DNA of 64,000 nucleotides from positions 62,001 to 126,000 of the forward strand of contig CANCXM010000005.1 of the NCBI GenBank assembly GCA_947381945.1, in the 5' to 3' direction. The stretch is from an uncultured Muribaculaceae bacterium. GTDB lineage: Bacteria; Bacteroidota; Bacteroidia; Bacteroidales; Muribaculaceae. Made by a program: the position numbers and the translations under genes. Under the pieces are notes generated by a model, which saw only the letters and a list, made by a program, of their open reading frames with translations, was not told the DNA's origin and ran no database searches. This document shows, in pieces, positions 1 through 64,000 of the stretch. Positions within the stretch are counted from its first letter, which is position 1; each line of letters begins with the position of its first letter.

Positions 1-84
1 CAGCCCGGCTTCGGCGGCCACCGATTCGAGTTCAGAAAGAGTCATGCCCAGCAGAGGGCGACGGATGCTGTCTTTTGTTTCCAT
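1..84 (-). CDS. rlmN: RlmN, 23S rRNA/tRNA adenine-C2 methyltransferase (5' end only)
   Basis: Only the first 28 codons are inside the window; the gene runs off the left edge. The peptide starts METKDSIRRPLLGMTLSEL and continues to ESVAAEAGL. The 'LLGMTLSELxxVxxExGL' pattern is the usual N-terminal signature of Bacteroidota RlmN, a radical-SAM enzyme that methylates A2503 of 23S rRNA and some tRNAs. The radical-SAM domain lies outside the window, so the call rests on this short stretch. ATG at 84-82 is the only reasonable start. It reads away from the tRNA-Ala gene. Confidence 0.7.
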   Translation of the reverse strand, partial: METKDSIRRPLLGMTLSELESVAAEAGL

Positions 85-196
85 TATGATGCGGATTAAT
101 GAGTCTTGGAAGTGGATTCGTCGCGGCTTTTAATAGATCACGCGCAAAGTATTTGCCACATTGGACTGCAAAATTACAAAAAAATTCCCCAAACCC

Positions 197-227
197 TTGC
201 AAAAATCAAAAAACCTCCTTACCTTTG
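197..227 (+). promoter_or_regulatory. Bacteroidales-type promoter for tRNA-Ala
   Basis: TTG at 197-199, a 20-base spacer and TACCTTTG at 220-227 match the Bacteroidetes sigma-ABfr consensus (TTTG, about 20 bases, TAnnTTTG). The tRNA begins 14 bases after the -7 box. Confidence 0.7.
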
Positions 228-241
228 CACCGCAAACAGAC

Positions 242-318
242 GGGGTATTAGCTCATCTGGCTAGAGCGCGACACTGGCAGTGTCGAGGTGAGCGGTTCGA
301 GTCCGCTATACTCCACCA
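242..318 (+). tRNA. tRNA-Ala (anticodon GGC)
   Basis: A full 77-nt cloverleaf with encoded CCA. The acceptor stem GGGGTAT pairs with ATACTCC and contains the G3:U70 wobble pair that is the alanine identity element. The anticodon stem CGACA/TGTCG encloses the loop CTGGCAG, giving anticodon GGC (reads GCC). The T arm AGCGG-TTCGAGT-CCGCT is canonical. It has its own promoter and a strong terminator, so it is probably transcribed alone. Confidence 0.95.
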
Positions 319-333
319 AAATCAACACAATAT

Positions 334-371
334 CCGCCGTAACTCAAAAAGTTACGGCGGTTTTCATTTTT
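334..371 (+). terminator. Rho-independent terminator of tRNA-Ala
   Basis: CCGCCGTAAC (334-343) pairs perfectly with GTTACGGCGG (351-360) across a 7-nt loop, followed by a T-rich tract to 371. It begins 15 bases after the tRNA 3' end. Confidence 0.9.
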
Positions 372-426
372 ACCCCATGCAAAAACACATACAATAGCGG
401 GTGCGAACTGAGTTCCATGCAAAAAT

Positions 427-597
427 GGGGGCAGTCTCTTTTTCCCGTGGAATTGTTAAAATCCGGATGGCAGCAAGTGAGCTGCAAAGCAGCGGTATGA
501 TGGTAGCTTTTAGTAGACATGAAGGTCTAGAAATCTAGCTTGATATGTTCAACAGTTCCTATGTTTGCAATGAAAACGCAAACGTAGGAACTTTTTT
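427..597 (+). ncRNA. Candidate IS110 bridge-type RNA region
   Basis: About 170 nt of non-coding, hairpin-rich DNA between the tRNA terminator and the IS110 transposase. Visible stems: GCAGC/GCTGC at 470-474/481-485, an exclusive alternative GCTGC/GCAGC at 481-485/489-493, and AGAC/GTCT at 515-518/525-528 nested in AGCT/AGCT at 505-508/537-540. The nested pair leaves an internal loop with two unpaired sides (509-514 and 529-536). The region closes with a strong hairpin and T tract (555-597). IS110-group elements encode a bridge RNA in the non-coding end upstream of the transposase, with guide sequences in internal loops. Placement and structure fit, but the exact ends and guides are not determined. 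Confidence 0.35.
555..597 (+). terminator. Hairpin plus T tract upstream of IS110 transposase
   Basis: GTTCCTATGTTTGC (555-568) pairs with GCAAACGTAGGAAC (578-591) with a single G-U pair across a 9-nt loop, then six T. It would terminate a transcript from upstream and separates the non-coding region from the transposase gene. It could instead be the 3' stem of a bridge RNA. Confidence 0.7.
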
Positions 598-624
598 AAT
601 TATCCATGTGGATAAAAGAAAAAG

Positions 625-682
625 CATAAGCCTATAGTTTGTATATTTGAAAACATGTAAGTAAAAACTATAAGAACTTATG
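625..682 (+). promoter_or_regulatory. Start-codon-masking hairpin and internal promoter of the transposase
   Basis: CATAAG (625-630) pairs with CTTATG (677-682), which contains the transposase ATG at 680-682. TATAGTTT (633-640) pairs with AAACTATA (665-672). A TATATTTG -7 box lies in the loop at 642-649; no clear -33 box was found. A transcript starting from that box would lack the left arms and leave the ATG free, whereas read-through RNA would mask it. Confidence 0.5.
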
Positions 683-1762
683 CCGATGCAAAGTAACAAA
701 ATTTCTTTTAAAGGCGAAAATGTCTATGTTGGTATTGACGTGCACCTGAAGCAATGGCACGTCTGCGTACGCAGCAGTTTCCTTAGTCCGAAGCCATTTT
801 CACAGCCACCGTCCGCACGTTTACTTCATGCGTATCTGACCCGTATGTTCCCTGATGCCGTCTACCACTCTGCCTACGAGGTTGGATTCAGCGGTTTCTC
901 GGCCCACTTCGAACTGCTCGACTGCGGTATCAATAACATTGTGTTCAATCCCGCAGACATCTGTGACAGCCAGAAGGAACGGGCCCGCAAGAGTGACGCT
1001 GTCGACTGCACGAAAATCTGTCGTAATCTCCAGCAGGGAACGTTGCGTGCAATCCATATCCCTGCGCGGGATGCGCTTGATGACCGCGCACTCTTACGGG
1101 GACGTCAGATGCTCGTAAAGGAACGGGCCAGGACGAAACAACGCATCAAGTCCCTGCTCTATCTGCAAGGTGTGGTCTATCCCGAGGATTTCGCGGACAA
1201 CCGCTCGCATTGGAGCCGCAGGTTCATCATGTGGCTCGAGGGTGTATTTGACGACCCGGCCAGCGGTTGCGCCACCCAGATGGCAATTTTAATCCGCAAT
1301 CTACGTTTCATAAATGTAGAGCTGCTCAGTCTTGACCGTCAGATTGCCGGATTGATAAGACGGAAGCATTCAAGGACTGACACCCTTCTCCGCTCCATCC
1401 CTGGCATCGGGGCACTCACCTCGGCCAAACTCGCGTTGATAATAGGAGACATCAACAGATTTGACACCACCGATTCCCTTGCCGGATATGTCGGACTTGT
1501 CCCCGACATACGCTCATCGGCAGACAAGGAGACTGTCCTTGGCATCACTTTCAGGGGACACCGCGTCCTCCGGTCGGCTCTTATCGAGTCATCGTGGCGC
1601 GCCATTGCACTGGATCCGGCACTTGGAAAGGCCTTTTCCGATTACCGCCAACGCGGAATGCACCCCAACAAGGCCATTGTCCGAATCGCGCGCAAGCTCG
1701 TCAACAGAATATATCACGTCCTTAAAAAAGGAGTCCAATATGAACCCGGAGTGGTCAGATAA
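680..1762 (+). CDS. IS110-family transposase (DEDD)
   Basis: A 360-aa DEDD transposase/recombinase. The N-terminal RuvC-like domain carries D20 (VGID), E66 (AYEVG), D105 and D108 (KSDAVD). The C-terminal Transposase_20 domain starts at RSIPGIG (238-244) and has the conserved Ser region around 278-279 (RSSADKE) followed by GHRVLRSALIESSW. Length is within the normal 300-400 aa. IS110 enzymes cut and join through a serine and the DEDD centre, without classical terminal inverted repeats or target duplications, so element ends cannot be placed by eye. No frameshift is visible, so it may be active. The start at 680 lies inside a hairpin. No copy-number information is available here. Confidence 0.92.
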   Translation: MPMQSNKISFKGENVYVGIDVHLKQWHVCVRSSFLSPKPFSQPPSARLLHAYLTRMFPDAVYHSAYEVGFSGFSAHFELLDCGINNIVFNPADICDSQKERARKSDAVDCTKICRNLQQGTLRAIHIPARDALDDRALLRGRQMLVKERARTKQRIKSLLYLQGVVYPEDFADNRSHWSRRFIMWLEGVFDDPASGCATQMAILIRNLRFINVELLSLDRQIAGLIRRKHSRTDTLLRSIPGIGALTSAKLALIIGDINRFDTTDSLAGYVGLVPDIRSSADKETVLGITFRGHRVLRSALIESSWRAIALDPALGKAFSDYRQRGMHPNKAIVRIARKLVNRIYHVLKKGVQYEPGVVR

Positions 1763-1766
1763 AACC

Positions 1767-1910
1767 ACTTGTCCGACATACTTGAAAATTTTCACCGCCT
1801 TGTCCTTATTGCAGCCATAGGTCTGCTTCCTCACAGAATGCGGTAAACAACTCTGTCTGCTGAACCAGCAATTTGCGGCACGACCGCTTATAGAAGTATG
1901 TCGGACAAGT
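1767..1910. repeat. 144-bp segment bounded by 17-bp perfect inverted repeats
   Basis: ACTTGTCCGACATACTT at 1767-1783 is exactly inverted at 1894-1910. The 110 bases between hold no convincing gene. The segment begins four bases after the transposase stop. It may be a small non-autonomous element, part of the IS right end, or a transcribed hairpin. No flanking duplication is obvious. Confidence 0.6.
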
Positions 1911-2153
1911 TTTTCTTCCTGACGGCTGCCTGTCTGAAGGCAGACAAGTCTGGATAACGGACGCGGAAATACCGCGTCTGTATGGTCTTGTGCGCAAAAA
2001 AAAGTTACCGATGGCTGAAAACTTGGGAGCTGCGCGCCCCCAAACCCCGCGATGTGTTTTTCATATTTCTTCTATCCAGCATGATACGCTGGAAAGCATC
2101 TGCTTGTCTACAAGTGTTAAATTTGTTAATTCTCTTGCATTGCAACATAGAAT
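1911..2153. other. Non-coding stretch between IS110 region and tonB
   Basis: No gene recognised. It holds two small hairpins, one around CTGCCTGTCTGAAGGCAG (about 1925-1942) and one around CCAGC...GCTGG near 2077-2093. The right end of the IS110 element probably lies in or just before this stretch but cannot be fixed. Confidence 0.4.
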
Positions 2154-2250
2154 AAGGACATAAGTTCAGAAGGCACATAAGTTTATTCAGCTATTTGATT
2201 GTACAAGTAAGCTTTATATAAACTTATGTGCCTTCTGAACTTATGTCCTT
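2154..2250. repeat. Word-repeat hairpin A (32-bp perfect arms)
   Basis: Arms 2154-2185 and 2219-2250 are perfect inverted copies around a 33-nt loop. The arm is made of words such as GACATAAG, TTCAGAAG and CACATAAG, and the loop begins TTCAGCTATTTG. It sits just past the tonB stop and can serve as terminator of the minus-strand operon. The same design recurs at 18223-18414, 35820-35952 and, in degenerate form, at 15911-16206 and 47619-47725. Confidence 0.85.
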
Positions 2251-2286
2251 ATGTCCTTATGTGCCCTTATTTACCTTGCAAGAGTT

Positions 2287-3096
2287 TTACTTGAAGTTGT
2301 AGGTGATGATTCCGGTCTGGGTGGCGGGAGCATCCTCGTCGACCGAGAACTGCGAACGCTTCGCAGCCTCGATGCAACTCTGACGGGCCGACTGGCTTGC
2401 AGCAGCCGCTCCCGTGCCGGACTGATAGCTGGCAGCCGTCACACGACCCTGACGGTTGACACTCACACGGATGGTAATAGTACCCAGGGGAGCTGAAGCG
2501 GGACGGTGCCAATCCTCAAGAGTGCGGCCTTTAAGATTGAAACCGGGACTGCCGCTGACGGCACCGACCGTAGCGTTTCCATTAGGACTGCCGGCACTTC
2601 CGGAACCCGATTTCCCTGTCCCGGTCTGGCCGAATTTGACCTTTCCGGCAATCGCCTGACGCGTTTCCTGTTCGCGCTTTGCCTTTTCGGCAGCGGCTAT
2701 CTCTGCCTTGGTCGGACCGGTCTTCTCGGGAACAGCCTTCTTCTCAACCTTCGCGGGCGACGGGCGTTCGCTGCTCACGACAGGAGCCGGTTTTGCCTCC
2801 TCGCCGGAATTTTCGAGAGCCTCAACCTCAGGAGCGGGAACTGCCTCAGCCTCTGTCTCGGCAGGAGCCGGTTCGGAGTTGGCTTCCGCTATTTCCGGAC
2901 GGTCACCGACCATCACATATTCACCGCCGAAAAGCACTTCTGCAGAATCGACAGGGGGCCAGACGCGTTCGGAATCAACAGCGACCGGACGCAGATAAAT
3001 GGTGAGCAAAGCCACAACCACGAGAACGTGGAAGAGCACTGTTACAAGCAAAGCTATCAGATGGTGACGGCGACGGTCACTTCCGGTGTCAGACAT
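2287..3096 (-). CDS. tonB: TonB energy-transducing protein
   Basis: A 269-aa inner-membrane-anchored periplasmic protein that passes proton-motive-force energy from ExbB/ExbD to outer-membrane receptors. One membrane segment is at residues about 13-35 (LIALLVTVLFHVL onwards), then a long Pro/Glu/Ala/Lys linker (about 60-160) and a Gly/Ser-rich stretch. The C-terminal domain (about 190-269) has TITIRVSVNRQGRV and ends GIITYNFK. It is last in a minus-strand group after exbB and exbD, the expected arrangement. The C-terminal sequence is divergent from E. coli TonB but typical of Bacteroidota proteins in this position. It probably serves the SusC-like and STN-type receptors of the cell. Confidence 0.85.
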   Translation of the reverse strand: MSDTGSDRRRHHLIALLVTVLFHVLVVVALLTIYLRPVAVDSERVWPPVDSAEVLFGGEYVMVGDRPEIAEANSEPAPAETEAEAVPAPEVEALENSGEEAKPAPVVSSERPSPAKVEKKAVPEKTGPTKAEIAAAEKAKREQETRQAIAGKVKFGQTGTGKSGSGSAGSPNGNATVGAVSGSPGFNLKGRTLEDWHRPASAPLGTITIRVSVNRQGRVTAASYQSGTGAAAASQSARQSCIEAAKRSQFSVDEDAPATQTGIITYNFK

Positions 3097-3164
3097 GTGG
3101 ATTGCTATATGAATAAGAGAACTGTTTCATTAAAATGATCACATATACCATAGAAGACAAGAGC

Positions 3165-3608
3165 CTACTCGGCAGGACGGGCTGACGCAGGAGCCGGTTT
3201 GGTGGCGAGAACCATCTTCAGATTGTTCTGCGCACCGAGGTCGAGAACCTTGACGAGCGTCCCGTAGGTCACCTCCTCATCGGCATATACAGCGATATAC
3301 TCCTCAGCGCCTTCCGGACGCGATGCCTGCTGGCGGAGGAAATCGAGCAATGCGCCCATATCCATCGCAACAGGTTCGCTCTCATCGGCAGTGGCATAGA
3401 TGACACCCGCCTTGTCGATATACACGCGGGTGGAAGGCTTCAGAGCCGTCTGCTTCGAACTTTGGGGAAGATTCACTTCAAGAGCCGTAGGGAACACGAA
3501 GGTCGATGTGACCATGAAGAAGATGAGCAGCAGGAAGATGACATCGGTCATGGATGCCATCGAGAAAGCCGCCATCATGGTGTTTTGTCGTTTCAGAGCC
3601 ATAGTCAA
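3165..3608 (-). CDS. exbD: ExbD/TolR biopolymer transport protein
   Basis: A 147-aa proton-channel subunit. It has a short cytoplasmic N-terminus, a single membrane helix (about 16-38) carrying the conserved protonatable Asp (D22, in SMASMTDVIFLLLIFF), and a periplasmic domain with LPQSSKQ. A second start two codons in (MALKRQ) is equally possible. It lies between exbB and tonB with 37- and 68-base gaps, so it is probably co-transcribed. Confidence 0.92.
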   Translation of the reverse strand: MTMALKRQNTMMAAFSMASMTDVIFLLLIFFMVTSTFVFPTALEVNLPQSSKQTALKPSTRVYIDKAGVIYATADESEPVAMDMGALLDFLRQQASRPEGAEEYIAVYADEEVTYGTLVKVLDLGAQNNLKMVLATKPAPASARPAE

Positions 3609-3645
3609 AAGGACTGATTAGGTTGACAATTTCGGAACCCCGCGC

Positions 3646-4353
3646 TTATGCAGGCTCGTTGAGAAGGTCCATGAATTCCATGGTCTTCGCCTCAAGGGCG
3701 TTCATCACCTTATTGATGCGTGCCACGAGATAGTTGTAGGCAAAGAGGGCGATGATACCGACAATCAGACCGGCGACAGTGGTGACGAGCGCGGCATAGA
3801 TACCGTCGGCAAGCACTGCGATGTTGGCGCTCGAACCTGCGGATGCAAGGTTGAAGAAGGCCTGCACCATACCGATGACGGTTCCGAGGAAGCCAATCAT
3901 CGGGCCTCCGGCTGCAGTGGTGGCAAGCCATGCAAGACCCTTTTCAAGATTGGCAATCTCGATGTTGCCTGTATTTTCGATAGTCACGAGCACATCGTTC
4001 ATCGGACGGCCGATGCGGCTGATACCCTTGCCGATGAGTCGTGAATAAGGTGTGTCGGTCTTCGCACAAAGTCTGCGCGCGCTCTCTATCTCGCCATCGT
4101 GGATATACTCGCGGATACGGTCCATGAAGGAATTATCCTCCTTCTGCGCACGGCGCAACACCAGGCAGCGCTCCACGAAAATATAGATACACACAATCGA
4201 AAGTATGGCAAGCGGAATCATGATCCATCCGCCACGCATCGTGAGGTCCCATACCGAAAGCTCCTGAGCCACGGTTGCAGCCTGAGCCTGCACCGCCTCG
4301 TTGTAATTCATGGCGGCAGTGGCCACCGTGTCGACAAATTCCTGCTGAATCAT
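3646..4353 (-). CDS. exbB: ExbB/TolQ/MotA proton-channel protein
   Basis: A 235-aa inner-membrane protein with three membrane segments: about 40-63 (GGWIMIPLAILSIVCIYIF), 135-160 (AGGPMIGFLGTVIGMVQAF) and 175-208. The AGGPMIGFLGTVxGM motif is diagnostic of the MotA/TolQ/ExbB family. It forms the pentameric stator with ExbD that energises TonB. It follows pdxJ and precedes exbD. Confidence 0.92.
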   Translation of the reverse strand: MIQQEFVDTVATAAMNYNEAVQAQAATVAQELSVWDLTMRGGWIMIPLAILSIVCIYIFVERCLVLRRAQKEDNSFMDRIREYIHDGEIESARRLCAKTDTPYSRLIGKGISRIGRPMNDVLVTIENTGNIEIANLEKGLAWLATTAAGGPMIGFLGTVIGMVQAFFNLASAGSSANIAVLADGIYAALVTTVAGLIVGIIALFAYNYLVARINKVMNALEAKTMEFMDLLNEPA

Positions 4354-4355
4354 CT

Positions 4356-4393
4356 TACTTTATACTTAATCCTTTATACTTTATACTTAATAC
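4356..4393. repeat. Low-complexity TTTATACTTAAT spacer
   Basis: The 40-base gap between pdxJ and exbB is filled by three overlapping copies of TTTATACTTAATnC. The same vocabulary appears at 15700-15745 after the SusF gene. Confidence 0.7.
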
Positions 4394-5107
4394 TCACCTC
4401 AGACATTCCTTATACTCCCTGATTGTCTTCTCCAGACCGAGATAGAGCGCATCGCAGATGAGCGCGTGGCCAATCGAAACCTCGCTCAGACGGGGAATGT
4501 TGCGGTGGAAAAACTCAAGGTTGACAAGGCTGAGGTCATGACCGGCGTTCACGCCAAGTCCGGCCGAGAACGCTGCATGGGCAGCCTCGACGAAAGGAGC
4601 CACGGCAGCCTCGGGATCTTTCGGATAAAGGTCCGCGTAAGGTTTGGTGAAAAGCTCCACACGGTCAGCGCCCGCACGGGCTGCAAGCTGAATGTTCTCC
4701 ACATCCGTGCCGACAAAAATCGACGAACGGATACCTGCATCGCGCAGACGGTCGACAATCGAGGTCAGAAACTCGATGTGCTCACCGACATCCCAACCCG
4801 CATTCGAAGTGATGGCACCCGGAGCATCGGGCACAAGAGTCACCTGCTCCGGCTTCACCTGAAGCACAAGTTCCATGAATTCCGGCGAGGGATAGCCCTC
4901 GATGTTGAACTCCGTCTTGACCAACGGACGGAGACGATACACATCGTCGCGGCGGATATGGCGCTCGTCGGGACGGGGATGCACCGTGATGCCGTCGGCC
5001 CCGAAAGCCTCGCAGTCTGCCGCCACTTTAAGGAGGTCAGGCACATTCTCACCTCGCGCATTGCGCAAAGTGGCTATCTTGTTGATGTTTACGCTTAGAT
5101 TTGTCAT
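4394..5107 (-). CDS. pdxJ: Pyridoxine 5'-phosphate synthase
   Basis: A 237-aa cytosolic TIM-barrel enzyme that condenses 1-deoxy-xylulose 5-phosphate with 3-amino-2-oxopropyl phosphate in the DXP-dependent vitamin B6 pathway. Family signatures are visible: [16 protein letters not shown] at the N-terminus, [27 protein letters not shown] and [10 protein letters not shown] near the end. I start at MTNLSVN (5107); an in-frame ATG four codons upstream is possible. It leads the pdxJ-exbB-exbD-tonB run. A TAATTTTG-type -7 box on the minus strand at 5213-5206 could drive it, although no clear -33 box is seen. Confidence 0.93.
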
Positions 5108-5241
5108 TTTTCCTTGCAATGAAATCTTTTTGTCGGGCTGAGTGGTTCTTTATATAAAGTATTATTAGTAATTTTGTAGCTTCATTCCCGACAAGTTTGT
5201 GATTGCAAAATTAGGCAGAAAAACTAAAACATAGAAATATT

Positions 5242-5625
5242 TTGCTCCGAAAAGACGATACATCTGTCCAAAACGTCGCAATTTCCGCCTCTCCGGCTGA
5301 ACAGCTCGACCGCCTCTTCCCTCTCGTCGAGGAAAGCAGCACCCTTGTGCTCGCCTGTCGCCGCGGCGACTACAGCGCATCGCGCATAGCACGCGCCGTC
5401 GAGGACTGCGACGCTCATCTCCTCAACCTCAACGTCACTTCCGACGGTGAGGCCGACAGCCGCATCATTGCCGAACTCCGCGTCAGCCACCGCAACCCCG
5501 AATCCGTCAGCCGTTCGCTCGAACGCTACGGCTACGAGGTCATCGACGCCCAGGGAACCCCGCTTGCCGACGACTCCCTCATGCGTGACCGCTACGATGA
5601 ACTCATGCGCTACCTCGGTCTTTGA
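5242..5625 (+). CDS. Short ACT-like protein, C-terminal part of a CBS-domain family
   Basis: 127 aa from a TTG start; an in-frame stop at 5212-5214 and the absence of ATG or GTG between leave no better start. The core STLVLACRRGDYSASRIARAVE...HLLNLNV resembles an ACT-like fold and the end DRYDELMRYLGL matches the C-terminus of the Bacteroidota CBS-domain protein usually encoded just before nadK. In that family two CBS repeats precede this domain; they are absent here. Either this lineage has a shortened version or it is a remnant. A TAATTTTG -7 box at 5169-5176 fits a promoter. Function is unknown. Confidence 0.6.
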   Translation: MLRKDDTSVQNVAISASPAEQLDRLFPLVEESSTLVLACRRGDYSASRIARAVEDCDAHLLNLNVTSDGEADSRIIAELRVSHRNPESVSRSLERYGYEVIDAQGTPLADDSLMRDRYDELMRYLGL

Positions 5626-5741
5626 TGTAGATGCATGGTTCATGATTCATGATGCATAGTTCATGATGCATGATTGAATTCCTTGCGGAATGTATAAACA
5701 TAGTGCATACAATATAATAGTAATAGCTTACTGTAATAGAT
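5626..5741. repeat. CATGATTCATGATG word-repeat spacer before nadK
   Basis: The gap holds a run of near-identical words (TTCATGATTCATGATGCATAG and similar, about 5638-5676), itself close to palindromic, followed by an AT-rich stretch leading into nadK. No gene or clear promoter is seen. Confidence 0.6.
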
Positions 5742-6635
5742 ATGAAAATAGCCATCTTCGGCAAACGTCGCCAAAGCCCCGACGACATCCGCCATATCCA
5801 GGCTCTTCTCGACCGACTCTCAGAGCTTGACATCTTCGTCAGCGTTGACCGCCACTTCTTCGAGGCAATGTCGCGCGCCACAGGCTCTCCGCTCCCTGTC
5901 GACGATGTCTTCGAGGAAGATGACTTCACTGCCGACTTCTGTTTCAGCATCGGAGGCGACGGCACCTTCCTCCGCACAGCCCGCCGAGTAGCCACCAAAG
6001 AAATCCCCATCATCGGCTTCAACACCGGCCACCTCGGCTTCCTCGCGGAGCAGTCCATCTCCGAAGCCCCGAGGATGATCGACCGCCTCATCGCTGGCGA
6101 CTACACCGTCGAATCCCGCTCACTCCTCGAAGGCAAAGGCATCGGCGGAAAGGTCAAGGCCGGAGTCTCAGGATGGGGCTTCGCGCTCAACGAAATCGCC
6201 ATCCTCCGTCAGGATACAGCCTCGATGATTACCGTCAACACCCTCCTCGACGGAATGCCCGTGGCATCCTATCAGGGCGACGGCCTAATCGTCAGCACCC
6301 CGACCGGTTCCACGGCCTACAATCTCTCGGTCGGAGGCCCCATCGTGCAACCGACAGCCCCCTGCTGGGTCCTCAGCCCCATCGCACCCCACTCGCTGAC
6401 CATGCGCCCCCTCGTCGTGGCCGACAGCCACATCATCGACATCTCAGTCGAATCGCGCACCGACACCTACCGCGTCACCCTCGACGGCCGCTCCCTCATC
6501 CTCCCAATCGACGTGAAGCTCCGTCTGCGCCGCGCGTCGTTCGTCACCAAAGTCGTCCACACCCCCGACCACAATTTCATCGACACCCTCCGCGCCAAAC
6601 TCCTCTGGGGCATTTCAAAACGCGACGAGCAGTAA
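5742..6635 (+). CDS. nadK: NAD kinase
   Basis: A 297-aa cytosolic enzyme that phosphorylates NAD to NADP. The catalytic GGDGTFL motif is at residues 71-77 and NTGHLGFLAE follows at about 90. Family motifs GDGLIVSTPTGSTAY and a late LDGRS are present. Length is typical for Bacteroidota. It lies divergent from pdxJ with the ACT-like gene between, an arrangement common in this phylum. The next gene starts 41 bases downstream, so they may be co-transcribed. Confidence 0.95.
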   Translation: MKIAIFGKRRQSPDDIRHIQALLDRLSELDIFVSVDRHFFEAMSRATGSPLPVDDVFEEDDFTADFCFSIGGDGTFLRTARRVATKEIPIIGFNTGHLGFLAEQSISEAPRMIDRLIAGDYTVESRSLLEGKGIGGKVKAGVSGWGFALNEIAILRQDTASMITVNTLLDGMPVASYQGDGLIVSTPTGSTAYNLSVGGPIVQPTAPCWVLSPIAPHSLTMRPLVVADSHIIDISVESRTDTYRVTLDGRSLILPIDVKLRLRRASFVTKVVHTPDHNFIDTLRAKLLWGISKRDEQ

Positions 6636-6676
6636 GCCTAAGCCTTATGTCGCCCTTCCGTCGCCACATTACCTGA

Positions 6677-7390
6677 ATGAGCACATTCACTCTCACCCAC
6701 CCGACACTCGGCCACATCACCGTGACCGAGCGCCCCGGCTCAGGCAAAATCTCAGCCCGCTGGACAACCGGACAACTCAAAGTCAACATCCCCGCCGGAC
6801 TTTCACGCCGCCGGATTGCCGACACCATCGACCGCCACGCAGCCGACTTCGAGCGCATCCGTCCCCGCCCGCGCTACCTCCCCGGCGCCATCATCCCCAT
6901 CCCCGCCACCGACATCACAATAGCCATCCTCACCACCCCCGGAATCACCCGCCTCACCCTCACCGCCCCGACCCCTGACCGCTTCAACATCCTCCTCCCA
7001 CCCTCCGCCGACACAGCCGACCCCGCCATCCAGTCGGCCATCGACACAGCAGTCAAAGCAATAGCCCGGCGCATCGCCCCCGCCATCCTCCTTCCGCGCG
7101 CACGGCAACTCGCCACCGACCTCAGCCTCAGCGTCGACCGCTGGGAAATCGCCCACGGCATGAAGGTCCTCGGCACCTGCTACCCCCGCCAACGCCGCAT
7201 CCGCCTCTCCTACCTCAACGTCTTCCTCACTCCCGAGCTCCGCGACTACATCATCCACCACGAACTCGCCCACCTCTCCTGTCCGGGCCACACCCCCGCA
7301 TTCCACTCTCTTTGCGACCGTTACTGCGGTGGCCGCGAACGCATCCTCATCCGCTTCCTCCACTCCTACCCCTGGCCTGTCGAACGCTGA
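6677..7390 (+). CDS. YgjP/SprT-like zinc metallopeptidase (DUF45)
   Basis: A 237-aa predicted cytosolic protein. The C-terminal zincin motif YIIHHELAHLSCPGHTPAFH (about 191-210) contains HELAH (H195, E196, H199) and a downstream His at 205, as in the YgjP/DUF45 family. The N-terminal 100 residues form a beta-rich region typical of the family. Codon use is very C-rich like its neighbour nadK. The substrate is not known for this group; some relatives act in protein quality control or DNA-protein crosslink repair. Confidence 0.85.
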   Translation: MSTFTLTHPTLGHITVTERPGSGKISARWTTGQLKVNIPAGLSRRRIADTIDRHAADFERIRPRPRYLPGAIIPIPATDITIAILTTPGITRLTLTAPTPDRFNILLPPSADTADPAIQSAIDTAVKAIARRIAPAILLPRARQLATDLSLSVDRWEIAHGMKVLGTCYPRQRRIRLSYLNVFLTPELRDYIIHHELAHLSCPGHTPAFHSLCDRYCGGRERILIRFLHSYPWPVER

Positions 7391-8022
7391 CAACGAAAAA
7401 AGCCTCCAGTCGCCTAACCATCACATTCCCCATTCCCTTTTCGTCCCCAAAACACAGATTTTTAATCCCAATCAACTCTTTTTCGCAGATTTTCTTAAAT
7501 TTGTTTGACCAAACCAAAATAAAGTTTTATATTTGTCGCAGATTTCACACACGGTCAAAGACCGGCGTATGATTTCCGCTCCCCTTTTCACCGGCAGGCC
7601 TTCGCGGCTTGCAGAATGTAGAGAGAAAGAGATTGAAATAAAGGAACATTTTAGTATCATCCATTTTGTAGAGATTTTCAGCAAGCAGGCGTGTTGCCCC
7701 CGAAGATTCCATCATCTTCCCGTGGCATCGCGGTAGCCCACAGACAGACACCATTACCATTCTTCATGCGATGTTGTCATCACAACCAGTGGCTAATCTT
7801 ACCGGCCACACGGACTCTTTTCACCTGACGCTTCTTGCCTTAATAAGCCATCCATGGTCAACAGACAAAACCATGCACGGTCACGACACCGATTGATTCC
7901 TTGACTATTCTCCATTACTCATCACTCTGCTCCGTCTGACCCACCGACAGTCGGCCTCGACCAACACTGAATTTTTTATTTGAGATTATCATAATTACTA
8001 AATTTTTCTAAACAATTCGTGC
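7391..8022 (+). promoter_or_regulatory. Promoter and long leader of the SusC-like operon
   Basis: 632 non-coding bases. TTTG at 7504-7507, a 20-base spacer and TATATTTG at 7528-7535 form a near-perfect Bacteroidales promoter. Transcription would start near 7542, leaving a leader of about 480 nt before the SusC-like ATG. No terminator or known riboswitch motif was recognised in the leader. No gene is supported in it. Confidence 0.7.
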
Positions 8023-11000
8023 ATGAAGAACATTTGTTTTCAAATGACTCGGAAAGTGTGGCTCGTCGCTTTCATGGCGCTCTGTGCTGCTTTCCCCGCT
8101 TTCGCGCAAACGATTACAGTCAAAGGTACTGTAGTTGACAAAGAGGGCGAACCCCTCATCGGCGCAAGTGTTGTGGTCCAGGGCGAAACCCTCGGCACTG
8201 CCACAGACTTCGACGGTCAGTTCACAATCTCCGCCCCCTCCAACGGTACACTCATCGTTTCCTACGTCGGCTATGACACTCAGGAAATCGCAATCAACGG
8301 CCGTACCGAAATCAACGTGACTCTTCTTGAAAACTCCGTGATGCTCGGCGAAGTCGTAGCCATCGGTTACGGTACCGTCAAGAAAAGCGACGCCACCGGC
8401 TCAGTGGCAACCATCAAGCCCTCGGAAATTGAAGCCGGTCTCGCAACTTCAGCCCAGGATCTCCTCGTAGGTGCCTCTCCCGGTGTTGTCGTGACCACCT
8501 CAGGTAACCCCTCGTCAGGCGGTGACATCCAGATACGTGGTGGTGCATCTCTCGCCGCATCCAATGCCCCTCTTATCGTCATCGACGGTGTGCCCATGGA
8601 CACCAAGGGCATTGTTGGTTCTTCAAACCCCCTCGCACTCGTATCTCCTGAAAACGTTGAGTCAATGACCATCCTTAAGGATGCATCTGCAACCGCCATC
8701 TACGGTAGCCGTGCATCAAACGGTGTCATCATCATCACAACCAAGGCAGGTGCCAAGGGCAAGCCTCAGGTCAACTTCACCATGAACGGATACGTCAACA
8801 CCACCAAAAACTATCTCGACATGATGAGCGCAGGTGAATTCCGTAAATTCATCCTCAGCGAATATGGCGAAGGTTCCGCACAGGCCGGTCAGCTCGGCGA
8901 CTACAATACCGAGTGGCAGAAGGAACTCACCCGCACAACTTTCTCGTCTGACTACAGCCTCAGCGTAGGTGGCACTTACAAGTGGCTCCCCTATCGCGTC
9001 GGTGTGACATACACTGACAACAACGGTATCATCAAGAATACCGATATGGACCGCGTGACTGCGTCAATCAACCTCACTCCGAAGTTCTTCAACGATCTCC
9101 TCTCTGTAAATGCAAATGTAAAGGGTGCCTACATCACCAACACCTACGGTGCAAACACCCTCCGTGCGGCAGCCGGCATGAACCCGACCCTTCCTGTCAA
9201 GGATCCCAACGGTTCACCCCTCTTCGGCTACTATACTTCATACGTCAACGGCGGTATCCTCGCCGGTCCCGATGCAATCGGCTCGACCATCGACTCAACC
9301 ACCTCACCCCTCAACCCGATCGCCGACAATGAAGCAGCAATCTCAAAGGGTAAGGCATACCAATCAGTCGGCAATCTCCAGCTCGACCTCAAGATGCCCT
9401 TCCTCACTGACCTTCGCGCCAACCTCAACCTCGGTTATGACTATCAGCATGGTGAAAACTACAACAATGATTTCGTCAACTCACCTAAAGCGTGGAACAA
9501 CGGTTACACCGTTCTTGACAACGGCAACCGTATCAACATCAAGGACGGTGGCGTAAGCCGTAAATATGAGTTCCAGACCCGTGTCAACCTCCTTCTCGAC
9601 TTTTACCTCAACTACAATCACTCTTTCGGCGACTTCTCTACTCTCGACGTGACCGCCGGTTACTCATGGCAGAAGTTCCACAACAAGAAGCGCGACTACA
9701 GCCGCGTGTTCCAGGTTGTCGACGCTGAAAACGAAAAGTATCTCGGCAATCAGGCTGACCCCACCAATATCACAATCCAGCCTCATCAGCTTGTTTCATT
9801 CTTCGGTCGTATCAACTACACACTCCTCAACAAATATCTCATCACCGCCACAGTTCGTCGCGACGGTACCTCCCGCTTTTCCAAGGAGCACCGTTGGGGC
9901 ACCTTCCCCTCTGTAGCCCTCGGTTGGAAGCTCCTCGAGGAAAACTTCATGGAAGGCGCACGCGACGTGATGAACGAACTCAAGCTCCGCGCAGGTTACG
10001 GTGTGACCGGTCAGCAGGATCTCGGTGAAGACTACTTCCCCTATCTCCCTGTCTACAACCAGTGGACCGGTGGTGGTGCAGTCTACCCCTCGATTACAGG
10101 CCAGGGAACCTCAACCTATCCTTTCTATGCAGCATCCTACAATGCCGACCTCAAATGGGAGGAAACCCACACTTGGAACGCCGGTGTTGATTTCGGCTTC
10201 CTCAACAACCGCATCCTCGGCAGCATCGATTTCTACAAGCGTAAAACCAAGGACCTCCTTACCAAGTCTCCTTATCCCGCAGGTTCTAACCTTACCAACG
10301 TCGGTTTTATGAACCTCGGTGACCTTGAGAATACCGGTATTGAATTCAACATCACTGCCCGTCCTATCGTCAACGACGTGTTCCGTTGGACCTCTTCTTT
10401 CAACGTAGCTTGGAACAAAAATAAGATTACTTACCTCGCCGATGGTGCAGACACGGTGGTTCCGGATTCCGGTATCTCACTCGGTAACGGCAACAAGATT
10501 CAGAAGCATCAGGTAGGCTATCCTGCATTCAGCTTCTATGTTTATGAACAGGTCTATGACCAAGCAGGAAATCCCATTGAAGGTGTCTACGTTGACCAGA
10601 ACGGTGACGGAGAAATTAACGCTGCCGACAAGATTCTCTACCACAGCAAGGATCCCAAGGTGACAATGAACTGGTCGAATACCTTCAACTACAAGAACTG
10701 GGACTTCGGCATCACACTCCGCGCAAGCCTCGGAAACTGGGTCTACAATGACACTCAAGCAAGCACAGCGGTCAAGGAAGTCAACAACTCTCTTCCCCTT
10801 GCCAACCTGAACACCAATTCATTCCTCTTCAACACGACCACCAACGAGCTTGCCTGCAGCAGCTACTTCGTGCAGAACGCTTCGTTCCTCCGCTGCGACA
10901 ACATCACTGTCGGCTACACTTGGGACAACCTTCTCAACGACAATCTCCGCCTCCGCCTCTACGGTGCATGTCAGAATCCGTTCGTGATAACCAAGTACAA

Positions 11001-11091
11001 GGGTCTTGATCCGGAAATTTTCTCCGGCATCGACAACAATGTCTACCCCCACCCCTTGACATTCTCCTTCGGTATCGTGGCTTCATTCTAA
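8023..11091 (+). CDS. SusC-like TonB-dependent outer-membrane transporter
   Basis: A 1022-aa beta-barrel importer for oligosaccharides. The signal peptide ends near AFPAFAQ (about 29). A carboxypeptidase-regulatory-like domain (about 32-110, VKGTVVDKEGEPLIGASVVV) and the plug with VVAIGYGTVKKSD (about 114-126) and SRASNGVIIITTK (about 230-242) follow, then the barrel ending GIVASF with the C-terminal aromatic. Length is typical. It is the first gene of the operon with SusD-, SusE- and SusF-like lipoproteins and needs TonB for import. Confidence 0.95.
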   Translation: MKNICFQMTRKVWLVAFMALCAAFPAFAQTITVKGTVVDKEGEPLIGASVVVQGETLGTATDFDGQFTISAPSNGTLIVSYVGYDTQEIAINGRTEINVTLLENSVMLGEVVAIGYGTVKKSDATGSVATIKPSEIEAGLATSAQDLLVGASPGVVVTTSGNPSSGGDIQIRGGASLAASNAPLIVIDGVPMDTKGIVGSSNPLALVSPENVESMTILKDASATAIYGSRASNGVIIITTKAGAKGKPQVNFTMNGYVNTTKNYLDMMSAGEFRKFILSEYGEGSAQAGQLGDYNTEWQKELTRTTFSSDYSLSVGGTYKWLPYRVGVTYTDNNGIIKNTDMDRVTASINLTPKFFNDLLSVNANVKGAYITNTYGANTLRAAAGMNPTLPVKDPNGSPLFGYYTSYVNGGILAGPDAIGSTIDSTTSPLNPIADNEAAISKGKAYQSVGNLQLDLKMPFLTDLRANLNLGYDYQHGENYNNDFVNSPKAWNNGYTVLDNGNRINIKDGGVSRKYEFQTRVNLLLDFYLNYNHSFGDFSTLDVTAGYSWQKFHNKKRDYSRVFQVVDAENEKYLGNQADPTNITIQPHQLVSFFGRINYTLLNKYLITATVRRDGTSRFSKEHRWGTFPSVALGWKLLEENFMEGARDVMNELKLRAGYGVTGQQDLGEDYFPYLPVYNQWTGGGAVYPSITGQGTSTYPFYAASYNADLKWEETHTWNAGVDFGFLNNRILGSIDFYKRKTKDLLTKSPYPAGSNLTNVGFMNLGDLENTGIEFNITARPIVNDVFRWTSSFNVAWNKNKITYLADGADTVVPDSGISLGNGNKIQKHQVGYPAFSFYVYEQVYDQAGNPIEGVYVDQNGDGEINAADKILYHSKDPKVTMNWSNTFNYKNWDFGITLRASLGNWVYNDTQASTAVKEVNNSLPLANLNTNSFLFNTTTNELACSSYFVQNASFLRCDNITVGYTWDNLLNDNLRLRLYGACQNPFVITKYKGLDPEIFSGIDNNVYPHPLTFSFGIVASF

Positions 11092-11123
11092 ATAATCCAT
11101 ACTCCCCTTAAAGAAGAATCAAA

Positions 11124-12668
11124 ATGAAATTATCAAAATATATCGTTCTCGGTGCCATTGCCCTCACCTCCCCTGCTTTCGTAGCCTGTGTAGGTGACCT
11201 TGACGTGAAGCCGGAGAACCCTACAACCAAAACAGAAATAACTTCTGCCGAAGAACTCTATGGTGAGCTTGCCGGTATCTACGGAGGTCTCGTGTTCGAA
11301 GGCGGTATCACCGTTGACGACGGCGGTGCAGGTGTCTACTCCCGTCAGCTCTGGAACCTTCAGGAGCTTTGCACAGACGAAACCCTCATCGGCTCAAACT
11401 GGGGTGACGCAGGTCTCAATGAGCTCGTCTACTCTACATGGTCGACCGACAATCACTGGCTCTACGAGTGCTTCTCGCGCTTCAACTACCAGATTGCAAT
11501 CGTCAATCAGTTCATCCGCGACCTCCACACCTACGGCAACCTCCTCCCCGGAACCGACAACCTCTCTGTTGACGTGTTTGATGCCGAGGCCCGCACACTC
11601 CGCGCACTCTCCTACTACCACATGATCGACATCTTCGGACGTGGTCCCTGGACAACTGAATCGTCAACCGTAGGCGCGACTCCTCCCACCTACGACCGCA
11701 CTCAGCTCTTCGATGCAGTCGTTGCCGACCTCGAGGCAGCCATCCCCAACCTTGTCCCCGCAGCCAAGCAGGTCTATGGCCGTGTGTCGCGTGAGGCCGG
11801 CTACATGCTCCTCGCCAAACTCTACCTCAACTCTGAGGTCTACACCGGCGTTGCCCGCTGGCAGGAGTGTGCAAATGCCTGCAACAAGATTCGAGAGACA
11901 ATCGACAATCTCGCTCCTACCTACAAGTATCTCTTCTGCGCAACCAACGACAAGTATGTTGGTAACGGTGAAATTCTTTGGGGTATTCCTCAGGACGCAA
12001 CCACCCTTACCACATACGGCGGTACAACCTACCTTTCAGGCGGTAGCTACCGTGGCGATTCCGACCTCCTCAAGACTCTCGGCGTAGCAGTCTCAGGTTG
12101 GGAAGGTCCCCGTGTGCGTGAGGAACTTGCCGACGCCCTCGCCATGAACGACAAGCGCCGTCTCATCTATGAAGGTGACTACACCAAGGATATTCTTGAT
12201 CTCAGCGACAAGAATCAGGGCTACATGTGTATCAAGTATGTCTATACTCCCGAGGATGACTACAAGAACGAAAAACAGGAAGCCCCCTACTGCAACACGG
12301 TTTTCAATCCCGCCGACTTCCCCCTCTTCCGCCTCGCCGACGTTTACCTCATGCTTGCCGAGTGTGAACTCAACGGAGCTACAGGATGCGACGGTCTCAA
12401 CATGATTAACAAAGTGCGTGAACGCGCCGGTCTCGACCCGGTTACTTCTCTTACCGCCGACAACATCCTCCGCGAACGCATGTGTGAGCTTTACTGGGAA
12501 GGCCACCGCCGCTCCGACCTCGTCCGCTTCGGCAAATTCGCAGGTTCATCCTACACTTGGTCATGGAAGGGTGCTGCCGCTGCCGGTGCTGCCACAGCCG
12601 AAACCCGTAACCTTTACGCTATCCCGACTCAGATGATTCCCACCCTCGGTCAGAATCCCGGCTACTAA
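11124..12668 (+). CDS. SusD-like starch-binding/nutrient-binding lipoprotein
   Basis: 514 aa. A signal peptide ends in a lipobox (PAFVAC, Cys about 22), placing it on the outer membrane surface. It shows RagB/SusD features: SAEELYGELAGIYGG near the start, ARTLRALSYYHMIDIFGRGP in the TPR-like core, and the ending NKVRERAGLDPV followed by RMCELYWEGHRRSDLVRFG. It forms the lid of the SusC transporter and contacts the glycan. It begins 32 bases after the SusC-like stop, consistent with one transcript. Confidence 0.95.
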   Translation: MKLSKYIVLGAIALTSPAFVACVGDLDVKPENPTTKTEITSAEELYGELAGIYGGLVFEGGITVDDGGAGVYSRQLWNLQELCTDETLIGSNWGDAGLNELVYSTWSTDNHWLYECFSRFNYQIAIVNQFIRDLHTYGNLLPGTDNLSVDVFDAEARTLRALSYYHMIDIFGRGPWTTESSTVGATPPTYDRTQLFDAVVADLEAAIPNLVPAAKQVYGRVSREAGYMLLAKLYLNSEVYTGVARWQECANACNKIRETIDNLAPTYKYLFCATNDKYVGNGEILWGIPQDATTLTTYGGTTYLSGGSYRGDSDLLKTLGVAVSGWEGPRVREELADALAMNDKRRLIYEGDYTKDILDLSDKNQGYMCIKYVYTPEDDYKNEKQEAPYCNTVFNPADFPLFRLADVYLMLAECELNGATGCDGLNMINKVRERAGLDPVTSLTADNILRERMCELYWEGHRRSDLVRFGKFAGSSYTWSWKGAAAAGAATAETRNLYAIPTQMIPTLGQNPGY

Positions 12669-12689
12669 TATCTTAATATGATTTTATCA

Positions 12690-13976
12690 ATGAAACAGTT
12701 ATATATTTTAGCAACACTTGCAGTAGCCGCCTTCTCATTTACCTCCTGTGAGGCGGACAAGGAGCCTGTCTACTACGCTCCCGATCCTGCAACATTCGTC
12801 CTCAACACTCCTCCTTTTGCCAATCAGACATATATCCTGGAGACAGGTGGTAATGTGGAACTCACCACATCGCAGCCTGACTATGGAGTGTCGACCGTGA
12901 CAAACTACTCAGTTGACGTTACTCTCGCTGATGAGTTCGTCGAAGCCAAGGAGGCCACAGAGACTGAGCCGGCAACGGAAGCAAACTACATCACTCTCAC
13001 GCCAAATTCACCGACTTTAGCTAATATCAGTCTTGAAGCAAAAACGCTCGATCTTGCTATCGTTCGTGATCTTATGGGCATTTCCGGTTTCGCTAAGTAC
13101 CCTGAAGAAGGTATTGCCCCCGTCAAGTTGACAATCCGCGCTCACGCATGGATTACAAACGTAGCGTCAAGCGAATGTGTTTCAAACAACATTGTTCTCG
13201 AATCAGTTCAACTCTATAATCCTTATTCACCGGAACCCGGCTATATTTACTTCGTTGGCTCTCCCGGTTGGATTGAACCTTCAGAATCAAATGCCACTGC
13301 CTACGACGATCTCCGCTTCGAAGAGACCGGTGTCGGAACCAATATCTTCATCGGTTCAGTTAACGTCCCCGCAGGCAAGCAATGGTTCCGTCTCTACACC
13401 GAACTTGCCGGATGGAATGGTACCTGCTACGGTCCTGCAACCAACGAAGCCGTGGTTAATTTCTCATCGACATCAATCGACTTGCCCGAAATCACCCTTA
13501 CCCAGAACAACTGGACAACTCCCGAGACATGGGTTGGCGGCGATGTGACATTCGAAATTGACCTTACAGACTCGGAAAATCCCGTCATCACTGCCAAAGA
13601 AGGTAAATTCTTGAAGGAAACCTACGTCTACCTTGTTGGTTCAATGGCTGGATGGGCTGAACCCAGCGAAGCAAACGCATCCACCTATGATAACTGGCGT
13701 CTTGTTGACCAAGGTGGTACAGGCATCTACACCAACACCTTCGACATCGCCGCAGGTGACCTCTACTTCCGCGTTTATCCCGCACTCACCGGATGGGGCG
13801 CAACTCCCTACTCATCCGACAACGGAGGTTCAGACATGCAGATGACTCTTGGCGACGCATACAAGTGCGTGACCGGCGAAGGCTGCTGGACATTCAACTG
13901 GGGTGGCGGTAAACTTACATTCACCCTCGACACCTCTGTCGATCCCGCAACCCTCACCGTAAAAGCCGCTGAGTAA
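12690..13976 (+). CDS. SusE-like outer-membrane glycan-binding lipoprotein
   Basis: 428 aa from MKQLYILATL; an ATG four codons upstream (12678) is less likely because the signal peptide begins MKQLY. The lipobox is FTSC (Cys 20). An N-terminal SusE-like Ig domain (about 22-170) is followed by two related domains of about 110 aa. One starts at GYIYFVGSPGWIEPSE and the other at TYVYLVGSMAGWAEPSE; both contain a YDxxR element and a WFRLYTxLxGW or YFRVYPALTGW element, so they look like tandem starch-binding-type modules. The operon context supports surface glycan capture. Confidence 0.85.
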   Translation: MKQLYILATLAVAAFSFTSCEADKEPVYYAPDPATFVLNTPPFANQTYILETGGNVELTTSQPDYGVSTVTNYSVDVTLADEFVEAKEATETEPATEANYITLTPNSPTLANISLEAKTLDLAIVRDLMGISGFAKYPEEGIAPVKLTIRAHAWITNVASSECVSNNIVLESVQLYNPYSPEPGYIYFVGSPGWIEPSESNATAYDDLRFEETGVGTNIFIGSVNVPAGKQWFRLYTELAGWNGTCYGPATNEAVVNFSSTSIDLPEITLTQNNWTTPETWVGGDVTFEIDLTDSENPVITAKEGKFLKETYVYLVGSMAGWAEPSEANASTYDNWRLVDQGGTGIYTNTFDIAAGDLYFRVYPALTGWGATPYSSDNGGSDMQMTLGDAYKCVTGEGCWTFNWGGGKLTFTLDTSVDPATLTVKAAE

Positions 13977-13990
13977 AAAAACAATTCAGT

Positions 13991-14102
13991 TGTAGGGACG
14001 CGCTGTAGCGCGTATGCCGGATGAATTTGCACAAATTTCCAATGGCATCCCGAGAATAATTCCGGATTTCACCCGGCATACGCGCTACAGCGCGTCCCTA
14101 CA
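13991..14102. repeat. 30-bp inverted repeat, REP-like, between SusE- and SusF-like genes
   Basis: TGTAGGGACGCGCTGTAGCG with its continuation (13991-14020) is perfectly inverted at 14073-14102 around a 52-nt spacer. Each arm itself contains the palindrome ACGCGCTGTAGCGCGT. The GC-rich arms contrast with the AT-rich spacer. In the operon mRNA it would form a strong hairpin after the SusE-like stop. Confidence 0.85.
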
Positions 14103-14151
14103 TCGGATTCACTCCATTCTACATTCAAAATCAGTATCACAACAAACAATA

Positions 14152-15627
14152 ATGAAAAAATTTGCATTTTTCAGCATATTAGCGCTCGGATTCGGTCTTG
14201 TATCCTGCGACAATGATTTTGACTTCCCCAATCCTCCGGGCCAGTCCAATCCTCAGGAGCCTATCTTTGAGACTGCAAATCTCGAAATGACATCAGGAGT
14301 CAACGGGACAATCAATCTTGATCAGGCCAACAATGACAATGCTCTCGTAGCTATTGCTAATATTGTATCGGCTGAAAACATCCCTGCCGGTTATGAACTT
14401 TCGTTCGTAGGACAGATGTCAGAGTCTGATTCATTCGCCAACCCGTTTGAATTCCAGACTTCGGTTTCCGACAATGTCATCTATGCCAACCCCGATGACC
14501 TCGATGCAGGATTCCACAAGTTGTTCAACACCCTTGACCCCTCTGAAAAGACAACCAACATCCGTTATAAGGCATACGCTGTCAACGGTTCGGCAACCAT
14601 CCGTCTCGGTGGTGAGAATGTATATTTCTGCCCGATGACCGCAACCATGACTCCCTTCAATCCCGGATTCACCGTTGAAGAGGAATACTACCTCATCGGC
14701 ACATGCACCAATGGCACCATCGATGCAGCCAAGGCCATCAAACTGACAAATGGTGGTGGCAGCCCATACGATAACCCCGAATTCTCGGCAGTTATAAACG
14801 TTTCTGCTGACGAAGCAGACAACGGTTACGAGTGGGCCATCGTACCCCGCTCAACCCTTACTGCCGGTTCAGGCACAATCTTTGGAGTGACCGATTCGGA
14901 ACTTGCATCTGAGAGAAACGGTTTCCTCACCGATTACTCTTCAAATCCTGCCTATGCCACCATTACTGAAGCCGGTCCTTACCAGATTATCGTCAATATG
15001 CGACCTGATGAAGACGGTCTTTGTAGCTACAAGGTGATCAACGCTGTTGAGCAGCTTTATGTAATCGGTCTCGGTTGTGACTGGGACTTCGGCAAGGCTC
15101 AGATTCTCCAGACCAGCAATAACATCACCTATTACGGCTACGCTCACCTTAACACAGAGTTCAAGCTCACTGTAGAACCTAATTGGCAAGCTACCGCCTA
15201 CGGTTCGGAAGAAAAAGGCAAGCTCACTACCAAACCCGGAGATACCAATATCAAGGTTGACCAGAACGGTGATCCTATTGCAAACGCTCTCTATTGGTGC
15301 GATGCTAATCTTGTTAATATGACTTATGCCCTCACCAAGATCAACACTATCGCCATCATTGGTGATGCTACTCCCGGTGGTTGGGACGAAAGCAAGGAAA
15401 TCGCAATGACTCCCTCAGCCGACTTCCTCACATGGACTGTCAAAACAACTCTCACCGACGGTTCCTTCAAGTTCCGTGCTAACAATGCCTGGGCCATCAA
15501 CCTCGGCGGAACACTTGAGAATCTTGTCCAGAATTCTCCGGATAACATCCCCGCTCCCATCACCGGCGAAGTGACCATCACCCTCGACCTCAGCAAACTC
15601 CCCTACACTGCAACAGTTGTAAAATAA
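14152..15627 (+). CDS. SusF-like outer-membrane glycan-binding lipoprotein
   Basis: 491 aa from MKKFAFFSILALG; the longer open frame from 14014 runs through the inverted repeat and lacks a signal peptide, so I reject that start. The lipobox is LVSC (Cys about 19). Repeated modules are visible: EEEYYLIGTCTNG (about 180), VEQLYVIGLGCDWDFGKA (about 300) and NTIAIIGDATPGGWDESKEI (about 400). These match the SusE/SusF C-terminal modules that bind glucan chains in Bacteroides SusF. It is the last gene of the operon. Confidence 0.85.
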   Translation: MKKFAFFSILALGFGLVSCDNDFDFPNPPGQSNPQEPIFETANLEMTSGVNGTINLDQANNDNALVAIANIVSAENIPAGYELSFVGQMSESDSFANPFEFQTSVSDNVIYANPDDLDAGFHKLFNTLDPSEKTTNIRYKAYAVNGSATIRLGGENVYFCPMTATMTPFNPGFTVEEEYYLIGTCTNGTIDAAKAIKLTNGGGSPYDNPEFSAVINVSADEADNGYEWAIVPRSTLTAGSGTIFGVTDSELASERNGFLTDYSSNPAYATITEAGPYQIIVNMRPDEDGLCSYKVINAVEQLYVIGLGCDWDFGKAQILQTSNNITYYGYAHLNTEFKLTVEPNWQATAYGSEEKGKLTTKPGDTNIKVDQNGDPIANALYWCDANLVNMTYALTKINTIAIIGDATPGGWDESKEIAMTPSADFLTWTVKTTLTDGSFKFRANNAWAINLGGTLENLVQNSPDNIPAPITGEVTITLDLSKLPYTATVVK

Positions 15628-15652
15628 GTATTTGTTTAGGATAGAGATTTTA

Positions 15653-15745
15653 TGTTAAGTATAGAGGTTAAAGTATAGAGTATAGAGCAATAGCACTTAA
15701 AACTCACAACTTAATACTTTATCCTTACCACTTAATACTTAAAAA
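15653..15745. repeat. AAGTATAGAG / CTTAATACTT word-repeat spacer
   Basis: After the SusF-like stop come words AAGTATAGAGG, AAGTATAGAG and TATAGAG, then complementary words CTTAATACTTTATC and CTTAATACTT. The two halves could pair imperfectly. Confidence 0.5.
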
Positions 15746-15770
15746 CCAGCCCCTTTATTTCAATCTGAGC

Positions 15771-15820
15771 GCCACCCGGCTTCTTTCCCGCAAGGGAAAA
15801 GGTCGGGTGGCCATATTTTT
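15771..15820 (+). terminator. Rho-independent terminator of the SusCDEF-like operon
   Basis: GCCACCCGGCTTCTTTCCC (15771-15789) pairs with GGGAAAAGGTCGGGTGGC with small mismatches across a GCAA loop, followed by CATATTTTTAT. It lies about 145 bases after the SusF-like stop. Confidence 0.8.
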
Positions 15821-15901
15821 ATCCCCACCCTGACGTGGCATTGAAGAATTAAACGATTATTTGTGACAGATTTTTTACCCTCCTCATTTGCAGAAAAACA
15901 C

Positions 15902-15909
15902 TACCTTTG
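15902..15909 (+). promoter_or_regulatory. Possible -7 box for the GH51 gene
   Basis: TACCTTTG matches TAnnTTTG. No good -33 element is found at the right distance. It would give a leader of about 320 nt that contains the word-repeat array. Confidence 0.4.
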
Positions 15910-15910
15910 C

Positions 15911-16206
15911 AAAAAAAGAGATACAAAAGCGAAGAATGGGAGATACAAAAGATACAAAAGAGCATAAGAGACAAAAGTTTTATATATAGCAGATGGATAC
16001 TCTACCTAATCATATCCTATCCGACCTATATGTCCTCTCCGACCTCTTATATCTTTTATATCCTATAATTCCCCTCTGATTACCCCCTTCTGTCCCTTTT
16101 GCCCTTCTGTTCTTTTGTATCTCTCCCCTTTTGTTCCTTTTGCCCTTCTGTTCTTTTGTATCTCCCCACCCCTTCTGTCCCTTTTGCCCTTCTGTTCTTT
16201 TGTATC
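15911..16206. repeat. Word-repeat array with three 25-bp direct copies upstream of GH51
   Basis: The left part (15917-15977) has four GATACAAAAG/GACAAAAG words on the plus strand. The right part has complementary words, including three perfect copies of a 25-mer that begins TTTTGCCCTTCTGTTC (16097-16121, 16138-16162, 16182-16206; spacing 41 and 44). The halves can pair as a large imperfect hairpin with a tip near TTTTATATATAGCAGATGG. It belongs to the same word family as the hairpins at 2154, 18223 and 35820. Confidence 0.8.
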
Positions 16207-16238
16207 CCCTTAGATTTTCATCATAAATCATAATATTC

Positions 16239-18212
16239 ATGAATCTCAGATCAACCCTACTCACTGCCGCGCTTCTCGCCGGGGCGGTCTCCGGAATGAA
16301 CGCCGAAGAATTCGTCATCCGCACCGACAAGCCCGGAGCCACAGTGCAACCCACCATGTATGGCCTCTTCTTCGAGGACATCAACTATGCGGCCGACGGC
16401 GGACTCTATGCCGAGATGGTCAAGAACCGCTCCTTTGAATTCCCACAGTCACTCATGGGTTGGGAAAGCTCAGGCAAAGTCAGCGTCCGCGACGACGGCC
16501 CCTTCGAGCGCAACCCCCACTACGTCCGACTCTCCCCTCCCGGCCACGGACACAAACGCACTGCCCTCACCAACGAAGGCTTTTTTGGGGTAGCCTTCCG
16601 CAAGGGGGAGGAATATCGTTTCAGCGTGTGGGCACGCAGCGCCGGTGACCGCCCGTCCAAAATCAGAGTCGAGCTGACCGACCCCGCCGCACTGGGCGAG
16701 ACACAGGTGATGGCAAGCGCCACAATCGACATCACCGGCGGAGAGTGGAAGCGCTACACCGCCATGCTCATCCCCAAGAAGACAGTCAGCAAGGGGAGTC
16801 TGCGAGTGTTCCTCGACTCAAAGGAGGCCTGCGACCTCGAACACCTCTCACTCTTCCCGACCGACACATGGCAGGGACATGAGAACGGTCTGCGCAAGGA
16901 CCTCGCGCAGAAACTCGCCGACATCCGTCCCGGACTGCTCCGCTTCCCCGGCGGCTGCATCGTCGAGGGAACCGACCTTGCCACACGCTATCAGTGGAAA
17001 AACTCTGTCGGCCCCGTCGAAAACCGTCCGCTCAATGAAAACCGCTGGCACTACACCTTCCCCCACCGCTTCTTCCCCGACTATTACCAGAGCTACGGAC
17101 TCGGATTTTTCGAATACTTCCAGCTCGCCGAGGAGATAGGTGCCGAACCCCTCCCCGTCCTGAGCGTAGGCCTTGCCTGCCAGTATCAGAACAAGGGGAT
17201 GGACGCACATGTCCCCGTCGACAGCCTCCAGCCCTATATTGACGACGCTCTCGACCTCATCGAGTTTGCCAACGGCCCCGTCACAAGCGAGTGGGGCAAA
17301 CTCCGCGCCGACATGGGCCATCCCGAGCCGTTCAAACTCAAATTCATCGGCATCGGCAACGAGCAGTGGGGCCCGGAGTATCCCGAACGCCTCGAACCCT
17401 TCATGAAAGCCATCCGCGCGAAGTATCCTGACATTCAGATTGTAGGCTCGTCCGGCCCGAGCGCATCCGGCGAGAAGTTTGACTACCTCTGGCCTGAGAT
17501 GAAGCGACTGAAAGCCGACCTCGTCGACGAGCATTACTATTGCCCCGAAGAGTTCTTCCTCACCCAGGCCGACCGCTACGACTCGTATGACCGCAAAGGC
17601 CCGAAAGTCTTCGCCGGGGAATATGCCTGCCACGGCAAGGGGAAGAAATACAACCATTTCAACGCCGCCCTCATGGAAGCCGCCTTCATGACCGGTCTGG
17701 AACGCAACGCCGACATCGTGCAGATGGCCACCTACGCTCCGCTCTTCGCCCATGTCGAGGGGTGGCAGTGGCGACCCGACATGATATGGTTCGACAATCT
17801 CAACTCCATCCCGACCGCAAGCTACTTCGTGCAGCAGCTCTACTCCACCCATAAAGGTTCCCGTGTCCTCCCCCTCACCATGGAAGGCAAGCCTGTCACC
17901 GGAGCCGAGGGTCAGAACGGCCTCTACGCATCGGCTGTCGTCGATGATGCAAGCGGTGAGTATATCGTCAAAGCAGTCAACACCACCGACTCTCCCCGCG
18001 AGCTGACACTCCGCTTCGACGGCATGAAGAAGGGTCGCAAGCTGACGGAAGGACGCGCCATCACCCTCTCGTCGGATGACCCGGATGCCGACAACACTCT
18101 TGACAATCCCACACGCATCCGCCCGGTAGAAACCACCCTTACCCTCCCCGCCTCCGGCCCCCTCACCGTCACCATCCCCGCCAAAACCTTCGGAGTCTAT
18201 ATCCTGAAATAG
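16239..18212 (+). CDS. GH51 alpha-L-arabinofuranosidase with CBM-like domain
   Basis: 657 aa with a signal peptide (to about 22). A carbohydrate-binding jelly-roll domain (about 70-205) is inserted before the TIM barrel, as in many bacterial GH51 enzymes. The acid/base Glu is E375 in GIGNEQWG and the nucleophile is E461 in VFAGEYACHG. RFPGGCIVEG (about 235-244) is the conserved substrate-site motif. It would release terminal arabinose from arabinan or arabinoxylan side chains in the periplasm. It is separated from the SusF-like gene by a terminator, so it may be an independent unit. Confidence 0.92.
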   Translation: MNLRSTLLTAALLAGAVSGMNAEEFVIRTDKPGATVQPTMYGLFFEDINYAADGGLYAEMVKNRSFEFPQSLMGWESSGKVSVRDDGPFERNPHYVRLSPPGHGHKRTALTNEGFFGVAFRKGEEYRFSVWARSAGDRPSKIRVELTDPAALGETQVMASATIDITGGEWKRYTAMLIPKKTVSKGSLRVFLDSKEACDLEHLSLFPTDTWQGHENGLRKDLAQKLADIRPGLLRFPGGCIVEGTDLATRYQWKNSVGPVENRPLNENRWHYTFPHRFFPDYYQSYGLGFFEYFQLAEEIGAEPLPVLSVGLACQYQNKGMDAHVPVDSLQPYIDDALDLIEFANGPVTSEWGKLRADMGHPEPFKLKFIGIGNEQWGPEYPERLEPFMKAIRAKYPDIQIVGSSGPSASGEKFDYLWPEMKRLKADLVDEHYYCPEEFFLTQADRYDSYDRKGPKVFAGEYACHGKGKKYNHFNAALMEAAFMTGLERNADIVQMATYAPLFAHVEGWQWRPDMIWFDNLNSIPTASYFVQQLYSTHKGSRVLPLTMEGKPVTGAEGQNGLYASAVVDDASGEYIVKAVNTTDSPRELTLRFDGMKKGRKLTEGRAITLSSDDPDADNTLDNPTRIRPVETTLTLPASGPLTVTIPAKTFGVYILK

Positions 18213-18222
18213 CCCCCAATAT

Positions 18223-18414
18223 CTGAGAAGGGTACATAAGCTCCGGCTGGAAGGGCACATAAGGACAAAAGGTCAGAAAAAACAGAAGTTTTTTATTTCA
18301 GCTATTTTTTGTATTTGTTCCGGATAAATAATTTAGCCGAAACGATAATACCGATAAACTGAAATAAAAAACTTCTGTTTTTTCTGACCTTCTGTCCTTA
18401 TGTACCCTTCTCAG
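18223..18414. repeat. Word-repeat hairpin B between convergent GH51 and GH28 genes
   Basis: The left arm (18223-18301) and right arm (18359-18414) share an almost perfect inner stem of about 40 bp and an outer stem CTGAGAAGGGTACATAAG. The left arm carries a 23-nt extra piece (CTCCGGCTGGAAGGGCACAT and three more bases). Tip sequence is TTTATTTCAGCTATTTTTTG. It lies at the 3' ends of two convergent genes and can terminate both. Confidence 0.85.
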
Positions 18415-18470
18415 GCGGGGGGCTTATCCGCCCCTTCTCAGTCAGGGATTTTCAGAGCGAAGGATTTTTC

Positions 18471-19919
18471 TTACATTGCGTTGCCGTTAATCTTGAGATT
18501 GGTGAAGCGGAGGTCGGCAGCCTGACCGTTGAGGAGGAAAGCACCCTTCTCCACACCGTCAAAGCTCGAATTCTTCACCTCAACGTTAGTCACGTTGCAG
18601 CGGTCATCGTAAGCATCGATATAGACACCATACTGGCTCTTCTTGCAGTTCACGTTGTCGAGATAGACATTGCGCACGATAGGAGCATAGCCACGGTTGC
18701 AGATTTCTTTCGGATCATAGATAAGATTGATTTTGAGGACAGCTTCCTTGCACTGACCGACCTCAACGTTGCGCACATAGATATTCTCGATGATACCGCC
18801 ACGGCAGTTGTTGGTCTTGATGCGGATGACGCGGTCGAGAAGCGGAGAATCCATCTGGCAGTTCTCCACGAAGAGGTTGCGGTAGCCGCCGGAAATCTCG
18901 CTGCCGACAACAACGCCGCCGTGACCGTTCTTCATGCGGCAGTTGCGCACGATGATATTCTCGGAGGGACGACCGTCGCGACCGTCGCGGTTACGACCGC
19001 TCTTGATAGCGATGCAGTCATCACCGGTGTCAAAATAGCAGCCTTCGATAAGCACATTCTTGCAGGCATCGGGGTCACAGCCGTCACCGTTGGGGCCATC
19101 GTTCTGGACATGCACGTTGCGGACAATCACATTGTCGCAGAGAGCGGGATGGATAACCCAGAAGGGTGAGCGGAGCATGGTCACACCCTCGATGAGCACA
19201 TCCTTGCACTCCATGGGATTGACGAGCTGCACACGCATACCGTAGCCGTCGCCGAGGATGCGCTGCTCAACGGGCACACCTTTCTCGTTCCATTCGAGGA
19301 GGAGCGGACGGCCTATCTTCTGAGAAACGATGCCTTCCTTCCAGCCGAAGTGGGGAGCACCACACATGCGCCACCAGTTTTCAAACTTGCCGCCGCCGTC
19401 GAGCGTACCCTTGCCGGTGATGGCTATGTTCTGCTGCTGATAGGCATAGACCATGGGCTGATAGTTGTAGCAATCGACACCTTCCCAACGGGTGCGGACG
19501 ATGGGATACTCCTTGAGATCGGGAGTGAAAAGGAGTGTGGCACCCTCTTCGAGATGGAGGTTCACATTGCTCTTGAGAGTGATGGGGCCTGTGAGCCATG
19601 TACCCTCAGGGATGATGACACGGCCACCGCCTTCACGCGAGCAACGGTCGATGACCTTGTTGATAAGCTCGGTATAGAGATAGCCCTCGGTGTTAGACTT
19701 CTTTCCATACTTGAAGATGGGATAGTCTTTGTCGCGGAAAGTCGGGGTCTTGATGGCCTTCTCGATTTCGGGATAGAGTTCGGCCCATGCCTTTTCGGCA
19801 TTCTGAGTGTAGGCCGCGATCTTCTCTTTTGCGGATTTCGACTGTGCCGAAGCGGTCCCGGCCAAGCCACCGCCACCGATCGCACATGCAAGCAGTAATG
19901 CAATAACTGATTTCTTCAT
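18471..19919 (-). CDS. GH28 polygalacturonase-type glycoside hydrolase
   Basis: 482 aa with a signal peptide ending near TASAQ (26). The parallel beta-helix carries the four GH28 motifs: NGDGCDPD (277-284), GDDCIAIKSG (299-308) with the paired catalytic Asp, GHGG (332-335) and RIKTN (366-370). Such enzymes cleave alpha-1,4 galacturonan or act as exo-galacturonidases or rhamnogalacturonidases; the precise specificity cannot be read. It neighbours a GH51 arabinofuranosidase, which suggests pectin side-chain and backbone breakdown. A minus-strand promoter lies upstream. Confidence 0.92.
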   Translation of the reverse strand: MKKSVIALLLACAIGGGGLAGTASAQSKSAKEKIAAYTQNAEKAWAELYPEIEKAIKTPTFRDKDYPIFKYGKKSNTEGYLYTELINKVIDRCSREGGGRVIIPEGTWLTGPITLKSNVNLHLEEGATLLFTPDLKEYPIVRTRWEGVDCYNYQPMVYAYQQQNIAITGKGTLDGGGKFENWWRMCGAPHFGWKEGIVSQKIGRPLLLEWNEKGVPVEQRILGDGYGMRVQLVNPMECKDVLIEGVTMLRSPFWVIHPALCDNVIVRNVHVQNDGPNGDGCDPDACKNVLIEGCYFDTGDDCIAIKSGRNRDGRDGRPSENIIVRNCRMKNGHGGVVVGSEISGGYRNLFVENCQMDSPLLDRVIRIKTNNCRGGIIENIYVRNVEVGQCKEAVLKINLIYDPKEICNRGYAPIVRNVYLDNVNCKKSQYGVYIDAYDDRCNVTNVEVKNSSFDGVEKGAFLLNGQAADLRFTNLKINGNAM

Positions 19920-19986
19920 GGTTTGTTTATTGTTAAAAATTCGTAAATTACCGATAATTTTATGTAAAAACTACGCTAAATCAGTG

Positions 19987-20018
19987 CAAATATAAGGAAT
20001 CTCCCGCTAATAGCCAAA
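19987..20018 (-). promoter_or_regulatory. Promoter of the GH28 gene
   Basis: On the minus strand TTTG (20018-20015), a 20-base spacer and TATATTTG (19994-19987) match the Bacteroidales consensus. The start codon is about 70 bases downstream. Confidence 0.75.
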
Positions 20019-20105
20019 ACCGGGCAGCCCGACACCACTTTCAGGCACTCCCTTGGAGGCTGTCGGGGCCTCCAGAGCGGTTTTTCATGTCATTTTTCTT
20101 GTATC

Positions 20106-20138
20106 TTGCTGATATTTACAAAAAAATGCGTAACTTTG
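20106..20138 (+). promoter_or_regulatory. Promoter of the glycogen synthase gene
   Basis: TTG at 20106-20108 and TAACTTTG at 20131-20138 with a 22-base spacer. The position of this box excludes the in-frame ATGs at 20087 and 20126 and supports the start at 20168 or 20171. Confidence 0.6.
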
Positions 20139-20167
20139 CGCCTCGAAAACGTAAATATATCAGAAGA

Positions 20168-21904
20168 ATGATGGACATTACACCTGCTGCACCTCAGGTC
20201 GACCTCTTGTTTGAGGTTAGCTGGGAGGTATGTAACAAGATTGGCGGGATTTACACCGTCCTGTCCACGAAGGCCAAGACACTTCAGAAACTTTATAACG
20301 ACAAGACCGTTTTTATCGGCCCCGATGTCTGGACCGAAGAGACCCCCTCGCCCTGGTTCACAGAGTGCAACGTTGAAGGTCTCTCTTCATGGTCAAAGAC
20401 CGCCAAGCTCCCCGAGGGAGTGAGCGTCAGAGTGGGCCGCTGGGATATACCCGGCCGTCCTATCGCAGTGCTTGTGAAATTCGACGGCATGTATGCTGTA
20501 AAGGATGAATTCTACGGAGAGATGTGGCAGCGCTTCGGCGTCGATTCTCTTCACGCCTATGGCGATTACGACGAAGGTTGCGCCTTCGCCCATGCCGCCG
20601 GAGTGGTCATCGAGTCGATAATCGCAAGCGGCTATGGCGCTAAGCTCACCCCGACAGGCAGAATCTCCCGCAAACACCGCAGCCGCATCGTGGCTCACTT
20701 CGACGAGTGGACAACCGGAATGGGACTCCTCTATGTGAAATGGAAACTCCCCCAGGTTGCAACCGTCTTCACCACCCACGCCACCAGCATCGGCCGCAGC
20801 ATCTGCGGTAACAACAAACCCCTCTACGATTACCTCAAGGGATACAACGGCGACCAGATGGCCCGCGAACTCAACATGGAGGCCAAACACTCGCTTGAAA
20901 AGCGCGCCGCACACGCTGCCGACGTGTTCACTACCGTGAGCGACATCACTGCCGCCGAGTGTGAGCAGCTTCTCGAACGCCGCCCCGACGTTGTGACCCC
21001 CAACGGATTTGAAAAGAACTTCGTCCCCTCACCCTCTAAATTCCCCGCAGCCCGCAAGCAGGCCCGCGACCGTATGCTCACCGTCGCATCGGCCCTCACC
21101 GGCAAACGCATGGACGACAACACGTTCATCGTCGTCACCAGCGGACGTTGCGAATACCGCAACAAAGGTCTCGACCTCTTCCTTGACGTGTGCGACAAGC
21201 TCAGAAACCGGAAACTTTGCCGCGACGTGCTTGCATTCGTCATGGTTCCCGCATGGGCAAAGGAAGCGCGCAAAGACCTCACCGACCGCATCGCAGGGAT
21301 GAACGATACGCCCTTCGTCAACGATGAGCAGGCCCTTGCCGATCCGGTCCTCACCCATTGGCTCAACAATCCGGACTCGGATGCGGTCAACTGCCGTATG
21401 CACCAGCTCGGATTTGCCAATCAGGATCCGAGAGTGACCGTCATCTACGTCCCCTGCTATCTCAACGGCAACGACGGAGTGTTCAATCTCTCGTACTACG
21501 ACCTTCTTCCAGGCACCGACGCGACCGTCTTCCCCTCCTACTATGAGCCGTGGGGCTACACGCCGCTTGAAAGCGTCGCCTTTGGCGTTCCCACCGTCAC
21601 CACCTCCCTCTCCGGCTTCGGCCAATGGGCACTCAAGACCTCCGAGAATTATTTTGACGAGTGTGGAGTGAACGTGATCGGACGCGGTGACTCGAACTAT
21701 GAAAGCGTTGTTGACAACATTGCCCATTCCATCGAATACCTGACTTGCGCTGACGAAAAGGAGATTAAGAAAATCCATAAGGCCGCCATGCACACAGCAT
21801 CGGAAGCCGCATGGCCGAAATTCATGGTCTACTACGACGAAGCCTACGCCCTCGCCCTCTCGAAAGCGGAGGAAAGAATGGCTGACGCGAAAAAGAGCAA
21901 GTAG
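20168..21904 (+). CDS. Glycogen synthase, GT3-like
   Basis: 578 aa from MMDITPAA (20168), or one codon less. The N-terminus LLFEVSWEVCNKIGGIYTVL is the signature of the eukaryote-like GT3 glycogen synthases found in Bacteroidota. Further family elements are DEWTTGMGLLY, FTTHATSIGR, TVSDITAAECEQLLERRPDVVTPNG split over about 270-300, and the acceptor-side FPSYYEPWGYTPLES (about 455). It adds glucose from a nucleotide sugar to the growing alpha-1,4 chain in the cytosol. The next gene is the matching phosphorylase, 139 bases downstream. Confidence 0.88.
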   Translation: MMDITPAAPQVDLLFEVSWEVCNKIGGIYTVLSTKAKTLQKLYNDKTVFIGPDVWTEETPSPWFTECNVEGLSSWSKTAKLPEGVSVRVGRWDIPGRPIAVLVKFDGMYAVKDEFYGEMWQRFGVDSLHAYGDYDEGCAFAHAAGVVIESIIASGYGAKLTPTGRISRKHRSRIVAHFDEWTTGMGLLYVKWKLPQVATVFTTHATSIGRSICGNNKPLYDYLKGYNGDQMARELNMEAKHSLEKRAAHAADVFTTVSDITAAECEQLLERRPDVVTPNGFEKNFVPSPSKFPAARKQARDRMLTVASALTGKRMDDNTFIVVTSGRCEYRNKGLDLFLDVCDKLRNRKLCRDVLAFVMVPAWAKEARKDLTDRIAGMNDTPFVNDEQALADPVLTHWLNNPDSDAVNCRMHQLGFANQDPRVTVIYVPCYLNGNDGVFNLSYYDLLPGTDATVFPSYYEPWGYTPLESVAFGVPTVTTSLSGFGQWALKTSENYFDECGVNVIGRGDSNYESVVDNIAHSIEYLTCADEKEIKKIHKAAMHTASEAAWPKFMVYYDEAYALALSKAEERMADAKKSK

Positions 21905-22043
21905 ACAATCTCTTTGAGACAGAATCCTCAGCTGATTAGAGTAATACTTCAACACACCATTAAGTCTCCGATTTAATTGCGTAAGGATATTTGAAATAAT
22001 CAACTTACACAATCATATCAAGAAACATAACCTTTTAAAGAAT

Positions 22044-24602
22044 ATGAAACTGCCCGTAAGCAAAACTAATGCCCCCGTGTGGCGCGACATCACAGTTAAA
22101 TCTGTGCTCCCCGAGGCATTGAAACCCCTTGAAACCCTCTCACGTAACCTTTGGTGGGTGTGGAACAGTGCTGCGAAGAACCTCTTCCGCGACCTTGATC
22201 CCGACCTCTGGCGTGCAACCGGCGAAAACCCCGTAATGCTTCTCCAGCAGCTCTCCAACGAGCGCCTCGAAGAAGTCATGAAGGACGGCGAAATGATGGA
22301 GCGCATCAAGGTGGTATTTGACATGTTCAACGACTACATGGCCAAGCCCATGCGCAAGGATATTCCCTCGGTATCTTACTTCTCGATGGAATATGGCCTC
22401 TGCAACTGCCTTAAGATCTATTCCGGTGGTCTCGGTGTACTTGCCGGTGACTACATCAAGGAAGCATCCGACAGCTGCGTCGACATGACAGCCATCGGCT
22501 TCCTCTACCGCTATGGCTACTTCACCCAGTCACTCAGCGTAGACGGCCAGCAAATCGCCAACTACGAACCCCAGAACTTCAACCAGCTCCCCATCGAGCA
22601 GGTGACAGACGGCAACGGCCATCCCATGATTCTTGAAGTGCCCTTCCCCGGCCGCATCATCTACAGCCACATCTGGCGTGTGAACGTAGGTCGCATGAAG
22701 CTCTACCTTCTCGACACTGACTTCGACATGAACAGCGAATGGGACCGCCCCATCACCCACCAGCTCTACGGTGGCGACTGGGAAAACCGCATCAAGCAGG
22801 AATACCTTCTCGGCATCGGCGGTGTGCTCGCTCTCAAGAAGCTCGGCATCAACAACACCATCTACCACGCCAATGAAGGCCACGCAGCCCTCCTCAACCT
22901 CCAGCGTCTCGTTGACTACGTTGAGAAAGGCCTCGACTTCAACTCAGCTCTCGAGCTCGTCCGTTCGTCAAGCCTCTACACCGTACACACTCCCGTACCC
23001 GCAGGCCACGACTACTTTGACGAAGGTCTCGCACACAAATATCTCAACGAATTCCCCGGCCGTCTCGGCATCTCTTGGCAGGACCTCATGAACATGGGCC
23101 GCGAGAACCCCGACAGCCAGGACCGTTTCTCAATGAGCGTGTTTGCTCTCAACACCTGTCAGGAAGCCAACGGTGTGAGCTGGCTCCACGGCGAAGTATC
23201 GAAGAAGATGTTCGCAGGTGTATGGAAAGGCTACTCATGGGAAGAAAGCCATGTAGGCTACGTCACCAACGGTGTCCACATGCCGACTTGGGCTGCCAGC
23301 GAATGGAAGGCCTTCTACTCTGAGAAACTCGGCGACCAGGTGTTTGACCACCAGAGCGATCCCAAGGCTTGGGAAGGCATCTTCAAGGTAAAAGACGAGG
23401 AAATCTGGAACATGCGCACAATGATGAAGAACAAGTTCATCAACTTCGTGAAGCGTGATTTCAAGGCCAAGTGGCTTGCCAACCAGGGCGATCCCTCCGC
23501 TGTCATCAAGATTCTCGAGCGCATCAACCCCAACGCCCTCATCATCGGTTTCGCACGCCGTTTCGCAACCTACAAGCGCGCACACCTCCTCTTCACCGAC
23601 CTCGACCGTCTCGCCCGCATCGTCAACAACGAGCAGTTCCCCGTGCAGTTCATCTTCTCGGGTAAGGCACACCCCGCCGACGGCGCAGGCCAGGGCCTCA
23701 TCAAGCGCATCACCGAAATCTCGCGTATGCCCCAGTTCCAGGGCAAGATTATCTTCCTTGAGGACTACAACATGATTGTCGCCAAGCGTCTCGTGACCGG
23801 TGTCGACATCTGGCTCAACACCCCGACCCGTCCCCTCGAGGCATCCGGTACATCAGGCGAGAAGGCCGAGATGAACGGTGTGCTCAACTTCTCAGTGCTC
23901 GACGGATGGTGGTATGAAGGCTACAAGCTCGACGAAAAGGCCGGATGGGCCCTCACCGACAAGCGCACCTTCACCGACCAGGGCCAGCAGGACAAACTCG
24001 ATGCAGCTACCATCTACTCAATGCTCGAAAACGAGATTATCCCCCTCTACTTCGCAAAGAACTCGAAGGGCTATTCTCCCGAGTGGATCCAGTACATCAA
24101 GCGCTCAATCGGCCACATCGCTCCGCAGTATACCATGCAGCGCATGATTGAGGACTACATCGAGCGTTTCTACGATCCCGAAGCAAAACGCTTCAACAAG
24201 CTCTCTGCCGACAACAACAAGCTTGCCAAGGAAATCGCAGCCTGGAAAGAGAAAGTCGCAGCAGCATGGGATGGCGTGAAGGTTCTCGAAGTCACCAACG
24301 ACCGCGACTTCACCCAGCACAACAACACCGGCGAAAACTTTGTCACCACTGTCAAGATTGATGCCAACGGTCTCGCTGATGACCTCGCGCTTGAACTCGT
24401 CATCGACAAGGTTCACGACAATCAGGAAAGCCGCATCTGCAGCATTCCCTTCAAAGTTGTCAGCAAAGATGGTAACATCGTCACCTTCCAGCTCGCCGAC
24501 AAGCTCCGCGATCCGGGCGTGTTCCGCTACAGCTACCGCCTCTATCCCACCAATCCCGCACTTCCCCACCGTCAGGATTTCGCATTCGTGCGCTGGATCT
24601 AA
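22044..24602 (+). CDS. Alpha-glucan phosphorylase, GT35
   Basis: 852 aa, the shorter 'alpha-glucan family phosphorylase' type. It removes glucose 1-phosphate from glycogen or maltodextrin with pyridoxal phosphate. The N-terminal [19 protein letters not shown] is the DUF3417 domain. [20 protein letters not shown] marks the active-site region. The PLP-binding region is [20 protein letters not shown], with the expected Lys in GEKAEMNG. It partners the GT3 synthase for glycogen turnover. A terminator follows. Confidence 0.92.
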
Positions 24603-24635
24603 TTCCTGTTCCTGAAACCCGACCTTATATCTTCG

Positions 24636-24672
24636 GCCCCTGCAACCTCAATCGGATGCAGGGGCTGATTTT
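24636..24672 (+). terminator. Rho-independent terminator after the glucan phosphorylase
   Basis: GCCCCTGCA (24636-24644) pairs with TGCAGGGGC (24657-24665) around a 12-nt loop, followed by TGATTTTAT. Confidence 0.8.
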
Positions 24673-24863
24673 ATCCATAACCTGCAATTTTTCCAATTAC
24701 ATGCTAAAGAACATAAATAAACCTTAAACCAATCGAAATACCATGCGTTTTTTTATAAAACGACCGCAACTTGGTATCCCTAATTCATCGCACGGCCGCA
24801 ATTCCTCTCCTTACTTAACTTACGAATCTACTTCTTCTAAAAAACTAAAAAACATCAACCAAC

Positions 24864-25688
24864 ATGAAGACCTCATTCGTTTCTATGTTCCGCACATCGG
24901 CCTGCGCCATCCTGATGGCAATGACCGCATCTGTAGCATTCGCACAGGACGCTCCCGCCAAGAAAGTAAAGGACCACCGCACCAATCCCGACGTATTCTT
25001 CCTTCAGGAAGGTGATGTCCCCAACAGCTACCTCCTCCTTCCACCCCCACCGGACGGTGCATCGATCACCTTCCTCAATGACCAGGCACGCTACACATGG
25101 GGCAAGACCATGCGCAACACTCCCCGTGGCGACCAGGCTGTCACCGACGCAAGAGTGGAAGGCAACGGTGTTCCCGAAGCATTCTCCGAGGCATTCGGTG
25201 TAGAAATCAATGAGGACACCCCTGAAATTCTGAAACTCGTCGTCGGCATGAGGGAAGATGCCGGTGACCTTGGAACACGCGAGGCAAAGAACTACTACAA
25301 CCGTCAGCGTCCGTTCTCCTTCTACGAGGAAGACACCTGCAACCCAGAGCAGCAGGAGGAACTGTCGACCAACGGCTCGTATCCCTCCGGCCACACCTCA
25401 ATCGGATGGGCAACCGCACTCGTGCTTGCAGAAATCAATCCCGAACGCCAGAACGAAATCCTCAAACGCGGATATGAGATGGGCGAGAGCCGTGTCATCT
25501 GCGGCTATCATTTCCAAAGCGATGTCGATGCAGGACGCATCACCGGCGCAGTCACTGTAGCCCGCCTCCATGCCGACCCTAAGTTCCAGGCCCAGCTCGA
25601 AAAAGCCAAGAAGGAATTCAAGCAGTTGAAAAAAGCCGGTAAGGTTGCCAAAGGCACGCCAGTCCCCACTCCAACAACAACTGACTGA
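24864..25688 (+). CDS. Class A acid phosphatase (PAP2 superfamily, PhoN/PhoC-like)
   Basis: 274 aa with a signal peptide ending ASVAFAQ (28), so periplasmic. The three-part phosphatase signature is complete: [10 protein letters not shown] (KxxxxxxRP), [12 protein letters not shown] (PSGH) and [17 protein letters not shown] (SRxxxxxHxxxD). It would strip phosphate from a broad range of monoesters. The C-terminal 40 residues are Lys-rich. The following porin of the phosphate-selective type suggests joint phosphate scavenging. The 260-base upstream region shows no clear promoter. Confidence 0.92.
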
Positions 25689-25860
25689 TTACTGACATAA
25701 GACCCATACGCCACAAACCCTAAACTCTTCTCCTCTCTCCTCACTCACGTTTACTACTGAACTTCAACACACACGTCCGCGTACATCACACACGGCGACA
25801 TCAATTCTATCATACTCCACTCAAGCTTCTTTTTTACTTCTACTGAAAAACATGTCCGCT

Positions 25861-27027
25861 ATGAAAAGTATCGTTTTAGCACTCGCTGCAACCGCATTAT
25901 GCTCACTGACCGTCATGGCTGATGACGACGAGCCGAAATTCACAATCAAACCGACAGGCCGCATACTCATGGACGGAGCCGTCTATCTCGGTGGAAACAC
26001 CGGAGCCGAAGAGGCCGGTGATACAAAATTCGTCAACGGTGTCGCCATCCCCGATGTCCGTCTCGGCGCAAAAGCAAGCTATGGCAAATGGAAAGCCAAA
26101 GTCGATGTCGGCTTCGCCTACGGAAAGGTAGGTCTGAAGGACACATATCTTGAATATGACTTCAACCCCTCCAACCTCATCCGTGTCGGTTACTTCGTCC
26201 CGCAATGGGGTCTGAATTCCGAGACAAGCTCATCCATGAAGCAGACCTACGAGGAACCGACCTCCAACGAGTTCTTCTATGCCAATCCGCGACTACTCGC
26301 TGCCATGTGGGTATTCGACAAGGACCAATATTTCGCAGGAACATCCATTTTCAGCGAAGCCGCCTCGATGACTCAGAATGCTACCGCGATGGGCAAACAG
26401 GCCTGGGGCGCACAGACCCGCCTTGTGTGGCGTCCGCGTCATGCCGACGGCGATGTCATCCAGATTGGCTCGTCCTTCAACTATTCATCGCCTACTTCCG
26501 ATGATCATACAGGCTTTGACTACACCGCCAACTTCCCGAGCCGAGTCTCAAAGGTGCCCCTCCTGTCATCGAACATCACCAATGCCCGCGGACTGTTCAA
26601 AATGACCCCCGAACTCCTGTTGATAAAAGGCAACTGGGCTCTTGAGGCGCAATACTACTATATGAATGTGGCCCGCAAGGACGGTTTCAAAAACTATACG
26701 GCACAGGGTGCCTACGGAATGGTCCGCACACTTCTCATCGGTTCGCAGTACACCTATTCACATGCTGATGCCGGTGTGGCGACCCCCGCAAAAGGCTCTC
26801 TCGAATTTGTCCTCGGCTACAACTACACCAATGCCTCCGATGCGAAAGCCAAAGTGATGGGCGGTATCATGCACGATGTCAACTGCACTTTCAACTACTA
26901 TATCAACTCATGGATGCTTGCCCGTCTGCGTTACTCCTACACGACAGTGCGTGACCGCGAAGTTGAAAACATGCTCCCCAAACGCCACGTCAACACCATC
27001 GAGGCCCGTCTCCAGATAATCTTCTAA
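25861..27027 (+). CDS. Phosphate-selective-type (OprO/OprP-like) porin
   Basis: 388 aa from MKSIVLALAATAL; an ATG three codons upstream is also in frame. A signal peptide ends near LTVMAD. The mature protein has alternating beta-strand pattern, KPTGRILMDGAVYL near the start, LEYDFNPSNLIRVGYFVPQWGL (typical of the OprO/P superfamily, here split as LEYDFNPSNL and IRVGYFVPQWGL), and ends IEARLQIIF with a terminal Phe. Substrate is not certain; proximity to an acid phosphatase supports phosphate. A terminator follows. Confidence 0.8.
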   Translation: MKSIVLALAATALCSLTVMADDDEPKFTIKPTGRILMDGAVYLGGNTGAEEAGDTKFVNGVAIPDVRLGAKASYGKWKAKVDVGFAYGKVGLKDTYLEYDFNPSNLIRVGYFVPQWGLNSETSSSMKQTYEEPTSNEFFYANPRLLAAMWVFDKDQYFAGTSIFSEAASMTQNATAMGKQAWGAQTRLVWRPRHADGDVIQIGSSFNYSSPTSDDHTGFDYTANFPSRVSKVPLLSSNITNARGLFKMTPELLLIKGNWALEAQYYYMNVARKDGFKNYTAQGAYGMVRTLLIGSQYTYSHADAGVATPAKGSLEFVLGYNYTNASDAKAKVMGGIMHDVNCTFNYYINSWMLARLRYSYTTVRDREVENMLPKRHVNTIEARLQIIF

Positions 27028-27053
27028 TTTCTTCAGTCATACAACACATAATT

Positions 27054-27099
27054 CCCCTCCGCAGCCGTCACCCGGACAATCGCGGAGGGGTTGTTTTTT
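27054..27099 (+). terminator. Rho-independent terminator of the porin gene
   Basis: CCCCTCCGC (27054-27062) pairs with GCGGAGGGG (27082-27090), then TTGTTTTTT. The T tract also contains the -33 element of the next promoter. Confidence 0.9.
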
Positions 27100-27121
27100 A
27101 TGATAAAACTCCTTATATTTG
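27091..27121 (+). promoter_or_regulatory. Promoter of the DUF3791/DUF3990 cassette
   Basis: TTG at 27091-27093 (first bases after the terminator stem), a 20-base spacer and TATATTTG at 27114-27121. The 19-base block CCTTATATTTGCAAATGTC around the -7 box recurs exactly at 28102-28120. Confidence 0.7.
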
Positions 27122-27166
27122 CAAATGTCGTTCCGACTCTAACCCCAATAAAAACCATTCCGCCCC

Positions 27167-27382
27167 ATGACTCATGACCAACTTGATTTCGTGACATATT
27201 GCATCGGAAATGTCGCGGAGTTTCTTCATCTGGACCAACAGACTGTCTATAGGATGTTGAAAACCTCTGGCATACTTACCGAATACATCATACCGGGATA
27301 TGATGTGCTGCACACCTTCAGCGGGCAGTATATCACAACTGAAATCGTGGACTATATGCGGGAGAAAGGAGTCATCAAATGA
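27167..27382 (+). CDS. DUF3791-type small protein
   Basis: 71 aa. The pattern DFVTYCIGNVAEFLHLDQQTVYRMLKTSGILTEYIIPGYDVLHTFSG (read as DFVTYCIGNVAEFL, TVYRMLKTSGILTEYI and GYDVLHTFSG) with a final VDYMREKG is that of DUF3791, a helical protein common in Bacteroidota and Firmicutes next to DUF3990. It overlaps the DUF3990 gene by 4 bases (ATGA), so translation is coupled. Base composition is AT-rich compared with neighbouring genes, suggesting acquisition by transfer. It may be the antitoxin or partner of DUF3990; this is inference. Confidence 0.75.
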   Translation: MTHDQLDFVTYCIGNVAEFLHLDQQTVYRMLKTSGILTEYIIPGYDVLHTFSGQYITTEIVDYMREKGVIK

Positions 27383-27852
27383 TAGTCTACCACACTTCAA
27401 ATATTGAAATCATAAAGCCTGACATAAAGTTTTCACGCGAAGGACTTGATTTCGGAAAAGGATTCTATGTGACCAAACTGCGTGAACAAGCAGAAAAGTA
27501 TGGTGACAGATTCAAATTAAGGGGAAAAGATGCCATCCTTAATATATATGAGCTTGATGATCTTCCGGAAAATGTAATCACAAAGCAATTCTGTGATTAC
27601 AACGAGGAATGGCTTGATTTCGTGATGGATAATCGTGCAGGAAAACTACCGTCTATTACTTACAGCGTGGTGGAGGGAGGCGTGGCCGATGATAAGATTT
27701 TCCGTACGATCGACCTTTATTTCTCAGGCGATATCACTAAGGAAGAAGCGCTCGGACGTTTGCGTTTCGAAAAGCCAAACAATCAGATATGTCTGCTTGA
27801 CCAAAAAGTTATTGACAACCATCTTAAATTCATAAACTCAATCAGGCTTTAG
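27379..27852 (+). CDS. DUF3990 protein, ADP-ribosyltransferase-like
   Basis: 157 aa. It starts MIVYHTSNIEI and has GLDFGKGFYVTKLREQAEKY (about 22-41), the DUF3990 hallmark, whose YH...GKGFY layout resembles the ADP-ribosyltransferase fold. DDLPENVITKQFCDYNEEWLDFV is also family-typical (here DDLPENVITKQF and YNEEWLDFV). It is flanked by two DUF3791 genes with 4-base overlap upstream and a 3-base gap downstream. The arrangement looks like a toxin-antitoxin or effector-immunity cassette. No catalytic test is possible from sequence alone. AT-rich codon use differs from the surrounding chromosome. Confidence 0.75.
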   Translation: MIVYHTSNIEIIKPDIKFSREGLDFGKGFYVTKLREQAEKYGDRFKLRGKDAILNIYELDDLPENVITKQFCDYNEEWLDFVMDNRAGKLPSITYSVVEGGVADDKIFRTIDLYFSGDITKEEALGRLRFEKPNNQICLLDQKVIDNHLKFINSIRL

Positions 27853-27855
27853 ACT

Positions 27856-28083
27856 ATGACCGGAAAACAGACTGTTCTACAAATGAAATATGCCCGAATC
27901 ATTGAGGGAATAGCAAAAAAGCTCAGCATTTCTTTGGAAAAGGCGCTGGACATGGTATATACGTCTCAAACCCTTTCGCTGATTGACCAAAATATTGCTG
28001 ACCTGCATTGCCGTAGTGATTTGTATCTTATCGATGAAATCATAAACGAGTATAACGAAAAATATAATAAATCTTTTAGATAA
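27856..28083 (+). CDS. Second DUF3791-type small protein
   Basis: 75 aa, helical. YARIIEGIAKKLSISLEKAL followed by DMVYTSQTLSLIDQNI matches the DUF3791 pattern but differs from the first copy, so the two are divergent paralogues rather than a recent duplication. It begins 3 bases after the DUF3990 stop and is presumably translated from the same mRNA. Confidence 0.7.
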   Translation: MTGKQTVLQMKYARIIEGIAKKLSISLEKALDMVYTSQTLSLIDQNIADLHCRSDLYLIDEIINEYNEKYNKSFR

Positions 28084-28101
28084 GAATATAAAACGGTCGG
28101 A

Positions 28102-28120
28102 CCTTATATTTGCAAATGTC
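28102..28120 (+). promoter_or_regulatory. Repeated promoter block before the small lipoprotein
   Basis: CCTTATATTTGCAAATGTC with the -7 box TATATTTG at 28105-28112 is identical to 27111-27129. No clear -33 box is present at the expected distance. Confidence 0.5.
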
Positions 28121-28144
28121 AAACCCAACTATAAACCAATCACA

Positions 28145-28267
28145 ATGAAGAATTTGATATTTTTGTCAGGAGCTATTTTAATATTGATGCTTCCCTCCTG
28201 CAAGGATGTGGCTGTAAAAAGCATCGTTGATGCAGAGCGAGCGACTGTCAGGCATCTTCTACATTAA
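28145..28267 (+). CDS. Predicted 40-aa lipoprotein
   Basis: The peptide starts MKNLIFLSGAILILML and continues PSCKDVAVKS, ending VRHLLH. It has a basic start, hydrophobic core and lipobox LPSC with Cys at 19, leaving a mature peptide of only 22 residues. It follows a copy of the cassette promoter. The reading frame +1 past codon 36 continues open for about 30 codons, so a frameshifted longer gene is possible. It may be a remnant of a larger lipoprotein or a true small one; no family is recognised. Confidence 0.45.
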   Translation: MKNLIFLSGAILILMLPSCKDVAVKSIVDAERATVRHLLH

Positions 28268-28342
28268 CAATTATTCGAATTACCCGGAGGCGTGTGTTAT
28301 TATCGGACATCTTCGATGCCCGTGGAGTATGTTATAACTTTT

Positions 28343-28407
28343 CCCCACATCGAGTGAAAATGCAATTTCGCCCTGCGGGCTTCATTGCATTTTCGCTCGA
28401 TGTGGGG
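28343..28407. terminator. 24-bp hairpin, probable bidirectional terminator
   Basis: CCCCACATCGAGTGAAAATGCAAT (28343-28366, described here in parts: CCCCACATCGAG then TGAAAATGCAAT) is inverted at 28384-28407 with one G-U position. The 17-nt loop contains GCCC-TGC-GGGC. It sits between the small lipoprotein and the convergent desulfidase gene. A further short hairpin GCCGCTTCGCGGC follows near 28422. Confidence 0.7.
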
Positions 28408-28528
28408 CTATGATTATTTTGCCGCTTCGCGGCTTACCGGCTGCCATCCGGATTTAAAACTATAAAATAAATCGAATATACGGTCCGGTCGTTTTCTGTA
28501 TGCGTGATACCTTTGTGGTAAGTCAGGA

Positions 28529-29812
28529 TTATTTTGAGGTCATGATGCGGAGGACGAGGCGGTCAGTCTCGTTCATGGCTTCGCGGCCGATGGATGTGAG
28601 GTTGTGGATTGTCGCGTCGACATCCTCGCTGATGATACCTTCGGTAGAGGTGACACATTTACCATTCATCGCAAGCATGGCCGACATCATGGCTGTCGAA
28701 ACTCCGGAGGAAATCTTCAATGCGCAGGACGGCTTCGCACCGTCGCAAATCATGCCTGTAAGGTTTGCGACCATGTTCTTGACAGCAGCGCATACCTCAT
28801 TGAATCCTCCGCCCATCAGATAGACGATTGCGGCGGATGCTCCGGTTGATGCGACAACGCAGCCGCAGAGAGCCGACAGACGGCCAAGGCTCTGCTTGAT
28901 ATAGATGCTCGTGAGGTGGCTCAGGATAAGGGCGCGGATGGTCTGCTCCTCGGTGGCTTCCATGTCGGCCGCAAAACTGACAACAGGCATAGTGGCGGTG
29001 ATTCCCTGGTTACCGCTTCCGGAATTCGACATGACAGCAACAGGCGCACCACCCATTCGGGCATCACACGCTGCCGAGGTGTAGGAAATCATGTGCTCGA
29101 CGGGTGTATCACCGTAATATTTCAATCCGTAGCGACGGATGGTGGCACCGAGCGAATGACCGTAGTCGCCCGAGAGCGCGGTCTGCGCGGCAGCCATGTT
29201 GAGGCGTTTTGCCTCCATGATAAATGAAATCTCATTAATCGGCGTTTCCGTGGCAAATTCATAGACCGTCGCGAGATCAAGCGCGATGTCATCATGATTC
29301 TCAGCGCTGTCCCCTGCAATCTGCTCCTGAAGCAGAGTCTCGCCGTTCTTCTCAAGAAGGACGAAATGGGTGTGCTCACACGAGATTATCGCTCGGACAC
29401 TGTTGCCATCCTCGTCTCTTACCGTCACGTCGACGTGAAGTTTGGATGGAGCACTCTCATCATGGGAAATGCTTATATGGTCTTCGGAAATATAGCGCGA
29501 CGCAAGCTCGACAGCCTCGGGAGTCACGTCCTTAAGCACCTCCAGACCGTAGGCGGATTTTCCGACCAACGCTCCGAGAGCCATAGCAATCGGCAGACCG
29601 ATCATACCTGTGCCCGGAATACCAACGCCCATAGCATTTTTCAGCATGTTGCCACTCAAGGCAGCTTCAATCCTCGACGGCATGGTGCCGAGAAGTTCTG
29701 TGGCTTTTGCCACACAAAGGGCCACTGCGACAGGCTCGGTACATCCGATTGCCGGAACGACCTCGCGGTTGATGAGCGCGATTATTTTCTCTCTCTTTGA
29801 TTCACTTACCAT
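28529..29812 (-). CDS. UPF0597/L-cysteine desulfidase-like (CyuA/SdaA-related) protein
   Basis: 427 aa from MVSESKREKI; a longer in-frame start exists but reaches past the promoter -7 box. AIGCTEPVAVAL (C24) is the conserved start of the UPF0597 family. LSGNMLKNAMGVGIPGTGMI, SGSGNQGI and LCGCVVAS carry the other conserved Gly and Cys residues expected for a [4Fe-4S] centre related to L-serine dehydratase. The E. coli relative CyuA degrades L-cysteine to pyruvate, ammonia and sulfide. Cytosolic. It is a single-gene unit with its own promoter. Confidence 0.85.
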   Translation of the reverse strand: MVSESKREKIIALINREVVPAIGCTEPVAVALCVAKATELLGTMPSRIEAALSGNMLKNAMGVGIPGTGMIGLPIAMALGALVGKSAYGLEVLKDVTPEAVELASRYISEDHISISHDESAPSKLHVDVTVRDEDGNSVRAIISCEHTHFVLLEKNGETLLQEQIAGDSAENHDDIALDLATVYEFATETPINEISFIMEAKRLNMAAAQTALSGDYGHSLGATIRRYGLKYYGDTPVEHMISYTSAACDARMGGAPVAVMSNSGSGNQGITATMPVVSFAADMEATEEQTIRALILSHLTSIYIKQSLGRLSALCGCVVASTGASAAIVYLMGGGFNEVCAAVKNMVANLTGMICDGAKPSCALKISSGVSTAMMSAMLAMNGKCVTSTEGIISEDVDATIHNLTSIGREAMNETDRLVLRIMTSK

Positions 29813-29863
29813 ATCTCTATTGTGATTTAAATAGGTATGCAGATATAAGGTTGATATTTGAAG

Positions 29864-29894
29864 CAAAGTTACGGCATTTGCCACACCAAAGCAA
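29864..29894 (-). promoter_or_regulatory. Promoter of the desulfidase-like gene
   Basis: On the minus strand TTG (29894-29892), 20 bases, TAACTTTG (29871-29864). The start codon is about 50 bases downstream. Confidence 0.65.
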
Positions 29895-29998
29895 GTCCCG
29901 CAGGGTTAATTTCCCACGAAAGTATTACGGAAATGTAAATTTTGCGGTTTGACATATCCAGCTCCGTCATCCGCTCCCCCAAACAGACGCCTATCCGA

Positions 29999-30034
29999 CA
30001 AAAAATAGAGGTGCAATCAAAAGATTGACACCTC
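29999..30034 (-). terminator. Terminator of the yceD-rpmF-fabH-era operon
   Basis: On the minus strand GAGGTGTCAATC, a TTTT loop and GATTGCACCTC pair with a single bulged T, followed by TATTTTTTG. It lies 75 bases after the era stop. The rest of 29813-30109 holds only the desulfidase promoter. Confidence 0.8.
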
Positions 30035-30109
30035 CACGACAACCGGACATCCACGCTTGTAATTAAGAATTTGCCGGCTGTCAAAAACGGTATATTCACC
30101 CGATTCCTA

Positions 30110-30994
30110 CTATTCCAGATAGCCGAAGGAACGGAGTTTATTCTCACGGTTACGCCAGTTAGGCTCGACCTTCACAAACAGTTCGAGGAAGACGCTCTTG
30201 TCAAAGAACTTCTCGATGTCCTTTCGGGCCTCCATACCGACCTTCTTGATCTTGCTTCCCTGATGACCGATGATGATACCCTTCTGGGAATCACGCTCGA
30301 CATATATGACAGCCATGATATGGATTGATTTCTCTTTCTCCTCGAATTTCTCGACAATAACTTCCACTGAATAAGGGATTTCCTTGTCGTAGAGAGTGAG
30401 AATCTTCTCGCGGATGATTTCAGTGACGAAGAATCGGGCAGGCTTGTCGGTCAAGGCATCCTTACCGAAATACGGGGCGGATACAGGCAAAAGCTCGACT
30501 ATACGCTTGACAAGATTGTCGATATTGAATCCTTCCTTGGCTGAAATAGGGAAAATCTCGGCGTTCGGTAGAATTCCCTGCCATTTCTCGGTGAGAGCTT
30601 CCAGGTCGCCCTGGGCTTTCACAAGGTCAATCTTGTTGATGACAAGAAGCACGGGAATCTTTTCCTTGGCCACCTTTGCAAGGAAGTCAGCGTTCTTTGA
30701 GGGATCCTCGACCACATCGGTCACATAAATCAGGACATCCGCATCAACGAGGGCACCCTCGCTGAAATTGAGCATACTTTCCTGAAGTTTATATTTGGGC
30801 TGAAGGACACCGGGGGTGTCGGAGAATACAATCTGATAGTCCGGAGTATTCACTATGCCCATGATGCGGTGGCGCGTTGTCTGCGCCTTGGAGGTTATGA
30901 TACTGATGCGTTCGCCGACGAGGTCATTCATGAGGGTCGATTTTCCCACGTTAGGATTACCGACAATATTGACAAATCCTGCTTTATGTTCCAT
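30110..30994 (-). CDS. era: GTPase Era
   Basis: 294 aa. GTPase motifs: GNPNVGKST (12-20), DTPG (G3) and NKID (G4). The C-terminal KH domain contains IIGHQGSKIKKVG with the GxxG loop. Era binds the 3' end of 16S rRNA and assists 30S maturation at the membrane. Length is normal. It is the last gene of the yceD-rpmF-fabH-era run, about 150 bases after fabH; that gap has a short inverted repeat AAATAGCA/TGCTATTT. Confidence 0.95.
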   Translation of the reverse strand: MEHKAGFVNIVGNPNVGKSTLMNDLVGERISIITSKAQTTRHRIMGIVNTPDYQIVFSDTPGVLQPKYKLQESMLNFSEGALVDADVLIYVTDVVEDPSKNADFLAKVAKEKIPVLLVINKIDLVKAQGDLEALTEKWQGILPNAEIFPISAKEGFNIDNLVKRIVELLPVSAPYFGKDALTDKPARFFVTEIIREKILTLYDKEIPYSVEVIVEKFEEKEKSIHIMAVIYVERDSQKGIIIGHQGSKIKKVGMEARKDIEKFFDKSVFLELFVKVEPNWRNRENKLRSFGYLE

Positions 30995-31145
30995 ATCGCT
31001 GATTTTCGTATTGATGATTATAATTTGACTTTGAGCCGTTTGCGGACTTGCGCCGCTGTTCGTTGGACAGGCTCTTGAATATAAACAAAAATAGCACCCG
31101 AAAAGATGCTATTTCTGCTTAAATTTCATAAGTCGGACAGGATTA

Positions 31146-32129
31146 TCAGAGATCCCATACGATATACATCGCACCCCAGGTGAATCCGGCACCGAAGGCG
31201 GTGAGGATGATGCGGTCACCCTTCTTCAGACGGTCCTGGTATTCGTCGAGACACAGGGGAATCGAAGCTGCAGAGGTGTTGCCATACTTCTCGATGTTGA
31301 CAAGAACCTTGTCATTGTCGATGCCGAGGCGAGAGCCGACGGCCTCGATGATGCGGAGGTTGGCCTGGTGGGAAACGAACCAGTCGATATTGTCGACTGT
31401 GAGGTCGTTGCGCTTCATCACTTCGAGTGATGATTCGAGCATGTCGGTAACGGCGTTCTTGTAGACGTTGCGGCCGTCCTGGATGACGTAGTGCTGCTGT
31501 GCGTCCACTGTCTCGTGTGACGCGGGAAGCACGGAGCCGCCTGCGGGCATCCAGAGGTGTTCGAGGCCCTCACCGTCGACGTGGAAAACACCGTCGATGA
31601 TTCCGACATTTTCCTCGGTGGGTTCGAGGAGCATGGCTCCGGCACCGTCACCGAAAAGGGGACAGGTGGCGCGGTCCTGATAGTTGGTCATCGACGACAT
31701 CTTTTCAGCGGCGACAACGACAACTTTCTTGCGCAGACCTGAACGGACGTAGGCAGAACCGTCCTCAAGCGCTACGAGGAAACCGGCACAAGCGGCCTGA
31801 ATGTCGTAGGCGTATGCGTTCTTGAGACCGAGCTGGTGAGCAATTACCGAACCGGTGGAGGGGAAACGGTAGTCGGGGTTGGAAGTTGCACAGATGAGAA
31901 GGTCAACTTCCTCGGGCTTGGTGCCGGTGCGTTCGAGAAGTTTCTCGACGGCCTTGATGCCAAGATATGACGAACCTTTGCCGGGTTCGCGGAGGATTCG
32001 GCGCTCCTTGATGCCTACGCGGGTGGTAATCCACTCGTCGTTGGTATCGACCATCTTCGAGAGCATGTCGTTGTCGAGGATGTCGTCAGGCGCAAAGGAA
32101 GCGAGTCCTGAAATTCGTGCGTGAAGCAT
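31146..32129 (-). CDS. fabH: Beta-ketoacyl-ACP synthase III
   Basis: 327 aa. The catalytic Cys is C114 in QAACAGFL; the His and Asn of the triad lie in SHQANLRIIEAV and KYGNTSAAS. It starts fatty-acid synthesis by condensing acetyl-CoA (or branched acyl-CoA) with malonyl-ACP. TRVGIKERR and the ending GAGFTWGA are also typical. It follows rpmF; plsX, which often stands between them in other phyla, is absent. Confidence 0.95.
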   Translation of the reverse strand: MLHARISGLASFAPDDILDNDMLSKMVDTNDEWITTRVGIKERRILREPGKGSSYLGIKAVEKLLERTGTKPEEVDLLICATSNPDYRFPSTGSVIAHQLGLKNAYAYDIQAACAGFLVALEDGSAYVRSGLRKKVVVVAAEKMSSMTNYQDRATCPLFGDGAGAMLLEPTEENVGIIDGVFHVDGEGLEHLWMPAGGSVLPASHETVDAQQHYVIQDGRNVYKNAVTDMLESSLEVMKRNDLTVDNIDWFVSHQANLRIIEAVGSRLGIDNDKVLVNIEKYGNTSAASIPLCLDEYQDRLKKGDRIILTAFGAGFTWGAMYIVWDL

Positions 32130-32284
32130 AGCAAAATTTCTTTAAGAGATTAGCCGGAGGTTCATGTAACGGAACAAACCCACGCGCGGCTCTGACCGAC
32201 CCGCCGTGGATGAACACTCCTGAAAATAAATTCATCCCGCAAGTCTGCCGGAGCCGCGCGAGATTCAAACGTCTGCGTCAGCTA

Positions 32285-32470
32285 TTAGACTGCAGCTGTC
32301 TTTTCGATAGCGATGCGTCCGCGATAGTAACCGCATTCACCGCATACGGTGTGATAGAGATGCCATGAGCCACAGTTGGGGCAAAGGGCGAGGGTGGGGA
32401 CTACAGCCTTATCGTGAGTACGACGCTTTGCTGTACGGGTCTTTGATTGCTTGCGTTTAGGATGTGCCAT
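32285..32470 (-). CDS. rpmF: 50S ribosomal protein L32
   Basis: 61 aa. MAHPKRKQSKTRTAKRR is the L32 N-terminus, and the zinc-binding pairs CPNC and CGEC are present, so this is the zinc-containing form. It follows yceD as in most bacteria. Confidence 0.97.
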   Translation of the reverse strand: MAHPKRKQSKTRTAKRRTHDKAVVPTLALCPNCGSWHLYHTVCGECGYYRGRIAIEKTAAV

Positions 32471-32563
32471 GATTTATTATTATTTTTTGTTTTGCTTGAT
32501 GAAATGTGAAAACAGATATATTTGCTAAATCTTAGTCGGAATATGTCGGTGAGCGGGAACCGG

Positions 32564-33181
32564 TCAGCCCTCCTGTCCTGATTGCTCGGACGAGAGCTTC
32601 TTCAGAGCGTCCCACCGCGAATCGGTCGGCTGCGCGGGTTCCGCAGGGCCGTCGGTGTCGGGTGCTGACTCCATCGAGTCCATCTCGTCCATGAGCTGGT
32701 CGGTAAGCTCTGCATCCTCGTCGTCAATCTTTGTGGCGCGGTGCTTGCGGAGCAGGGCGCTCATGGCGCGGTTGCACTTGCCGAGGGGATGGACATGCTT
32801 GACCGGGATGGCAAGCGAGGCTGTGTCGAAAATCATATACGACACGTTGAGCCAGTTGTCGCTCTCAGGGATGATGAGGAGCTCGTCTGTCTCCGAATAG
32901 TCATCGCCGAACTTGACTGCTATATCGTAGGTAGCGTCAATCGGCTGAATGAGGTCATCGAGACAGCGGTCACAGATGAGCGTGACAGTACCGGTGACAT
33001 GGAAAGCAAGATCATAGATGTCATGCTTATGGGTCACCGTGAGTTTGACCGTAAGGTCAGCGTCGTGTATGTCGGCGCTCTCCATGTTCACGAAAAACTG
33101 CTTCCCTAAATGGTATTCAAACTCTTGGACACCTTCGGGAATGGTTTTCAAGGGGAGACGGAATTCTGAAAATTTTCCCAC
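32564..33181 (-). CDS. YceD/DUF177 family protein
   Basis: 205 aa. It has the DUF177 core: LTVKLTVTHKHDIYDLAFHV, then TVTLICDRCLDDLIQPID with the CxxC-like pair, and LGKCNRAMSALLRKH near 135-150. The acidic C-terminus (DDEDAELTDQLMDEMDSME) is characteristic. In E. coli YceD is linked to 23S rRNA and acyl-lipid gene expression; the precise role is open. It leads the operon with rpmF, fabH and era. Confidence 0.88.
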   Translation of the reverse strand: MGKFSEFRLPLKTIPEGVQEFEYHLGKQFFVNMESADIHDADLTVKLTVTHKHDIYDLAFHVTGTVTLICDRCLDDLIQPIDATYDIAVKFGDDYSETDELLIIPESDNWLNVSYMIFDTASLAIPVKHVHPLGKCNRAMSALLRKHRATKIDDEDAELTDQLMDEMDSMESAPDTDGPAEPAQPTDSRWDALKKLSSEQSGQEG

Positions 33182-33206
33182 AACAATATTGGTTGAAAAA
33201 ACTGCG

Positions 33207-33237
33207 CAAAGGTAGGCAAAAAGTTTTAGAAATCAAA
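33207..33237 (-). promoter_or_regulatory. Promoter of the yceD-rpmF-fabH-era operon
   Basis: On the minus strand TTTG (33237-33234), 19 bases, TACCTTTG (33214-33207). The yceD start is 25 bases downstream. Confidence 0.75.
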
Positions 33238-33326
33238 ACAAAACTCACCAAAACCACAATTTTAGCCGAAATCCGGCAAAAACATCAGCCCTGCGGTGAG
33301 AAAATCCCGCCTCTTTCAACAAAAAA

Positions 33327-33989
33327 TCAACCGAATATGCGCTGACGCAGATGGAGAGGATTGACGATGCGGGTGACTATGAAGCTGACAAGGGTTCCGG
33401 TCAGAACGGCGGCGATGACTGTGCCCTCACGCACTCCATCGATGTGTCCGCTCATTGCGAGGGAGCATCCGACGGCGAGCAGCACCAGCACCACATCAAA
33501 ACGCACTTTCATCTTGCCAAATTCCTGATTGTAGCGTCGGGATGCATATTTCACCACTCCCTCCGCACTCATTATGACCACGTTGGAACGCAGTTCGATG
33601 ACGACCGCGACAGCCTGGACAAGACAGCCAAGCAGCAACACCCCGACACGCCAGAGATAACCCGAAGGATGAAGCGAACCCACCATCGACATATTAATAT
33701 CAATGAAAACAGAAAACAGCAGTGAGAATGGAATCTGCATCAGAATCTCAAGGTAGTCCTTTTTCGAGCCGAGACCACCGCGCAGCAGCCAGAACTGAAT
33801 GAGGATGATGACCATATTGAAAGCGAAAGTGGCCATTCCGAGCGAAAGCGGAGTATTGAGGGAAATGACATAGTTGAGAGAGGAAATCGGGGTCGTCCCG
33901 AGCGATGATACCACAATGAGCGAGATTGCAAGACCAAGAAGATAGAGCCCGAATGTAAATGCCGCGTAACGTACCGCTAATTCTTTCAT
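33327..33989 (-). CDS. YczE/YitT-like integral membrane protein (DUF6198 type)
   Basis: 220 aa with five predicted membrane segments (about 10-30, 45-68, 80-102, 113-133, 165-205). The pattern FGLYLLGLAISLIVVSSLGTTPISSLNYV (read as LYLLGLAISL and SSLGTTPISSLNYV) and the mid-protein GVVKYASRRYNQEFGKMKVRFDV (GVVKYASRR, FGKMKVRFD) match YczE-type proteins. Transport function is suspected but the substrate is unknown. It has a strong promoter and an unusually structured leader of about 190 nt, so its expression may respond to a ligand. Confidence 0.8.
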   Translation of the reverse strand: MKELAVRYAAFTFGLYLLGLAISLIVVSSLGTTPISSLNYVISLNTPLSLGMATFAFNMVIILIQFWLLRGGLGSKKDYLEILMQIPFSLLFSVFIDINMSMVGSLHPSGYLWRVGVLLLGCLVQAVAVVIELRSNVVIMSAEGVVKYASRRYNQEFGKMKVRFDVVLVLLAVGCSLAMSGHIDGVREGTVIAAVLTGTLVSFIVTRIVNPLHLRQRIFG

Positions 33990-34181
33990 ATCGTAAATCT
34001 TTTAATTAATGTAGTCATTCATGCCCTGCAACCTCTCCGTCCGCGACCGGGGGATACACCTTAAAATAATATGCCTTAAAATAATATGCCTTTGGCATGA
34101 TGATGCGTCAGGACTCTGGCGGCAGGCACCATGTGCCGTCCCCATCAAGGGGACAGGACACGTTGTTTCAATTCCGGACTG
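33990..34181 (-). promoter_or_regulatory. Structured mRNA leader of the YczE-like gene
   Basis: On the minus strand the leader begins with three consecutive hairpins, GTCCCC-TTGAT-GGGGAC, GGCAC-AT-GGTGCC and ATGCC-AAA-GGCAT. A tandem direct repeat GGCATATTATTTTAA follows (mirror copies at 34062-34091). None of the riboswitch consensus patterns I know was recognised. A six-codon frame ending just before the gene (MNDYIN) is probably chance. Confidence 0.45.
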
Positions 34182-34213
34182 CAAAATTACTCAATTTCCT
34201 CCGGACTGTCAAA
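34182..34213 (-). promoter_or_regulatory. Promoter of the YczE-like gene
   Basis: On the minus strand TTTG (34213-34210), 20 bases, TAATTTTG (34189-34182). Confidence 0.75.
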
Positions 34214-34283
34214 TCTTTCCACTCAATGAAAAAAATCCGTCTTTTTACTCCATGCCAAGAGCGGAGGGTTGAGAAATTTTGCT

Positions 34284-34291
34284 TACCTTTG
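34284..34291 (+). promoter_or_regulatory. -7 box of the PurF-like gene
   Basis: TACCTTTG, 43 bases before the ATG. No good -33 element at 19-21 bases. Confidence 0.5.
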
Positions 34292-34334
34292 CACTTTCAT
34301 TTTTCAAAGCACCAATCATTAAGGAAAATCCACT

Positions 34335-35780
34335 ATGGGAGGTTTCTTCGGCTCCATTTCGACCAAACCCTGTGTCAATGAGCTTTTTTACGGCACAGAT
34401 TACCATTCACACCTCGGGACCAAACGCGCCGGTCTCGTCACTTTTGACCCCGAGCATGGTTTCAACCGCACCATCCACAGTCTCGAACGCGATTATTTCC
34501 GTTCAAAATTCGAGGACGAGCTCGACAGATTTGTCGGCTGTCAGGGACTCGGCGTGATAAGCGACACAGACCCTCAGCCAATCATCGTCAACTCTCACCT
34601 CGGACGCTATGCAGTAGTAACAGTCGCTAAAATCAACAACATCCGTGACATCGCCGCAGAACTGCTGGCCGAGAGGATGCATTTCAGCGAGCTTTCAGCC
34701 AACAACATCAACCAGACAGAACTCGTCGCGCTGCTCATCAACATGGGCAAGGACTTCGTCGACGGCATCAACCTCGTCTACAAAAAAATCAAGGGTTCAT
34801 GCTCGATGCTCATCCTGACGGAAGACGGCATCATCTGCGCACGCGACTATCTGGGACGCACCCCCATCGTCATCGGCAAGAAGGAGGACGGCTATGCCGC
34901 CGCAAGCGAGACTGCCGCATTCCCCAACCTCGGTTACACAACCGTGCGCGACGTAGGCCCGGGCGAAATCATCCGTCTGCGCGCCGAAAGCATGGAAGTG
35001 CTCCAGGCTCCTGCACGCCGCGAACAAATCTGCTCATTCCTCTGGGTCTACTACGGCTTCCCTGCCAGCGACTATGAGGGAATCAATGTCGAGCACACCC
35101 GCGAGGCCGGTGGCCGCAAGATGGGTCAGGAAGACCCCACCGAGGCTGACTGCGTATGCGGAATTCCCGATTCAGGCGTAGGCCATGCCCTCGGTTATGC
35201 CGAAGGACGCGGAATCCCCTACCGCCGTGCCGTGTTGAAATACACCCCGACATGGCCCCGAAGCTTCACACCGGGCAACCAGTCGCGCCGCGACCTTGTG
35301 GCTAAAATGAAACTCATCCCCAACCGTGCCATCCTCGACGGCAAGCGTGTGGTGTTCTGCGACGACTCAATCGTCCGTGGCACACAGCTCCGCGACAACG
35401 TCCGCACCTTCTTTGAATGTGGTGCCAAAGAGGTCCATGCACGCATCTCATGCCCTCCGCTGGTCTACGGCTGCCCCTTCATCGGCTTCACATCCTCAAA
35501 GAGCGACCTTGAACTCATCACCCGCCGCATCATCAAGGACTTCGAAGGCGACGATGCTGCCAAACTCGACATCTACGCCACAACCGGCACCCCGGAATAT
35601 GAGCGCATGGTCAAGGAAATAGCCCGTCAGCTCGAACTCACCACCCTCCAGTTCAGCAAAATCGAGAATCTCATCGAGAGCATCGGTCTTCCCAAATGCA
35701 AGCTCTGCACCCACTGTTTCGACGGCTCCGGCTGTCACCCCGACGAGGCATGGCGAGAAGACCATCCGGACGCTGAATAA
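34335..35780 (+). CDS. PurF-like amidophosphoribosyltransferase lacking Cys1
   Basis: 481 aa. The phosphoribosyltransferase domain is intact, with the PRPP loop VVFCDDSIVRGTQ (339-351). Cysteines at 233, 380 and 455/458/461 match the places where Bacillus-type PurF binds a [4Fe-4S] cluster. The N-terminal glutaminase-like domain starts MGGFFGSIS instead of MCGIxGI, so the Cys nucleophile needed to split glutamine is a Gly. No downstream Met puts a Cys at position 2. It may use free ammonia, receive it from a partner, or have a different role. Bacteroidota carry such a paralogue alongside a normal PurF, as far as I recall. Single-gene unit. Confidence 0.85.
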   Translation: MGGFFGSISTKPCVNELFYGTDYHSHLGTKRAGLVTFDPEHGFNRTIHSLERDYFRSKFEDELDRFVGCQGLGVISDTDPQPIIVNSHLGRYAVVTVAKINNIRDIAAELLAERMHFSELSANNINQTELVALLINMGKDFVDGINLVYKKIKGSCSMLILTEDGIICARDYLGRTPIVIGKKEDGYAAASETAAFPNLGYTTVRDVGPGEIIRLRAESMEVLQAPARREQICSFLWVYYGFPASDYEGINVEHTREAGGRKMGQEDPTEADCVCGIPDSGVGHALGYAEGRGIPYRRAVLKYTPTWPRSFTPGNQSRRDLVAKMKLIPNRAILDGKRVVFCDDSIVRGTQLRDNVRTFFECGAKEVHARISCPPLVYGCPFIGFTSSKSDLELITRRIIKDFEGDDAAKLDIYATTGTPEYERMVKEIARQLELTTLQFSKIENLIESIGLPKCKLCTHCFDGSGCHPDEAWREDHPDAE

Positions 35781-35819
35781 TCTTCCTTGAATTTTAAGGG
35801 TACAGAAATAAAATTTAAG

Positions 35820-35952
35820 GGTACAGAAATTCATAAATAACAGAAGTAACAGATTTTATTGAGCCGTTTGCGTCAAGGCAAATTCTGACCTTGGCAATTT
35901 TAATGGCAGACAATAAAATCTGTTACTTCTGTTATTTATGAATTTCTGTACC
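35820..35952. repeat. Word-repeat hairpin C (42-bp perfect arms)
   Basis: Arms 35820-35861 and 35911-35952 are perfectly inverted around a 49-nt loop. The arm reads GGTACAGAAATTCATAAATA then ACAGAAGTAACAGATTTTATTG. A second partial copy of AAGGGTACAGAAAT precedes the left arm at 35796. It lies between convergent genes (PurF-like and PagL-like). Confidence 0.9.
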
Positions 35953-35967
35953 TTTTCGCTACGGTTT

Positions 35968-37188
35968 TCAGCGGCGGTCGTGGAAACGGTAGCCCACGCC
36001 TATCATCAGATTGTTAGGATTCTTGAAACTGTTGAGCTGATAGCCGATGTGGAGAAAGAAGCTGCGCGTCAGATATGCCTTCAACGCAAGCACCTGATAG
36101 AAATTCTTCGCATCACTGTTGCCAATGAAATTGTAGCCCATGCCCGCATTTATCGAAAAAATCGGCATGACAAGCTCACCACGCGCCGAAAGCCCCCATG
36201 AGACCTGATGGAAGAACGGTGGCCGATAAAACTTGACGTCTTCGTCGGTCCCACCGGCCCAGTAACTGTCTATATCTGAACTTTCGTCATACTGCACATC
36301 GAGCGATACACCGGCCCTAAGAAATCGGTTAAAGTTATACATCGGAGCAAAATTCAATCCGGCTATGCCGAAGTGTCCGGGCAGCACTTGTGGCCAATCA
36401 TCAATATCAGTCATCTTTTTCCTGACAGCGCCATAAATCACAAGGTCGTAGCTGATATGAGGCTTAACCGGCTCAATCTCCATATTGTCGGCGAGAGTTC
36501 CGGTCTGAGACCCACTATTGAAAGTGTAGACCACACCGGCACGACCTCCAATCATATTCACGCCGGGATTTGGCCACGAGGTATTGCCGTTGGAATAATG
36601 AGTCATATCCACGCCAGCCACGACGTTCCATCTGTCCGACAAACGATAGTTCAACATAAAACCGAGATTTATGTATGCATTAATAGGTGAGCCCACAATT
36701 ACATTAATCGGATTGTCATGTTCGTTATACCTCTTCCATCCGAAAGAAGCACCGAAGTTCCATTCATAGTCAAATGTCAACTTAGGAGCTATACGGAATA
36801 CGGGCGCCCCCTGGAACAGATAGGCACTGACAGGCATTCCTGTCAACCCGTTCGCAAAGAAGCTCGTTCCACCGACACCTATTCCTTGATAAGCTCCCGG
36901 ATATAACCTACCGGTCCTCGTCATATCAGAATAAGAGAAAGAATATTTCAGATGGAGAGAAGCCGCCGCATCACGCTCAGGCCCACCTATGTAAGCATTA
37001 CTCACCGCCTCGCGTTCGGGTGCGACATAGTCGCCTCGCACATCAACCCCGAAATGATGGACTATCCTTGCCGAATCACCATCCACCACGGCATCCATAT
37101 AGCGGCAACCCATCATCACCATCGCCACGACGGCCATTACCCGCAAAGCCTCCGACCTGCGGATGACACTTTCAAATATCAGCTTCAT
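35968..37188 (-). CDS. PagL-like acyloxyacyl hydrolase (lipid A deacylase family)
   Basis: 406 aa. The N-terminus has a hydrophobic export signal (RVMAVVAMVMMGC) with a possible lipobox. The rest is beta-strand rich, and THYSNGNTSWPNPG (about 190-203) matches the HxSN motif that holds the catalytic His and Ser of PagL. Such enzymes remove 3-O-linked acyl chains from lipid A in the outer membrane. At about 400 aa it is longer than Pseudomonas PagL (about 170), as is usual in Bacteroidota. Its start overlaps the upstream lipoprotein gene by 17 bases, so the two are co-expressed. Confidence 0.8.
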   Translation of the reverse strand: MKLIFESVIRRSEALRVMAVVAMVMMGCRYMDAVVDGDSARIVHHFGVDVRGDYVAPEREAVSNAYIGGPERDAAASLHLKYSFSYSDMTRTGRLYPGAYQGIGVGGTSFFANGLTGMPVSAYLFQGAPVFRIAPKLTFDYEWNFGASFGWKRYNEHDNPINVIVGSPINAYINLGFMLNYRLSDRWNVVAGVDMTHYSNGNTSWPNPGVNMIGGRAGVVYTFNSGSQTGTLADNMEIEPVKPHISYDLVIYGAVRKKMTDIDDWPQVLPGHFGIAGLNFAPMYNFNRFLRAGVSLDVQYDESSDIDSYWAGGTDEDVKFYRPPFFHQVSWGLSARGELVMPIFSINAGMGYNFIGNSDAKNFYQVLALKAYLTRSFFLHIGYQLNSFKNPNNLMIGVGYRFHDRR

Positions 37189-38326
37189 TTTCTATTCTTT
37201 CATATTTTATAGAGTAAAACCAAGGTTGACTCACATCCACCTTTACCGGTACGGCAATCTCATAATCCGTATCAATATTTCTGAGTTTCAGTGTGGCTAT
37301 GGTCGATATTATGAGCCTTTGGATAGTAAGAAAACCTTTGACACCGACACCTGGCGACACTCTGAACGTATAGACCTTCGAAAAGGTGTAGCCTTCCTGC
37401 ATTAACAATTCTCCTAATGCACTATCAAGTGCAGGAGCCACGACTGTATCGAGCGAGAATCCGACCGTCTCACCATGAAGCTTGCCTTCTACAATATATC
37501 CTTCAACCGATTTGTATGTCGGAATCTCCACCTTAACCTCTGAAGGATTATCGGCAAACTCAACCGGCAGCTTAGGATTAATCTTGAAACTCACATACAT
37601 CTGGCTATGATCTCCAACAGACACAGTATAGGGTACCTTCTCACTGCTGCTGTTGAACATACTGAACGGGATAGAGTCATTTTCGTAAATATGCTCAAAT
37701 CCGAACTCATCATCATATTCAATCCCACTCACCACATAGCGGTTACCGGCTCCCAACAACGGAGGAATCGTCACATCCACAGTGTCATCCTTGTAACCGT
37801 AGCTAAGTTCCACTTTGAATCTTGCCGTCTTATCAGTGAGATTCTTGGGCGACATGACAGTGACTGTGTTATCACCATCATAACGTATCTTAAATCCGAC
37901 AAAGGCATTCTCAACCTGAAGAGTACGTCTTGGCAATGCGGAATCCCATGCAGTCCATAAACATTTGTAGGTATCATATCCTTCAGGCTTCTTCGTTGTG
38001 CCATCATCCCAAAACAGCTTCGCATCATAAACATAGTCATAATCCCAATAGAGAGGATACTCCACATCAAATTCGTCCGGGATGAATGGCCAATCATAAT
38101 CCTCCTCTTTGGCATCGGGTTCAGGCAACTCACACTCCGGGACATATACATATACACCCCTGAAATCTTTCTTATCGAAACTAACCGACACATCATTACC
38201 GGCCGAAAGATTCAATATTGAAGAAGAGGGTCCACCGCCCTTCTCTACAAATAAATCATCGTTACATCCGGAAAACATCAGAATTGCAACGACAACAGAC
38301 ATTAATGTACGAAATAATATTTTCAT
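37172..38326 (-). CDS. Predicted lipoprotein of unknown function
   Basis: 384 aa from MKILFRTLMSVVVAILM; the lipobox is FSGC (Cys about 22). An 18-codon upstream extension is rejected because it would bury the signal peptide. The mature protein is acidic and aromatic (for example DEFDVEYPLYWDYDYVYDAK) and appears all-beta, perhaps with two or three Ig-like modules (VENAFVGFKIRYDGDNTVTV, KVPYTVSVGDHSQMYVSFKI). No family recognised. It precedes and overlaps the PagL-like gene. A TATCTTTG -7 box on the minus strand at 38396-38389 may drive both. Confidence 0.7.
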   Translation of the reverse strand: MKILFRTLMSVVVAILMFSGCNDDLFVEKGGGPSSSILNLSAGNDVSVSFDKKDFRGVYVYVPECELPEPDAKEEDYDWPFIPDEFDVEYPLYWDYDYVYDAKLFWDDGTTKKPEGYDTYKCLWTAWDSALPRRTLQVENAFVGFKIRYDGDNTVTVMSPKNLTDKTARFKVELSYGYKDDTVDVTIPPLLGAGNRYVVSGIEYDDEFGFEHIYENDSIPFSMFNSSSEKVPYTVSVGDHSQMYVSFKINPKLPVEFADNPSEVKVEIPTYKSVEGYIVEGKLHGETVGFSLDTVVAPALDSALGELLMQEGYTFSKVYTFRVSPGVGVKGFLTIQRLIISTIATLKLRNIDTDYEIAVPVKVDVSQPWFYSIKYERIENEADI

Positions 38327-38643
38327 AAAATATAGCACTGTGTTCTCATAACCTTTGCCGGGCATCAAACGTTCCGGCAAATGGGAAGCAAAGATAACTA
38401 ATTCGGCTATACGTCTTGTATTTATTTATGTTTTTTTCATATATTTAACCTTACTGCCTGAGTCGACTGTGCCACAACAATGTAGATAAGATTGAAAATC
38501 ACTCAAAAAGCCGACACAAATAGTGCTAATTAAAAGAAAATTCGTATATTTGCAAGCTGAAATTAGGGGACAACTCCCTTTTTCCATGAAAACCAATCAA
38601 AAAAATTATTCACTAACTCTTTTTAATACATCACTTTAACCAC
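38327..38643. other. Divergent intergenic region before secDF
   Basis: 317 bases. It holds the minus-strand -7 box at 38389-38396 and, for secDF, TATATTTG at 38545-38552 on the plus strand. No -33 element is convincing for either. No gene or repeat seen. Confidence 0.5.
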
Positions 38644-41523
38644 ATGCAAAGCAAAGGATCTTTGGGAAGTGTTGTCGCAGGCGTGATTGCCATATTCATG
38701 GTACTCATCTGCTTATTCTACCTTTCGTTCACCATGGTGACCAACCACTATGAGAAGAAAGCCTCCGAATATGCAGCCATCGAAGCAGCCAAGGACAACA
38801 ACAGCCCTGAAACTAAACGTAAAGCCTACAGCGAGTACATCAAAAACATCGCTAACGAGAAGGTTTATTTAGGCTATACCTTTAACGAAGTACAGAAACT
38901 CGGCGTAGGCCTCGGTCTTGACCTCAAAGGGGGTATGAACGTCACCCTCCAGGTTTCAGTCCCCGACATCCTTCGCTCCATGGCCAACGCAGAGGGCAAC
39001 CCCTACTTTGACCGTGCGGTAGCCGCAGCCGACTCAATCACCCGTGCTAACAAGAGCAACGACTTCATCGACGTGTTCTGCAACGAATACCGCAAGCTCG
39101 ACCCCCAGGGCGACCTCTCTGTCGTGTTCAAGGACCAGGTGAAGCGCGGCGACAATATCGACGCAATCAAAAATTCACTCCGTCAGGAAGTGAAGGACCG
39201 CGTCAGCAGCTCGACCAACGTGCTCCGCACCCGTATCGACCAGTTCGGTGTCGTTGCCCCCAACATCCAGGAACTTGAAAAGGACGGCCAGATCCTCCTC
39301 GAACTTCCCGGTGTGAAAGAGCATGACCGTGTCCGCGAACTTCTTAAATCAAGCGCCAACCTCGAATTCTACGAGACCGCCCAGTTCGCCGACATCGCCC
39401 CGATGCTCCAGACCCTCGACAACGCACTCCGCAACGATTCGACCAACAACGGCAAGGGTCTCTTCGACTACTTCGTGCAGGTAGGCGGCCCGACAATCAC
39501 TGTCGGCTCTGCAATCGACACCTCGCGCGACACCATCGACGCAATCCTCGCATCGCCCGTCGCCAAGGGCATCATCCCCGCCAACATCAAGCTCGCTTGG
39601 GAATTCAAGCCCCAGACCGTGCAGATCGACGACTCTGTCCGTGGCAAGCGCAACGTCAACATCTATCAGCTCGTTGCCCTCAAGACTGCCAACGGCAAAC
39701 CCGCTCTCAGCGGCGACGTCATCACCTCGGCTACCAGCGACTACGACGCAATGCAGGGTGGTAACTACGTTTCGATGAACATGAAGCCCGACGCAGCCCG
39801 CCAGTGGGCCCGCATCACTGCCGCCAACCTCAACAAGCAGGTGGCAATCGTGCTCGACAACCAGGTTTACTCAGCTCCTAACGTAAACTCTGTAATCGAG
39901 GGCGGACGTTCACAGATTACAGGCAACTTCACCACCGACGAGGCAAAGGACCTTGCCAACGTGCTCAAGAGCGGTAAGATGGCAGCCAAGGTCGACATCA
40001 TCTCCGACACTGTCATCGGTCCGTCGCTCGGCGAGCAGGCCATCAAGGACGGCATGTGGTCATTCATCGTGGCCATCGTGCTCCTCATGGTCTTCATGTG
40101 CCTCTTCTACGGTCTCATCCCCGGCCTCATCGCCAACATCGCACTTATCTTCAACATCTTCTTCACATTCGGTATCCTCGCCTCCTTCCAGGCAGTGCTG
40201 ACCCTCTCGGGTATCGCCGGTATCGTGCTTGCGCTCGGTATGGCGGTCGACGCGAATGTGCTTATCTATGAGCGTACCAAAGAAGAGCTTCGCGCAGGCA
40301 AGAGCATCCGCACCGCAATCGCCGACGGTTACTCCAACGCCTTCTCCGCTATCTTCGACTCCAACCTTACCTCTATCATCACCGGTGTGATCCTCCTCCT
40401 CTTCGGTACAGGTCCCATCAAGGGCTTCGCCACAACCCTCATCATCGGTATCATCTGCTCGTTCTTCACTGCGGTTTATCTGACACGCCTCATCTACATT
40501 ATGTGTGCCAAGACCAAACCCTTCGAGAAGCTCACCTTCACCACTCCCCTCTCGGCCAAGATGTTCTCCAACACCAACTTCAACTTCCTCGGCGCCCGCA
40601 AGGTCAGCTTCGGAATCGTAGGTGCTGTGGTCCTCGTGGTCATCATCTCCTTCTTCGCCCGCGGTCTCAACCAGGGTATCGACTTCTCAGGTGGTCGCAA
40701 CTACGTTGTTCAGTTTGACCATCCCGTCAAGACCCACGAGCTCCAGGCTCAGCTCGCACCCCTCTTTGAAGGTGCACAGCTCAGCGTCATCACCATCGAC
40801 GACGACACCAAGGTCCGCATCTCGACCAACTACAAGATTGACTCTGACGAAGAGGGTATCGACAACGAAATCACCCAGATTCTCTACAAGGGTCTCCAGA
40901 ACGAGCTCAACGGCATGAGCATCGAGGACTTCTCGACAACCAACGAGAACATCGGTATCATGTCATCGCAGAAGGTAGGTCCGACCGTGGCCAACGACAT
41001 GCGCACTGACGCCTACATCGCCGTCATCCTCGCGCTCCTCGCCATGTTCTTCTACATCCTTCTCCGTTTCCGCAACATCGCCTTCTCGCTCGGCGCACTC
41101 GCAGCCGTTGCGTTCACCGCCTTCACCATCATCGGTTTCTACTCGCTCTTCTGGGGCGTATTCCCCTTCGCAATGGAAATCGACCAGTCGTTCATCGCCG
41201 CTATCCTCACCGTTATCGGTTACCAGATCAACGACACCGTGGTGGTCTTCGACCGTGTCCGCGAGAATGTAGGTCTCTATCCCAAGCAGAACTTCTTCAC
41301 CACCATCAACTCTTCAATCAACTCGACACTCGGACGTACGATCATGACCTCATCGTCAACCCTCCTCGTACTTCTTTGTATCTTCATCCTCGGTGGTGAC
41401 TCTATCCGCTCTTTCGTATTCGCAATGATCTTCGGTGTAATCATCGGTACACTCGCAACAATCTACGTTGCAGCTCCCGTCGCTTACCTCACCGATGCCC
41501 GTCGCAGCGCGAAGAAAGCATAA
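38644..41523 (+). CDS. secDF: SecDF, fused protein-export membrane protein
   Basis: 959 aa, a natural SecD-SecF fusion as usual in Bacteroidota. A first membrane helix (about 12-34), then the large periplasmic SecD domain (GLDLKGGMNVTLQV at about 98), then six membrane segments with ALGMAVDANVLIYERTKEEL. The SecF half begins near residue 660 with GLNQGIDFSGGRNYVVQF and ends with GYQINDTVVVFDRVREN and its membrane segments. It uses the proton gradient to help pull proteins through SecYEG. Single-gene unit with a strong terminator. Confidence 0.96.
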   Translation: MQSKGSLGSVVAGVIAIFMVLICLFYLSFTMVTNHYEKKASEYAAIEAAKDNNSPETKRKAYSEYIKNIANEKVYLGYTFNEVQKLGVGLGLDLKGGMNVTLQVSVPDILRSMANAEGNPYFDRAVAAADSITRANKSNDFIDVFCNEYRKLDPQGDLSVVFKDQVKRGDNIDAIKNSLRQEVKDRVSSSTNVLRTRIDQFGVVAPNIQELEKDGQILLELPGVKEHDRVRELLKSSANLEFYETAQFADIAPMLQTLDNALRNDSTNNGKGLFDYFVQVGGPTITVGSAIDTSRDTIDAILASPVAKGIIPANIKLAWEFKPQTVQIDDSVRGKRNVNIYQLVALKTANGKPALSGDVITSATSDYDAMQGGNYVSMNMKPDAARQWARITAANLNKQVAIVLDNQVYSAPNVNSVIEGGRSQITGNFTTDEAKDLANVLKSGKMAAKVDIISDTVIGPSLGEQAIKDGMWSFIVAIVLLMVFMCLFYGLIPGLIANIALIFNIFFTFGILASFQAVLTLSGIAGIVLALGMAVDANVLIYERTKEELRAGKSIRTAIADGYSNAFSAIFDSNLTSIITGVILLLFGTGPIKGFATTLIIGIICSFFTAVYLTRLIYIMCAKTKPFEKLTFTTPLSAKMFSNTNFNFLGARKVSFGIVGAVVLVVIISFFARGLNQGIDFSGGRNYVVQFDHPVKTHELQAQLAPLFEGAQLSVITIDDDTKVRISTNYKIDSDEEGIDNEITQILYKGLQNELNGMSIEDFSTTNENIGIMSSQKVGPTVANDMRTDAYIAVILALLAMFFYILLRFRNIAFSLGALAAVAFTAFTIIGFYSLFWGVFPFAMEIDQSFIAAILTVIGYQINDTVVVFDRVRENVGLYPKQNFFTTINSSINSTLGRTIMTSSSTLLVLLCIFILGGDSIRSFVFAMIFGVIIGTLATIYVAAPVAYLTDARRSAKKA

Positions 41524-41593
41524 GCAACCCATCTGACATCCCCAACCTCACAACGAGATAACCATACTCCCCGCGAGGTTACAATAGCCTAAC

Positions 41594-41631
41594 CGGTCCA
41601 TCCGAGAATCCTCGGATGGACCGTTTTTTTT
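41594..41631 (+). terminator. Rho-independent terminator of secDF
   Basis: CGGTCCATCCGAG (41594-41606) and CTCGGATGGACCG (41611-41623) form a perfect 13-bp stem with an AATC loop, then eight T. Confidence 0.95.
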
Positions 41632-41706
41632 GATACAAAAATCCATATAACGCGTTCCGCATTAGCTTGAAGCAATATAATTTGTTGTATGATAGAATAA
41701 AAGCCA

Positions 41707-41756
41707 AATAAAAAAACTTCTGTTTCTTCTTCAACTTATGTTCTTCTGTATCCCCC
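41707..41756. repeat. Solo arm of the word-repeat family
   Basis: AACTTCTGTTTCTTCTTCAA followed by CTTATGTTCTTCTGTATCCC uses the same complementary words (CTTCTG, CTTATG, CTTCTGTATC) as the hairpin arms elsewhere, but no matching left arm is seen nearby. Confidence 0.5.
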
Positions 41757-41784
41757 AAGATGTCCCCACACAATAGACGAGTTG

Positions 41785-42312
41785 TCAATTAAACTTGCCG
41801 TTCCTGTCCATCCTGACGGTCAGTGAAACATTGCTGCCTAAACGCTGCACAGTGCGGTGATTATAGCTGACCTCTTCAAGCATGAGGATTCCTCCTGCAG
41901 CCACAGGCGCATGGTTGGGTGTGAATCTAAACATACACGACATCTCCACCTTCTGCTTTCCGAAGTGGAGTGTAAGTTTCGACATCCCCTTAGCCTCACG
42001 GCGGTCGCTCCCCCACTCCATTGCACCGCTGTCGGGAATATCGGCTTTGAACACGAGGTAACGGTGTTCACCCGTCCCCTCAACCTCAAACTTAAGATTT
42101 GAATGGGAACTGTTGCCCACAATCGCGATTGAATTGACAAAATCACAGTTTGTCAGCAGACTCCTGCCATCAGTCCCGAGACATTCCAAACGTATCACAC
42201 ACGCCTCCGTCGAAGCCTCGACAGGACTGTAATCATTCTCCTTACCGCAAGAAGTAAGCATGAGAAGAGCAAGCACCAGGTAGATGCCCGTTGCAAAAAA
42301 CTTGTTGTTCAT
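41785..42312 (-). CDS. Predicted lipoprotein of unknown function (ECF operon end)
   Basis: 175 aa with signal peptide and lipobox LTSC (Cys 22). The rest is predicted beta-rich (LKFEVEGTGEHRYLVFKADI). It contains several Cys (in EACVIRLECLG, TNCDFV and EMSCMF). No family is recognised with confidence; its place after a DUF4249 lipoprotein and an STN-type TonB receptor suggests a surface accessory of that transporter. Gap to the preceding gene is about 60 bases. Confidence 0.7.
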   Translation of the reverse strand: MNNKFFATGIYLVLALLMLTSCGKENDYSPVEASTEACVIRLECLGTDGRSLLTNCDFVNSIAIVGNSSHSNLKFEVEGTGEHRYLVFKADIPDSGAMEWGSDRREAKGMSKLTLHFGKQKVEMSCMFRFTPNHAPVAAGGILMLEEVSYNHRTVQRLGSNVSLTVRMDRNGKFN

Positions 42313-42375
42313 CGTTGTTAAATGGTTAGTTTAGTTGATTTTGGATTAGTTTGATTTATGTAGTTTTCCCACAAT

Positions 42376-43416
42376 TCAATCATGAGCAGAATCTATCGGC
42401 ATGTTCATCACCGGATGGTCACTGTCAGGTGAAAGCACCCATCCTGTTTCAACAATCCGGCTTCCACCCACTATTCCGAAACCGTTTTTCACATTCGTAT
42501 AGCTGCATCTGAGCGGGGCAAGACCGAATTTTCCGAAATGATTGTTCTCGCTATCGTTGAGCGACTTAAGATAGTGATAGAACTCGGCAGACAGATGATA
42601 GATATAAAGTTTATATTGGTAATAAAATTTAAATGTCGTCATAACCCCATTAAAATCAGTATATGAATACTCTGTCGGGGATTGGTATGGACTGCTGAAC
42701 TTCAAGGTGTAGCTACGGCCCTTAATCTGCTCATCCGTCCATATATAAAGGTTATATTCATAGTCATAATCAAAATCAAGAGTGGCATCGAGGCCAACCT
42801 TGTTGTTGAATATCGGCTCATCATCAAAATTCAACTCCACAGGTTCCTCATCTCCTATCGCTATGTTCGTCGTCGGACCGGAAGAATTATATCTTACGGC
42901 GTGTCTTACCATCCTGACTGCATAATAGTCGTCGCTTTCGGACGGATCAGTGAAAGTCACACGGGTCTGCACATTGCTGAGTTCATCGGACCGATAAACC
43001 ATCTCGACCTTCTCAACCTTAAAAGGCTCCGGGACAACCGTCTCCGATGTCACGACCGGAAATCCGTCAAGCTCCGCGCTTACTCCAATCTTATCACCGG
43101 AATGGATGGATGCAACAGTATAATAGCATTGCTCCGGCAGACAACCATTCCGCTCTTCGTTCCAAAACACGGCTTTCTGTTCTCCATTGATTGCAAATTT
43201 GACATCCCCTCCGGGAAAGCCAAGTTGTGGTTGTCCCTCCTCGGACACCGGAACACTTTTAGATAGCTGAATGATTGTCGTATCCTGACCAGCAACCGGA
43301 AGACTGTAGAGTACAAGTTTTACTGTCGGCTGCAGTCCGTCAATATCAAAATACGAATCGCAGGAAACCACCGTAAGTGACAGAATTGCATATATGATGG
43401 ATTTAATATATTTCAT
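42376..43416 (-). CDS. DUF4249 family lipoprotein
   Basis: 346 aa, signal peptide with lipobox VVSC (Cys 19). The DUF4249 layout is visible: CDSYFDIDGLQPTVKLVLYS at the mature start, then a domain with GDKIGVSAELDGFPVVTSET (about 110) and a C-terminal region ending with GFGIVGGSRIVETGWV. These proteins are usually encoded right after STN-containing TonB receptors and probably act at the cell surface with them, replacing SusD in function. AT content is higher than in the housekeeping genes around. Confidence 0.85.
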   Translation of the reverse strand: MKYIKSIIYAILSLTVVSCDSYFDIDGLQPTVKLVLYSLPVAGQDTTIIQLSKSVPVSEEGQPQLGFPGGDVKFAINGEQKAVFWNEERNGCLPEQCYYTVASIHSGDKIGVSAELDGFPVVTSETVVPEPFKVEKVEMVYRSDELSNVQTRVTFTDPSESDDYYAVRMVRHAVRYNSSGPTTNIAIGDEEPVELNFDDEPIFNNKVGLDATLDFDYDYEYNLYIWTDEQIKGRSYTLKFSSPYQSPTEYSYTDFNGVMTTFKFYYQYKLYIYHLSAEFYHYLKSLNDSENNHFGKFGLAPLRCSYTNVKNGFGIVGGSRIVETGWVLSPDSDHPVMNMPIDSAHD

Positions 43417-43445
43417 TTTATGACGTGTTTGATAATATTTGATAT

Positions 43446-46058
43446 TCAGAATTTCAATGTATAACTTATGGACGGAATAATCGGAGTGATGGCGGTGGCC
43501 TGTCCCCTGAATGTCCCGTCTTCATTCTGCTTTATCCGCACACAAAACGGGTTCATCTGACAGTAGGCATTGTAAAGGCTGATGTTCCATATACGCTCCC
43601 TGCCGCTCTTTCCAACTTTGCGGAAATTGATGCCGAGGTCAAGACGGTGGTAACCGGGCATTGAAAGATTATTTGGCTTGTCATAGAGCCATTGGGTCGT
43701 ATAGTGGTCACCTACACCCGGAATAATCGGACCTATGACAATTTGCTGGGCAACCGTCATGCGGTTACCGCTGTGGTATAGCCATCCTGCATATATGTCA
43801 ATCCCCTTCGACAGCTTCCATGAAAAATTGACATTGAATTTGTGGCGATTGTCAAACTTGTCGGGAAACCATCCGTCGTAGAAGTCAGGGAAATTGCGCT
43901 CACTCCATGAAAGTGTATAGGCCGCATTTATGCCGATCCGTTCGTTGCCGTAGGAGGCACCCACTTCAATCCCGTATGCGCGTCCTCTACCACGACACAT
44001 ATTCTCTTCCCAATTCTGATAGGGAGGGGTGAGCGAACTGCCTCCATCATATTCCATCAAGTCAGACATTGTTTTATAGTACCCCTCCAAGCTGAAACGC
44101 AGATTGCGTGGCAGCATCAGATAGGTTCCCGCAGCATATTGGTGAGAACGTGAAGGCGGAATATTTTTTGTCGAAGGCACCCAATAGTCCATCGGAAGAT
44201 TCAGATAGGTGTTGGACATCTGGTGCATGAACTGACTCATCTTCGTGTAGGAAGCCTTGAGTGTCAGCCAATCGTTGCACTGATAGCGCAGGGCAATGCG
44301 TGGTTCCAATGAATTGTAGGTATGTCTGGGTATATTGAAAAGCGTGAAGTGCACACCGGCATTCAATCTCAGATTCTCACCGAAGGCAATGTCATCTTCG
44401 ATGTAGACCGACATCTCGTGTCCGTGGAATGAATCGGAAAGCGAACGCCGGAGGGTATCGCTTACAATCGTATCACCCGAATAGTTCAAAGAATTATAAT
44501 TTTGCGGCTTGAAGAAGTGCATGAGATAGTTTGACCCCATACGTAGATGGTGCATATGGCCGGGACGGTAGTCAAACTCCATTCTGTAGCCCATGTCATG
44601 TATGGTCGAACGGTTTTTGTTTTCAGTATGCGTACAGAAGGTTTCCTCACCGTGCTCATATTCAGTATCATTCTCATAATAGGAATTCTTCGAGCGGTTA
44701 TAGGTGTAAAGCCCCGTAAATACGGCGTATAGCTTGGGAGAGAACTGATATTTCCAATTCAATGCAGCCGTAATGTTTCCCCATTGGAAATCCATCTTTG
44801 CATATTCCCTCAATACTAATTCACCCGGATTAGGATGGACTGAGATAGTCTGCATGTCGTCTGTCGCTTTCAAAAGATCATCTCCGGAATACACGTTGAG
44901 GTCCGCACGGCTACGCTCGGAAAAGATATGTGTCACCTTTGCATTGAAATCATGGAAGGCACTCCGGAGGTATGTCTTGTCATCTAAAGAATGATTGCTG
45001 AGCCTCTGCAACGGAGCTGCTATAAGATCCAGCCATGTGCGGCGGAGGCCGATGTTGAAGGAGGTACGGTTCTTGACAATCGGACCTTCAAACTGCAGAC
45101 GACCGTCAAGGAGGCCAATGCTGAACGAGCCGTGATATTCCGACATGTGTCCGTCGCGGGTGCGGACATCTACCACTGATGAGAGGCGACCACCGTAACG
45201 TGCCGGAAAACCACTTTTATAAAAGTCAATATTCTTGACCACATCAGTGTTGAACGATGAAAACAGGCCACCGAGATGGTTTACCTGATAGAGCGGAGTG
45301 CCGTCAAGTATGAAAAGATTTTGGTCGTGGCTACCGCCATGAACATAGAGGCCCGAGGTGACATCTGTTCCGGCTGCAACTCCAGAAAGAGTCTGCAAGG
45401 TCTTGACGACATCGGGCGAACTCAACAAGGCATAACCCCGGTCAAGATCTTTTCCCGTCAATGAGATTTTACCTGTCTGAGTGGTATGGAGAGGGGAATT
45501 GAGGTCAGCAGTTACGACCACCTCCTCAAGTTCCTCACCGGGGTGAAGAGTCACATTGCGGGTCTGGTCAGATGTCAGCTTCACATCGGCCACTTCCTCA
45601 GTGTAACCGATGAAAGAATAGCGGAGGGAATGTTGCCCCTCGGGAAGCGTCAGGCTGTAGAAACCATGCTCATTTGTCATTGTACCGGCCCCCGAACGGA
45701 GGTCCTGCACGGTGGCATTGATGACGGTCTCACCATCCTCCTGCACGACATAACCGCTCACCGTGAAGTCCCTGCGTGGAAAAATGACAACATACTTTCC
45801 CTTGCGTTCCCATTTCAGCCCGACGCGGTTGAAAAGATTATTCAGACTCGATTTCAGGCTCTTGCCTTTCATGGAAGGACCGCTGTAAGGGACATCAAGC
45901 CTGATGGACGAATCATAGACGAAATTCACATCATGTTCCCTCTTCAACTCATCCATGACCTCGCGTACAGTCCTGTGGCCTGAGGCCGACTGCTGAGCGT
46001 AGGCAATGACCGTCGACAGCCACCCGAACAGAATCAGGATGAATACAGTCTTCCTCAT
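43446..46058 (-). CDS. STN-domain TonB-dependent receptor
   Basis: 870 aa with a signal peptide ending YAQQ (about 22). The order is: secretin/TonB short N-terminal (STN) domain (about 28-95, REVMDELKREHDVNFVYDSS); a CarboxypepD_reg-like domain (FTVSGYVVQEDGETVINATV, about 98-175); the plug (EEVVVTADLNSP, LQTLSGVAAGTDVTSGLYVHGGSHDQNLFILDGTPLY region, about 180-260); and the barrel. The STN domain signals to FecR, so ligand binding can control the ECF sigma factor. Its ATG overlaps the fecR stop by 3 bases (ATGA). Confidence 0.9.
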   Translation of the reverse strand: MRKTVFILILFGWLSTVIAYAQQSASGHRTVREVMDELKREHDVNFVYDSSIRLDVPYSGPSMKGKSLKSSLNNLFNRVGLKWERKGKYVVIFPRRDFTVSGYVVQEDGETVINATVQDLRSGAGTMTNEHGFYSLTLPEGQHSLRYSFIGYTEEVADVKLTSDQTRNVTLHPGEELEEVVVTADLNSPLHTTQTGKISLTGKDLDRGYALLSSPDVVKTLQTLSGVAAGTDVTSGLYVHGGSHDQNLFILDGTPLYQVNHLGGLFSSFNTDVVKNIDFYKSGFPARYGGRLSSVVDVRTRDGHMSEYHGSFSIGLLDGRLQFEGPIVKNRTSFNIGLRRTWLDLIAAPLQRLSNHSLDDKTYLRSAFHDFNAKVTHIFSERSRADLNVYSGDDLLKATDDMQTISVHPNPGELVLREYAKMDFQWGNITAALNWKYQFSPKLYAVFTGLYTYNRSKNSYYENDTEYEHGEETFCTHTENKNRSTIHDMGYRMEFDYRPGHMHHLRMGSNYLMHFFKPQNYNSLNYSGDTIVSDTLRRSLSDSFHGHEMSVYIEDDIAFGENLRLNAGVHFTLFNIPRHTYNSLEPRIALRYQCNDWLTLKASYTKMSQFMHQMSNTYLNLPMDYWVPSTKNIPPSRSHQYAAGTYLMLPRNLRFSLEGYYKTMSDLMEYDGGSSLTPPYQNWEENMCRGRGRAYGIEVGASYGNERIGINAAYTLSWSERNFPDFYDGWFPDKFDNRHKFNVNFSWKLSKGIDIYAGWLYHSGNRMTVAQQIVIGPIIPGVGDHYTTQWLYDKPNNLSMPGYHRLDLGINFRKVGKSGRERIWNISLYNAYCQMNPFCVRIKQNEDGTFRGQATAITPIIPSISYTLKF

Positions 46059-46864
46059 TTCTTCACCTTCCTTTCGATTTTGACATTCAGCGATTTCTCA
46101 ATCAGCATGATAATCTCATCGAGGTCATCCGACTCAAACTCGGCGGTGAGGGTCTTACCCTTGGTCGGGCAGCTAAGTTCGACTTTGAAATGAGCCGAAA
46201 GTTCTTTAAGCACATCGGCGAGCGGAGCATTGTCAAACACAAACCTGCGCACCTGCGGAGCTGCAACCTCATCCTCCCTGACAACCGGTCTGGAAGCTCC
46301 GGCCTGCAAACCGGCCTCCATTCCGCGGGTGAGTACGACACCCTCTGCGCTACCCTTGGCGGTGAACAAGACCTTACCGCTCGTCACCGAAACCTCCGTG
46401 ATGGAATCGCCGTCAAGCTCCGCAACCGTGAACTGCGTACCCAACACCCTCACGGATGCGTAGGTGGCCGTGACGGTGAACGGAGCCTGCGGATTCCTGC
46501 GGACATTGAACTCGACGCGACCACGCATGTCGACATCGCGCGCATCATCGTTAAAATCCGAGGGAACGTAGGAAAGAGAAGAATGAGGATAGAGCGTCAC
46601 TTCCGAACTGTCGGGGAGAATATATGTGGCAGTCGAGTCAGATGCATAGAGCACGACAGGATTGTCGTTGCCACGCATCAGATAGTAACCGACGAGGAGA
46701 CAAACCGCAATCATCGCAGCCACTCCTGCGGCGTATGGCCGCCACAGACTCAGTCTGACAGCCGGATGAGACGATTTATAGGATGCCAATGCCTTGCGGG
46801 TGTCGAAACGCCCGGGCGCATAGTACTTTAAAACGAACTGTAGATACTTGTTTTCTCTGTCCAT
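46055..46864 (-). CDS. FecR-type anti-sigma factor
   Basis: 269 aa from MDRENKYLQFVL; an upstream ATG 16 codons earlier is less likely. The N-terminal cytoplasmic part (about 1-52) would hold the sigma factor, one membrane helix is at about 55-76 (AAGVAAMIAVCLLVGYYLM), and the periplasmic FecR domain has YILPDSSEVTLYPHSSLSYV and ASVRVLGTQFTV. The C-terminal DUF4974-like part RRFVFDNAPLADVLKELSAHF resembles an STN fold. It couples receptor signals to the ECF sigma factor. Confidence 0.9.
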   Translation of the reverse strand: MDRENKYLQFVLKYYAPGRFDTRKALASYKSSHPAVRLSLWRPYAAGVAAMIAVCLLVGYYLMRGNDNPVVLYASDSTATYILPDSSEVTLYPHSSLSYVPSDFNDDARDVDMRGRVEFNVRRNPQAPFTVTATYASVRVLGTQFTVAELDGDSITEVSVTSGKVLFTAKGSAEGVVLTRGMEAGLQAGASRPVVREDEVAAPQVRRFVFDNAPLADVLKELSAHFKVELSCPTKGKTLTAEFESDDLDEIIMLIEKSLNVKIERKVKK

Positions 46865-46989
46865 ATCTTGATTTTTGCACTTTGTTTTTATGCTAAGACA
46901 GAGAAAGGACAAAAAACTACTACGCCCTCAGCAAAAATTTTCAAAAAAATTCAAAGATTGTATTTCGCCTCCCCCACATCAACGTCCTC

Positions 46990-47508
46990 TTACCCGAAGA
47001 AGAACATATAGACCTTATGGCAAGCTCCCTTCAAGGTCTTCAACGCCTTGCTCACCTGATTCTTGACCGTATTCACTGAAATATCCAGCTCTTCGGCAAT
47101 CTCCTCATACTTCAAACCGTCGCGTTTGCTCATCAGAAACACCTCGCGACACTTTTCAGGCAGCGAATCTATGGCTGTCCACATCCGCGCCTCAATGAAC
47201 GACGCCTCCTCATAGTCCTCCTCCGCAATACTTTCTTCAAACTCATCAGCCGTATGGTCATGGTCTATACGGCTGTCGCGTTTCAGCGCATCGAGACAGC
47301 GGTTGCGCACCATCATATAGAGATAAGCCTTGACATCCGCCACCTCGCGCCCCTCTCCCATACCTTCAAGAAAATCGGCAAGACAATCCTGCACCACATC
47401 CTCGGCATTCTCCGGACTCCGGAGATAATGCAAAGCATAGAGACATAGCGGACGGTAGTACCGTCGGAATATCTCATCCACATCCGTGCGTTGAAGTGTC
47501 AGTGCCAT
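46990..47508 (-). CDS. ECF RNA polymerase sigma factor (FecI/sigma-70 type)
   Basis: 172 aa from MALTLQRTDVDEIF; the open frame extends 25 codons further through a repetitive AT-rich leader and is not used. Region 2 is RRYYRPLCLYALHYLRSPEN with AEDVVQDCLADF, and region 4 is IDSLPEKCREVFLMSKRDGL with KYEEIAEELDISVNTVKNQV. It probably activates its own operon (sigma, FecR, receptor, two lipoproteins) when the receptor binds ligand. Gap to fecR is about 125 bases. Confidence 0.92.
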   Translation of the reverse strand: MALTLQRTDVDEIFRRYYRPLCLYALHYLRSPENAEDVVQDCLADFLEGMGEGREVADVKAYLYMMVRNRCLDALKRDSRIDHDHTADEFEESIAEEDYEEASFIEARMWTAIDSLPEKCREVFLMSKRDGLKYEEIAEELDISVNTVKNQVSKALKTLKGACHKVYMFFFG

Positions 47509-47510
47509 TG

Positions 47511-47575
47511 ATTGAAAGTATATTGAAAAAGAGGATATTGATCGAAAAAAGTATATTGACTGAAAACAGAATAAA
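47511..47575. repeat. Irregular ATTGA repeats just upstream of the ECF sigma start
   Basis: ATTGA occurs at 47511, 47522, 47537 and 47555, three times as (G)TATATTGA or GGATATTGA followed by A-rich tracts. On the mRNA this gives repeated UCAAUAU words before the start codon. Meaning unknown. Confidence 0.4.
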
Positions 47576-47618
47576 TTTGGCACAAGCCGTAATTACAGTA
47601 CATTAAATCGTCAACATC

Positions 47619-47725
47619 TGAAAAGGGTACAGAATGACAGAAGCTCAGAAGATACAAAAAGATTAATTTCAGCAAATTATATTTCTGTTACTTTTGTTTA
47701 TTCTGTTCTTTTGTATCTCTTTTCA
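47619..47725. repeat. Word-repeat hairpin D (degenerate) in the ECF operon leader
   Basis: The left side has AAAAGGGTACAGAATGACAG then AAGCTCAGAAGATACAAAAA, the tip ATTTCAGCAAATTATATTTC, and the right side TTCTGTTACTTTTGTTTATT then CTGTTCTTTTGTATCTCTTT. Arms are complementary only in part. Same words and same TTTCAGC tip as the perfect hairpins. Confidence 0.65.
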
Positions 47726-47784
47726 TCTTACATGAACCGAATTTTCGGATTGAACCATAAATTTGACTATTGGGATTTCAACTG

Positions 47785-47815
47785 CAAAATTAGCCATTAA
47801 TTATCAACCCGCCAA
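47785..47815 (-). promoter_or_regulatory. Promoter-like element for the ECF sigma operon
   Basis: On the minus strand TTG (47815-47813), 20 bases, TAATTTTG (47792-47785). It would produce a 5' leader of about 270 nt holding hairpin D. Confidence 0.6.
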
Positions 47816-47928
47816 TAGACATCCATCAGCAGACATCCAAAAAAGCAGCAATTAGTCATGATTAAACACCAATACATCGTCCAAAACCACCAATCCGAAC
47901 AAATCCCTTCCACTATTCATACGAACCT

Positions 47929-48036
47929 CAGCCAAATTGGGTAATGAAAATCAGCCAAATTGGGTAATAAAACTCAGCCAAATTGGGTAACGAAACTCAG
48001 CCAAATTGGGTAACGAAACTCGGCCAAATTGGGTAA
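47929..48036. repeat. Five 23-bp tandem repeats with CCAAATTGG core
   Basis: CAGCCAAATTGGGTAA starts at 47929, 47952, 47975, 47998 and (as CGGCC...) 48021, an exact 23-bp period. The joining bases vary (TGAAAAT, TAAAACT, CGAAACT). CCAAATTGG is a perfect odd-length palindrome. The array lies between the minus-strand ECF promoter and the plus-strand aspS promoter, with no gene. Confidence 0.9.
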
Positions 48037-48185
48037 TAGAATTCTAATCGCCTACTGTTAAAGAAAATAGGGCGTATCTTCAAAAATGGAGAATCTATTA
48101 TAATATTCAAGCAACGAATATTACAATTTCTCGATCGAAATCTCAGAAATTATTATTCCAACATACAACCCTGATTAATTATTTT

Positions 48186-48217
48186 TTTGATTTTCTATCT
48201 GATTCTTTGTAATTTTG
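48186..48217 (+). promoter_or_regulatory. Promoter of aspS
   Basis: TTTG at 48186-48189, 20 bases, TAATTTTG at 48210-48217. The leader to the ATG is about 95 nt. Confidence 0.8.
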
Positions 48218-48316
48218 CAGATTGAAGGGGAGTTGCGGTCTGTAGCCGCTACCGACCGACAAGATTCAAGCCCAATCAATCCGTAATTAGAAACTACATA
48301 ATATTACAGTTCTGCT

Positions 48317-50080
48317 ATGTATAGAACGAAAACATGCGGCGAACTCCGACTCAGCGATGCGGGTCAGGAAGTGACCCTCGCCGGCTGGGTGCAGCGCGCC
48401 CGCAAGATGGGTGGTATGACCTTTGTAGACGTGCGTGACCGCTACGGTATTACTCAGGTGGTGTTTAACATCGAGAATGACGCCGCGCTCTGTGAGGCCG
48501 CCAATCACCTCGGACGTGAATTCGTGGTTCAGGTGACAGGCAAGGTCGCCGAGCGCACAAGCAAGAATCCCAATCTTCCGACCGGCGACATCGAAATCAT
48601 CGCCACTGAGCTGAAGGTGCTCAACCGCAGCGATGTGCCCCCGTTCACCATCGAGGACGAGACCGACGGCGGCGATGACCTCCGCATGAAGTACCGCTAC
48701 CTCGACCTGCGCCGCAACTGCGTGCGCGCCAACCTCGAACTGCGCCACCGCATGGCCTTCGAAATCCGCCGTTACCTTGACTCGAAGGGCTTCCTCGAAG
48801 TGGAGACTCCGGTCCTCATCAAGTCTACTCCCGAAGGTGCGCGCGACTTCGTTGTCCCCTCGCGCATGAATCCCGGTGAATTCTACGCTCTTCCCCAGTC
48901 GCCCCAGACTTTCAAGCAGCTCCTCATGGTCAGCGGATTCGACCGTTATTTCCAGATTGTGAAATGTTTCCGCGACGAAGACCTCCGCGCCGACCGTCAG
49001 CCCGAATTCACCCAGATTGACTGCGAGATGTCGTTCGTCAATCAGGAAGACGTGCTCAACATGTTCGAAGGTCTCGTGAAACACATCTTCAAATATGTCA
49101 AGGACATCGACTTCACCGAGCCTTTCCCCCGCATGACATGGGCCGACGCCATGCGCCTCTACGGTTCCGACAAACCCGACACCCGCTTCGGCATGGAATT
49201 TGTCGAAATCAAGGACCTCACCGGTGGCAAGGGCTTCGCAGTGCTTGACGATGCCGAATATGTCGGTGCCATCGTAGCCCCCGGCTGCGCTGACTACACC
49301 CGCAAGCAGCTCGACCAGCTCACCGACTTCGTGAAACGCCCGCAGGTAGGTGCCAAGGGCATGATGTGGGTCAAGGTCGAGGCCGACGGCTCAATCAAAT
49401 CGTCCGTTTCCAAATTCTACAGCGAGGACGACCTCCGCACTTGGGTTGAACGCTGCGGTGCCAAACCCGGCGACCTCATCCTCATCCTCGCAGGTCAGAC
49501 AATGAAGACCCGCAAGCAGCTCTGCGAACTCCGTCTCGAAATGGGCTCACGCCTCGGACTGCGCGACCCGCAGAAGTTCTCATGCCTCTGGGTCATCGAC
49601 TTCCCCCTCTTCGAATGGGACGAGGAAACACAGCGCTACTACGCCATGCACCATCCCTTCACCTCGCCCAACCCCGACGACATCCACTTGCTCGACAGCG
49701 ACACCGGTGCAGTACGCGCAACTGCCTACGACATGGTTGTCAACGGCAACGAGCTCGGCGGCGGTTCAATCCGTATCCATGAAGCCGAGCTTCAGGACAA
49801 GATGTTCCGTCTGCTCGGCCTGAGCGAAGAGGACGCACAATATAAGTTCGGCTTCCTCATGAATGCCTTCAAGTATGGCGCACCCCCTCACGGAGGTCTC
49901 GCATTCGGTTTCGACCGCTTCGTCAGCATCCTCGCCGGCCTCGACTCAATCCGCGACGTGATTGCCTTCCCCAAGAACAACTCCGGCCGCGACATGATGA
50001 TTGACGCACCCGCGGCAATCGACGATTCACAGCTCGACGAGCTCTGCATCCGTCTTGACCTCAAGGACGAAAAGAAATAA
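48317..50080 (+). CDS. aspS: Aspartyl-tRNA synthetase
   Basis: 587 aa class II synthetase. The N-terminal OB fold ([20 protein letters not shown], about 17-36) binds the anticodon. Class II motif 2 is [16 protein letters not shown], and motif 3 is [18 protein letters not shown] near the end. A bacterial GAD insertion domain lies in between. Length is typical of bacterial AspRS. The nif3-like gene starts 7 bases after its stop. Confidence 0.97.
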
Positions 50081-50087
50081 TTGACCC

Positions 50088-50900
50088 ATGAGTGCGAAGC
50101 AACCCGTGACGCTTGCCGACATTGTCGGCTGCATTGAAGACTTCGCCTCTCCCGGCCTCCAGGAGAAGTGGGACAACACCGGCTGGCAGCTCTGTCCGCT
50201 CACCCCCGATGCACCCTGCACAGGGGTGATGCTCTGCCTCGATGTCACTCCCGAGGTAGTGGCCGAAGCCTCGGCTGAAGGCTGCAACCTCATCATCTCC
50301 CACCATCCCCTTATTTTCAAAGGTCTCAAGCATATCACCGGCGCTTCCCAAGTGGAGCGTTCGGTGATTTCTGCTATTACCGGGGGAATTGCGGTCTACT
50401 CTTCCCACACCGCCCTCGACTCGGCAAGCCGCGGAGTCTCCCACCGTCTCGGCTCGATGCTCGGACTGGCCGACATGAGCGTCCTCGACCCGCAGCCCGG
50501 CAGTCCGGAGACAGGACTCGGAGTCATCGGCCACTATCCCGAACCAATCCCCGTCGCTGACTTCATCCGTCGTGTCAAGGAGGTCTACGGAGCTTCAGTG
50601 GTGCGCCGCTCGGAAGGTCCGGAGGGAATGGAGAGAGTGGGTCGGGTGGCACTGTGCAGCGGCTCCGGCGGCGAGTTCATCGGAACGGCCATCGCCCGCG
50701 GAGCCGACGCCTACATCACGTCCGACACCCGCTATCACGACTTCGTCGACTTCGGAAAGAAGATTCTGATGGTGGACACAGGCCACTTTGAGAGCGAAAT
50801 CTGCACTAAGTCAATTTTTTCGGCCATAATTTCAGAAAAATTTCCTACCTTTGCAGTCCGGCAATCGCGCGCCGAGCAAAACCCGGTGCGCTACGTCTGA
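50088..50900 (+). CDS. Nif3-like dinuclear metal centre protein (YbgI/DUF34 family)
   Basis: 270 aa, the short form without the central insertion. Metal-binding His positions are seen in NLIISHHPLIFKGLKH (about 65-80) and near the end in DTGHFESE; KWDNTGWQL near the start is also typical. Biochemical role is unsettled; GTP cyclohydrolase-like or metal-handling functions are proposed for relatives. Co-transcribed with aspS. A TACCTTTG promoter-like box lies in its last codons (50846-50853). Confidence 0.9.
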   Translation: MSAKQPVTLADIVGCIEDFASPGLQEKWDNTGWQLCPLTPDAPCTGVMLCLDVTPEVVAEASAEGCNLIISHHPLIFKGLKHITGASQVERSVISAITGGIAVYSSHTALDSASRGVSHRLGSMLGLADMSVLDPQPGSPETGLGVIGHYPEPIPVADFIRRVKEVYGASVVRRSEGPEGMERVGRVALCSGSGGEFIGTAIARGADAYITSDTRYHDFVDFGKKILMVDTGHFESEICTKSIFSAIISEKFPTFAVRQSRAEQNPVRYV

Positions 50901-50931
50901 CGAAGAATTATAAAAATTCTACTATACATAT

Positions 50932-51705
50932 ATGGCGATAGAGCAAAATAAATCCGAACAGTCACTGTCAGTGGAGCAGCGCCTTCGCGCTCTCTACGAG
51001 CTCCAGACCATCCTCTCCGAAATCGACCGCATCAAGACCATCCGCGGTGAGCTTCCCGAGGAAGTGCGTGACCTCGAAGACCACATTGAGGGTCTCCACA
51101 CCCGCATCGACAAATTCCGTGCTGAAATCGAGGATCTCCGCATGAAATCAGCCAAGGAGAAAAACAACATCGAGCAGGCACAGTCGCAGATTGCCACCTA
51201 CAAGCAGCAGCTTGACAACGTGCGCAACAATCGCGAGTTTGATTTGTTATCTAAAGAGATTGAGTATCAGACTCTCGAAATCCAGCTCTCCGAGAAGCGC
51301 ATCAACCAGTATGCCCGCGAGATCGAGAACAAGACAGCCGACATCAACACTGCCGAAGAGACCCTCGCTGACCGTAACCACATCCTCGTCGACAAGCGTC
51401 ATCAGCTCGAAGAAATCGTTTCCGAGACCAAGAAAGACGAAGAGCGTCTTCGCCTCAACGCCAAGGAAATCGAGCCGAAGATTGATGCCCGCACACTCAC
51501 AGCGTTCAAGCGCATCCGCAAGAATGCCCGCAACGGTCTCGGCGTGGTCTACATCCAGCGCAACGCCTGTGGCGGCTGCTTCAACCGCATCCCCCCGCAG
51601 AAGCAGATGGAAATCAAGATGCACAAGAAAATCATTGTCTGCGAATACTGCGGACGCATCATGATTGATCCCGAACTGGCCGGTGTAACTGAAGGTGAGG
51701 CATAA
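50932..51705 (+). CDS. Coiled-coil protein with C-terminal zinc ribbon (C4-type, CT398-like)
   Basis: 257 aa. Residues about 10-185 form a long charged coiled coil (LEDHIEGLHTRIDKFRAEIE and similar). The end has CGGCFNRIPPQKQMEI and IVCEYCGRIM, two CxxC pairs that make a zinc ribbon. The family (DUF164/YbgI-neighbour type) almost always follows nif3-like genes, as here, and is suspected to act with it or in RNA or flagellar processes. Function is unproven. Confidence 0.88.
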   Translation: MAIEQNKSEQSLSVEQRLRALYELQTILSEIDRIKTIRGELPEEVRDLEDHIEGLHTRIDKFRAEIEDLRMKSAKEKNNIEQAQSQIATYKQQLDNVRNNREFDLLSKEIEYQTLEIQLSEKRINQYAREIENKTADINTAEETLADRNHILVDKRHQLEEIVSETKKDEERLRLNAKEIEPKIDARTLTAFKRIRKNARNGLGVVYIQRNACGGCFNRIPPQKQMEIKMHKKIIVCEYCGRIMIDPELAGVTEGEA

Positions 51706-51758
51706 AGATACTCCTTCTGACAGTTACCGACGACTAAACTACAATTTAATTAAAGATT

Positions 51759-52331
51759 ATGGAAAAGATTCTCCCCGGCAAATATGTCGAAATAAGCTAT
51801 GACCTCTATGAGGTCGCTCCCGACGGGACTGAAAGCCTCGTCCACAACGTGGTTGACGAAGAACCCGAACGTTTCATCTTCGGTGTGACCAAGGGTCTCA
51901 TCCTTCCTCTCGAGCGTGCGCTCGAAGGTCTTGAGGCAGGACAGAAATTCGATGTCCCCGTCGCTGCCGGTGAGGGCTTCCCCTATAACCCCGATGATGT
52001 GGCCAAGCTCGACAAGAGCATCTTCATGGTCGACGGCAAATTCGATGCCGAGGCTGTGAAGCCCGGTGCCTACATCCCCATGATGACCGGCGACGGATTC
52101 CGCATCACCGGCAAAGTGGTCGAGGTTGGTCCTGACCATGTGGTCATGGACTTCAACCATCCTCTCGTGGGCAAGGATCTCCGTTTCAAAGGCAAGGTTG
52201 TCACCGTCCGCGACGCGACACCCGAAGAACTCCATCCCTCATGCGGCGGTGGATGTTGCGGTGGCGGCTGCGGCGACGGTGAAGGCTGCGGCAGCGAAGG
52301 CTCCTGCGGTTGCGACGGCTGCGGAAACTGA
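51759..52331 (+). CDS. SlyD-like FKBP peptidyl-prolyl isomerase with Cys-rich tail
   Basis: 190 aa. The FKBP domain holds an IF (insert-in-flap) chaperone domain: GKYVEISYDLYE, FIFGVTKGLILPLERALEGL, GEGFPYNPDDVAKLDKSIF, and DHVVMDFNHPLVGKDLRFKG, the SlyD hallmark. The last about 32 residues carry eight Cys in a Gly-rich setting (HPSCGGGCCGGGCGD, GCGSEGSCGCDGCGN), resembling the metal-binding tail of E. coli SlyD, which holds nickel. It acts as a cytosolic folding helper and perhaps a metal store. efp follows 66 bases later. Confidence 0.92.
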   Translation: MEKILPGKYVEISYDLYEVAPDGTESLVHNVVDEEPERFIFGVTKGLILPLERALEGLEAGQKFDVPVAAGEGFPYNPDDVAKLDKSIFMVDGKFDAEAVKPGAYIPMMTGDGFRITGKVVEVGPDHVVMDFNHPLVGKDLRFKGKVVTVRDATPEELHPSCGGGCCGGGCGDGEGCGSEGSCGCDGCGN

Positions 52332-52397
52332 TTCCACCCGAACCTCCACATCCCCCTTTAACGCTTAAACAATCACACAACACCATTATTCCAATCC

Positions 52398-52964
52398 ATG
52401 GCAACAACTGCAGACTTTAAAAACGGTATGTGCCTCGACATCGACGGCAACTACTTCTTTATCGTTGAATTCCTCCATGTAAAGCCCGGCAAAGGCCCCG
52501 CTTTCGTGCGTACAAAACTTAAAAATGTAAAGACCGGCCGTGTGCTCGACAAAACCTGGAACTCAGGTGTGAAAGTAAACGAGGTCCGCATCGAGCGTCG
52601 CCCCTACCAGTATCTCTACAAGGATGACATGGGCTACAACTTCATGCACACCGAGACTTTCGAGCAGGTAGCCCTTCCCGGCGAAAGCATCGACGGCGTA
52701 CAGTTCCTCAAGGAAGGTGACATCTGCGAAGCAATGGTTCACGCCGCTTCCGATACCATCCTCACTTGCGAGATGCCCACCAGCGTGGTTCTCGAAATCA
52801 CCTACACCGAACCCGGCATCAAGGGCGACACCGCAACCAACACCCTCAAGCCCGCCACTCTCGAGACCGGCGCTGAGATCCGTGTGCCCCTCTTCTGCAA
52901 CATCGGTGACAAGGTTCGTGTCGATACCCGCGACGGTTCATACGTTGAACGTATCAAGGAATAA
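52398..52964 (+). CDS. efp: Elongation factor P
   Basis: 188 aa, three OB-like domains. The loop that reaches the peptidyl-transferase centre is [20 protein letters not shown], with the Lys of PGKG at the tip position about 35. ERIKE ends the protein. It relieves ribosome stalling at polyproline stretches. Which modification, if any, the Lys receives cannot be told here; no epmA or ymfI gene is in the window. Confidence 0.97.
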
Positions 52965-53020
52965 TCATCCCGCACACGAGGGCTGACTTATCCCCTATCA
53001 CAACCAACAGAAATCAAAGA

Positions 53021-53058
53021 AGGCTGCGGGCAAGACCATGTCCGCAGCCTCTCTCTTT
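53021..53058 (+). terminator. Rho-independent terminator after efp
   Basis: AGGCTGCGG (53021-53029) pairs with CCGCAGCCT (53042-53050), followed by CTCTCTTT. It lies 57 bases after the efp stop. Confidence 0.8.
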
Positions 53059-53186
53059 AAAAGATTGTTTGAAAACAACCTATCCGGAACGTGACCGTCT
53101 GCAAACAGATCCACACGAACCAACTTGTAAAAGCATCGTATCCGATAAAATTTGCCAGCAGTAATTTCCTGTAATGTTAAAAGGCT

Positions 53187-54392
53187 ATGAAAGTAACCAG
53201 AATTTCAGACCGCGTCCACTATATAGGCGTCAATGACCGCACAAAACATATTTTTGAAGCTTTATGGCCGATTCCTTACGGCGTGAGCTACAACTCATAT
53301 CTGATCAACGGCAGCGAGAAATGCGCAATCGTCGACGGAGTCGAGGCCGACTATGCCCTGCTTCAGATTGACCACATCAACCATCTTTCAGGAGGACGCA
53401 AACCTGATTATCTTATCATCAATCACATGGAGCCGGACCATTCAGGTGCAATCCGTATGCTCCGTGCCGCTTACCCCGACATCACTATCGTGGGCAACGC
53501 GCAGACTATTTCAATGGTCAAAGGTTTCTACGGTGTGGACACCAACACCCTCATCGTAAAGGACGGCGACACTCTTTCGCTCGGCGAAGACACAACTCTC
53601 CGTTTCACCCTCACACCGATGGTGCACTGGCCCGAGACAATGATGACCTACATCGTGGAGGAATCCACACTCTTCGCCGGAGATGCCTTCGGATGTTTCG
53701 GCGCGCTCAACGGTGCCGTACTTGACACGGATATGAACACCGACCACTATTTCCCCGAAATGCTCCGCTACTACAGCAACATCGTCGGCAAGTACGGTCA
53801 GTTCGTCCAGCGCGCCCTCAAAAAATTTGACGATGTCCCAGTCACGACCATCTGTCCGACACACGGTCCCGTATGGCGCAGCCGCATCAAAGAGGTAGTG
53901 GATCTCTATGACAAGCTCAGCCGCTATGAGCCGCTTGACAACGGTGTGACCATCGTCTACGGTTCAATGTATGGCAATACCGAGACAATGGCTGAAACCG
54001 CAGCCGAAGCTCTTGCCGAAGCAGGAATCCGCGACATCTCCGTCTACAATGCCTCGATGACCGACCTGAGCTATATCATCTCCGACATTTTCCGTCACCG
54101 AGGTCTCATCATAGCCTCCCCGACATATTCCGACTCTCTTTTCCCGCCAATCCGCAACGTGATGGAGGCAATCGTCATGCGCGGAGTTAAAAACCGTGAA
54201 ATAATGATGGTCGGCTCATGCACATGGGCGCAGCAGGCTGTTAAAGTAATGTCGGGCTATCTCGAATCCCTCAAGACCGTCTGCGTGACCGAACCTGTAC
54301 TCATCAAACAGGCCCCCACGTCCGAGCAGCTTGAACAGTGCCGCGAAGCCGCAACAGCCCTTGCACGGAAGCTGACTGCAGCCGAAGGATAA
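53187..54392 (+). CDS. Flavodiiron protein (FprA-type A-type flavoprotein)
   Basis: 401 aa. The metallo-beta-lactamase-like half binds a di-iron centre: HMEPDHSG (H80, E82, D84, H85), H147 region PMVHWPETM, D166 region FAGDAFG, and CPTHGPVWR. The flavodoxin half (about 252-400) has IVYGSMYGNTETMAETAAEA for FMN. These proteins reduce oxygen to water or nitric oxide to nitrous oxide, protecting anaerobes. Fits an anaerobic host. The UDG-family gene follows 45 bases on. Confidence 0.94.
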   Translation: MKVTRISDRVHYIGVNDRTKHIFEALWPIPYGVSYNSYLINGSEKCAIVDGVEADYALLQIDHINHLSGGRKPDYLIINHMEPDHSGAIRMLRAAYPDITIVGNAQTISMVKGFYGVDTNTLIVKDGDTLSLGEDTTLRFTLTPMVHWPETMMTYIVEESTLFAGDAFGCFGALNGAVLDTDMNTDHYFPEMLRYYSNIVGKYGQFVQRALKKFDDVPVTTICPTHGPVWRSRIKEVVDLYDKLSRYEPLDNGVTIVYGSMYGNTETMAETAAEALAEAGIRDISVYNASMTDLSYIISDIFRHRGLIIASPTYSDSLFPPIRNVMEAIVMRGVKNREIMMVGSCTWAQQAVKVMSGYLESLKTVCVTEPVLIKQAPTSEQLEQCREAATALARKLTAAEG

Positions 54393-54437
54393 GCAGGTTG
54401 ACCGACCGACATCATATACAAAACAAAATTCCACCCG

Positions 54438-55046
54438 ATGACACCGGATTTCTCAAACCTCCCGCTCGAACGTCACCCGTTCCCGCCATTCATTCCTTCC
54501 AATTCAAAGGTCCTCATCATGGGAACCTTTCCGCCGAAACCGATAAGATGGTCAATGGAGTTCTATTACCCCAACAAGACCAATGATTTCTGGAAGGTGA
54601 TGGGAATCATATTCTACAACGATGTGGACCATTTCCGGCTGCCCGACGGTACTTTTGACGAGGCACTCATCAGGAATTTTCTTGAAGAAAAGGGAATAGC
54701 CCTGCACGACACCGGAGCTGCCGTCCGTCGGCTCAAGGACAACGCATCGGACAAGTTTCTGGAAATCGTCGAACCGGTTAATCTGGGGGCGCTTCTGGAA
54801 AAAATGCCCGATTGCCATGTAATCGCCACGACAGGCGAGAAAGCCGCAAACGTCATTGCTGAAATCACGGCATCACCATTGCCCAAAATCGGGGAATGGG
54901 TGGAGGTCATCTGGCCTGCCGACGGGCGTATGCTCGAACTGACACGGATGCCGTCCACATCACGCGCCTATCCGCTTGCCGTCGAGAAAAAGGCGGAAGC
55001 CTACCGCCGGCTCTTCATCAAAGCCGGGCTCATTGCAACCCCTTAG
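54438..55046 (+). CDS. Uracil-DNA glycosylase superfamily protein
   Basis: 202 aa. It begins with the fold's first motif in the form KVLIMGTFPPKPIRWSMEFY (about 26-45), followed by YPNKTNDFWKVMG and HDTGAAVRR; ELTRMPSTSRAYPL (about 173-186) is the equivalent of the C-terminal HPSP loop. The family is related to Mug/TDG and is frequent in Bacteroidota; catalytic details differ from the classical GQDPYH motif, so activity on uracil is not proven. Probably co-transcribed with the flavodiiron gene. A terminator follows. Confidence 0.82.
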   Translation: MTPDFSNLPLERHPFPPFIPSNSKVLIMGTFPPKPIRWSMEFYYPNKTNDFWKVMGIIFYNDVDHFRLPDGTFDEALIRNFLEEKGIALHDTGAAVRRLKDNASDKFLEIVEPVNLGALLEKMPDCHVIATTGEKAANVIAEITASPLPKIGEWVEVIWPADGRMLELTRMPSTSRAYPLAVEKKAEAYRRLFIKAGLIATP

Positions 55047-55074
55047 AAATTTCCAACTTAACACTGCGGACATA

Positions 55075-55120
55075 AAACCGCTCCCCGAGAGGACCATTCC
55101 TCGGGAAGCGGTTTTGTTTT
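55075..55120 (+). terminator. Rho-independent terminator after the UDG-family gene
   Basis: AAACCGCTCCCCGAG (55075-55089) pairs with CTCGGGAAGCGGTTT with one mismatch across an about 10-nt loop, then TGTTTTT. The T tract also serves as -33 box of the DedA promoter. Confidence 0.9.
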
Positions 55121-55143
55121 TACTTATTAAATATGTAATTTTG
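55112..55143 (+). promoter_or_regulatory. Promoter of the dedA-rpe-queA operon
   Basis: TTTG at 55113-55116, 19 bases, TAATTTTG at 55136-55143. The -33 box overlaps the T tract of the preceding terminator. Confidence 0.75.
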
Positions 55144-55231
55144 CATCTTGAACAATTGATGTGTCCAGGGCATTATAACGTTGCCCCAATAAGGCCCATT
55201 TTCACATCATAAACTATTAACTATAGAAAAC

Positions 55232-55918
55232 ATGTTTGATTTCCTACCTCTTCTGGCAATCTTCGATCCAGCCGGAATCATGGCAAAATTTTTGGTCGCC
55301 GACCCTATGACAGTCTATCTGCTCGTGCTTGGCTTCATGATTATTGAAAGCTCATTCATCCCTTTCCCATCGGAAGTGATCGTGCCTCCCGCCGCCTATC
55401 TCGCCTGCACCAAGGGTGACGTTGACATCTATGCAGTTGTCGGACTCGCCACTGCCGGAGCAATCATCGGAGCATTGATAAATTATTATCTTTCGGTATG
55501 GATCGGACGTCCGATCGTCTATAAATTCGCTAACAGCCGCATAGGCCACGCCTGCCTGATTGATGAGGCCAAAGTCAAGCACGCCGAAGAGTATTTTGAC
55601 AAACATGGAGCTATCTCTACCTTTATAGGCCGCCTGATTCCCGCTGTGCGTCAGTTGATTTCCATCCCTGCAGGCCTTGCGAGAATGAATGTCGGGAAAT
55701 TCGTCATCTTCACCGGTCTCGGAGCCTTGACATGGAATATCGTCCTCGGAGCCTTAGGATACTGGCTCGGCAAAATGGTTCCCCAGGACCAGCTCTACGC
55801 AAAAGTCGAGGAATACAATGACTATCTCACATACATAGGCTTGGCCATCGGTGTCATCTGCGTGGGAATAATTCTCTGGAACGCATTCAAACCTCGCCAC
55901 AAAAGCCCTGTAGCTTAG
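55232..55918 (+). CDS. DedA family membrane protein
   Basis: 228 aa with about five membrane segments. ESSFIPFPSEVIVPPAAYLA (about 36-55), the acidic and Pro pattern of the DedA family, and FIGRLIPAVRQLISIPAGLARM (FIGRLIPAVRQLISIPAG) with the essential Arg pair are present. DedA proteins move lipid carriers such as undecaprenyl phosphate or phospholipids across the inner membrane. It leads an operon with rpe (45-base gap) and queA. Confidence 0.93.
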   Translation: MFDFLPLLAIFDPAGIMAKFLVADPMTVYLLVLGFMIIESSFIPFPSEVIVPPAAYLACTKGDVDIYAVVGLATAGAIIGALINYYLSVWIGRPIVYKFANSRIGHACLIDEAKVKHAEEYFDKHGAISTFIGRLIPAVRQLISIPAGLARMNVGKFVIFTGLGALTWNIVLGALGYWLGKMVPQDQLYAKVEEYNDYLTYIGLAIGVICVGIILWNAFKPRHKSPVA

Positions 55919-55962
55919 GGTCCATTCTAAAACAAAACCTCCAAAGACAAATATCAGCAACC

Positions 55963-56613
55963 ATGATACAAGTAGCACCCTCCCTCCTCTCCGCCGACTT
56001 CGCCCGACTTGGCGAGGCCGTCACAATGGTCAATACCAGCCGTGCGTCGATGATTCACATTGATGTCATGGACGGAATGTTTGTCCCCAACATAACCATC
56101 GGATTTCCCGTCATCAAGGCAATCAGCACTATTGCCGAAAAGCCGCTCGATGTCCACATGATGGTCATGGATCCGGGACGCTATGTCGGGCTTGTGCGCG
56201 ATGCGGGTGCTGCTATCATGAATGTCCACTGGGAAGCCTGCACCCATCTCGACCGCGTCATCCACACCATAAAGGATGCAGGGATGCGTGCGGCCGTCAC
56301 CCTCAATCCCGCAACTCCGGTAATGATGTTGCAGGACATCATCCGCGAACTCGATATGGTGCTTCTCATGAGTGTGAATCCCGGTTTCGGAGGCCAGAGC
56401 TTCATCACCAACACCCTCCGGAAAGTGAGACAGCTCCGCGCGTTGATTGCCGAAAGCGGTTCGGAAGCCGTTATCGAGATTGACGGAGGTGTCAATCTTT
56501 CAACCGCTCCCGCACTCATTGAAGCCGGAGCCGACATCCTTGTGGCAGGAAGCTATGTCTTCGGAGCATCAGACCCACACAAGGCTATTGCTGACCTTAT
56601 TGACCTTGCATAA
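55963..56613 (+). CDS. rpe: Ribulose-phosphate 3-epimerase
   Basis: 216 aa TIM barrel. APSLLSADFARLGEAV at the N-terminus, HIDVMDGMFVPNITIG (metal-binding His and Asp), DVHMMVMDP, SVNPGFGGQSF and EIDGGVNLSTAP are all family motifs. It interconverts ribulose 5-phosphate and xylulose 5-phosphate in the pentose phosphate pathway. Its stop overlaps the queA start by one base (TAATG). Confidence 0.97.
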   Translation: MIQVAPSLLSADFARLGEAVTMVNTSRASMIHIDVMDGMFVPNITIGFPVIKAISTIAEKPLDVHMMVMDPGRYVGLVRDAGAAIMNVHWEACTHLDRVIHTIKDAGMRAAVTLNPATPVMMLQDIIRELDMVLLMSVNPGFGGQSFITNTLRKVRQLRALIAESGSEAVIEIDGGVNLSTAPALIEAGADILVAGSYVFGASDPHKAIADLIDLA

Positions 56614-57845
56614 TGGACATCCGCGACATACGCATAGAAAACTTCGACTATCCCCTCCCCGACGAACGCATCGCCAAGCATCCGCTTGCCGAACGTGACC
56701 GCTGTCTGCTGCTCGTAAAAGATGCCGACGGCAACGTCGACACCCGCATCTTCAATGAACTTCCGGCACTCTTGCCGGAGGACGCGATGCTCGTCTACAA
56801 TAATACCCGTGTCATCAACGCCCGTCTGCGTTTCCGCAAAGGTGAGACAGCCGACGGGGCACTGATAGAGATTTTCTGCCTCGAACCCGTCAATCCGGCA
56901 GACTACGCCTGCAATTTCGCCTCGACCCATTCCTGCTCCTGGACCTGCTTTGTCGGCAACTCCAAGCGATGGAAGAGTGAACCTCTGCGTATGCCTCTAA
57001 CAATCGACGGAGAAAACCTCACACTGACCGCAACCCGAATCGCCCGCGAAGGCAACACATCGGTTGTGGAGTTTTCATGGGACAATCAGGCCATCACCTT
57101 CTCCCGCATCATCTCAGCCGTAGGTGAAATCCCCATTCCTCCCTACCTTAACCGCAACACGGAGGAAAGCGATTCAAGCGACTATCAGACGGTGTTCTCC
57201 CATATCGACGGTTCGGTGGCAGCCCCGACCGCAGGTCTTCATTTCACCCCGGAAGTACTCGAAGCCATTGACCGCCGCGACATTCCGCGCCGCGAGCTTA
57301 CGCTACATGTCGGGGCCGGTACATTCCAGCCGGTCAAATCAGACTCCATCGGCGAGCATGACATGCACAGCGAATTCATCGCTGTCGGGCGCAAACTCAT
57401 CGAAGAGCTTGCTTCGACTGACCGCCGCATCATTGCCGTCGGCACAACTTCCGTGCGTACACTCGAAAGCCTCTACCACCTCGGTTGCCGCCTTTCGTGC
57501 GGACTGCCGGCCGACGTTCTGCCACAATGGTACCCCTACGAGGAATCACACCCGCAACTCTCCGTCGGCGAATCAATGCAGGCAATCCTGCGCCATCTCG
57601 ACGCGACAGGCGAGGACACATTCGTAGCCTCCACGCGCCTCATGATAGCACCAGGATATAAGTACCGAGTAGTCAAGGGAATGGTGACCAATTTCCATCA
57701 GCCACGCTCGACACTCCTCCTGCTCGTATCAGCCTTCCTCCAAAGCAATCCGGCAAACCCGGAGTGGCGCACAATCTACGACTACGCACTCTCAAATCCC
57801 GCCTACAGATTCCTGTCGTACGGTGACGCGTGTCTCTTCCTGTAG
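56613..57845 (+). CDS. queA: S-adenosylmethionine:tRNA ribosyltransferase-isomerase
   Basis: 410 aa. It adds the epoxyqueuosine ring in queuosine synthesis at tRNA wobble position 34. The motifs FDYPLPDERIAKHPL near the start, LVYNNTRVINARL, SAVGEIPIPPYLNR, AAPTAGLHFT, LHVGAGTFQPVK and TNFHQPRSTLLLLVSAF are clear. It is about 60 aa longer than the E. coli enzyme, as in other Bacteroidota. Last gene of the operon. Confidence 0.96.
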   Translation: MDIRDIRIENFDYPLPDERIAKHPLAERDRCLLLVKDADGNVDTRIFNELPALLPEDAMLVYNNTRVINARLRFRKGETADGALIEIFCLEPVNPADYACNFASTHSCSWTCFVGNSKRWKSEPLRMPLTIDGENLTLTATRIAREGNTSVVEFSWDNQAITFSRIISAVGEIPIPPYLNRNTEESDSSDYQTVFSHIDGSVAAPTAGLHFTPEVLEAIDRRDIPRRELTLHVGAGTFQPVKSDSIGEHDMHSEFIAVGRKLIEELASTDRRIIAVGTTSVRTLESLYHLGCRLSCGLPADVLPQWYPYEESHPQLSVGESMQAILRHLDATGEDTFVASTRLMIAPGYKYRVVKGMVTNFHQPRSTLLLLVSAFLQSNPANPEWRTIYDYALSNPAYRFLSYGDACLFL

Positions 57846-57937
57846 CAAAAATCTCATTTACCCAGGTTTGACATAATTCCCTAAGTCTCAAGTCCAAATC
57901 TCTCAATTTCAAATTTGTATTGTCCATAACATTCCGT

Positions 57938-57976
57938 GGTTCAAGTATTTTTTTCAGCAAATTTAATACCTGAACC
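57938..57976. terminator. Small hairpin between queA and the HD gene with TTTCAGC tip
   Basis: GGTTCAAGTATT (57938-57949) pairs with AATACCTGAACC (57965-57976) with one mismatch. The loop TTTTTCAGCAAATTT matches the tip of the word-repeat hairpins. It lies between convergent genes and may terminate both. Confidence 0.6.
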
Positions 57977-58046
57977 CCGGTCAAACAGTGCGATAATACA
58001 AATCCCGCCGAAAAAATTTCTCTTTTCGCTTGAATTTGAGCTTCAC

Positions 58047-58727
58047 TCAGTCATTTTTCTTTGACATGATTTCGTCCATCAGACGGTCATAGTGGGCGAG
58101 GATGGCGGGGTCCATTGTGTCGGTGACGAGATTGCGGGCGGTTTGGACGAGGGTGCGGGCAGAGGCGGTACGGAGATATTTTTCGTCAAGCCCCCAACGC
58201 CCGAGACGCCAACGGTCAAGCGCATCGGCATCTTTGAAAATGGCATAAAGTTTCTCCACCCTCCCGGCTCTGTCCGGGAAATCCCTCCGGATGGCTTCTA
58301 TACCCAATGTGTCGTCGAGGTCATGGTAACGCATCAGATAGACGGCTTCCGGATGAAAGACAATTTCTGCTTGCTGTCGAGACGGACAATCTGAGTCTTC
58401 TGAATTGGATGCACCCTTGCAGAACTCCGTATAATAGACAGCAGCACGGGCTCCATGACCGGTGTCGAGATATTCGTCATGGCGACGGGTGTCATGGAAT
58501 ACCGATGCGTGTGCGAGGATTTCAAGGGCTTCGATGTCATCAATGCCCATTTCAGCTACTCCCATCCGCAGTGCATGAAGCAATACGCGTTCGCAATGAT
58601 GAGCGGCATGGAGAGGGCTGTCAGGCATGTTGAAGGTGACATCATCATAGAGGAACCGTCCCCATTTCAGGAACAGATTTCTGACCTCGGCAGGGAGGTC
58701 GTCGTAGTATCGGGCCGGAGTAATCAT
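58047..58727 (-). CDS. HD-domain phosphohydrolase-like protein
   Basis: 226 aa from MITPARYYDDLP; a 20-codon upstream extension passes the promoter and is rejected. HAAHHCERVLLHALRMG (about 40-56), HASVFHDTRRHDEYLDTGHG (the HD pair) and KDADALDRWR are the metal-binding motifs of the HD superfamily. Nucleotide or other phosphoester hydrolysis is likely; substrate unknown. A TATATTTG -7 box on the minus strand (58769-58762) is just upstream. Confidence 0.85.
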   Translation of the reverse strand: MITPARYYDDLPAEVRNLFLKWGRFLYDDVTFNMPDSPLHAAHHCERVLLHALRMGVAEMGIDDIEALEILAHASVFHDTRRHDEYLDTGHGARAAVYYTEFCKGASNSEDSDCPSRQQAEIVFHPEAVYLMRYHDLDDTLGIEAIRRDFPDRAGRVEKLYAIFKDADALDRWRLGRWGLDEKYLRTASARTLVQTARNLVTDTMDPAILAHYDRLMDEIMSKKND

Positions 58728-58761
58728 GAGGGTGTAGTAATCATTATGTGTGTTGATTTGC

Positions 58762-58769
58762 AAATATAA
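58762..58769 (-). promoter_or_regulatory. -7 box of the HD gene
   Basis: TATATTTG on the minus strand, about 35 bases from the start codon. The -33 candidate TTG at 58788-58786 is 16 bases away, shorter than usual. Confidence 0.5.
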
Positions 58770-58810
58770 GAATAATTGAACAATCAACGGTCATAAAGGC
58801 TTATATATAC

Positions 58811-60295
58811 ATGATGGAAAACACTATTTACAACCGTTTCAAACAGATTGCAGCTTCCCAACCGGACGCTCTCGCCATAGTGGAAAATGGCAGAAAGATA
58901 ACATATTCACAACTCGACAGCCTTGCGGACGCTATCACGACACTCTTTCCGAAAAAACATGCCAAGAGGGTCGGAATAGTAATGAACCACGGTATCGAGA
59001 TGATAGCCTCAATCCTCGCAGTCTTAAAAACCGGAGCCGCCTACGTCCCGGCCGAACCGTCGTTTCCGCCCGAACGCATAAAGTTCATGATGGAGGAGGC
59101 TGACGTCGACTTCATAATCGTCTCTCCGGGTGTCAAACCGGAAACCGGAGCGACACCCCTCCTTGAAATCGCACCCGGATTAAAAGCAGAGGGCAATCTT
59201 GACAATTCAACCATAGCTGAAATCTCAGCGGAGGATACCGCCTACATACTTTACACCTCCGGAACGACAGGAAAGCCGAAAGGTGTAGTCATCAACAACC
59301 GCAACGTATGCCATTACGCCGACGCATTCGAACAGGAATTCCATACGGCTCCCGGCGACGTGATGCTGCAATATTCCGTGTGCTCGTTCGATATATTTGT
59401 TGAAGAGGTGTTCACCACACTTCTCAACGGAGCCACCATTGCCATCCCTCCGGAAAGCGCCAAGTCTAATCTACATGAACTCATGAAGTTTGTTGAAGCC
59501 CATGGTGTCACTATCATCAGCGGCTTCCCCTATCTGCTTCTCGACATGAACAAACTCCCCGAAATCCCGAAATCACTGCGCCTGCTCATCAGCGGCGGGG
59601 ATGTCCTGCGTGGAAGCTATATCGACCGTCTGCGTGAAACAGGGGTTGAGATATACAACACCTACGGGCCTTCCGAAACGACAGTATGTGCGACTTACCA
59701 ACGCTGTGACAATATCCAGCCTCTTGACGACGGTACCTTCCCTATCGGTCATGAGATAAAAGATGTGGAAATAATGATAATGAACAAGAAAATGAAACCG
59801 GTGAGACCCGGCGCGCGCGGTGAAATCTGCATTCTCGGCGAGGGTGTCGGTGAAGGCTATCTCACGACTGTCCCGGAGAGCGCCAACTTTACCACCCTTC
59901 CAGACGGAAGGAGAGTCTACAGGAGCGGCGACCTCGGCTACCGCCTCCCCGACGGTTCAATAGCATTCCTCCACCGAAAGGATGACCAGGTGATGATACT
60001 TGGCAAAAGAGTCGAGCGCGAGGAGGTCGAGAATGTCATAAATGCAATTGATGACGTCGAGAAGGGCGTGGTCGAGGCATACGTTGATTCCCAAGGATTG
60101 TCGTATCTTGTAGGCTATATCGTTCCCCGCTATGTCCGCTTCTCGTTCCGCCGGATGACAGAAAAGATGAAACGCAATCTCACACCGTTCATGATTCCGG
60201 AATTCTTCATACAGATGAAGTCACTACCATTGACTCCCAACGGAAAGGTCGACCGCAAAGCATTGCCAAAGGTATTCAAGGAGGGACAGCTATGA
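58811..60295 (+). CDS. Stand-alone amino-acid adenylation domain (NRPS A-domain-like ligase)
   Basis: 494 aa. AMP-forming motifs: AYILYTSGTTGKPKGVV (A3), FDIFVEEVF (A4), NTYGPSETTVCAT (A5), YRSGDLGYRLPDG (A7), RKDDQVMILGKRVEREEVE (A8) and LTPNGKVDRKAL with the catalytic Lys (A10). Aligning by eye to PheA gives pocket residues D, I, E, S, I, G, T, V, C, K; the first Asp suggests an alpha-amino acid. There is no carrier-protein or condensation domain in the gene or nearby. The next gene overlaps by 4 bases (ATGA). D-alanine-ligase (DltA)-like function is an alternative. Start may be 58811 or 58814. Confidence 0.85.
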   Translation: MMENTIYNRFKQIAASQPDALAIVENGRKITYSQLDSLADAITTLFPKKHAKRVGIVMNHGIEMIASILAVLKTGAAYVPAEPSFPPERIKFMMEEADVDFIIVSPGVKPETGATPLLEIAPGLKAEGNLDNSTIAEISAEDTAYILYTSGTTGKPKGVVINNRNVCHYADAFEQEFHTAPGDVMLQYSVCSFDIFVEEVFTTLLNGATIAIPPESAKSNLHELMKFVEAHGVTIISGFPYLLLDMNKLPEIPKSLRLLISGGDVLRGSYIDRLRETGVEIYNTYGPSETTVCATYQRCDNIQPLDDGTFPIGHEIKDVEIMIMNKKMKPVRPGARGEICILGEGVGEGYLTTVPESANFTTLPDGRRVYRSGDLGYRLPDGSIAFLHRKDDQVMILGKRVEREEVENVINAIDDVEKGVVEAYVDSQGLSYLVGYIVPRYVRFSFRRMTEKMKRNLTPFMIPEFFIQMKSLPLTPNGKVDRKALPKVFKEGQL

Positions 60296-60783
60296 TGCAA
60301 CTATTCTTTGAACCACTCAGGGACATCGACCGTCTCCTCGCATGGCGCATGGAGGTGATCGAGAGCGTTTTCGGTCTGTCGGCAAAGACCGACACCGAAA
60401 CCCTCACCCAACTTTGCAGGGCGAACCGTGACTACTACAGATTCAACATCCGCCACGCAAGCCATTACGCATGTATTGCCCTCACAGCCGAGGGTGAGGA
60501 GATAGGCTGCGGAGGATTGTGTTTCCACCACGAACTGCCTTCGCCCGACAATCCCAACGGAAAATGCGCATATATGATGAACATATATGTGCGTCCCGAT
60601 CATCGCCATCAAGGGGCCGGACACGCCATAGTCGACCATCTTCTCGAAAAATGCAAGAGAAGGGGAATTAGCAAAATTTATCTTGAAGCCACGCCTCTCG
60701 GCCGGGAATTATATTCAGGTCTGGGATTCACCGACATGGAAAACATGATGATATTCAATCCTCAAAACAACACACAGAAATGA
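60292..60783 (+). CDS. GNAT family N-acetyltransferase
   Basis: 163 aa. The acetyl-CoA-binding region is MMNIYVRPDHRHQGAGHAIV (motif A, R/QxxGxG as RHQGAG) and YLEATPLGRELYSGLGFTDM closes the fold. A GGLCFHHELPSPDNPNGKCA loop is family-typical for a subgroup acting on small molecules or amino groups. It overlaps the adenylation gene by 4 bases and the esterase gene by 4 bases, so the three are translated together. Substrate unknown. Confidence 0.88.
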   Translation: MMQLFFEPLRDIDRLLAWRMEVIESVFGLSAKTDTETLTQLCRANRDYYRFNIRHASHYACIALTAEGEEIGCGGLCFHHELPSPDNPNGKCAYMMNIYVRPDHRHQGAGHAIVDHLLEKCKRRGISKIYLEATPLGRELYSGLGFTDMENMMIFNPQNNTQK

Positions 60784-61457
60784 ACAAGACATTCGAGACC
60801 GCAGGCTACCGCTGCCTTATAGCCCGACCTGAAAAGGGGGAGAAAATCCCGACACAAACCATCTATCTTCTATGGCCGATGCCGGTGACGGCGGAAACAG
60901 CCACACGCCTTGCCGGACACTATGCGTGTGGGATAGCTTTCATCACAGGCATAGACTGGGACAACGACCTCACACCGTGGCGCGCTCCGGGGGTGTTTCA
61001 GCGTGACGCACCCTTTGACGGAAAAGCTACCCTTTTTCTCGACACCCTAACGCGCATAATAATTCCGGCTATAGATAAGGAGATGAAGATTGCCCCTCAG
61101 CAGCGCACACTCGCAGGAATATCACTCTCGGGACTGTTCGCAACGTGGCAATGGATTGAATCGCCCTTCTTCAACAATGTCATCTCCATTTCCGGTTCGT
61201 TCTGGTATGACGGTTTCACGGCATGGTTGCGCTCAGCCTCCATCCCGCCACGCGGAGGCAAAATCTACCTTTCACTCGGTGATGAAGAGGAGGACACAAC
61301 GGTTGCCCGCTTCCAACCGGTGAAACGTTGCACGGATGAAGTCGCCGACATTCTCCGCCGGGCTGGAATTGATGTGGTCTATAAGATGACAAAAGGAAAT
61401 CACTATGCCCCGCCTGTCCCCCGGTTGATGGCCGCGCTCGATTCAATTATCGGATAG
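60780..61457 (+). CDS. Alpha/beta-hydrolase esterase
   Basis: 225 aa. The nucleophile elbow is LAGISLSGLFATW (S115 in GISLS, a variant of GxSxG as in some siderophore and feruloyl esterases). A likely acid residue lies in SLGDEEEDT and the His in TKGNHYAPP. No signal peptide, so cytosolic. It is the third gene of the coupled adenylation-GNAT cassette and may release or trim the product. Confidence 0.8.
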   Translation: MNKTFETAGYRCLIARPEKGEKIPTQTIYLLWPMPVTAETATRLAGHYACGIAFITGIDWDNDLTPWRAPGVFQRDAPFDGKATLFLDTLTRIIIPAIDKEMKIAPQQRTLAGISLSGLFATWQWIESPFFNNVISISGSFWYDGFTAWLRSASIPPRGGKIYLSLGDEEEDTTVARFQPVKRCTDEVADILRRAGIDVVYKMTKGNHYAPPVPRLMAALDSIIG

Positions 61458-61483
61458 ACGGATGCAGCGACAGGACACACACC

Positions 61484-62530
61484 CTACGGCTCCAAAGGAT
61501 AAAGGAGCGAGGCATCGAAGCGAGGAAGCGCGACGAGATGCAGCTGTGAGGGTGGTGCGTCAGGTTCGTTGAGGCAATCGAAACCGGAGCCAAGATTCTT
61601 CACGCCTACAGTTGCCAGTGCGGTTGCGACAGCACCGAGGGCTTTCTGAGGAGTGTTGTTGTCATGCGACAGATGGCAGAGGAACACGTTGCGAAGACGT
61701 GGCGTGTAGATGTCGGCGAGAAATTGCGCCGTGACGCGGTTGTCGAGATGTCCGTTGGCCGCCTCGATTCTTGCTTTAAGATACTCCGGATAGCGCCCCT
61801 CGCGGAGCATCTGGAGGTCATAGTTGGCCTCGATGACGATGTGGGTTGCACGGCGCATGTAGTAGTCGACGCGCTCGCTGATGCAACCGAGGTCGGTGGC
61901 CACTGCGAAATTCACGTCGCCGTGGGTGATGAAATAGCCCGCGTTGTCGGCTCCGTCGTGCATCACGTCGAAGGCCGTAATCTCAAAATTGCCTATTTTG
62001 AAGGGGAATTCCTTGTAGATGGGTGCATGGTAGTCCTTGATGCGACGCGACACATTGTGGCGGCGGAGTATGCCGTTGAGGGCCTTCGGTGTGCAGTAGA
62101 CGCGCAGATGACGGTAGCGGCGCAGAAGTCCGTAGACATCGCGGATGTGGTCGCCATGGTCGTGGGTGAGACAGATACCCTTCACCCTCTCCATCGAAAC
62201 ACCGTTGCGACGCAGTCCGTCGACGACTTTCGCAACCTCAACTCCGGCATCAATCAGGAAACCACCCTCGCGGTCGCCGACGTAGGAGCAATTGCCTGAA
62301 CTGCCGCTGCCGAAACTCATGAAAAACACCTTGTCGGCCACATTCATCGGCGGCAATTCGTCGATGGTGTCGCGGTTGCCTGTCTCACGGTTCATCTGAC
62401 GTGCGATTTCTTCCATTTTCTTTTCGGGTATGATACGGAAATCGCTTCCAGTCTCAGTATTGAAGTCGTCAAGACCGTCAAAGAGACCGGGCATACGTCG
62501 TCCCGATGATATTTTGCGTGATTTTGCCAA
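61484..62530 (-). CDS. Metallo-beta-lactamase-fold hydrolase (WalJ/YycJ-like)
   Basis: 348 aa. The MBL domain starts near residue 68 with VFFMSFGSGSSGNCSYVGD, and LTHDHGDHI holds the metal-binding HxHxDH. VMHDGADNAGYFI and ATDLGCISERV are also typical of the WalJ/YycJ subfamily. The N-terminal about 65 residues are an extra, charged extension not seen in YycJ; internal Met at 39, 46 or 62 could be the real start. Relatives influence DNA repair or cell-wall control. It is the third gene of a minus-strand run after sufB and the methyltransferase. Confidence 0.85.
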   Translation of the reverse strand: MAKSRKISSGRRMPGLFDGLDDFNTETGSDFRIIPEKKMEEIARQMNRETGNRDTIDELPPMNVADKVFFMSFGSGSSGNCSYVGDREGGFLIDAGVEVAKVVDGLRRNGVSMERVKGICLTHDHGDHIRDVYGLLRRYRHLRVYCTPKALNGILRRHNVSRRIKDYHAPIYKEFPFKIGNFEITAFDVMHDGADNAGYFITHGDVNFAVATDLGCISERVDYYMRRATHIVIEANYDLQMLREGRYPEYLKARIEAANGHLDNRVTAQFLADIYTPRLRNVFLCHLSHDNNTPQKALGAVATALATVGVKNLGSGFDCLNEPDAPPSQLHLVALPRFDASLLYPLEP

Positions 62531-62540
62531 GGAGTAGATA

Positions 62541-62571
62541 GTTGTGAGTTGTTAGTTTTGAGTTGTCAGTA
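62541..62571. repeat. GTTGTGAGTTGTTAGTTTTG word-repeat spacer
   Basis: The gap between two minus-strand genes holds GTTGTGAGTTGTTAGTTTTG and AGTTGTCAGTAGTT, a run of near-identical words. Same style of spacer as at 4356-4393, 5626-5741 and 15653-15745. Confidence 0.6.
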
Positions 62572-63273
62572 GTTCAGCAGGAAGATTGTAGGGATTTTGT
62601 CGTAGTCATATTTGCGCCGCGCCCATTTGGAGAGCGGGAGGGTCAGGATGGTCTGCTGCGGGCCGGTGATGTCGGAGGCCACACAGAGTTTCAGCCCGGG
62701 AGGCAGTGTCGATGCAAGCTCGGCTATCAGCTTATTGTTGCGGTAGGGGGTCTCGATGAATATCTGCGTCTGGTTCTCGCGGCGGATGCGCTGCTCAAGT
62801 TCGCGCAAGCGTGCCGTGCGCGCCTTGGCCTCGTGGGGAAGATAGCCGATGAACGCGAAGCTCTGTCCGTTGAATCCCGAACCCATCAGCGAGAGCAGGA
62901 TGCTCGACGGGCCGACGAGTGGAACGACCTCATAGCCCTTCTCCTGGGCGATTGCAACGAGATCGGCTCCGGGGTCGGCGATGGCCGGACATCCGGCTTC
63001 GGAAATGACCCCGACAGGGTGGCCTTCCGCAAGCGGCGAGAGCATGGCGGGAATCTCTTCGGGCCGGGTATGCTCGTCGAGGACTGTGAATGTCAATGAG
63101 TCAATGTCGATATTCCGGTCACAGCGTTTGAGAAAACGGCGCACTGTGCGGACATTCTCGACCACGAAATGCTTCACCCCACGGATAATCTCCAGATTCC
63201 CGTCGGGAATCACGTCGGTCACCGGAGCGTCGCTCATGGTCGACGGTATGAGATAGAGCGCGGCTTTCATCAT
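62566..63273 (-). CDS. RsmI-like tetrapyrrole-methylase-fold SAM methyltransferase
   Basis: 235 aa. The fold is shown by [38 protein letters not shown] (the SAM-binding GCPxxxDPG), [20 protein letters not shown] and [11 protein letters not shown]. It is the shorter Bacteroidota relative of RsmI, which 2'-O-methylates C1402 of 16S rRNA; whether this one has the same target is unsure. It overlaps the sufB stop by 4 bases. Confidence 0.85.
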
Positions 63274-64000
63274 CCTACGGAGCCTTCAAGGGTAATCTGC
63301 AGGAGGTTCTGGGCCTCGACGGCGAATTCCATCGGGAGTTTGTTCATGACCTCCTTGGCATAGCCGTTGACAATCAGAGCGATGGCCTCTTCGGTCGGGA
63401 TACCGCGCTGATTGCAGTAGAAGAGCTGGTCCTCGGAAATCTTCGATGTCGTGGCCTCATGCTCGACAATGGCAGTGTCGTTGAGCACGTCGATATAGGG
63501 GAAGGTGTGGGCACCGCACTTGTCGCCCATCAGGAGGGAGTCACACTGGGTGTAGTTGCGGCATCCGGTGGCATCCTTAGCCACCTTGACGAGTCCTCGG
63601 TAGGAGTTCTGCGAATGTCCGGCGGAGATACCCTTCGAGACGATTGTCGACGAGGAGTTCTTGCCGATATGTATCATCTTTGTGCCGGTGTCGGCCTGCT
63701 GATAGTTCTTGGTCACGGCTACGGAGTAGAATTCGCCGCGCGAGTAGTCTCCCTTCAACACGCATGAGGGGTATTTCCAAGTGATGGCCGAACCGGTCTC
63801 CACCTGTGTCCACGAGAGCTTCGAGTGGTCGCCACGGCAAAGGCCGCGCTTTGTCACGAAGTTGTAGATACCGCCGCGCCCCTGGGCATCGCCGGCATAC
63901 CAATTCTGGACGGTGGAATACTTGACCTCCGCACGGTCCTCGACCACGATTTCCACGATTGCGGCATGGAGCTGGTTCTCATCGCGCATCGGAGCGGTGC
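63270..64000 (-). CDS. sufB: SufB, Fe-S cluster assembly scaffold (3' part)
   Basis: The C-terminal about 243 codons; the gene continues past the right edge. The visible part runs [95 protein letters not shown] and [16 protein letters not shown], all SufB hallmarks. With SufC and SufD it builds [4Fe-4S] clusters. The open frame has no stop before the edge, so the apparent Met at 63989 is internal. The window ends before sufC and sufD can be seen. Confidence 0.96.

Follow-up and report, generated by a model that had tools for sequence, protein, structure and literature searches.

Word-built hairpins at gene 3' ends in a Muribaculaceae genome: probable gene-less copies of hairpin elements that carry a GxxExxY gene in related genomes

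Hairpins of the window and their family

The window, a stretch of 64,000 nucleotides from an uncultured Muribaculaceae bacterium (G000:C5:62001-126000; genome G000 is 3.15 Mb and 99.4% complete), contains three long intergenic hairpins with arms built from short ACAnAAG-like words, two degenerate word elements and one array of a second word family; genes were called with a simple codon-based gene caller. The features are as follows.

2152..2252, no strand assigned: word hairpin, arms 2152-2186 and 2218-2252, 35 bp, 100% complementary
18250..18410, no strand assigned: word hairpin, arms 18250-18301 and 18359-18410, 52 bp, 96%
35817..35955, no strand assigned: word hairpin in the ACAnAAAT/TCAnAAAT dialect, with arms at 35817-35861 and 35911-35955, 45 bp, 98%
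15911..16206, no strand assigned: degenerate word element whose decayed 5' arm has words at 15917-15977 and whose 3' arm is repeated in tandem at 16084-16206 (41 bp x 2.9)
47619..47725, no strand assigned: degenerate word hairpin with imperfect arms and a TTAATTTCAGC tip
15640..15745, no strand assigned: array of words from the second family (AGTATAG/TTAAAGT ... ACTTAATAC), shared with the flanks of the IVP-like gene of G000

The hairpin at 2152..2252 has a loop of 31 nt with a TTCAGC tip and lies 3' of a minus-strand ORF (2287-3096); a direct repeat resembling its 3' arm continues beyond it to about 2270. Convergent ORFs (16239-18212, plus; 18471-19919, minus) flank the hairpin at 18250..18410, and ORFs 34335-35780 (plus) and 35968-37188 (minus) flank that at 35817..35955, in which 42 bp of the 45-bp arms are perfect. 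RNA folding z-scores were -12.8 for 2140-2265, -17.1 for 35815-35957, -9.9 for 18245-18391 (a segment that ends 19 nt before the 3' arm does) and -6.25 (about -6.3) for 47619-47725, with no shuffle as good in any of the four. These results bear out the three main hairpins and two degenerate sites picked out by a first-pass annotation of the window, the site at 15911-16206 through its 5' words and tandem array. Five tandem 23-bp units (GAAACTCAGCCAAATTGGGTAAT) are also present at 47923-48037, upstream of an ORF at 48317.

The same annotation had supposed a genome-wide family, and the genome holds one: pairs of ACA[A/G/T]AAG words at most 4 nt apart gave 121 matches (55 + 66) compared with 2 (1 + 1) for the reversed pattern, and 50 hairpins with such words were recovered when contigs C1-C5 (about 0.79 Mb) and targeted stretches were scanned for inverted repeats. 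From the outside inwards, an arm reads GATACAnAAG or GGGTACAnAAG, then GACAnAAG or CACAnAAG, then TCAnAAG or GCAnAAG, then RRACAnAAG, and ends in TTTTTT(ATT)TCAG or ATATATA, so that the catalogue of arms upholds both the shared words and the T-rich inner border proposed earlier. This four-word grammar (TACAnAAG, GACAnAAG, TCAnAAG, RRACAnAAG, T-run) is common to related species, and a relative within the genus, G014, follows it in a flavour of its own. A second dialect, ACAnAAATTCAnAAAT, which includes the site at 35817, occurs 28 times in G000, 23 times in G002 and 16 times in G007; the ACAnAAG pattern misses dialects, and G007 scores 0 by it, yet has ACAnAAAT hairpins. The distribution of word hairpins within the genus is patchy and several orthologous intergenes are empty. 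At the Rfam gathering score no hairpin of the window was matched, the one match being to a tRNA, which agrees with the earlier impression that no described family has this design.

Pairing of the arms

Arms had been described as matched within a site and variable between sites. In G000 arm identity was 0.929 within sites and on average 0.764 between sites, and the variable letter of a word was the same in both arms in 114 of 129 cases, where 42.9 were expected and 61 was the maximum of 2000 permutations. Hairpins were detected by an arm similarity of at least 80%, so these identities are biased upward; a hairpin is still detectable with every variable letter mismatched. The nearest other site reached an identity of 0.924, and within-site identity was the higher of the two in 20 of 39 sites. 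The nearest other site is about as similar as the partner arm because one sub-family (GATACAAAAGCACAAAAGAGCATAAG...) consists of dispersed near-copies. These lie at unrelated loci, many are 88-95% identical, and their arms are asymmetric, with arm-to-arm differences that recur from copy to copy. Inspection by eye of the flanks of the dispersed copies listed gave no consistent target duplications, and no insertion was caught between near-identical strains. The corresponding identities in G014 were 0.977 within sites, 0.814 between sites and 0.928 for the nearest other site, with the within-site value higher in 12 of 15. The description of arms as matched within a site and variable between sites is therefore right but incomplete, one sub-family being a dispersed repeat; as both compensated sites and a transposed repeat are present, both of the alternatives first put forward occur.

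Mismatches between the arms of co-directional sites, read on the transcribed strand, were G.U in 33 cases and A.C in 18 when all sites were included (p=0.049), and 17 versus 5 when the dispersed sub-family was left out (p=0.017; 22 mismatches in all). Such an excess is as expected if the RNA matters, and it lends partial support to the proposal that the arms are kept paired by selection. It also bears on the idea that arms have no function and are kept identical in DNA by template switching or intra-strand correction at replication, with words spreading by slippage. That process would account for the arms of G014, most of which are 100% identical and which reach 68 bp at 100% identity, and for the way in which one arm is duplicated in tandem 41-bp units at 16084-16206; we nevertheless consider it quite unlikely, given the preponderance of G.U over A.C on the transcribed strand, the conservation of the four-word order and of the outer and inner borders across species and phyla, and the confinement of the hairpins to gene 3' ends.

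Position after genes and exchange with terminators

The first-pass annotation placed most hairpins between convergent genes. This was not upheld: of 48 hairpins, 15 were in convergent and 33 in co-directional intergenes, and the rule is a position 3' of at least one gene. None was in a divergent intergene, compared with 50 of 231 wide gaps in the background (p=1e-5), and the outer arm mostly begins 10-60 nt past a stop codon.

Orthologous gene ends were compared within the genus for three sites of the window, with classes assigned by reading the sequences. At the 2152 site, G007, G025, G011 and G019 have canonical hairpins, G020 and G017 have GTAG-REP pairs and G002 has another word hairpin. 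The orthologues of the 18250 site carry a canonical terminator in G020, G017, G025, G002, G019 and G011, and a word hairpin in G007; those of the 35817 site carry a canonical terminator in G017, G025, G002, G008 and G012, a word hairpin in G014, a decayed one in G007 and an AGTATAG word hairpin in G020. With an insensitive detector that found few terminators anywhere, none of 54 gene ends with a word hairpin gave a canonical terminator, compared with 10% of 287 other probable ends of operons (p=0.012).

Word hairpins resemble intrinsic terminators in forming a strong RNA hairpin soon past the stop codon and in occupying the same place at orthologous gene ends; they differ in their much longer stems, their AT-rich words and the absence of a U-run, and do not have the GC-rich stem followed by a U-run that defines a terminator. 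As no T-run follows the stem (the T fraction is 0.31 in the 10 nt past the hairpin), they are not called classical intrinsic terminators. Insertion into the loop of an existing terminator hairpin was considered and rejected as a general account: outer flanks were complementary (score of at least 8) at 10 of 71 sites compared with 3.6 expected, and these stem largely from the outer repeats of the dispersed sub-family itself.

The hairpins could have arisen in place as native 3'-end RNA hairpins that terminate transcripts or stabilise mRNA, their shared words being selected for a bound protein or RNase. Their location, their replacement of terminators at orthologous sites and the G.U excess all fit this, but the near-copies dispersed over unrelated loci, with their asymmetric arms, do not, nor does the patchy distribution in one genus or the finding, described below, that the same words flank a nuclease gene. 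We regard an entirely native origin as unlikely.

Mobile repeats offer a further comparison. REP/BIME sequences with their RAYT enzymes are likewise palindromic and present in many copies, lie 3' of genes and avoid divergent intergenes, and the gene of the cognate enzyme is flanked by the repeats (PMC3733652); the word arms differ in consisting of tandem words and in having GxxExxY as the candidate enzyme. It is very unlikely that the word hairpins are elements of the REP/BIME or MITE type mobilised by a transposase, whether RAYT/Y1 or that of an IS acting in trans, even though they share with REPs the palindromic, multi-copy form and the 3' position, never between divergent genes (PMC3733652), and GTAG-REP pairs coexist in G000. 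At 99.4% completeness G000 gave 0 matches to Y1_Tnp/RAYT (PF01797) while control families matched; the catalogued word arms show no short (20-40 bp) GC-rich palindrome with a GTAG or CGTC tag next to it; and what the relatives have between matching arms is a GxxExxY gene. The GTAG-REP (BIME-like) look-alikes of G000, which has no Y1/RAYT gene, are pairs of inverted GTAGGGACGC... palindromes, one of them in the window at 13986-14107 and others at C1:86674, 150943, 156568 and 158358, C3:48127, C4:19710 and 57728, and C5:4906. ACAnAAAT-dialect hairpins are nested in inward-facing pairs at C3:48127-48436 and C4:57728-58049. The TAACTGA heptamers also form intergenic arrays of short words, with a patchy distribution across Beggiatoaceae, Cyanobacteria and Bacteroidetes, but those repeats are direct and mostly stand immediately before start codons, whereas the word hairpins are inverted and 3' of genes (PMC4679880).

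GxxExxY genes between word-built arms

One hairpin of G014 holds in its loop an ORF of 125 amino acids (L136:1489-1866) that belongs to the GxxExxY family (PF13366, E=3e-36; TIGR04256, E=3e-37); at the orthologous site of G000 (C25:20436) there is also a hairpin, but its loop is short. GxxExxY genes also lie among ACAnAAG words in G009, G028 and G002 (frame-broken), the words of G028 forming repeated units and not one clean arm pair. The family reading made from the window was therefore right as far as it went and incomplete, since the gene in the loop is invisible from the window alone; with it, the hairpins look like gene-less mobile elements. No GxxExxY gene was found in G000, so that a trans-acting factor for its copies is inferred from the relatives, and G007 has word hairpins and no GxxExxY gene. 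Within the family, full-length GxxExxY genes occurred in 4 of 5 word-rich versus 3 of 32 word-poor genomes (p=0.002), counting the G002 copy as full-length despite one stop. Among the word-poor genomes, G006 has its GxxExxY gene flanked by CGCAGAG words, and G027 and G029 show no clear arms around theirs. G056, from another family, has 56 ACAnAAG matches, but those of its GxxExxY arms that were read use other words, so the link between the hairpins and GxxExxY is not universal.

Two side observations concern these loci. A further word, ACAGGAG, occurs after or beside elements in G014 (L108 and L123) and G009 (L149), the GxxExxY gene that it flanks in G009 being broken. At L139 (G028:C4) a ACAAAAGGACAAAAG-word unit is directly repeated on either side of the GxxExxY gene, possibly a trace of how copies arise.

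GxxExxY loci were also collected in one scan of named genomes, drawn from one clade of the protein family; the 80 loci come from Bacteroidota, Ignavibacteria, Chloroflexi, Nitrospirota, Nitrospinota, Cloacimonadales, Patescibacteria and Proteobacteria, as labelled in record titles, which are mostly of metagenome bins and may be wrong. Inverted word arms (score of at least 16) were found at 47 of 79 testable loci. Reversing the flanks gave 0, and combining flanks taken from different loci gave 12, the latter because words are shared; ordinary small genes of G000 gave 0 of 58. The consensus of an arm is roughly ATAGAACACnGAT GACnCnGAT TnAACnGAT TTnCACnGAT TTTT, again some four words whose middle letter varies, and by eye these arms resemble the ACAnAAG arms, a likeness that is not a test of homology. 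The left (upstream) gene reads into 58 of 66 loci (the left alone at 28, the right alone at 2), so the ORF is in the sense of its upstream neighbour. No phage copies were found, and plasmid copies amounted to 6 records at less than 60% identity; this near absence is odd for active mobile DNA and counts against a mobile-element reading.

The invariant residues of the protein (E27, D66, E76, K78, Q90 and Y94 in the numbering of the G014 ORF) are consistent with a PD-(D/E)XK nuclease with a QxxxY motif. A structure model of a related protein, L236 (pLDDT 93.5), had Cas4 SSO0001 as its best PDB match, followed by AdnAB, lambda exonuclease and Hjc, at modest TM-scores of 0.4-0.5; a PDB sequence search with GxxExxY gave no match. 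GxxExxY thus fits a predicted PD-(D/E)XK nuclease of the Cas4/RecB type. The family is named by its motif alone and is touched on in passing by two open-access papers; nothing in the open-access literature searched links it with repeats.

A second word system accompanies the genes of 23S rRNA intervening sequences (IVSs). Published IVSs are selfish elements that have complementary sequences at their borders and contain an S23p ORF, and they are cut out by RNase III; that of Coxiella burnetii has tandem GACAGAT heptamers before the ORF (PMC4990558). In the same set of genomes, IVP genes (PF05635) show the same layout, with inverted flanking words of their own, of another type, which in G000 and G006 are AGTATAG. 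The 23S-IVP-like gene of G000 (C37:21140-21454, L164) is flanked by the words of the array at 15640-15745 in the window. Counts of AGTATAGAGTATAG were 76 in G000, 58 in G006, 50 in G012, 13 in G017 and 13 in G020, with 0 for the reversed pattern. Intergenic tandem arrays of other 7-nt words, TACTTTA, GATTCAT and AGTTGTG, occur in the window at 4356-4394, 5630-5675 and 62540-62570, and are possibly more dialects of IVP-type elements.

Like the IVSs, the word elements have a small, often decaying ORF in the loop of a long hairpin and a sporadic distribution, and they are comparable in sense orientation inside a host transcript and in tandem words, heptamers in the IVSs (PMC4990558). IVSs differ in being inserted in rRNA helices 9, 25 and 45, while the word hairpins follow protein genes: the copies in the catalogue have protein-coding ORFs on both sides, and none is in a helix of 23S or 16S rRNA. 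No S23p/IVP ORF was found in an ACAnAAG loop, the gene of the relatives being PF13366 and not PF05635, with a different fold, that of a PD-(D/E)XK nuclease; and word elements number dozens per genome, most with no gene. The word hairpins work like REP/RAYT and rRNA IVSs combined; as they lack the defining features tested for each, they are filed in neither.

Taken together, we think it probable that the hairpins of the window are gene-less copies of IVS-like selfish hairpin elements that now serve as 3'-end RNA hairpins in place of terminators. A full element would comprise two inverted arms, each of about four words of 7-9 nt, and a loop with one small gene, GxxExxY. Lying just past a host gene and usually in the same sense, it would be transcribed by read-through, placing the gene in the loop of an RNA hairpin. 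The GxxExxY protein would recognise its own word-built arms and so aid the formation of new copies, most of which would have lost the gene, with none left in G000. The hairpins that remain may owe their lasting pairing to a role as the 3' end of neighbouring transcripts; they would replace ordinary terminators, an exchange seen at orthologous sites, and could act in termination or in protection of the 3' end. Cutting by RNase III is likely, by analogy with the rRNA IVSs.

More broadly, these may be members of an undescribed and widespread class of mobile elements in which a GxxExxY nuclease gene lies in a hairpin of lineage-specific words, copies are made at the 3' ends of genes, gene-less ones among them replace terminators and the 23S rRNA IVSs are one branch; this we put forward tentatively, as a reading that falls somewhat short of probable. 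GxxExxY, so far a family named for a motif, gains a context and a testable role, and a link is drawn between intergenic word hairpins, the heptamers in the IVS of Coxiella and the origin, so far unexplained, of rRNA IVSs. The findings suggest that the ends of bacterial genes turn over, with mobile hairpins being swapped for terminators.
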